This document shows positions 1 to 27,564 of a DNA stretch of 27,564 bases, piece by piece. The stretch is from positions 1 through 27,564 of the forward strand of contig LT635981.1 of NCBI GenBank assembly GCA_900128565.1, given 5' to 3'. Under the pieces are notes generated by a model. The model saw nothing but the letters and a program-made list of their open reading frames with translations, made no database searches and was not told the DNA's origin. This DNA is from Stramenopiles sp. TOSAG23-6 (taxonomy: Eukaryota > Sar). Each line of letters opens with the position of its first letter. Position 1 is the stretch's first letter. A program made the position numbers and the translations under genes.

Positions 1-765
1 ACTTTTCTCAGTTGCTGGTTTACTATCAAATGGACTACTACCAAAAGCACTTTTCTCAGTCACTGCGCCAAATGAGGATGTAGTACTACTATTTGCAAAA
101 CTACCAAATCCACTGACGGCAGCAGGTTTAGAGGCTATTGTTGCCTTACTACTTACAGCATTTGCGACATCTTCTAGAGCCTTTGAAGCTTCAGTATTGT
201 CTTTATATTTCTTCTGTAACCTCGCCACAAGTCCAGCTTCTTGACCTTTGTATTTGACTAAAATGCCAGGCACTTTAGCTACTTTATCAGGAGCTGTTAT
301 ACGATAAAAAGCTTCTAAAGCAGATTGAACGGAATTAGCGTTACTATCTGTAGCATTGGATGTCTTTGGGGCAGATGAACTTGAAAATGCGGATGTTCCA
401 AAGGCTGAAGCAGCACCACCTGCTTTTACACCAAATGCACTCGTATTAGCTCCAGTACTGCCAAATGCAGAAGAACTACCCCCAAATGCTGAAGAACTAC
501 CCCCAAATGCTGAAGCAGCACCACTTGATTTAACTCCAAATGCACCAGAACTCGTTCCGGAACCACCAAATACATTACCACTGCCAAATGTCGAAGCACC
601 ACCTTGTTTTACTCCAAAGGCACTAGAACTAGCTCCAGTACTACCAAATGGGCTACTTCCAAATCCACTTTTCCCAGGAGTAGTCACTGCATCAAATGGA
701 GAAGCAGTACTGCTGCTTGCAAAACTACCAAACCCACTAATAACTGGCTTGTTAGGGTCACTCAT
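1..765 (-). CDS. FG-repeat nucleoporin, N-terminal part (3' end outside window)
   Basis: Read on the minus strand from the ATG at 765, the frame stays open for 255 codons to the window edge. The first 140 or so residues are Ser/Thr/Gly/Ala-rich with many FG dipeptides in contexts such as SGFGSF, SAFGGS and SAFGVK, which is the signature of the disordered meshwork of the nuclear pore channel. Around residues 165-205 lies a short helical segment with the pattern LEAFYRITAPDKV...ILVKYKGQEAGL...LQKKY. Similar segments occur in Nup214-like and other FG nucleoporins of plants and algae. FG repeats resume after it (SGFGSF, SSFGAV). The segment favours a Nup214/Nup159-type protein, but without the C-terminus or a beta-propeller this is inference. 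A telo-box lies about 140 bp upstream of the start. No intron is needed in the visible part. Confidence 0.85.
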   Translation of the reverse strand, partial: MSDPNKPVISGFGSFASSSTASPFDAVTTPGKSGFGSSPFGSTGASSSAFGVKQGGASTFGSGNVFGGSGTSSGAFGVKSSGAASAFGGSSSAFGGSSSAFGSTGANTSAFGVKAGGAASAFGTSAFSSSSAPKTSNATDSNANSVQSALEAFYRITAPDKVAKVPGILVKYKGQEAGLVARLQKKYKDNTEASKALEDVANAVSSKATIASKPAAVSGFGSFANSSTTSSFGAVTEKSAFGSSPFDSKPATEKS

Positions 766-904
766 CTTTATACGCACACGTGAACCCTCACTCCACCCTA
801 ATTATCCTCGAAAAATAATTGAATGCACGAGGTGGTAGTTTACAGTTCTTTAGGCTACACGCGTGTGACATCAATCTCAATGACTCAATCGCGCTCGATT
901 TTTC

Positions 905-920
905 AAACCCTAACCCTAAC
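905..920. promoter_or_regulatory. telo-box-like CCCTAA repeat upstream of the nucleoporin gene
   Basis: The sequence AAACCCTAACCCTAAC lies 140 bp upstream of the nucleoporin ATG. In plants, short AAACCCTAA boxes in promoters bind MYB-like or other factors. The same motif recurs in three more places in this window (8109-8124, 15301-15314, 15611-15620), so it is unlikely to be chance. A regulatory role is inference. Confidence 0.4.
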
Positions 921-1246
921 ACATTCGCATGCCGAGTTTCATCAGACGAGTTTCCGGGTACCTGCGATTACATTGCATTGTGTGCATTCAAGGGAATATT
1001 TTAGTCTATCAAATTTTAAAATTAAATTAATAAACTCAATAAAATCATAATTGAAAATATAAGAAATAAACGACTTCCCATATATCGTAGATACACTTAA
1101 TCAAAATTTGCATAATCAGGTAATGCATTCCAGATCTCATTTTTTTTTTAATTTTTTTATTTTATTATAATACACAGTTTATCGTATATATATAATTTTA
1201 ATTTTTAAACCCAACCATTCCACTCAACCATTCCTACAGGTTATAC

Positions 1247-1275
1247 ACAAATATATATATAATATATATATTTGT
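1247..1275. repeat. AT-rich palindrome
   Basis: The stretch reads as ACAAATATATATA followed by its near-perfect inverse ending ATATTTGT. It could form a cruciform, but alternating AT runs make such palindromes easily. It lies in the AT-rich intergenic region 766-1377, where I see no gene. Confidence 0.4.
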
Positions 1276-1332
1276 ACTATTCCTGTTTGTGTTTTTATAT
1301 AAATACTATTCCTGTTTGTGTTTTTATATAAA
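1275..1332. repeat. 29-bp perfect tandem duplication
   Basis: Two identical 29-bp units (1275-1303 and 1304-1332), each starting TACTATTCCTG and ending TATATAAA, lie head to tail. They are downstream of the LRR gene's stop codon on the minus strand. Perfect identity indicates a recent duplication. Confidence 0.85.
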
Positions 1333-1342
1333 CACTTGTAAC

Positions 1343-1369
1343 TGGTGTGTTACTTAGTGTAACACACCA
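1343..1369 (-). other. perfect 11-bp stem-loop just after the LRR gene
   Basis: TGGTGTGTTAC (1343-1353) pairs with GTAACACACCA (1359-1369) across a 5-base loop (TTAGT). On the minus strand it begins about 9 bases after the stop codon of the Skp1-like/LRR gene, so it lies in that gene's 3' untranslated region. No T-run follows, so it does not look like a bacterial intrinsic terminator. It could be a 3'-end processing or stability element. Confidence 0.6.
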
Positions 1370-1377
1370 TCAGCATT

Positions 1378-3603
1378 TTATGCTTGAAGAGCTTTTCGAC
1401 CTTGCATTTCTCGAAAAATTCTTTGAAACGTTACAGCAGCACAACGTCTGTTGATTTCCTCAATTTTTCTTCGAACTGTTTTTCGAAAATTCGCATTTCC
1501 CAAATCTGTTTCCAATCTCCAAAGGTTATGTAAACCTTGCAAGCTCACTTTTTGAAGTTGATTATGATTAAGCCACAAATATTCAACTTTAGGTAAATCT
1601 TGCAAGGTCACTTTTTGAAGTTGATTATTTCTAAGATTCAAAACTTGAAGTTTAGGTAAATGTTCCAAGGTCACTTTTTGAAGTTGATTATCACTAAGCC
1701 ACAATCTTTCAAGTTTAGGTAAATCTTGCAAGGTCACTTTTTGAAGTTGATTATTTCGAAGAGTCAAAACTTGAAGTTTAGGTAAATGTTCCAAGGTCAC
1801 TTCTTGAAGTTGATTAGATTGAAGATATAAATTCTGAAGGTTAGGTAAATCTTGCAAGGTCACTTTTTGAAGTTTACTACGACCAAGCTGCAAATTCCAA
1901 AGTTTAGGTAAATTATGCAAGGTCACTTTTTGAAGATAATTATCTTCAAGATGCAAATCCGTAAGTCGTTCGAGGGTATCTTCTGGAATATACCTAATTG
2001 TTTGCAAATTGCAATTTTTCAACGATAGCTGTGTTACGTTCGGCAATCTCTCAAGATATCCTAACATCTCTGCTCTCTTCCCACTTAAATCATTCCCAGA
2101 GAGATCTAGTTTGTTGCACTTAAAGCGCCACCTGTTCTTGTTTTTTTCTTCACATTTACGTATTCTTCGAAAGGTTGCGTCATCTTCATACTTTACAGCG
2201 ATATATGCTAAGTGCAATATGCTGCCAGGAATATAATCGAAACCGCTGGTAATTCTTATGATTTCTTGAGAACTCTTGTCTTGCAAGAAATTCAGGAGTT
2301 GCTCTTCCAAAAGATTCGCAAGCTCACGGTGACCCATCAAATCTGCAGCCTGATGGAGTTGTTGAATATCCGAATCATCATTCAATCGCGAAATCGTTTG
2401 ACTCCAGTTACCAGATTGTTCTTTTTCTTGTACCGCATTAAAGAAATTTTGAATTTGTTCACTTGATAAAAAGTTGAGCACCAATGGTACATACATCCTT
2501 ACCTTACCTATGAAATCTGCTAGGGAGGCATTTAGTGGTTGAGATGGGTCCCCAAGTTCAGGTTCAGGACTAGCTTGGTGGTAAAGACCATCCCTACCTC
2601 TTAAAACCGAACCGAGTTCAGAACTGGCACCAATGACTTGTGAAATTCTAAAATCATCGTTGAGTCTGCGAACTACAAGTCGAATGGTATCTGCAGATTT
2701 CGCATTTCCCTTATCTGTCGTCAATATTTGAAGTTTAGGTAAATATCGCAAGGTCACTTTTTGAAGTTGATTATTTCGAAGATCCAAAGTTATAAGTTCA
2801 GGCAAATGTTGCAAGCTCATGTTTTGAAGTTGATTATCATTAAGCCGCAAAAATTGAAGTTTAGGTAAACCTTCCAAGGTCACATCTTGTTGAAGTCGAT
2901 TATTCTGAAGATTCAAAACTTCAAGTTGTTTCAGAGTATCATCTGGAATATTCTCAATTGTTTCCAAGTTGCAATTCTTCAATGTTAGGTATGTAACGTT
3001 TGGCATAAATTCAAGGAATTGTAACATCTTTGCTTTTTCCCCACTTAAATCATGTCCTTCAAGATCTAGTGTGACACAACTTGCGTCGTTTTTACATCGA
3101 TGCATTTTTTGGAAGGTGTCACTCGTCTCTCCAGTTCCGTAATCCATTGGAAACGTGAATCTACCGACTCTAACAGGTTCGAAATCGTTGATGAGCTTTA
3201 ATATGTCTTTAGAACTTTTACCAGCCAGGATTTTCTCTTCCAAAAGCTGCGTAAGATCAGGGACCCCCATATAATTTGCAGCTTCATGGAGAACAAAAAG
3301 TTCACCAATATCTTCCGAAAAATCATGCTTGTAACCACCATTTTTTGCGCGGTTTTCTAGAATGTCAATCATATTTTTAAGTTCTTCACCCGATAAATTG
3401 GGGAATGGAATTGGATATTCTATCGGATCATCCATATCTGCAGCCATTCCTTTTACCGTGTAAGAAAGATTCGCAGCGTCGGCACTTATTCGAAACTTAG
3501 CTTCATCGTTACTTTCTAGGATCAAAGAATCGGCAATTTGATCCATACCAAGATTTTTTTGCACGGATACAGCTGCAATAACGATACGACAAATATTCTT
3601 CAT
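1378..3603 (-). CDS. Skp1-like / leucine-rich-repeat protein with internal duplication
   Basis: This is a 741-residue, single-exon gene. Residues about 25-160 resemble Skp1: a strand-rich start (SLILESNDEAKFRIS), then a loop and helix (PIPFPNLSGEELKNMIDIL), then LHEAANYMGVPDL and a helix ending SSKDILKLIN, which matches the Skp1 dimerisation region. Residues about 180-300 form LRRs of about 21-24 residues with the LxxLxLxxNxLQxVTLxxLP pattern. The same order then repeats: a second, weaker Skp1-like block (about 345-470, with LHQAADLMGHREL) and a longer LRR block (about 490-710) with nearly identical units (NQLQKVTLQDLPKL). The basic C-terminus (RRCAAVTFQRIFREMQ) resembles an IQ-type helix. 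Skp1 links F-box proteins to cullin in SCF ligases; here the fold seems used as a recognition module, perhaps mimicking or recruiting ubiquitin machinery. The intronless structure and repeat style recall proteins of intracellular bacteria, so transfer is possible but unproven. Confidence 0.8.
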   Translation of the reverse strand: MKNICRIVIAAVSVQKNLGMDQIADSLILESNDEAKFRISADAANLSYTVKGMAADMDDPIEYPIPFPNLSGEELKNMIDILENRAKNGGYKHDFSEDIGELFVLHEAANYMGVPDLTQLLEEKILAGKSSKDILKLINDFEPVRVGRFTFPMDYGTGETSDTFQKMHRCKNDASCVTLDLEGHDLSGEKAKMLQFLEFMPNVTYLTLKNCNLETIENIPDDTLKQLEVLNLQNNRLQQDVTLEGLPKLQFLRLNDNQLQNMSLQHLPELITLDLRNNQLQKVTLRYLPKLQILTTDKGNAKSADTIRLVVRRLNDDFRISQVIGASSELGSVLRGRDGLYHQASPEPELGDPSQPLNASLADFIGKVRMYVPLVLNFLSSEQIQNFFNAVQEKEQSGNWSQTISRLNDDSDIQQLHQAADLMGHRELANLLEEQLLNFLQDKSSQEIIRITSGFDYIPGSILHLAYIAVKYEDDATFRRIRKCEEKNKNRWRFKCNKLDLSGNDLSGKRAEMLGYLERLPNVTQLSLKNCNLQTIRYIPEDTLERLTDLHLEDNYLQKVTLHNLPKLWNLQLGRSKLQKVTLQDLPNLQNLYLQSNQLQEVTLEHLPKLQVLTLRNNQLQKVTLQDLPKLERLWLSDNQLQKVTLEHLPKLQVLNLRNNQLQKVTLQDLPKVEYLWLNHNQLQKVSLQGLHNLWRLETDLGNANFRKTVRRKIEEINRRCAAVTFQRIFREMQGRKALQA

Positions 3604-3771
3604 TATTTTAGCACTTTTATAAGTTTTGAAAAGAATAGTTATTATTTGGATACGTTCTTTTTAGTTTTTCAAGGGAATATTTTAATTTTAGTTTATCTAT
3701 CTTATACTTATTTTTGTCTCGATTTTTTTGTCGTCTGACTCTCACCCCCACCCAACAGCAGGTCTGTTTTG

Positions 3772-4696
3772 ATGTCGGGTGGGTGGGATAGAAAGGGGAT
3801 ATAGATATTGTGTTTTCACGCAATCTAATTCCCTTTGTTGCCATAAAATAGTAGTTTCTAGTTCAAGGGTTCTGGCCGACACAACGAGACCGTTAGTCGA
3901 TCTTTAAAAAATTGACCCGTGTCTGTGTCATCTGGAGGAAAAGGATTTCGTGCAAAATCATTCGCGAGTTCAGAGAGATTTGAGCAAACATCGCATTTCG
4001 CATAATAATTCTCTAAATCTACTAAACTAAGTGTTTAGTGAAGTGAATATTGCAGACACACATCGTCGCAGGCGAAGCCGTAGTAGAAGTTTCGAGCGTC
4101 GTAATAGCCGTCGTGGTCGGAGTCGCAGCAGAAGTCGTGATCGAAACCGTCGTCGTGATCATGAAGGCTCGTCTAAAAAGTCGCGTGAAGATGCTTGGGC
4201 AAGAGCCCGTGGCGAAACCGTATACAAAGAGGGCCAGTTTCGCCGCGATACATTTAAAGATGATGTTCATGCTGGGAAGTCAAAAGATGCGGGTATCACT
4301 CGTACTTCTTATGATAATTCTGCGACAGTGTATGTAACTGGTTTACCGAAGAACGTCACGGTTGAAAAACTTGAAGCAACTTTCGGTATGATAGGCACAA
4401 TTGCAAGGAAGAAAGGTAAAGGTAAAAAACGCTTCGAAACGACACCAAAAATTGTAATCTATAAGAACCCTGACGGAAGTATTAGAGGCGATGCTGCTAT
4501 CGGCTATGAAGATCCAAATGCTGCTCTACATGCTCCCGAGTTCTTTAATGGACACGACTGGGAAGGTACTGGAACAAAATTAACATGTGAAATTGGAAAA
4601 AAGAAGGTATATACTGATAATAATAATAACAATAATCGTGGTAATAGTTACAATAATCGTGGTAATAGTAGCTCGGGTTACCGAGGTAATAGATGA
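3772..4696 (+). CDS. RS-rich RRM protein of FUS/TAF15 type (two exons)
   Basis: The main exon (4056-4696) has no usable ATG: the open frame starts right after a stop with only GTG. I infer a tiny first exon at 3772-3778 (ATGTCGG) joined by a 277-nt intron (3779-4055) with GT...CAG borders, giving a protein that begins MSDTHRRRRSRSRS in frame. Residues about 5-45 are an Arg/Ser domain. Residues about 90-175 form one RNA-recognition motif: RNP2-like TVYVTGLP, an IVIYKNPDGS strand, RNP1-like RGDAAIGYED, and PEFFNGHDWEGT, which matches the EWFDG-x-EF region of FUS/TAF15/cabeza RRMs. The tail is Asn/Gly/Arg-rich (NNRGN repeats), suggesting a low-complexity RNA-binding end. The RanBP2 zinc finger of animal family members is absent. 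Likely role: pre-mRNA binding or splicing. The gene converges on the next one, with stop codons about 93 bp apart. Confidence 0.78.
3779..4055 (+). other. predicted GT-AG intron of the RRM gene
   Basis: It starts GTGGGT after ATGTCGG and ends at TTGCAG. A branch-like ACTAAACTAAG lies about 30 nt before the end. The phase fits (G + AC gives Asp). This is the only upstream ATG that joins in frame. Unlike the CAT-ended introns it has a canonical AG and lacks the TACCTAAC core. Confidence 0.45.
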
Positions 4697-4760
4697 TCGA
4701 GGAAGACGTTAAATTTCAAATTCATATTATTCATATACAGTACTATTATAAATATTTGAG

Positions 4761-4766
4761 TTTATT
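4761..4766 (-). terminator. AATAAA polyadenylation signal of the contact-site gene
   Basis: TTTATT on the plus strand reads AATAAA on the minus strand, 24 nt past the stop codon of the PH/GOLD/SMP gene. The signal lies in the 93-bp space between two convergent genes, so the two 3' ends probably overlap. Confidence 0.5.
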
Positions 4767-4789
4767 ACAAAACTTCACGATAAAGTTAG

Positions 4790-7700
4790 TCATTTTACCT
4801 CGTCCGTTTTGATCTTCTCATCTGCCAATTTTAAAAGGGCTGCGTTAAGCACGTCACACCATTTGGTGACAGTTCCAGGAACATTTTCCTTCCACTTTGT
4901 CAATGCGCCATTTTTATACGTTATTTCTAAGACCCTCTCTTTATCTTTTTTCTTTATCTGAAGCATGTGCAAGACAGCATATCTACCACGTACTTTTACA
5001 CGATTATCATCTATCTCTTTATAGTACACATACGATCCATCAAACTGGAACGCGCATTTCCTCCAAAACATACCGCGCTTTCGTTTAAATACAGATACTA
5101 GAATACAATCTGCATCCTTTGGTGGGTTCAACATCGCAGCATAATCGTCACTCTTTCTTCCATTCATTGTATATAAATTAGGTGGCGCAGGAGCAGCAAC
5201 ACCTGGTTCAGATGACACTGTATCACTCGTATCACTAGTATACTTCGATGTCCCATTTTTTGCTGAAGGACCTAATTTTATATTTGTACGTAATGCATCA
5301 CACCAGGATTCTGCTTCTTGATTGCTTGTGGCATGTAAAACTTTTGTTTCCTTTCCTTTAGAGTTGGACCAAGTGATATAGATTTTATAACCACCATGAA
5401 TTTTGGAAAAATATTTCAAAAAAAAAGTCGTTAGGTACAAAATTTACTATAAAAAAATAAATTCGAATTTGAAAAAAAATAAAACATACATGGACTTCTA
5501 CATTATTAATAGTATGCACAACGTATCGGCCTTTTGGAGGTGAATATGGATCTAACGCACAAACTTCATTTTTGTAATAATCAAGAAAACTATTTTTAAT
5601 TCCCATGACAAAGTAATACTTTGTCCACTTTCGACGATGTCTTTTTTTTAAATATCCTTTCTTTGGTACTGTACCTTCTGGGATCGCATTCATAGCATTC
5701 ATTGCAGAGCAAGATTTTTTACGAACTAATGAATCTGTTGCCGTTAATTCTGTATTTCCAATCCACTTCATTGGAACTTCGGTAGTATTATTTGAAGTTT
5801 CTTGTTCGTAATTAAAATATGGTATCCATTCAAGCTTTAGTCGAATTGTTCCTTTTGTTTTCTTCTTATACCCACGTGACAATTGGCGCCAAAAATCGTG
5901 AGTATCATGGGGAGGAATATTGTTCAAAGGGATTTCACATGAACCTAGGAAATCATATCTACTATCAGCATTTGTGAGAACTTCATCATAATCAAATACA
6001 TCAACTTTGAGAGTTGCATTTGCCAAATCTCTAATAAGAAATTCAGTATCTTCATTCCATTCAGGTTTTAGACTATCCCAAATGACACGTGTAGTATATG
6101 TAGCTTTTGAATCATTCCCAGTAATCGACATTACAACAAAAGCATCTGATTTAGAAATTGTGTCAGCATTATGCAAATCATTCGCTTGTACAATAGTAAC
6201 TTTCAGTAAACCATCAACATCGGATGTGATTTCATCGTCATGTTTTGCATTTACAGGAGCAGAGCCACTAAAATCAATATCATATGTATTCGGCCAAACA
6301 ATCATACCAACAAGAGTTTCATGTAATATGCTTTGAATATATTCTTTGACAAGAGGTAATTCAGTAAAACAACTCGTTCTTGCAGTTAAAAAGGAAATAT
6401 CAAAATCAATTTCCGGAGCGGCCATAAACCCTAAAGCAACTGCACCAAAACCAGGCATTACAGTATCACGTTTACCAAACTTAATTCGTAATATTCCTTT
6501 CATACTTATACCAGAAACGCCAAACTTCAGAGTTACCAGATCTCCAGGAGTATCAAGAGCAAAAGTAATTTCCATGCCATCGTGTGAAATCCAATCAAAA
6601 TCTACATCAAGGATTGGATCTGGATGCTCGTGAGCTTCACATTGATTCTGTGAAAAACTTTTCAATCCGCCAAAATAAAATGGAACTCGACCAAAATCAC
6701 ACATTTCAAGTCGCAATGTTCCTAGAAAACTCGGAAGACTTTTGTTAATATTTGCAGATTCAATTCCACTTCGCACGGAATCGTTGAGACCATACCGTAT
6801 AAATGGCCATAATTGACGTACGACATTATTCAGCCAATCACAATGCTCCCAATCCGCATATTTTACGTACATTGGTAAGTGTTGCCAAAATTGTTCAACC
6901 TCCTCTCTGTTTTTTAAAGTTTGACTCAGATCAAAAATACTATCCGCCAACAACAATGGTTTCTGTTCACTGTTATGTATAAAGTGACCATCTCGAATAC
7001 ACCAATCATTCGTGAGTCCTAAATACAACAACAAAAAGGAAAAAAGAAGAGGCCACGCAAGGGACATATTCATGTATCCAAAGACTGAGGAGCATACATA
7101 AAATAGAACAGAATATCCAAATTTAGGCTGATACGTCCTCACACTCGACGCTTCTCGAATGTGTGTACATTTCAACACTATTACAGGGAGACAACTTAGC
7201 AAAGTCAGGCATACATAACATACATTAGGAGGCAATGAAAATCCAGGCATGAAGCTATATTCATTCAGAAAGTTATATTTGGATGAATTAAATGAGCATT
7301 TGAGGACTTTACCTAAAAAATAGAAAGGCAATGTGCTAAATGAAAAACTATGGTCAAGTATCACAGGCTTCAATTTCTCAATAACAGTAGCATGATCAAA
7401 GCTCTTGTTACTTTTTAGCTCATTATTCAGTAACTTGTGTTGAATACTGCTTGGAGCCGATTGTACCTCTATTTTGTACGAAATATTCCTTTGTTTACTC
7501 ATACCTAATATAGAAGTTTGTCTTGTATTATCAAATGATAATTCTATTACACCATCACAAGAATGATAATTTAGCCAAGTTCCATGACATTGTTTCAAAG
7601 AATCAGAGGTGACAATGTATTGTGAAAAAAAAAATACTTAAAAAAATCGTTAGGTATGAAATTTCGTATGAAAAAAAAAAAATTAAATTAGAAATTCATA

Positions 7701-8902
7701 TAAAACGTACATATATAACGGCTTCACTGTAATATATTTAGACTGAGAAGTATTAGGTCTAAATGTAATTTTAAAATATATACTTTTCCCATTCAGTTCG
7801 AAAAAAGAATAATTCATACGTTTCCCAGTTGGAATTTTCACTTCAGTGGTTGAAGTTTCACCTGCATTGATAATCAAATTATGGTCTTCTTTGACTTCTG
7901 AATATGCAAAATGCTCGGCATTTGGATCGTCTAGGATACTATCAATTTTCCATCCGCCTACCCAGCCACGATTATTTACATTCACAGGATGAACAGATTG
8001 TAATAATGAAGCTAAAACTCGTCTGGAATGATATAGTATGAAAAATATTTCAAATTTGATATTTGTTAACATTGAATTATCTATGAAAAAAAAAATTTGA
8101 AAAAATGTAAACCCTAACCCTAATGAAAACATACATGAAGTGAGTAGGCAAAAACAAATTCTTTTGTAGAATAATTATGCCAACATATTACAACATTACC
8201 ATCAGCTTTAACTTGTAACCAATCAAAATGTGGAGGTTGCTCAGCGGATAAAGTACACTTTGGTTTTATTTTGGTTTCTTTTGAATGCTGTGAAAACACG
8301 ACGCCATTCATTTTGTTTTTATCTTCACTTACCGATTTGAACTTAACTGAAAGGTGACAATAATATTGTTTAGCAAACGTTCGGAAATAAATCACATCAC
8401 CCTTTTTAACGATTATTGTCTCTCTGTGACGAGTATGCTTCACAAGCTTACAATCTGGGTTTTTTTTAATGCGTGTTCCTATAGTTTTGGAGTCGGATGC
8501 TACTTTATCATTAAATATATCACAGTGGTCAGTCAACTCAATTTCTTCTTTCAGCTCTGCATTTTCTAATACCGCAGTTTCTACTGGGAAAACACACTGT
8601 GTACAAAGCTTGATGATATCTTCCCACCTTTGATATTGTTCTTCATTCTTACAACCAAGTCTGAAGTTTTTTTTGTTGTCAAGCGTTTTTGCAACTATTT
8701 CAATTATACTTTTATCAGAGGATATTGCCTTATCTAGTACTCGGACAGAAGAGAGATCAAATGCCTTTATAATTTCAAATTTTTCTTCATCTTTGAATAA
8801 ACTTAAGTGGAAGCCGTATACAGCACAATACACCTTTTTCCAAGCACCAACACCTGCACTGTCATCGTAATACTTCAACCAGCCAGAATGATGTTTTTCC
8901 AT
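4790..8902 (-). CDS. PH-GOLD-GOLD-TM-SMP-C2-PH-PH membrane-contact-site protein, four exons
   Basis: Exons are 8902-8135, 8027-7711, 7614-5490 and 5395-4790, giving about 1271 residues. PH1 lies at residues 5-95 (HSGWLKYY ... YQRWEDIIKLC). Two GOLD-like beta domains follow: the first around 165-260, the second around 300-410, ending DGVIELSFDNTRQ, the typical last GOLD strands. Hydrophobic stretches around residues 480-560 (VCYVCLTLLSCLPVIVL; LLFSFLLLYLGL) look like an ER hairpin. An SMP domain comes next (WLNNVVRQLWPFIRYGLN ... MPGFGAVALGFMAAPEIDFD), then C2 (LLKVTIVQANDLHNAD ... LKPEWNEDTEFLIRD), then two PH domains, the first interrupted by intron 3. SMP domains carry lipids between membranes in extended synaptotagmins, TMEM24 and yeast tricalbins; C2 and PH bind acidic lipids. 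The protein probably tethers ER to another membrane and moves lipid. GOLD with SMP is unusual. All three introns end in CAT. Confidence 0.85.
5396..5489 (-). other. non-canonical intron 3 (GT...CAT), introner-like
   Basis: The 94-nt intron starts GTATGTTTTATTT and ends AAAATTCAT. Removing it joins ...NNVEVH to GGYKIYITW and restores the middle PH domain. The only AG between the borders is at ATAG, and splicing there would put TAA first in the required frame. It carries TTTTGTACCTAACGAC, a T-run and GAAATATTTTT, all shared with the other copies. CATG is repeated at both borders. Confidence 0.85.
7615..7710 (-). other. non-canonical intron 2 (GT...CAT), introner-like
   Basis: The 96-nt intron starts GTACGTTTTATATG and ends CACAATACAT. 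It contains ATACCTAACGATTTTTTT. Phase is 2: AT plus T makes an Ile codon and the frame continues into TSDSLKQCHG. The only nearby AG (TTTAAG) leaves the wrong frame. The border repeat is only AT, so GT-AT, TG-CA and AT-AC cuts all give the same mRNA. Confidence 0.75.
8028..8134 (-). other. non-canonical intron 1 (GT...CAT) with telo-repeat insert
   Basis: The 107-nt intron starts GTATGTTTTCATTAGGG and ends ACTATATCAT. It joins ...FAYSLH to SRRVLASLL in phase 0. None of the AGs (ATTAG, CATAG, CCAG) restores the frame. The branch-like element is GTTAACAAA instead of TACCTAAC, but GAAATATTTTTC before the end is shared. TCAT is repeated at both borders. A TTAGGG-type telo-repeat lies just after the 5' border. 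Confidence 0.75.
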
Positions 8903-9414
8903 TTTGGTCAGCGGTATCTATTATAACAATAAAAACTTGTTCGTTTTACCTTATATACCTTATATACAATTCTTGAGAAATACGACAAAATTAAGTTGTA
9001 TCCAATAAAGTATACTTGATTGCTTTTAGTGAATAATAATCAATTGATAGATGTTATCCAATTCAAAGTGAATTCGTCGTCTTCCTTCCTTCCTTCGTGT
9101 GTTGTTGTTGAGCTATCGAATCTTTTTTGAAACGCATAACAAAAAAGATATTTTTCGTGTTTTCTGCAGAAATTTCTTTCACCGGAGAGAAAACAAAAAA
9201 AAAAAAAATTCTTTTAGGTACGAAATTTGGTACGGATTTGATCCAATTTGGGAATTTAGCAGCACAGAGACCGAAGGAGATTCCGTCGGTTACTTTCAAG
9301 TGTATCTTTTTTTGAAAATAGAGAGATTCCGCTTGCTCTCGCACAACGCGTTAACGTAAATTTTGAAAAAGACAAAACAAAAAGGTTTTTTAATCTCCAC
9401 TCAATTGAATTAAG
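8903..9414. other. 512-bp intergenic region between divergent genes
   Basis: It must hold the start regions of the contact-site gene (minus) and the HMG gene (plus). It is AT-rich, with CTTCC repeats near 9082 and an A-run near 9195. The only element I can relate to anything else is the introner-like fragment at 9215-9233. No convincing coding sequence was found: the short open frames in 9063-9359 overlap on both strands and have no recognisable domain. Confidence 0.6.
9215..9233 (-). repeat. introner-core-like fragment in intergenic DNA
   Basis: Read on the minus strand the stretch gives GTACCAAATTTCGTACCTAA followed by a T-run. This closely matches the core of the CAT-ended introns (AAATTTTGTACCTAAC plus T-run, ATACGAAATTTCATACCTAAC in intron 2). 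It lies about 310 bp upstream of the contact-site gene's ATG, on the same strand, so it may be a 5'-UTR intron or a dead copy. No borders can be assigned. Confidence 0.5.
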
Positions 9415-10176
9415 ATGGCACGAGTAAAAGCAGTCGCACGCAAAGCAAAACGCAAGTCTGTCGCACGTAAGAAGACGAGAAAAGGAGGAGCTAAGAAACG
9501 CAAGGCAGCTCCAAAACGCAAGGCAGCAAAGAAGCGCAAAGCAACCAAGAAGCGCAAAGCAACCAAGAAGCGCAAAGCAACCAAGAAGCGCAAGGCAACC
9601 AAGAAGCGCAAAGCAACCAAGAAGCGCAAGGCAACCAAAAAACGCAAAGCTGCAACAAAGCGCAAGGCTGCTCCAAAGAAAAAAGCCGGCAAAAAAAAGA
9701 AGCGTAAACATGCTCCTGGACCTAAGCGCGCATTGTCTTCATACATGTACTACGTTAAGAAAGCTCGTGCAGGTGTGACAAAAGCTCACCCAAAATGGAA
9801 AGTCACACAAGTTGTCAAACAACTCGGAGCTCAGTGGCGTGGTTTGTCAGCTTCTGCAAAAGCACCTTTTGAAAAATTGGCTGCTGCAGACAAAAAGCGT
9901 TATGAAAAAGCGAAGAAATCCTACAAGCCTCCTGCAGGAGCTCCTGCGAAAAAACCAAAACGTGCTTTATCTGCGTACATGTGCTTCGTCATTTCTCACC
10001 GTCCTCAATACGTCAAACGTCATCCAAACATGAAAGCAACGAAAGTTATTTCTAACCTCGGAGCAATGTGGCGTTCCATGAGCGATAGCGACAAGAAAAG
10101 TCACCATGCAACTGCTAACAAGGACAAAGCTCGCCATGCAAAGCAAATGGCTGCTCACAAAAAGAAGCACGGATAA
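9415..10176 (+). CDS. tandem HMG-box protein with lysine-rich repeat tail
   Basis: The 253-residue single-exon protein begins with about 100 residues that are almost entirely Lys, Arg, Ala and Thr, including six exact KKRKAT hexapeptides at residues 39-74 and degenerate copies on both sides. Such a tail resembles histone H1 and should neutralise DNA. HMG box 1 follows (about 103-172, PKRALSSYMYYVKKAR ... WRGLSASAKAPFEKLAA), then box 2 (about 182-250, PKRALSAYMCFVISHRP ... MWRSMSDSDKKSHHA). Both keep the Pro, aromatic and Trp positions of sequence-non-specific HMGB boxes, which bend DNA. The likely role is abundant chromatin architecture in the nucleus, like a fused H1 and HMGB. The start ATG is preceded by AAG and is the only sensible one. 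Box 2 is followed by only a few residues, and there is no acidic HMGB tail. Confidence 0.9.
   Translation: MARVKAVARKAKRKSVARKKTRKGGAKKRKAAPKRKAAKKRKATKKRKATKKRKATKKRKATKKRKATKKRKATKKRKAATKRKAAPKKKAGKKKKRKHAPGPKRALSSYMYYVKKARAGVTKAHPKWKVTQVVKQLGAQWRGLSASAKAPFEKLAAADKKRYEKAKKSYKPPAGAPAKKPKRALSAYMCFVISHRPQYVKRHPNMKATKVISNLGAMWRSMSDSDKKSHHATANKDKARHAKQMAAHKKKHG
9529..9654 (+). repeat. 18-bp in-frame tandem repeat coding KKRKAT
   Basis: Seven consecutive 18-bp units (AAGAAGCGCAAAGCAACC with A/G wobble in the lysine codons) code for KKRKAT six times and then KKRKAA. The near identity at the DNA level shows expansion by slippage or unequal exchange, so copy number probably varies between strains. 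Confidence 0.9.
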
Positions 10177-10468
10177 ACCAAAGGGGAAACCTCGGTGAAA
10201 CCGCTTGTACAGGCGATAGTATAATTTGATCGTTATATGATTTCGCGCATTATCTTATAATTTATATATAAAATTCGTTTTGTATGTAAAATTTTGTATA
10301 TATATATTACATTCCCTTTAAATACTTTTTTTATTTTTATAACTTAACGTTGACTATATCTAGGCATAATGCTGTAAATGTTTTAGTTTTACCTGTTATA
10401 TTCAGGTCATGAAGTTTGTATTTCCGCACCATGTCGACGTAAAATTGTTTCGCGAAAATTTATATTTA

Positions 10469-10933
10469 TCAGAACATTCCGGGATTTCTTTTACACTCAT
10501 CCTGCGATTTATTCATCAATTGAAGGACACTATTCGCCTCTTCGGCTGTAATCATTGTTTTTGATGACTGAGGATGACGGAACGCCGTTTCTACACCTTT
10601 CCAACGAGGCACTACGTGAAAATGACAATGAAATACGACTTGTCCACTATCTGCACCACAATTTGAAATGATATTAACCGCATCCGCACCAGAGGCAGCC
10701 TTGACGAGACGAACTAGCTTAGGTAGTTGTGCCAAGAAACGAGCCGCACTCTTTTCATGCATTTCTGACACGTCGACAACCTTTTCTTTTGGTATTAGCA
10801 AAGCATGACCCTTCGCAGAAGGAAAAGCGTCAAGAAAAGCGAGACATTCGTTGTTTTCAAAAATTTTATGGCAAGGAATTTCACCACGAAGGATCTTGGC
10901 AAATACATTGTCCTCGTTATAGGGCGACGTCAT
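10469..10933 (-). CDS. HIT-family nucleotide hydrolase (HINT/Hit type)
   Basis: This is a 154-residue single-exon protein. The family's catalytic motif HxHxH is HCHFHVV at residues 102-108, with the middle His (H104) expected to form the nucleotidyl intermediate. Upstream landmarks fit too: FAKILRGEIPCHKIFEN at the N-terminus, LAFLDAFPSAKGHALLIPK, and a helix before VNIISNCGADSGQVVFH. HIT enzymes of this branch split adenosine phosphoramidates or related nucleotides in the cytosol or mitochondria. Length and start match the family. The gene is divergent from LSG1, with 255 bp between the start codons, so the two probably share a promoter region. Its exact substrate cannot be read from sequence. 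Confidence 0.93.
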   Translation of the reverse strand: MTSPYNEDNVFAKILRGEIPCHKIFENNECLAFLDAFPSAKGHALLIPKEKVVDVSEMHEKSAARFLAQLPKLVRLVKAASGADAVNIISNCGADSGQVVFHCHFHVVPRWKGVETAFRHPQSSKTMITAEEANSVLQLMNKSQDECKRNPGMF

Positions 10934-11188
10934 ATTACTACACTATAAATGTACTGTACTGCCGGATTGTGAGAAAATTATGTGTTGTATTTGTATTGTA
11001 TGACACAATGTATGTGAATACTATGAAAAGAGAAGCATGTTTGCGCGAAAAAAGCTTTTCAAGTCAGTGCGACCAAAAAAACGTCAAAATTGAGTCATTC
11101 ATTGATAGTACACCGAACATACTTTTGTAGACAGATTTGCTTTCGTGCATTAAGTTGAGATTGCGTAGTAATACATTGTTCTGTTACC
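10934..11188. promoter_or_regulatory. bidirectional promoter region, HIT gene and LSG1
   Basis: The 255 bp separate two divergent ATGs. I see no TATA box at a fixed distance and no shared motif beyond the short-spaced TTGTATTGTATGA near 10988. The assignment rests on position alone. Confidence 0.4.
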
Positions 11189-13582
11189 ATGGATTCTAAT
11201 ATCCGTGGAATGAAGGGTGCTCGTAACAAAAAGGCGACTCGAGGCTTGGGAAAAGCACTCGCCCGGGATTGGAAAAATCCGCATTCTCGTCGCCGCAAGG
11301 GAAACAAACACAAAGGCAGACACATTACTGATTTAGATGCTGATAATGGACTTACATCTATTTTGGAGACTACCTCTCTAGACGATTTTTTACATAGTGC
11401 TGTATTAGCTGGTCGGAAGTTCAAAGCGGAGAAGCAAAACTATCAGATTTTGGACGAAGACGGTCTTGCCGAAGGTGAAGAACTTGAGGCTGCCGGTACC
11501 ATCCAGCCACTCTTTAAAACGTCTTTAAAGATTCCTCGCCGTCCAAAGTGGGACGAAACCACAACAAAAGATGAACTTGATGAAATGGAGAGAAATAGTT
11601 TCCTTCAATGGCGTCGAGATGTGGCTCGTTCAGAAGAGAACGAATCTAAAGAAGACGGTCGTGCAGTGACTCCATTTGAGAAGAATCTCGATGTCTGGAG
11701 ACAGCTGTGGCGTGTGCTTGAGCGAAGTGACATTGTTATTCAAATTGTAGATTGTCGTAATCCTATGTTGTATTATTGTCCTGATCTCGTAGAATATGCT
11801 AATGATATTGATGCTAGAAAAAAGTCTGTTCTTGTTCTCAACAAAGCAGATTACCTACCTAAAGACCTTCGCATGCGTTGGGCGCGTAAGTTACACTCAC
11901 TTGGTCTTGTCTTTATGTTCTTTTCCGCAAAGAACGAACAACAAACATTGGACCAAGAAGCAGAGAAGAAAAAACACGCAGCAAATAACGTAGAGAAAAG
12001 AGATATTGAAGCTTTGACCGCACTAGCTGTCGCGCAAGCTCAAGGACTTTCTACTGTCACAAATAACGAAAAGAAAGAAAAGAAAGAAAACGTTGCACCT
12101 GAAGTTCCAGAATTAAATAGTTCTATTGATACTGATCTAAGTACATCTTCAATTGAAGAAACTGAAGAAGAAAAAATTTCGAAAATGTGTCGAATATTGA
12201 GTCGTAATGAACTTATGACAAAGATACAATTGATGAGTATAAATCGTCTTCAAGTAGCTGCTAATGTAATAGCTGCGGAACGAAATGATCCTACATTATC
12301 GAATATAGAAGTTGCGCGGAAAGATGCAATAGAAAACCTGCCTGAATTACCTGTGCGATACATGAATGACGGACGTGTTGATAAAAAGCGTATGGCATTG
12401 GAACGTGCAGAATATGAAAAACAACGTCGTTTACATGCTATGACAAGAGATACTGTGATTGGTATGGTAGGATTTCCTAATGTTGGTAAAAGTTCTCTTA
12501 TTAATGTTCTTATGGCTGTTACTGCCCATTCACATGGTCAACGCGTTGCTGTAGGATCTCAACCTGGTAAAACGAAACATTTTCAGACATTACAATTGAC
12601 TACAGGAGTGACACTATGTGATTGTCCTGGACTCGTTTTCCCGTCTTTTGTCAATTCCAAGGCAGAAATGGTGATTAATGGAATTCTCCCCATCGATAAA
12701 ATGCGTGATTATTTACCACCTACAACACTTCTCACTAGACGTATTAATCGTGTTCAGCTTGAGAAAGTATATGGTAATATTTTTCATGTTCTTCATGATC
12801 CAAACAAAGAATGGGTAACTGCTCGCGAGTTATTAGGTGCGTATGCTCTTGCTAGAGGGTACATGACTGGTCATGGTGCACCGGACAATGCCAGAGCAGC
12901 ACGTTATATTTTGAAAGATTACGTAACTGGTGTTTTATTGTATTGTTTTCCTCCTGATGATAAAATCGCCCGTGATAGAGTAACCCAACAGATAAAAGAA
13001 CGAACACGTCTTGAATCCACATTACAAACAGAACTAAAGAATGAAAGAATGGCACGGAATGGGACTTCTGAGGTTTGTTTTGGATGGAATGGTGAAGGTT
13101 CTTTGAGACAACCTGAGGAAACGAATTCTTTAGAAACCGAGACTGCAGAAGCAACAGCTGCTGCATTAGAAACACTCGATGATGCTGAAATTTTTGATCC
13201 TAGTATGTTAATGGAAGGGTTAGCACTCAATGGTGGTGGTAAGGGCGAATCTGCAGTTCCTTTAGATGTCACAATGAATGTAGCAAAAAGAAGAGGTAAA
13301 GGTAAAAATCGAATGGGTCATGGACGAAGAAAAGGTCGTAAAGCTCGTCGATTTGCTACTGAAAATCCATATGAAGTAGGTTCACGTATGGATGATCTTC
13401 TATTGGAAAAGGAGGATTTAGCTTTGAATGCAAGAGAGTTGAAATATTCTGGTTTTCCTGGAAGTAAAAGTACAAAAACACAGAACAAAACTACTCGCAA
13501 GCAGCAAAGGCGAATGAAAAAAGCAAATAATCGTAAAAGCAATGCTGGCATAGGTGTTACTACAAAAAATCCATTTAATTAG
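11189..13582 (+). CDS. LSG1: LSG1-like circularly permuted GTPase for 60S ribosome export
   Basis: The 797-residue single-exon protein shows the permuted G-motif order of the YlqF/YawG family: G4 NKAD near residue 217 (VLVLNKADYLP), G5-like SAKN soon after, then G1 GFPNVGKSS near 428 and G3 DCPGL near 478. The N-terminus (MDSNIRGMKGARNKKATRGLGKAL) and the segments FLQWRRDVAR, LDVWRQLWRVLERSDIVIQIVDCRNPMLY and RAARYILKDYVTGVLLYCFPP are typical of LSG1. In yeast and animals LSG1 acts in the cytoplasm to release the export adaptor NMD3 from pre-60S subunits. A charged insert (about residues 245-335, Glu/Lys-rich) between G5 and G1 and a long basic tail make it longer than the usual 640-660 residues. 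The upstream gene is divergent; AATAAA signals follow the stop. Confidence 0.95.
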   Translation: MDSNIRGMKGARNKKATRGLGKALARDWKNPHSRRRKGNKHKGRHITDLDADNGLTSILETTSLDDFLHSAVLAGRKFKAEKQNYQILDEDGLAEGEELEAAGTIQPLFKTSLKIPRRPKWDETTTKDELDEMERNSFLQWRRDVARSEENESKEDGRAVTPFEKNLDVWRQLWRVLERSDIVIQIVDCRNPMLYYCPDLVEYANDIDARKKSVLVLNKADYLPKDLRMRWARKLHSLGLVFMFFSAKNEQQTLDQEAEKKKHAANNVEKRDIEALTALAVAQAQGLSTVTNNEKKEKKENVAPEVPELNSSIDTDLSTSSIEETEEEKISKMCRILSRNELMTKIQLMSINRLQVAANVIAAERNDPTLSNIEVARKDAIENLPELPVRYMNDGRVDKKRMALERAEYEKQRRLHAMTRDTVIGMVGFPNVGKSSLINVLMAVTAHSHGQRVAVGSQPGKTKHFQTLQLTTGVTLCDCPGLVFPSFVNSKAEMVINGILPIDKMRDYLPPTTLLTRRINRVQLEKVYGNIFHVLHDPNKEWVTARELLGAYALARGYMTGHGAPDNARAARYILKDYVTGVLLYCFPPDDKIARDRVTQQIKERTRLESTLQTELKNERMARNGTSEVCFGWNGEGSLRQPEETNSLETETAEATAAALETLDDAEIFDPSMLMEGLALNGGGKGESAVPLDVTMNVAKRRGKGKNRMGHGRRKGRKARRFATENPYEVGSRMDDLLLEKEDLALNARELKYSGFPGSKSTKTQNKTTRKQQRRMKKANNRKSNAGIGVTTKNPFN

Positions 13583-13602
13583 TGAAATTTTATAATATCA
13601 AA

Positions 13603-13619
13603 AATAAACTCTGAATAAA
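13603..13619 (+). terminator. AATAAA polyadenylation signals after LSG1
   Basis: Two AATAAA hexamers (13603-13608 and 13614-13619) lie 20-37 nt past the stop codon, the usual place for the 3'-end signal of a compact gene. Confidence 0.5.
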
Positions 13620-14022
13620 AATTCACTTTTCTCAATTACTACTTGGTTTTACCTTGCTGCTGATACTGAATTATTCTCATCATTTTCTTTGTTTGTGTAT
13701 TTATGATTAGCTTCTTTAAGAAGGCTTGGATAGTTTCTGTTTTTTTTTAACAAGATTTTGTGTTTGGGCTTAATTGGTACGGAAAGATACTGTCGAAAGA
13801 TATGCAACACTTAAAACTTACCAAGGCATGGTTACAACTTTAGCAGACAGAAAACATAAAATGAAGAGCTTTTAAAGATTGTAGGTGTAGTAGAATGGTT
13901 AATCAGCGTAGCAACATTGACAGACTTTTCCATTATATAATTTATCCCTCGTTTTTCTTACTAATTTTGCTTTGTTCACTACCCAATTCATTGGTAATGA
14001 CTTTAGCTTACATAATTTACCA
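13620..14022. other. non-coding stretch without recognised features
   Basis: About 400 bp with no convincing open frame. It contains a 16-nt exact match (GATTGTAGGTGTAGTA, 13877-13892) to the leader just before the AP-3 delta start codon (26053-26068). Otherwise I see nothing in it. Confidence 0.5.
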
Positions 14023-14340
14023 CTATGGTGGGGCCAATTTGTCATTTTGTTTCCAAGTACTGCAGCCTTTCTGTATGGGCAAACAAGGGGAAATAGATTT
14101 TGATATAACCATATAGAAAAAAAGATAGAGCACATCTGCTGATGAAATTCCTAATTTTAAGCTGTTCTTGACCACATTGAAATTGACTTCTACATCCACC
14201 AGAAGCAATTTCCTTGTAATCTTTGCAATTTGTTCTTCAGTGAATGCAATTTCTTTTTCAGTGAATTGTTTTTCTACCAAATAAGCAATAAATGATTGCA
14301 AATTGGTATAGCCTTTATGACCATTACATATAGTTACATT
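14023..14340 (-). pseudogene. diverged third copy of the 40-residue repeat and trailing sequence
   Basis: On the minus strand this continues the repeat of the neighbouring pseudogene in degenerate form: GYTNLQSFIAYLVEKQFTEKE, then a duplicated EIAFTEEQIAKIT, then about 50 residues with no known domain. It is cut from the upstream copies by a nonsense codon (TCA at 14353-14355 on the plus strand, TGA on the minus strand, where the sister copy has GGA). The product is unknown; it is part of the decayed region. Confidence 0.5.
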
Positions 14341-14580
14341 ACAAGAATTTTGTCAAAGAATCTTTGCAATTTGTTCTTTGGTGAATTTTTTTTCTATCAA
14401 ATGATCAATAAATGATTTCAAATTGGTATAGCCATCTCCACCTTTGTGTATAGTTACATTACAAGAATTTTGTCCAAGAATCTTTGCAATTTGTTCTTTG
14501 GTGAATTTTTTTTCTATCAAATGATCAATAAATGATTTCAAATTGGTATAGCCATCTCCACCTTCATGTATAGTTTCATG
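14341..14580 (-). repeat. 120-bp tandem repeat, two near-identical copies
   Basis: Copies 14341-14460 and 14461-14580 differ at only a handful of positions. A third, diverged copy follows to the left (about 14195-14340). The unit is exactly 40 codons, coding GYTNLKSFIDHLIEKKFTKE-QIAKIL and a linker, and has no internal stop, so it was once translated. Helix-rich composition is likely; I do not recognise the fold. Confidence 0.9.
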
Positions 14581-15143
14581 ACAAGAATTAGGTTTGATTA
14601 CATTTGATGTCTCAATTTCCTTACCATCAGTGAAAACTAACTTTCTTGATAAGTTTGACATCCCTATTATACATGATTTTTTTGGAAGTTTATCTTGATG
14701 TATCATTCAAATCATTATGTTTGGCAACAAATTGGAGACCTCTTTATTTTTGTTCAAGGGCAATTTTACACTGACATTAATGTTTTTGTCATGTAAGTCC
14801 AGAGAAACAAACACTTTTCTTTTCTTGCCAATGGTTTGCTCCCCATTCCTAGGCCACTAGTTGGTGCCTCTTGAAAAGGATTCACAATATCAGGATTTAA
14901 GTGCAGGTCACATCTATCCTTATGTGTAGCTTTAGTCAGATTTGTCAATTGCATACAAGCAATCAGCACCTGCCATGCCAATTCATCCAAACTAAGAGGC
15001 TTGGAATCTAATGAACACCACTGTTGACTAAATCTTCTGCTGAGTGTTTTTGGTGTAATTTTTTTCTGTGTCACACTTTGTCCTTTATTTTTGGAGGACT
15101 TTGATTGCAAGTTCTTTAGATGTAGATGTATTATCAAAGGCAT
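14353..15143 (-). pseudogene. decayed coding sequence with frameshift and nonsense codon, family unknown
   Basis: Two minus-strand frames fit together as one broken gene. Frame one (15143-14766) codes about 100 residues including LSRRFSQQWCSLDSKPLSLD and HKDRCDLHLNPDIVNPFQEA. At the A-rich stretch near 14820 the sensible reading shifts frame, giving a beta-like segment (VFVSLDLHDKNINVSVKLPL) that runs to a stop next to the ATG at 14706. From there another open part codes KKSCIIGMSNLSRKLVFTDG and then the 40-residue repeats, ending at the nonsense codon at 14353. I do not recognise any domain. The pattern suits a dead mobile-element or foreign gene, but no transposase or polymerase motif is visible. 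It could also be a multi-exon gene whose introns I misread. Confidence 0.5.
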
Positions 15144-15204
15144 TCAATGTAGCTGCTGCAGCTGCAGCTGGTAGGCTTAGATAATTCATTTGACCAATAG
15201 GTTA

Positions 15205-15645
15205 ACTTCTTACCCTGAAAGCCAAAAAAACAATACAACAACTTCATTGAATATTTGACCTGCTGTCAAATCTTCAATTGTTTTGATTTTTTTTTGTTTT
15301 TTAGGGTTAGGGTTATATATTATTTAAATTTTCAGCATCTGCAGCAGGTAACATTAGATAATTCATTGCAAATATCTAGAAAACTAAATTTATTCAATGT
15401 TAACTTCTTACCATACTTTTCATTATTTTCAGCAATTCTGTTTAGATGTTGCTTTTTGTATAAGCATAAATTTGATTCTGCTGCAGCTGGTAATGTTAAA
15501 TAATTCATTGTTAACTTCTTTCTGTGAAAGCCAAAAAACAATGCAACAACTTCATCAAATATTTGACCCACTGTCAAATCTTCCATTGTTTCGATTTTTT
15601 TTCCATTTTTTAGGGTTAGTGTTTGGGTTATATATATGCCAGGTG
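15205..15645 (-). repeat. duplicated block with telo-box and DLT-GQIF-EVV coding segment
   Basis: Two copies of a block of about 120-145 bp (about 15205-15320 and 15505-15645) sit about 300 bp apart. Each, on the minus strand, has a CCCTAA-type repeat, an A-run, and then a coding-like part reading EDLT(V/A)GQIF(D/N)EVV followed by an FFGF-like segment. The copy at 15586 starts with ATG and stays open for 84 codons (to 15332); the other is broken soon after. Related TGCAGCAG/AATAATTCATT stretches lie between them (15180, 15345, 15480). They appear to be exons or repeats of the same unknown decayed family. Confidence 0.6.
15301..15314. promoter_or_regulatory. telo-box-like repeat
   Basis: TTAGGGTTAGGGTT lies in one duplicated block; a weaker version (TAGGGTTAGTG) is at 15611-15620 in the other. 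Each lies about 10-40 bp upstream of the minus-strand EDLT coding segment, the same side as the telo-box at the nucleoporin gene. Confidence 0.35.
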
Positions 15646-15723
15646 TATATAGTAGCTACTCATAGCTATAATTATAATGTTGTGTGTAATATTTTGGCAA
15701 AGCTTTCAGGTTATCCCAACAAG

Positions 15724-16385
15724 TTAATCATATTGCATACTATAGAATGTAAAACTTGAAGACAGTTTGAAGTCTTTTAATTCTTTTGCATCCTGTGCTT
15801 TTGCAGCAGGAGTCAATATATCAAGTTGTGGTGGCACTCCACCTTCAATTACAATTCCAAAGTTAAAAAATCCTTGTTCAGTTAATGGCAATGTTGGTTT
15901 CAGTGCTGTCCACTGTGCATACATATTTCTCCATTTAAGACAAGTCCAATTCTCCCATTTTTTAATGTACTTCTGGAAATAATCTGGTGTGTCTCCAAAT
16001 TTATCCATTTTAACATTTGTTTTGATTTCTGAAATTAAGGATGAAGTGTTTAATGGCTGCAGTAGTATACTTGGCATATGTCTCATTGGGAAGTGCTTTT
16101 ACTAACTTCACTAGGTTACCAAATTCATTCATCTGCTGTTTGTCAACTGCTATTGAAACAAACTGAGTTATTGTTTGTTAGTCAACTGCTATGAGCAGCA
16201 GAATCAACAGGCATACCTTCAATTGAATATGCCCTTCTCCATTGATCTCCAGAACCAAACTTAATAGGAAACTCATCCATTGCAGATTTTTTTTCTAGAG
16301 AGTGTTTGATGTATTCCTCTTTTAAGGATATCCGCATATCATGTATTTGTGGCTGATTTTGATCTGCTCTTGAAACACACTTAGT
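15724..16385 (-). pseudogene. broken gene of unknown family with one GT-AG intron
   Basis: The minus strand starts in an open stretch (SRADQNQPQIHDMRISLKEE ... EFPIKFGSGDQWRRAYSIE). A 67-nt intron (16216-16150, GTATGC...AATAG, branch-like TGACTAAC) would join it in frame to VDKQQMNEFGNLVKLVKALP. Near 16030 the reading must change frame to reach KFGDTPDYFQKYIKKWENWT, ALKPTLPLTEQGFFNFGIVI and the stop at 15724. The frame change near 16030 marks it as a pseudogene or as having a missed intron. A direct repeat (GTCAACTGCTAT, near 16143 and 16182) and a similar AACAATAACT(C/A)AG intron-end sequence near 16380 lie in it. The domain is not recognised. Confidence 0.45.
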
Positions 16386-16789
16386 TATTGTTGGTTATCA
16401 TTACACAGCTGCCATAAATGTCACTGAAATGTCACTGAAATGTCACATTTCAATTCAATTTGCAACAACACCAAACTATACAGGAGTATCCATAGTGGTT
16501 ACTACCTACCATTGTGGTAAGCATGATGCCATTGTGGCATCAGTGTATATATCATGAATGATGAAAGTTGTATTGTGTACTTTTTTTTCTGCAGAGAGTA
16601 TTGCTAGAGTGAGAGACTCTAAGTAGAGTAAGCTGATGTAAACACATTTATTTGCTACTATTGACTTTTTTTTTGAGAACATCAAGAACAGGTTTGTACA
16701 AAAAAAATTTAATGAAACCGTTTCGTTACTTATTATTTTTGTAGTCTAGTACGAAACAAAAGTGTCAAAATCTTTATTCTTTTAATAAA
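16386..16789. other. intergenic region with small hairpin, upstream of the MYCBPAP-PGK gene
   Basis: About 400 bp with no open frame of note. It contains a tandem TGTCACTGAAA repeat (near 16427-16450) and a hairpin GATGCCA-TTG-TGGCATC (near 16524-16540), which may be the edge of the decayed repeat region. The last 100 bp are AT-rich and run into the ATG at 16790 (AATAAAATGACAG). Confidence 0.5.
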
Positions 16790-19700
16790 ATGACAGAGCC
16801 ACCTCCACAAGAAAACAATCTAGATGTACCACCAGGAGACAATCCCGAAGTGGATGCTCCTTCTGAAGCTATTGGGGAGAATAATGTCTCTCAACAAGAA
16901 AATGGACAGGAATTAAACGTTACAACTGAAAATGTGGAGGAGGAGGAAGAGGATAAGGTTGAAGTAGTTTCACAAGACAACGAAACAAACCAAAAGGATG
17001 AAACACTAAAAGTCGTCACCGAGCCTGTTGTGAAGCCCCGACGTAAGTTTTCAGTAAGATCGCCACGTAAGAAAGATGAAGACATAGATAAAACAAATCG
17101 TCGTAAATTTGTTGTTGTTCGAAGTGCACGTAAAGGTGAACAAGTCAATACAAATCAAACCTCACCTTCTAAAGGCATTCGAAGAAACAAAAACAGCGGT
17201 GAAGTAGTTTCACATACTATCTTAGGCAAACCCAAACATTTTGAAAACTCTATCCGGTTGCAAAATGGTGATGAAGATACAACTTCAGTAGATATATTAG
17301 TGAGTTCGATTAGAAATCGAGCAGTCGGAGTAAACTTGATGAAAAACCGACTAACTAAAGCTCGCAGTGCACTAAAAGAAGATGATCCTCTTGTTCTTCT
17401 CAAACGTGAGCACAAATCACGGTCCCGTAGACTTTCTAGTTTGAAGAAAATTGCAGATGAGTCCAATGAAAAAGAGCAAAAAAATCATCAGCGAAAGTTA
17501 GCAAATATGTTGCCTCATCATCGTCTAGCGCACGATCGAGAATCTCGTACTCTCCAAATGTGGAAAGAGCGTCAAAAAGACTGGACAAAGTGGAAAGGCG
17601 ATACTGCAAAACGAGTAGGAAAAGACGTTGCAGATCTGGTAGTTTCACGCGCAGAAGATTATCGTGAAATGCTTGAAGAATACGCTCTCGTTCATAAATC
17701 AATGCCAACTGCTGAAAAACAGGGTTCAGATTTTTGGATGATGAGTTTACGAGGTGATGGTACACGCTATGTACCAGTAGGAAATATTTTCTCTGGTTTA
17801 TTTTGTCCAATAAAAGATGACAATGCGAATGTACCAATTATTATTCGACGTCCAGGGATGAAGCAGTCTTCGGCATCTTGGCGTGACTCTCATCAGCTTC
17901 AGCGTCGAAAACGACAGGTAGCTAAAAAAATGCAAACATTGAGACCTCATGCTGTTGAACAGAGCCACGCGGATGGTCTTATTGTATCAGGTTGTAATCT
18001 CTTTGATTGGGCATTAAACTCTACATCTACATTCTATGAAAATGCTGCTGTAGAACAGGCTTCGACAAGGGAAAGTTCTTTATATGTAGATCTTGATGGT
18101 GATGGAATCGATGATGTTACTGGCGAAACAATCCCTTCTGATTATTTAGAAGGACCACAATTGTGTCTTCGTATCATCGGTGAAAATGGAAAAGTGTGTA
18201 GTCAACATAGCACAAGCGATCCTAAATCATTACTAAATATCATTCTAGAAACAACTATTAATGAGTCAGTAGTGTCCAACATACAAGTAGAAAATACTGG
18301 AAGCTGTGCTCTATACTATGAATGGGGGAAAGATTACGAAAATAATGCTGAAAGCAATTTAATTCCAAATGAGCAAGAGCATGTATTTTCGTGTGCTATG
18401 CGTAAGGGTGTTATTTTACCAGGTCAAACACAAGATACGGCGATTGTTTTTGCAACAACAAAAGCGGGAATATTTAGGGATTCATGGAAATTCATTACAA
18501 ATCCCAATGCAAACAGTCTTAGTAAGGTAAAATTCTCTTTCACAGGTATTGCAAAGGATATTGATAAATCAGAAATACATAAACGTCTTGGAGAAGTTGT
18601 GAATAAACGCATATCTCAATCAAGCTCAAATCAAATGGATGATTCTCTTCTAAGTCGTGTTCAAACTCCTAAATCATTAGACATTGTGGGTAGTGAAAAG
18701 AGTATTTTGCATCGAGATATCTTTGAAGCTCACAATCCTGGTCTGCATTATCTTCCTCGTTACTATGCTAAATTTGAGGCATATGCCTTGAAATTGTTTT
18801 CAATTTTGAGAGTGCAGCGTAAACATGCTGAATGGGATGGATCTGTTGATACCCTGCGTGACTTACTGAATACTCTTGAGAAAAATAAAAAGATTGATGC
18901 AGCATATATTGAGATGATGCGAAGTGATGTCGAAACATTGGTACTTTGCGCATCAAAAAGACCTGCTGATTTACCTTCATTTTATCCTATGAAGCAGAAA
19001 ATAGCTGAGATTGATGATACAGATGTTGCTGAAGATGGTGTAGAAGACGAAGAAGAAGACGAAGATGATGTAGAAGACGAAGCCGAAGCCGAAGATGACG
19101 CAGAAGGCAAAGCTGATGATGCTGTAGAAGGCGAAGCTGATGATGTAGAAGTTAAAGATGAAGATAATGTAGAAAGTGGAGAAAATGAAGAAAAGGAGGC
19201 AGAATGTGAAGTTGATGGTGAAGACGCTGTAGCATCTGAAAATGATAAAAATGATGAAAATCAGAATACGGATACAATTGCTCCTAATATCACGGACGAG
19301 ATACAACAAAAACAGTTTAGCCCAGAAGTAACAATTGTGTCCCATGGCTCTATACTCAAGAAGAGGACGATAAATCAGCTTACTCCTGATGAAGTTAATG
19401 GGAAGAATGTATTAATTCGAACTGACCTTAATGTAAAGTTTGAAGATGATGACGGCATCGCCCCGGAAGCACAAGGGAAAATTAGCAGAGCATGTAGAAG
19501 TGTAAAGACCGCATTGTCTCTAGGAGCAGCAAGAGTTTTACTTCTTACACATTTAGATCATTTGGGAAAAGCTGTTTCAGCCGCTTGTTTGAAAGATCCA
19601 CTCGAAGATGAACTTGAGGATGACGTTACCTTTATTAGCAATTCTGAAGATATTGTGTCATCTCTTGTAGATGATGACGAAGGAGNGATATATCTCCTAG

Positions 19701-21181
19701 AAAATATACAATTTCGTCCCGAAGATTGGAGATTATCACCAGAAGCAGTTCATGGAAGACCTGGACAAGACGAAAATCTTGCGCTACAAGATGTTGCTGG
19801 TACATATTCTGCAGTTGACTCTAGTGAAGAAGATGGAAACTGGTCTGTATTTTCTTACGGGCTGGCAATATCCCCCTCAGGTGAAAAAACAAAAGTTCGT
19901 AGAGCTAGTCGTGATCAACTTGTTCTTGACGGTGGTGGGGGCGTATTAAAACTTACATTGGGAAGACGAAATGTAGTCACGTCATTCAGGTGGTCCTCGA
20001 ACGATGTTGTATATGAACACACATCTAAAACTCCGGCTGCTATAAAATTGAAACATCCTTCATATATAGTAGAACCTGAGGAAGGCGAACCAATTTTATT
20101 AGATGAAGACTCTTTACCTCCAATACCAACACTGAAAGAAGCTAAGTTATTGGAGGAAGAATTATCCTCTATTTGTGATGTCTTTATCAACGATGCTTTA
20201 TCTATCTGCGGTGGGACATCTATCTCGTCTGTGATTCAACCTCAATCAAAAGGTCCTTGTGTGGCTGGTCATAGTATGGTACTTGAATTGAAACATGTTG
20301 CTGCACTTTTGGAGAAACCACGCGCACCACTGGTAGTTGTAGCTGGTGGTGAAGCCACACAGCAACGCGTACATATGGTTCGTGGATTACTTGCATCGGC
20401 ATCGCATGTACTTTTTGGTGGACAATTTGGTCTTGCGCTTCTCTTAGCCCAAAACTCGAGTAATGATGGATGTATAGGTGCAACAAAAGTAGATCATTCG
20501 AAGTCACATATTGCAATGAAGCATCTTTTGCTTGATGCTCGGCGACGTGGTGTAAGATTGTTGCTTCCTACCGATTTTGTTACTGGAGATGTTGAGACTA
20601 AATCATCTAAGGAAGCTATTGTATATGAAGGCGACACCGATGAAGTTTCATTCAGTGATATCGATGAAAATAGCTTTATATTAGATATTGGTCCCAACAC
20701 AACAGAATTATATACATCTATTATTCAATCAGCAGAATGTGTAGTTATTGTTGGAGGTTTAGGTGAATTACAGTATGATGATGCTGGCCGATGTGGAACA
20801 ACTGCAATACTTGACGCAGTATCTACTCTTACAGCTGCTGGGAAACCAACACTTGTAGCTGGGTGGGATATGGTAAATTTTGTGATAGATACAGGTTTGG
20901 AGGAGTCTTTGTCCTGTGTTAGTGATGCAGGATCTGCTATGATTAAACTGCTATCTGGACAATCTTTACCAGGTTTGACAGCAATACCAGAAATTTTAGA
21001 AGGCGAAGAATCAAATGCATTTGATTTCGCGACATCTGCACAGGATGGAATTGACGTGGGTGATGAAATTGGAGTAGAAACACAGGAAGAAGAAAATAAT
21101 GTTAATGAAGGAGAAGATAATGATAATGGGAAAGAAAATAATGTGAATGAAGAAGAAGAAAATGTTGATGTGAAAGAATAA
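16790..21181 (+). CDS. MYCBPAP-like ciliary protein fused to a degenerate phosphoglycerate kinase
   Basis: Single exon, 1463 residues, one undetermined base at 19686. Residues 1-150 are acidic, then basic and disordered. Residues about 220-620 match MYCBP-associated protein: a helix with RTLQMWKERQKDWTKWKG, EDYREMLEEYALVHKSMPTA, then GSDFWMMSLRGDGTRYVPVG, and an ASH/MSP-like beta domain (SNIQVENTGSCALYYEWGKD ... GQTQDTAIVFATTKAGIF). The Chlamydomonas homologue FAP147 belongs to the axonemal central apparatus. A Glu/Asp-rich linker (about 740-840) leads to a PGK fold (about 850-1405): NVLIRTDLNV near 874, LLENIQFRPE, FINDAL near 1131, VVVAGGEATQQRV near 1183, and a GPNTTELY/VVIVGG region. Key sites are lost: HLGRP is THLDHL, the AHR segment is SICGG, GGAK is GGEA and GGGDT is AGWDM. 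It is therefore probably a pseudoenzyme or scaffold. An insert of about 110 residues splits the N-terminal PGK half. Confidence 0.85.
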   Translation: MTEPPPQENNLDVPPGDNPEVDAPSEAIGENNVSQQENGQELNVTTENVEEEEEDKVEVVSQDNETNQKDETLKVVTEPVVKPRRKFSVRSPRKKDEDIDKTNRRKFVVVRSARKGEQVNTNQTSPSKGIRRNKNSGEVVSHTILGKPKHFENSIRLQNGDEDTTSVDILVSSIRNRAVGVNLMKNRLTKARSALKEDDPLVLLKREHKSRSRRLSSLKKIADESNEKEQKNHQRKLANMLPHHRLAHDRESRTLQMWKERQKDWTKWKGDTAKRVGKDVADLVVSRAEDYREMLEEYALVHKSMPTAEKQGSDFWMMSLRGDGTRYVPVGNIFSGLFCPIKDDNANVPIIIRRPGMKQSSASWRDSHQLQRRKRQVAKKMQTLRPHAVEQSHADGLIVSGCNLFDWALNSTSTFYENAAVEQASTRESSLYVDLDGDGIDDVTGETIPSDYLEGPQLCLRIIGENGKVCSQHSTSDPKSLLNIILETTINESVVSNIQVENTGSCALYYEWGKDYENNAESNLIPNEQEHVFSCAMRKGVILPGQTQDTAIVFATTKAGIFRDSWKFITNPNANSLSKVKFSFTGIAKDIDKSEIHKRLGEVVNKRISQSSSNQMDDSLLSRVQTPKSLDIVGSEKSILHRDIFEAHNPGLHYLPRYYAKFEAYALKLFSILRVQRKHAEWDGSVDTLRDLLNTLEKNKKIDAAYIEMMRSDVETLVLCASKRPADLPSFYPMKQKIAEIDDTDVAEDGVEDEEEDEDDVEDEAEAEDDAEGKADDAVEGEADDVEVKDEDNVESGENEEKEAECEVDGEDAVASENDKNDENQNTDTIAPNITDEIQQKQFSPEVTIVSHGSILKKRTINQLTPDEVNGKNVLIRTDLNVKFEDDDGIAPEAQGKISRACRSVKTALSLGAARVLLLTHLDHLGKAVSAACLKDPLEDELEDDVTFISNSEDIVSSLVDDDEGXIYLLENIQFRPEDWRLSPEAVHGRPGQDENLALQDVAGTYSAVDSSEEDGNWSVFSYGLAISPSGEKTKVRRASRDQLVLDGGGGVLKLTLGRRNVVTSFRWSSNDVVYEHTSKTPAAIKLKHPSYIVEPEEGEPILLDEDSLPPIPTLKEAKLLEEELSSICDVFINDALSICGGTSISSVIQPQSKGPCVAGHSMVLELKHVAALLEKPRAPLVVVAGGEATQQRVHMVRGLLASASHVLFGGQFGLALLLAQNSSNDGCIGATKVDHSKSHIAMKHLLLDARRRGVRLLLPTDFVTGDVETKSSKEAIVYEGDTDEVSFSDIDENSFILDIGPNTTELYTSIIQSAECVVIVGGLGELQYDDAGRCGTTAILDAVSTLTAAGKPTLVAGWDMVNFVIDTGLEESLSCVSDAGSAMIKLLSGQSLPGLTAIPEILEGEESNAFDFATSAQDGIDVGDEIGVETQEEENNVNEGEDNDNGKENNVNEEEENVDVKE

Positions 21182-21254
21182 TAAACACGCATCATTATTA
21201 TGTATATATTAGTAAATATAACTTATTAAGTTTGTTTGTTTAGTTACAAAGAGT

Positions 21255-21260
21255 TTTATT
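21255..21260 (-). terminator. AATAAA signal of the MYB gene
   Basis: TTTATT on the plus strand gives AATAAA on the minus strand, 20 nt past the stop codon at 21280. The facing MYCBPAP-PGK gene has its own AATAAA overlapping its stop codon (21180-21185), so both 3' ends are packed into under 100 bp. Confidence 0.45.
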
Positions 21261-21279
21261 GATGATATCGCATCACATT

Positions 21280-23439
21280 TTAAACCACTGCAGGACTCAA
21301 TAAGACAAATGGCAGTGGTGATTCTTTATTGAATTTAAAGCCCAAATCAGACATCCATCGAGGTGTATTTCCATCGCAACCAATTTCAAGAATTGAAAGT
21401 AAGGGACTTGATAATATTTGCGGTCGCGATTTTGAGGATTCATGGAAGTCATTAACATCAGTATTGCTAGTATCAATACACATCTTATTGGGTTTACCAT
21501 TTTCATTTACCCGATGTTTTGCTTTTGCAATGATGTCGTCTTTTAGCATAAAACGTTCTTCTACAGAAAATTCACCTCTTTTAAAACTTTTAGAAACGTG
21601 TATTAGCTGTTTTGCAAGAGGAGTAAGCTGAGAAAAGTTTCGTGATAAAGGACTCATCATTTTGCGTTTCGATGCTGCACGTCTTGGAGAGACACTGATC
21701 CCTTCACCAATTATACATAATGTATCACTCGTATTTTGTTGTCTCCCAGAAATTTCGTCTGATAATTGTTGAACAAGTCCCACTTTAGCATTTTGCCTCT
21801 CTATATCACTCATCCAATGTCCTCCAGAATATCTACGCGATACTTCTATTAGTCGAGATGCAGTTGGACTCAAAAATTCGGCGTTGAAATGATTTTTGAC
21901 ATCATTAATTTGTCCTTTATGATGTGTACTATTATGTGTACTGACTCTAAGTGAAGCGTAAGGATTTACATCTATTATTTGAAGATCATCAAAGTTATTA
22001 AAGCCAACAGCATTATGAAAAGGATTAACAAAACTGTGCTTTGACTTACCTTTCTTTGAAGTTATTCTGGATTGTAGTTTTCGATTCGCTTTCAATATTT
22101 TCTTTTTGGCCCTTAATTCAGCTTTTTTCTTTTTTTTTAATTTAGCTAATTCTATTTTTTTTCGCTTCAAATCTTCTTTGGCTTGTAACTGTAGCGCAAT
22201 AGCCTTTTGAACAGCTGTATCTTTATCGTCTTTTGTCATTTGAAACATTGCAAACATTTGCTGTCTTTTTACTTCACTTTCAATAAATGAATTTGTAATT
22301 TGTAATACATCTGTATCATTATGAATATTTTCAATAGTCATTTCATTTTTTTCATGAGGCAAGTCTCTTTTCCAAGCACTGGTATCATTCCTCAAAATAG
22401 TGTGGTCTCGATTCGTTGCCATCTCTCCATTGATATCAAATACACAATCAATCTTTTGCTCTAATATACCTGATTTATATGATTTATTTCCATTTGTAGA
22501 TATATGGGCAGTATCATGTCTTGCTGCATTGCCACGGCGACCTTGTCCAAATGGAAGAGCAGCATGTACTGCTGCCGAGTTAAGGGTTCTACTTGATACT
22601 GCCGCAGCCATCCGAGGAGTGATTGATGCCTTTGAGTTACAATGGTGTGGCAGTCTTGAATTGTAAGATCTCGGCGGAACTCTAGGAAGTTCTTCTCCGT
22701 TGCCACCGAGAGAGCCATATATAGCTCGAAGAAGATTATTTTCACGCGGTGAAATTGATAACGGTACTGGAGTGCCTGGTGCTTCAGGTTGTGTATCTTT
22801 GTTTGAACAAACTTTCGTTGAAACATATAATTCCTGTAAACGTCCTGCTACATTATTATCATTTGATTCTTCCTCATGAGCTGTAGCCTTTTCATCGCGA
22901 AGCATTTTAGACCACTGACGGTGCATTAAAGAATTCCATTGGTTTTTAACTGTATTTTCAGACCTCCCTGGAATTTGCTTTGCTATTTTTGCCCAGCTAT
23001 TACCAAATTCGTGCTGTGCTGACACAAGAATTTGCAACTCCTTTGCTGACCACGGGCCTTTCTTTAGGGTAGGGTCTAAATGATTTAACCATCGCTCCCG
23101 GCATTGTTTTCCTTTTCGCCCAGGCACGTATTCAGCTATATTTGACCATTTTTTACTTCCGAAACGCCCAACAAGTAAAATGAGCAAAGCATCTTCATCT
23201 TCACTCCAAGGACCTTTTACTGGTTGATTCATTAATGCAGAATTCCATCTATACCTACAGTCCTTTGCAGTGCGTTTATATTCAGTCATTTCATTTGCGA
23301 TTTTCGACCAATTAATAGCCCCCGTCTCGATTGTACATACTGGATTATTAGAACGTGCATATTGAATAATTTCACCACGTAACACTTCATCTTCTTCCTC
23401 CGTAAAGTCGCGATATCCTCTTGGTAAAGCATCTTTCAT
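21280..23439 (-). CDS. three-repeat MYB (3R-MYB) transcription factor
   Basis: This is a 719-residue single-exon protein. Three MYB repeats fill residues about 9-175: R1 (FTEEEDEVLRGEIIQ ... WSKIANEM ... DCRYRWNSAL), R2 (KGPWSEDEDALLILLVGRFG ... WSNIAEYVPGRKGKQCRERW), and R3 (KGPWSAKELQILVSAQHEFG ... WAKIAKQIPGRSENTVKNQW). The regularly spaced Trp residues and the GR-x-x-x-Q-C-R-E-R-W and N-x-V-K-N-x-W recognition helices mark the c-MYB/3R-MYB type, which binds AACNG sites and, in plants and animals, controls G2/M genes. R1 carries an insert of about 10 residues (YARSNNPVCTIETG). Around residues 410-460 lies a Lys-rich coiled coil (LKRKKIELAKLKKKKKAEL). The rest is low complexity. It is divergent from the carboxypeptidase gene, 242 bp apart. 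Confidence 0.93.
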   Translation of the reverse strand: MKDALPRGYRDFTEEEDEVLRGEIIQYARSNNPVCTIETGAINWSKIANEMTEYKRTAKDCRYRWNSALMNQPVKGPWSEDEDALLILLVGRFGSKKWSNIAEYVPGRKGKQCRERWLNHLDPTLKKGPWSAKELQILVSAQHEFGNSWAKIAKQIPGRSENTVKNQWNSLMHRQWSKMLRDEKATAHEEESNDNNVAGRLQELYVSTKVCSNKDTQPEAPGTPVPLSISPRENNLLRAIYGSLGGNGEELPRVPPRSYNSRLPHHCNSKASITPRMAAAVSSRTLNSAAVHAALPFGQGRRGNAARHDTAHISTNGNKSYKSGILEQKIDCVFDINGEMATNRDHTILRNDTSAWKRDLPHEKNEMTIENIHNDTDVLQITNSFIESEVKRQQMFAMFQMTKDDKDTAVQKAIALQLQAKEDLKRKKIELAKLKKKKKAELRAKKKILKANRKLQSRITSKKGKSKHSFVNPFHNAVGFNNFDDLQIIDVNPYASLRVSTHNSTHHKGQINDVKNHFNAEFLSPTASRLIEVSRRYSGGHWMSDIERQNAKVGLVQQLSDEISGRQQNTSDTLCIIGEGISVSPRRAASKRKMMSPLSRNFSQLTPLAKQLIHVSKSFKRGEFSVEERFMLKDDIIAKAKHRVNENGKPNKMCIDTSNTDVNDFHESSKSRPQILSSPLLSILEIGCDGNTPRWMSDLGFKFNKESPLPFVLLSPAVV

Positions 23440-23681
23440 GGTAACTTTATTTGAAAAACGTATGATATTACTACGAAGATTCTTCTAAGATCTTGCGTCA
23501 TCTTGCGTTTGACCAGCGGTTACTACATTTTTGAAAAACACAAACCTGCTCGACGATGACGGAGTAAAATTATTATTTTTCATTGCGATTGCATTCGTAT
23601 TCTATTATGAATATCTTGTAGTAGTTCAAGACAAGTTCTAAAAATATAGCTAATTTAGAGTGATATATTTAATATTTTAGC
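23440..23681. promoter_or_regulatory. bidirectional promoter region, MYB and carboxypeptidase
   Basis: The 242 bp between two divergent ATGs hold an ATCTTGCGT direct repeat (near 23490-23508) and AT-rich DNA near 23640-23680. No core promoter element can be named with confidence. Confidence 0.35.
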
Positions 23682-24857
23682 ATGAAAATTAAATTGCTAT
23701 TTGCATGTCTCTCTATTTTATGTCAACGTATAATATCAAAGTCAAACTCAACAATTTTGGACGCTTCTATAGATAAAGTGAAGGGGGAAAATACTTTTTT
23801 TAATAAGTGGAACAACCTTGAAGAATTACAAACCTTTTATGATTCTTTGGCACGTCGTTCTCCGGATATTCTCAAGAAGCAAGAAATTGGTAAAACAGTA
23901 AACGGGAATAAAATATTTGGATATCGATTAAACTACGATAAAGACGATAATGTAGTACCAAAACCCAAAATTTATATTCAAGGTCTTGCACACGCGCGAG
24001 AGTGGATTACTGGTAGTGCTGTTGCATATATTATAGCAAGTTTTGTGGAAGCGGCAAAGGTTGTTAAGGAAAACGCAAAAATTGAAATGGGAAATTCAAC
24101 CACTATACCAACTGAGGAAGTGAGTGATCACATGAGAAGAATTATTGAACTAATTCCCAAAATTGAGATAGTAGCTGTTCCTATAGTAAACCCTGATGGC
24201 TATTCATTCTCATGGACTCCGAAGCACAGAAGATGGAGAAAAAATAGAAATGGTTCTGGAGTTGACCTAAACCGCAATTATGATGTTCATTATAATCAAG
24301 AAACTAATAAAGAAATGCTTCAAAGACTGAAAGATAAAAACTCAGATAATTTCTCTGGTAATTCCGCCTTTTCTGAAGCAGAGACAAAAGCTATTCGCGA
24401 TTTTATCACAAGTATAGCTCAAAATACAAAAGAAGAAAAAAATTCGTTTATTTTAGGCATAGATTTTCATAGCTATGGTTCCAAAGTACTTCGCCCTTAT
24501 GGTTTTCAGAGTGCAGATAAAGGCACTCCATCTGATGAAAAAAAGTTAAAAATCCTTGGGGATAAAGCTGCTGAGGCCATGACAAAAATTCATGATCATA
24601 AATATGAGTCAGAACATGCTGCAGAAAATATTAGATTTGAAGGCACTGGTGGTGCTGATGATTGGTTGATTGAAAAAGCAGGTATGGATTCTTTTACGAT
24701 TGAACTTCGGGGCACTTCTTTTGAACTTCCGACCGAAAGCATAAAGCTTGCAGTTGATGAAGCTCTTGAAGGATTACTTACAATGGCAAAACTAGCGCTT
24801 AGTATACAATCAGTTGGTATGAACAGAAATATGTACCATACATCTAGTGATAAATGA
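23682..24857 (+). CDS. secreted M14 zinc carboxypeptidase, carboxypeptidase-B-like
   Basis: A 391-residue protein with a signal peptide (MKIKLLFACLSILCQRIISK). The M14A catalytic residues are present: zinc ligands H104 and E107 (HARE), third ligand H263 (DFHSYG), NRN at 197-199 for substrate carboxylate, and general base E341 (FTIELR). Mature family members remove single C-terminal residues. The position of bovine CPA Ile255 is Asp here (GGADDW, D326), as in carboxypeptidase B, so it should prefer C-terminal Lys or Arg. The Tyr248 position is Phe (IRFEG), a change tolerated for catalysis. The usual inhibitory propeptide of about 90 residues is missing: the catalytic domain begins almost directly after the signal peptide (WNNLEELQTFYDSLARR). 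It may be active on secretion or act in a food vacuole or outside the cell. Single exon; AATAAA follows the stop near 24895. Confidence 0.93.
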   Translation: MKIKLLFACLSILCQRIISKSNSTILDASIDKVKGENTFFNKWNNLEELQTFYDSLARRSPDILKKQEIGKTVNGNKIFGYRLNYDKDDNVVPKPKIYIQGLAHAREWITGSAVAYIIASFVEAAKVVKENAKIEMGNSTTIPTEEVSDHMRRIIELIPKIEIVAVPIVNPDGYSFSWTPKHRRWRKNRNGSGVDLNRNYDVHYNQETNKEMLQRLKDKNSDNFSGNSAFSEAETKAIRDFITSIAQNTKEEKNSFILGIDFHSYGSKVLRPYGFQSADKGTPSDEKKLKILGDKAAEAMTKIHDHKYESEHAAENIRFEGTGGADDWLIEKAGMDSFTIELRGTSFELPTESIKLAVDEALEGLLTMAKLALSIQSVGMNRNMYHTSSDK

Positions 24858-24984
24858 TGGAAATATTTCATTTCAGGGATAGCAATTAGCACGTAAATAA
24901 ACTAAATTATAAATAGGGAAAAATAATTTGTTTAAAACTTGAATTTATTTGTTTCCCTTGAGTAATAACAGCCTAGCAATGTAC

Positions 24985-25058
24985 AACGCTTCAACGGCTT
25001 CATTAATCACTTTATCAATCACTCTGCGGAAACGCTTCAACGGCTTGATTAATCACTT
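24985..25058. repeat. 28-bp direct repeat at the end of the secreted-protein gene
   Basis: Copies at 24985-25012 and 25031-25058 differ at one base and start 46 bp apart. The unit begins AACGCTTCAACGGCTT. On the minus strand the copy inside the gene codes VINQAVEAF; the other lies just past the stop codon and would code VINEAVEAL, so the gene's 3' end was duplicated. Confidence 0.85.
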
Positions 25059-25722
25059 CATTCCTCACTTTGTGGAAATCAAGTCTACTAGCCTCACGTT
25101 TCAAATAATCGTAACTTTCGCGGGAAAGCTTACTAGCCTCTTTTAAAATATTGATATACTTAAAAGTGAGATGCTCTATATCCCCAATGTGATCCTCATA
25201 TAAAAATTGCGAAAACGGGTCAGAACCAAACAATTTTGAAATTTCCGGTCGCCTTGTACGAAAAAAATGAAATCGTACTTTTATAAATTCAAAACGTTCA
25301 CGAAGATCCTGCATTTTTCCCTGTAAATTCTTCACTTGCCTATCTAATAAAGGTTCTACTTTCAGAGTGGGAGACTCATCCTTCAGACTGCTAGACTCAT
25401 CCGTTGTAGAATATAGTTCACGAAGTTCTCTGTCTTCTATGGTTCCTTCGGAAGACTCATAAGATAAAGGTTGTGTGGGAAGTTTGTAACGAGCGTTTTG
25501 GATACGTTCTCGAGTTTCTTGCGGTGTTTCAAAAGGACCTGTGCTAGTATATTGAAGTTCACTTCTCCCACTAGTAGTCGGATGATGATGTTGTTCGTCT
25601 AGAGGTTTTGGAGCTTTTTGTAGTCGTGGGATAGCTCCAGTAGAAATTTGAGCTATCAGAAAGAAAGCTAAAGCAATATAGCTGTAATGTGAGAATCTCT
25701 TCATTTCTGTAAGAAGTTGCAA
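25015..25722 (-). CDS. secreted protein of unknown function
   Basis: A 235-residue single-exon frame. A second ATG at 25704 (MKRFSHYSYIALAFFLIAQI) places a typical basic-plus-hydrophobic signal peptide right at the N-terminus, with likely cleavage near ISTGA, so this may be the true start. The mature part is polar and probably disordered to residue 125 (HHHPTTSG, TGPFETPQETRERI, Ser/Glu-rich), then strongly helical (LLDRQVKNLQGKMQDLRERF, then EHLTFKYINILKEASKLSRE). No domain, transmembrane segment or cysteine pattern is visible. It is divergent from the AP-3 delta gene and convergent with the carboxypeptidase gene, which is also secreted. An exported effector or extracellular matrix protein is possible, but that is speculation. 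Confidence 0.7.
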   Translation of the reverse strand: MQLLTEMKRFSHYSYIALAFFLIAQISTGAIPRLQKAPKPLDEQHHHPTTSGRSELQYTSTGPFETPQETRERIQNARYKLPTQPLSYESSEGTIEDRELRELYSTTDESSSLKDESPTLKVEPLLDRQVKNLQGKMQDLRERFEFIKVRFHFFRTRRPEISKLFGSDPFSQFLYEDHIGDIEHLTFKYINILKEASKLSRESYDYLKREASRLDFHKVRNEVINQAVEAFPQSD

Positions 25723-26073
25723 GTCTCAACAAGCTTCAAATAATTCACCAAGAAGTACCGTACTCTTCTTTTTAAAGTTTGTTTTTTGAGTTCCTTGCAC
25801 TGACTTTCAATGACTTTCAACTGTCCTGTTTGTTGGATTTTTCGTGTTTGTTTGAAATCGATGGATTGACACGGTCATATCACGCGATGACACACGATGA
25901 CACATAAGAAAGTCTTCTTCTTCTCCACAAGTTGCGACTCATTGTCGCATTTTTGATTGGTTTATACGACCACTGTGTTGAGTGGATCGTATATTTCTAT
26001 TTACGTGGATACATTGCCTGGTATAGTTATAATACTGTACGCGTAGTATTTGGATTGTAGGTGTAGTACAATC
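25723..26073. promoter_or_regulatory. intergenic region between divergent secreted-protein and AP-3 delta genes
   Basis: 351 bp with short direct repeats: TGACTTTCAA twice (near 25801-25820) and CGATGACACA twice (near 25884-25903). The last 20 bp share a 16-nt match with 13877-13892. No coding sequence is seen. Confidence 0.45.
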
Positions 26074-27564
26074 ATGTTTGAGAAGAGTCTACATGACCTC
26101 GTCAAGGGTATACGTTCCCACAAACGCGACGTAAGTGGTTATATCGACAAGTGTTTGTCGGAAATTAAAGTTGAGTTGCGTACAACAAATCCAAAGCTCA
26201 AAGTTCAGGCTATTCAAAAGTTGGTATATTTACAAGTTCTCGGGTATAGTGCGAATTGGGCTTCTTTTCATGTAGTTGAGGTTATGGCCCAGCCCTTATT
26301 TAAGCATAAGCGTATGGGATATCTCGCAGCGGAGCAATGTTTCACCCCTCAAACAGATGTAATTCTACTGTGTACAAACTTACTTAAGAATCAGTTACAT
26401 GCTTCAAATCAATATGAAATAGGATTGGCAATAAGTTGCCTGTCAAATATTGTCACTAAAGATTTGGCGAGAGATCTTCTAGGAGATATAGTTGCCATGT
26501 TAAGTAGTACTAGACCATATATACGAAAGAAGGCCGTGCTAGTATTATATAAACTGTATCTTGCATACCCACAAGCCCTACGTCTATCATTCGAAAATTT
26601 AAAACAGAAACTTGAGGACGTCGATCCTTCAGTTGTTTCCTCTGCCGTTAATGTAATTTGCGAGTTATCGCGTAAAAACCCTAAAAATTATTTATCTTTG
26701 GCGCCACAGTTTTTCAAGTTACTATTAACATCTACAAATAATTGGATGCTTATTAAAGTTGTGAAACTACTTGGTGAGTTGGTGTCAGAAGAGCCTCGAT
26801 TAGCTCGGAAAATTTTACAGCCACTAGCACGTTTGATCAGAGCCACACCGGCAAAGTCTTTAATGTACGTTCTTATCGTGAAATTTCCACCTAAATTTTA
26901 TTTTTCATAGAAAATTTTGTACCTAACAAATTTCGAACGTAAAATATTTTGTAAAAATCATGTACGAATGTGTTCAAACTGTGACAACTTCCCTTAAATA
27001 TACAGTACGTCAAGATGGAAAACAAGCAAAAAATGTTGCTGAAATTGCTTCTCTTTGTATGGAAAAGTTGAAGGATTTCATTGAAGATCCTGATCAAAAC
27101 TTGAAATATTTAGGTTTGATTGGTTTAGCCAATTTGATGCGCTCCCATCCAAAATTAGTATCAAAGCATAAAAGTCTTGTCCTTGAATGTCTTGATGATG
27201 GTGACGTCACTATTCGTCTTAGAGCTTTAGAATTAGTGACTGGTATTGTAACAAAACGAAGTCTTCAAAATATTGTTGACAAATTAATGCAACATTTGAG
27301 CTGTGCTGAAGGTCAATATCGTGATGAATTGATTAGTAAGATTGTGTTTATTTGTAGTCGAAATAAGTATTCATTTGTTTTAGATTTTGCGTGGTATATT
27401 ACGATTCTTATAGATTTGGCGTATACAAAAGGAATGAAGCAAGGTGATCTTATCGCGGAACAATTAATTGATGTATGTTTTATTTTTTTGAAAATTTGAA
27501 TTTTGTTTTCGTACGAAATTTTGTACCTAACAATTTTTTTTAGATTTTTTTTTGAAATATTTTT
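26074..27564 (+). CDS. AP-3 adaptor complex delta subunit, N-terminal part (3' end outside window)
   Basis: The start is the ATG at 26074 (MFEKSLHDLVKGIRSHKRD); the open frame reaches further up only through a TTG. Exon 1 is 26074-26864, exon 2 is 26962-27472, and a further intron begins at 27473. The protein is the helical adaptin N-terminus: ELRTTNPKLKVQAIQKLVYL, QVLGYSANWASFHVVEVMAQ, RMGYLAAEQCF, then LSDLARDLLGDIV-like, RPYIRKKAVLVLYKLYLAYP and, over the intron, SLMYECVQTV. Exon 2 has DPDQNLKYLGLIGLANLMRS and DVTIRLRALELVTGIVTKRS, very close to AP-3 delta. AP-3 sorts cargo from endosomes or Golgi to lysosome-like organelles. The gene is truncated only by the window edge. Its intron has CAT at the 3' end, as in the contact-site gene. 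Confidence 0.93.
26865..26961 (+). other. non-canonical intron (GT...CAT) in AP-3 delta, introner-like
   Basis: The 97-nt intron starts GTACGTTCTTATCG and ends AAAAATCAT. Both borders share the 7-base direct repeat ATGTACG. Removing it gives SLMYECVQTV, the conserved adaptin sequence. The only AG (CATAG) would leave TAA in the needed frame. It carries the core TTTTGTACCTAACAAATTT. ACGTTC...GAAATTT near the 5' end can pair with AAATTTCGAACGT near the 3' end. Confidence 0.9.
27473..27564 (+). other. start of a further introner-like intron in AP-3 delta, cut by window end
   Basis: After ...EQLID the sequence turns to GTATGTTTTATTTTTTTG, contains ACGAAATTTTGTACCTAAC and GAAATATTTTT, and the open frame ends. 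It matches intron 3 of the contact-site gene over most of its length. The 3' border is outside the window; in the other copies it is CAT about 10-15 nt after GAAATATTTTT. Confidence 0.8.

Follow-up and report, generated by a model that had tools for sequence, protein, structure and literature searches.

Genes of the stramenopile assembly analysed here are interrupted by a repeat family of introns that lie in sense orientation, have their 3' border at (C/T)AT (hereafter YAT) by reading frame as well as by homology, and share a two-letter repeat with the exon at their borders. These sequences are most likely transposon-like introners, and a U2-type spliceosome able to accept YAT would remove them. 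In such a scheme, short AT-rich transposon-like introns would have been inserted many times into the genes of a MAST-3-like marine stramenopile, with each copy supplying its own donor of U2 type (GTAYGT) and a branch site like that of yeast (TACCTAAC). The dinucleotide at which insertion occurs, mostly AT, would come to stand at both borders, and for this reason the 3' border would read (C/T)AT. The U2-type spliceosome would then excise the sequence from GT to YAT, about 34 nt past the branch and without AG, and some factor would tolerate U for G at the last intron position. The introners are probably mobile, and from the sequence features described below we infer both that the U2 spliceosome is used and where exactly in the repeated dinucleotide the cut falls.

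The introner family in the window and across the assembly

The window, which is the whole stretch of 27,564 nucleotides that was analysed, is contig 31 of 408 in a partial assembly of 8.03 Mb. The features that matter here are the following:

8902-8135, 8030-7711, 7614-5490 and 5395-4790, minus strand: host gene of four exons, interrupted by three introners
8031..8134, minus strand: introner copy 1, 104 nt, GTATGTTTT..GTTAAC..GAAATATTTTTCATACTATAT, terminal CTATAT
7615..7710, minus strand: introner copy 2, 96 nt, GTACGTTTT..TACCTAAC..CACAATACAT, terminal ATACAT
5396..5489, minus strand: introner copy 3, 94 nt, GTATGTTTT..TACCTAAC..GAAATATTTTTCCAAAATTCAT, terminal ATTCAT
26865..26961, plus strand: introner in the gene for AP-3 complex subunit delta, 97 nt, GTACGTTCT..TACCTAAC..AATCAT
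27473..27564, plus strand: second AP-3 introner, GTATGTTTT and TACCTAAC present, 3' end beyond the window edge

Without its three introns, the host gene (4790-8902) forms a single open frame of 1271 aa when exon 2 is taken to start at 8027, and the protein gains one residue when exon 2 starts at the corrected position, 8030. The protein has Pfam matches to C2 (1.2e-22), PH (2.7e-15) and SMP_LBD (2.3e-8), SMP being a lipid transfer domain, and a weak match to PH_10 at residues 1055-1105 crosses the junction of the 5396-5489 intron at residue 1070. A full-length ortholog, P0123, was identified in EukProt; it is 38% identical, and the alignment crosses the intron borders. A short telomere-like stretch was also seen inside introner copy 1.

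The preliminary description of this DNA had assigned a common set of motifs to three stretches of the host gene, and these were indeed found on the minus strand, with a donor GTATGTTTT or GTACGTTTT, a (C/T)TAAC site and a T-run. The AP-3 delta intron that it had counted as a fourth member was confirmed as a copy at 26865-26961. It had also proposed that such stretches be collected genome-wide, and this collection revealed a family wider than four and repeated across the genome. Its members are laid out as GTAYGTTTT, a T-rich stretch, TACCTAAC, about 34 nt, (C/T)AT and then the exon. By using the pattern GTAYGTTTTN{20,50}TACCTAAC, 1122 matches (575 + 547) were obtained in 8.03 Mb against 0 for the reversed pattern, and the full pattern with CAT gave 355 genome matches against 42 for its reversed control, the counts of 1122 and 355 both being inflated by mirror-image or near-copy contigs. 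A variant pattern with GTACATTTT gave 28 matches versus 0 in the control. Many similar intron-like copies are thus spread over the genome, and 87 of the 97 that could be judged by reading frame behave as introns.

Among these 87 introns, the median pairwise identity is 0.73 over aligned columns, and two styles are apparent, GTAT..CCAAAATACAT and GTAC..CACAATACAT. The introners are AT-rich, with a median length of 92 nt, and the distance from branch to end has a median of 34 nt (range 28-63 in the 87 frame-fitting copies). A GTAYRT donor and a YTAAC branch occur in 87/87 copies, both being part of the search pattern. One copy interrupts a segment that we take, by recognition, to encode ATP synthase beta (L030); the segment is uninterrupted in two relatives with 84 and 88% identical proteins, a comparison made at the protein level in which gain and loss are not separated. 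In viral contigs, no exact match was found to the one 30-base piece that was tried.

Location of the 3' border

The position of the 3' border was examined through a homology scan, in which the border was slid over 75 to 95 positions and each resulting product was scored against homologues. Across three genes, YAT came out as the best end at 5/5 junctions; at one junction an end 3 nt upstream scored equally well. For the 7710->7615 intron, the scan against P0123 gave its best score at 7615 (CAT), with 231, followed by 230 three nt on, and the best AG reached 105. For the 5489->5396 intron, 5396 (CAT) scored 259, tied with the end 3 nt upstream (259), and the best AG scored 218. When the 8134->8031 intron was scanned with short exons no clear end emerged, and a scan with long exons was used instead; against P0123 it gave 218 for 8031 (TAT), 208 for 8028 (CAT) and 92 for the best AG. 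The preliminary description had all three introns ending in CAT, which holds for 7615-7710 and 5396-5489 and has to be corrected for the third, where the end is TAT at 8031 and not CAT at 8028.

In the AP-3 gene, 26961 (CAT) was the best end against 4/4 homologues tried, and after splicing at YAT the junction reads SLM followed by YEC, of which YEC is present in 12/12 aligned homologues besides the deposited model P0001. In the ATP synthase beta segment, CAT was the best end against both relatives. Further junctions, one in a fragment of glucosamine-6-phosphate deaminase (GNPDA, L085) and two in a ClpB fragment (L042), are gap-free against solved proteins in the alignments shown. A 3' border at YAT is well supported.

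The reading frame was used as a second line of evidence. A codon score was trained using the sequence's own long open frames, and the frame was read on each side of a copy. Copies were located by donor and branch, and the profile used to score the end was one in which AT is favoured; any copy whose flanks were short or whose profile score was weak was left out before counting. A clear frame on both sides was obtained for 97/115 copies, the other 18/115 standing outside the 97. An intron from GT to YAT keeps the frame in 87/97 copies, and shifts by 1 and 2 fit 4 and 6, respectively. In comparison, the first AG after the branch keeps the frame in 37/97, near the chance third. These counts bear out the earlier proposal that introns of this family have their 3' splice site at YAT.

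The 3' ends among the 87 comprise AT in 79 and AG in 1 (L076, ending ACAG), as called with the end profile favouring AT. In the same set, the intron of L088 is counted twice (two possible donors, one end) and some end calls are doubtful, for example L013:2127 and L071:346; in addition, 68 of the frame-test loci (L001-L008, L029-L048, L050-L089) were picked by the CAT-ending pattern. A less biased repeat was carried out, with the last three letters excluded from end-finding and only contigs not chosen via the CAT pattern. Of the 34 copies found in this way 28 were confident, and 22/28 fit the frame, with the ends CAT in 11, TAT in 5, CTT in 2 and CAA, TTT, CTA and TGA in 1 each. The AG by which U2-type GT-AG introns are recognised at their 3' end was thus found in 1/87 copies of the main set and in 0/22 of the less biased one. 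The 10/97 confident copies that misfit include some that resemble mis-called ends and others that are unexplained (L006:1914, L014:5421, L048:639).

These observations bear directly on one competing explanation, in which the copies are ordinary GT-AG introns with the AG located elsewhere. An AG does lie near the border in some copies, and there is the single ACAG end; however, the first AG past the branch is in frame for only the 37/97 copies mentioned above, and in the homology scans the best AG end loses from 41 points (5489->5396 intron) to more than 200 (AP-3). Moreover, in 7/87 copies an AG at least 12 nt past the branch and ahead of the YAT is out of frame with it, and its use would disrupt the frame; in L013:5225 and L026:1464 this frame-breaking AG sits 5 nt ahead of the YAT end. 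Ordinary GT-AG splicing is hence hardly credible for the family, and for the introns of the window its exclusion in the preliminary description stands, the best AG end scoring lower at every scanned junction.

Ordinary introns were also sought in two ab initio scans, one over the collected loci and another, aimed at introns that end in AG, over 222 kb made up of long contigs and the window (about 198 kb unique). The resulting lists, judged by eye, contained introners, intergenic or antisense false matches and noise, and no credible GT-AG intron was found in these scans, which are insensitive. One GT-AG candidate, L023:8253, was rejected, as the sequence has stops in all three frames once joined. 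A broader proposal would be that the whole intron set has been rewritten, with a U2 spliceosome, a standard donor and branch and (C/T)AT for AG, and with one introner family making up nearly all introns; this is offered tentatively, the balance leaning slightly against it.

Border dinucleotide and mode of removal

In the 87 copies, the end of the exon was compared with the end of the intron. The letters match at position -1 in 81/87, versus 78.3 expected in shuffles (p=0.006), and at position -2 in 66, versus 59.0 expected, a value reached in none of 2000 shuffles. The match above shuffles is limited to positions -1 and -2 and is mostly AT; TT at both ends was found in 4/10 copies with exon TT versus 0/77 of the others (p=9e-5). 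The border repeat looks like a two-letter target duplication, and since the site is mostly AT, the evidence for such a duplication is modest.

As the dinucleotide is shared, the cut is ambiguous by 1-2 nt in most copies. The same sequences could accordingly be read as AT..AC (or NN..AC) introns, cut 1-2 nt upstream on both sides, with an mRNA that is mostly identical and a downstream exon that keeps AT. The exon ends in AT in 59/87 copies, 58 of them also AT-ended, for which AT..AC and GT..AT yield identical mRNA. The two registers can be compared in 21 informative rows, those in which the exon end differs from the AT intron end (L088 counted twice). There, the AT-AC register produces a stop codon in 2/21 rows (L039, L066), it places I where three ClpB alignments shown have V, and 6/21 rows are synonymous versus 7.7% of 952 control draws (p=0.004), as if the exon copy were the coding one. 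U12-type (AT-AC) introns have the donor RTATCCTT and a branch near the 3' end; the introner donor, GTAYGTTTT, is devoid of the U12 motif ATCCTT, and a branch-to-end distance with a median of 34 nt (28-63) is far for this type. Given the stop codons, the I for V in ClpB and the synonymous excess, the GT-AT register is preferred over AT-AC, which appears quite unlikely.

The two-letter border repeats also recall the sequences eliminated from ciliate DNA, which have short border repeats, and removal at the DNA level, or else pseudogenes or assembly errors, could be considered for the copies. Against this, sense orientation was found in 24/24 copies whose coding flanks are strong; in the unselected sequence where this was counted, the copies with weak flanks were 2 sense and 1 antisense (n=3). 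Donor and branch are common to the copies and follow each other in the correct order, although both also belong to the search pattern, and the length of the introner is not a multiple of three in 62/87. Many copies sit in conserved genes, which counts against error and agrees with the earlier view that the sequences are not due to sequencing error. DNA-level removal or error is accordingly regarded as very unlikely.

A further possibility is that the two intron ends pair and the intron is removed without a spliceosome, a route put forward for nonconventional introns in euglenids and in hemistasiid diplonemids. The expected number of pairs between the first 10 and the last 10 nt has a mean of 2.44 versus 0.48 in dinucleotide shuffles, and a short repeat is present at the introner borders. 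By eye, ATGTAT and ATACAT are complementary and might represent terminal inverted repeats, with pairing above that of shuffles over only about 6 bp. The pairing is, however, weak: the expected number of pairs has a median of 1.31, and when four copies from the window were folded, their ends stayed unpaired. In addition, a GTAYGT donor together with a TACCTAAC branch corresponds to U2 intron signals, and the assembly contains PRP8 and a partial match to Slu7. Spliceosome-free removal is therefore considered unlikely, and excision by a U2-type spliceosome is favoured for the introners.

Concerning the splicing machinery itself, a 150-residue piece of PRP8 aligns gap-free with human PRP8, with 139/150 residues identical, and presumably covers the stretch known as the alpha-finger. 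The preliminary description had suggested that the PRP8 residues which read the AG be checked; the comparison extends over these 150 residues, and no striking change is seen there. Slu7 is present in part, and CCCH and U2AF-large-like matches occur among the contigs, none of them assigned to U2AF35. For U1, U2, U5 and U6 snRNA, nothing was found in the 8 Mb, a weak result given a partial assembly and uninformative control genomes, and Prp18 had no match in the partial assembly, with no informative control.

Relation to known introns and to a deposited gene model

Introns that spread as repeats have been described in several lineages, and the comparisons made here concern parts of the respective papers. 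In Amoebophrya, introners show a transposon-like spread, non-canonical ends and direct repeats at the exon-intron border, and U1 snRNA was undetected (Farhat et al., 2021, PMC7789003), features that are all shared by the present family. However, the ends in Amoebophrya vary without a clear signature, whereas the donor and branch are uniform here and the 3' end is mostly YAT. The introner subset of the Amoebophrya introns carries 3-5 nt direct repeats together with inverted repeats 8-20 nt long; in the present family the direct repeat is about 2 nt, the match exceeding that of shuffles at no position beyond -1 and -2. In diverse eukaryotes, Gozashti et al. (2022, PMC9860276) described introns from repeat families; target duplications or inverted ends occur in some of them, the splice sites are partly recruited from the target, and donors of the GC and GA kind are rare. 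The account given there speaks of core GY/AG nucleotides, in contrast to a family that ends in YAT, and its main text mentions neither MAST nor stramenopile.

Large departures from GT-AG are also known. In the chordate Fritillaria, 95% of introns escape GT-AG while a U2-type spliceosome is used, and a diverged U2AF, with duplicated subunits, was proposed as the reader of the non-canonical 3' ends (Soo et al., 2026, PMC13326754); there, the 5' sites are non-canonical too, whereas the 5' end remains GT in the present introners. In hemistasiid diplonemids, most introns lack GT-AG and the intron ends can pair (PMC12621601); their 5' sites mismatch U1, in contrast to the GTAYGT donor found here. 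Repeated non-canonical introns were thus known already, and the present family differs from them in that its donor and branch are U2-like while the end is (C/T)AT and the repeat comprises two letters. In searches covering part of the literature, no published report of such introns was found.

Few signals in eukaryotes are as constant as the AG that closes an intron. Known large exceptions to it are few, and those examined alter the 5' end also. A standard donor and branch combined with a (C/T)AT end would isolate the question of what in the second step of splicing requires the G, and would point to a route by which mobile elements could shift a splice code. If the proposed explanation is true, the splicing machinery of an uncultured marine protist accepts a different signal at the intron end. 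Gene models built on GT-AG for this group are likely to be wrong, and the AP-3 model in the database points in this direction.

That model, P0001 (EukProt label GSMAST32.ASY1.ANO1.66.1), is the nearest AP-3 delta protein and, in an alignment judged by eye, equals the window's own AP-3 protein save for missing or altered stretches. It has KSLMYKILYLTNFERKIFLRQDGK where the YAT-spliced protein has KSLMYECVQTVTTSLKYTVRQDGK, so that a conserved stretch is broken at the AP-3 intron, and it omits three further stretches that are coded without interruption in the window. Such errors would fit a gene predictor restricted to GT-AG. Because P0001, with its GSMAST32 label, matches the AP-3 protein of the window, we infer that the host is, or is very close to, a MAST-3 single-cell assembly of the kind described by Seeleuthner et al. 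(2018, PMC5778133). At L009:1-564, part of a eukaryotic SSU rRNA, resembling that of a stramenopile by eye, was also observed in a scan of 12 sources.

The copy ending in AG

Only one of the 87 introner copies with a consistent coding frame, the copy at locus L076 (minus strand, donor at 412, ACAATACAG), has AG as its called 3' end, and this end is possibly a former YAT that has mutated towards AG.

Spacing of introners and genome-wide counts

At locus L010 (about 7574-7678), the apparent 3' end of one introner (TTTTCACAATATAT) is followed immediately by the start of the next, an arrangement suggesting that copies may occur in tandem. The pattern search also returned 10 donor-plus-branch matches, all on the same strand, within 3.5 kb of one contig (G000:C13:1-3500), which may represent a single gene densely filled with copies, one every few hundred bases. 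Genome-wide counts of the pattern are inflated, since the assembly includes self-mirrored or mutually copied contigs (C2, C4, C13/C14, C33, C37 and C58), as expected for amplified single-cell DNA.

Telomere-like pieces and other coding regions

A short telomere-like sequence, AACCCTAACCCTAA (plus strand), lies at 8110-8123 of the window, inside intron copy 1; TTAGGG pieces resembling it are also present at loci L014 and L022.

The product of L030:1-660, which we take to be an ATP synthase beta-like protein, carries a C-terminal extension common to two metagenomic relatives, in which the intron is absent. The window itself contains:

16745-21181, open frame of 1478 residues, with a long charged region and then a C-terminal part that, as recognised by eye, resembles phosphoglycerate kinase
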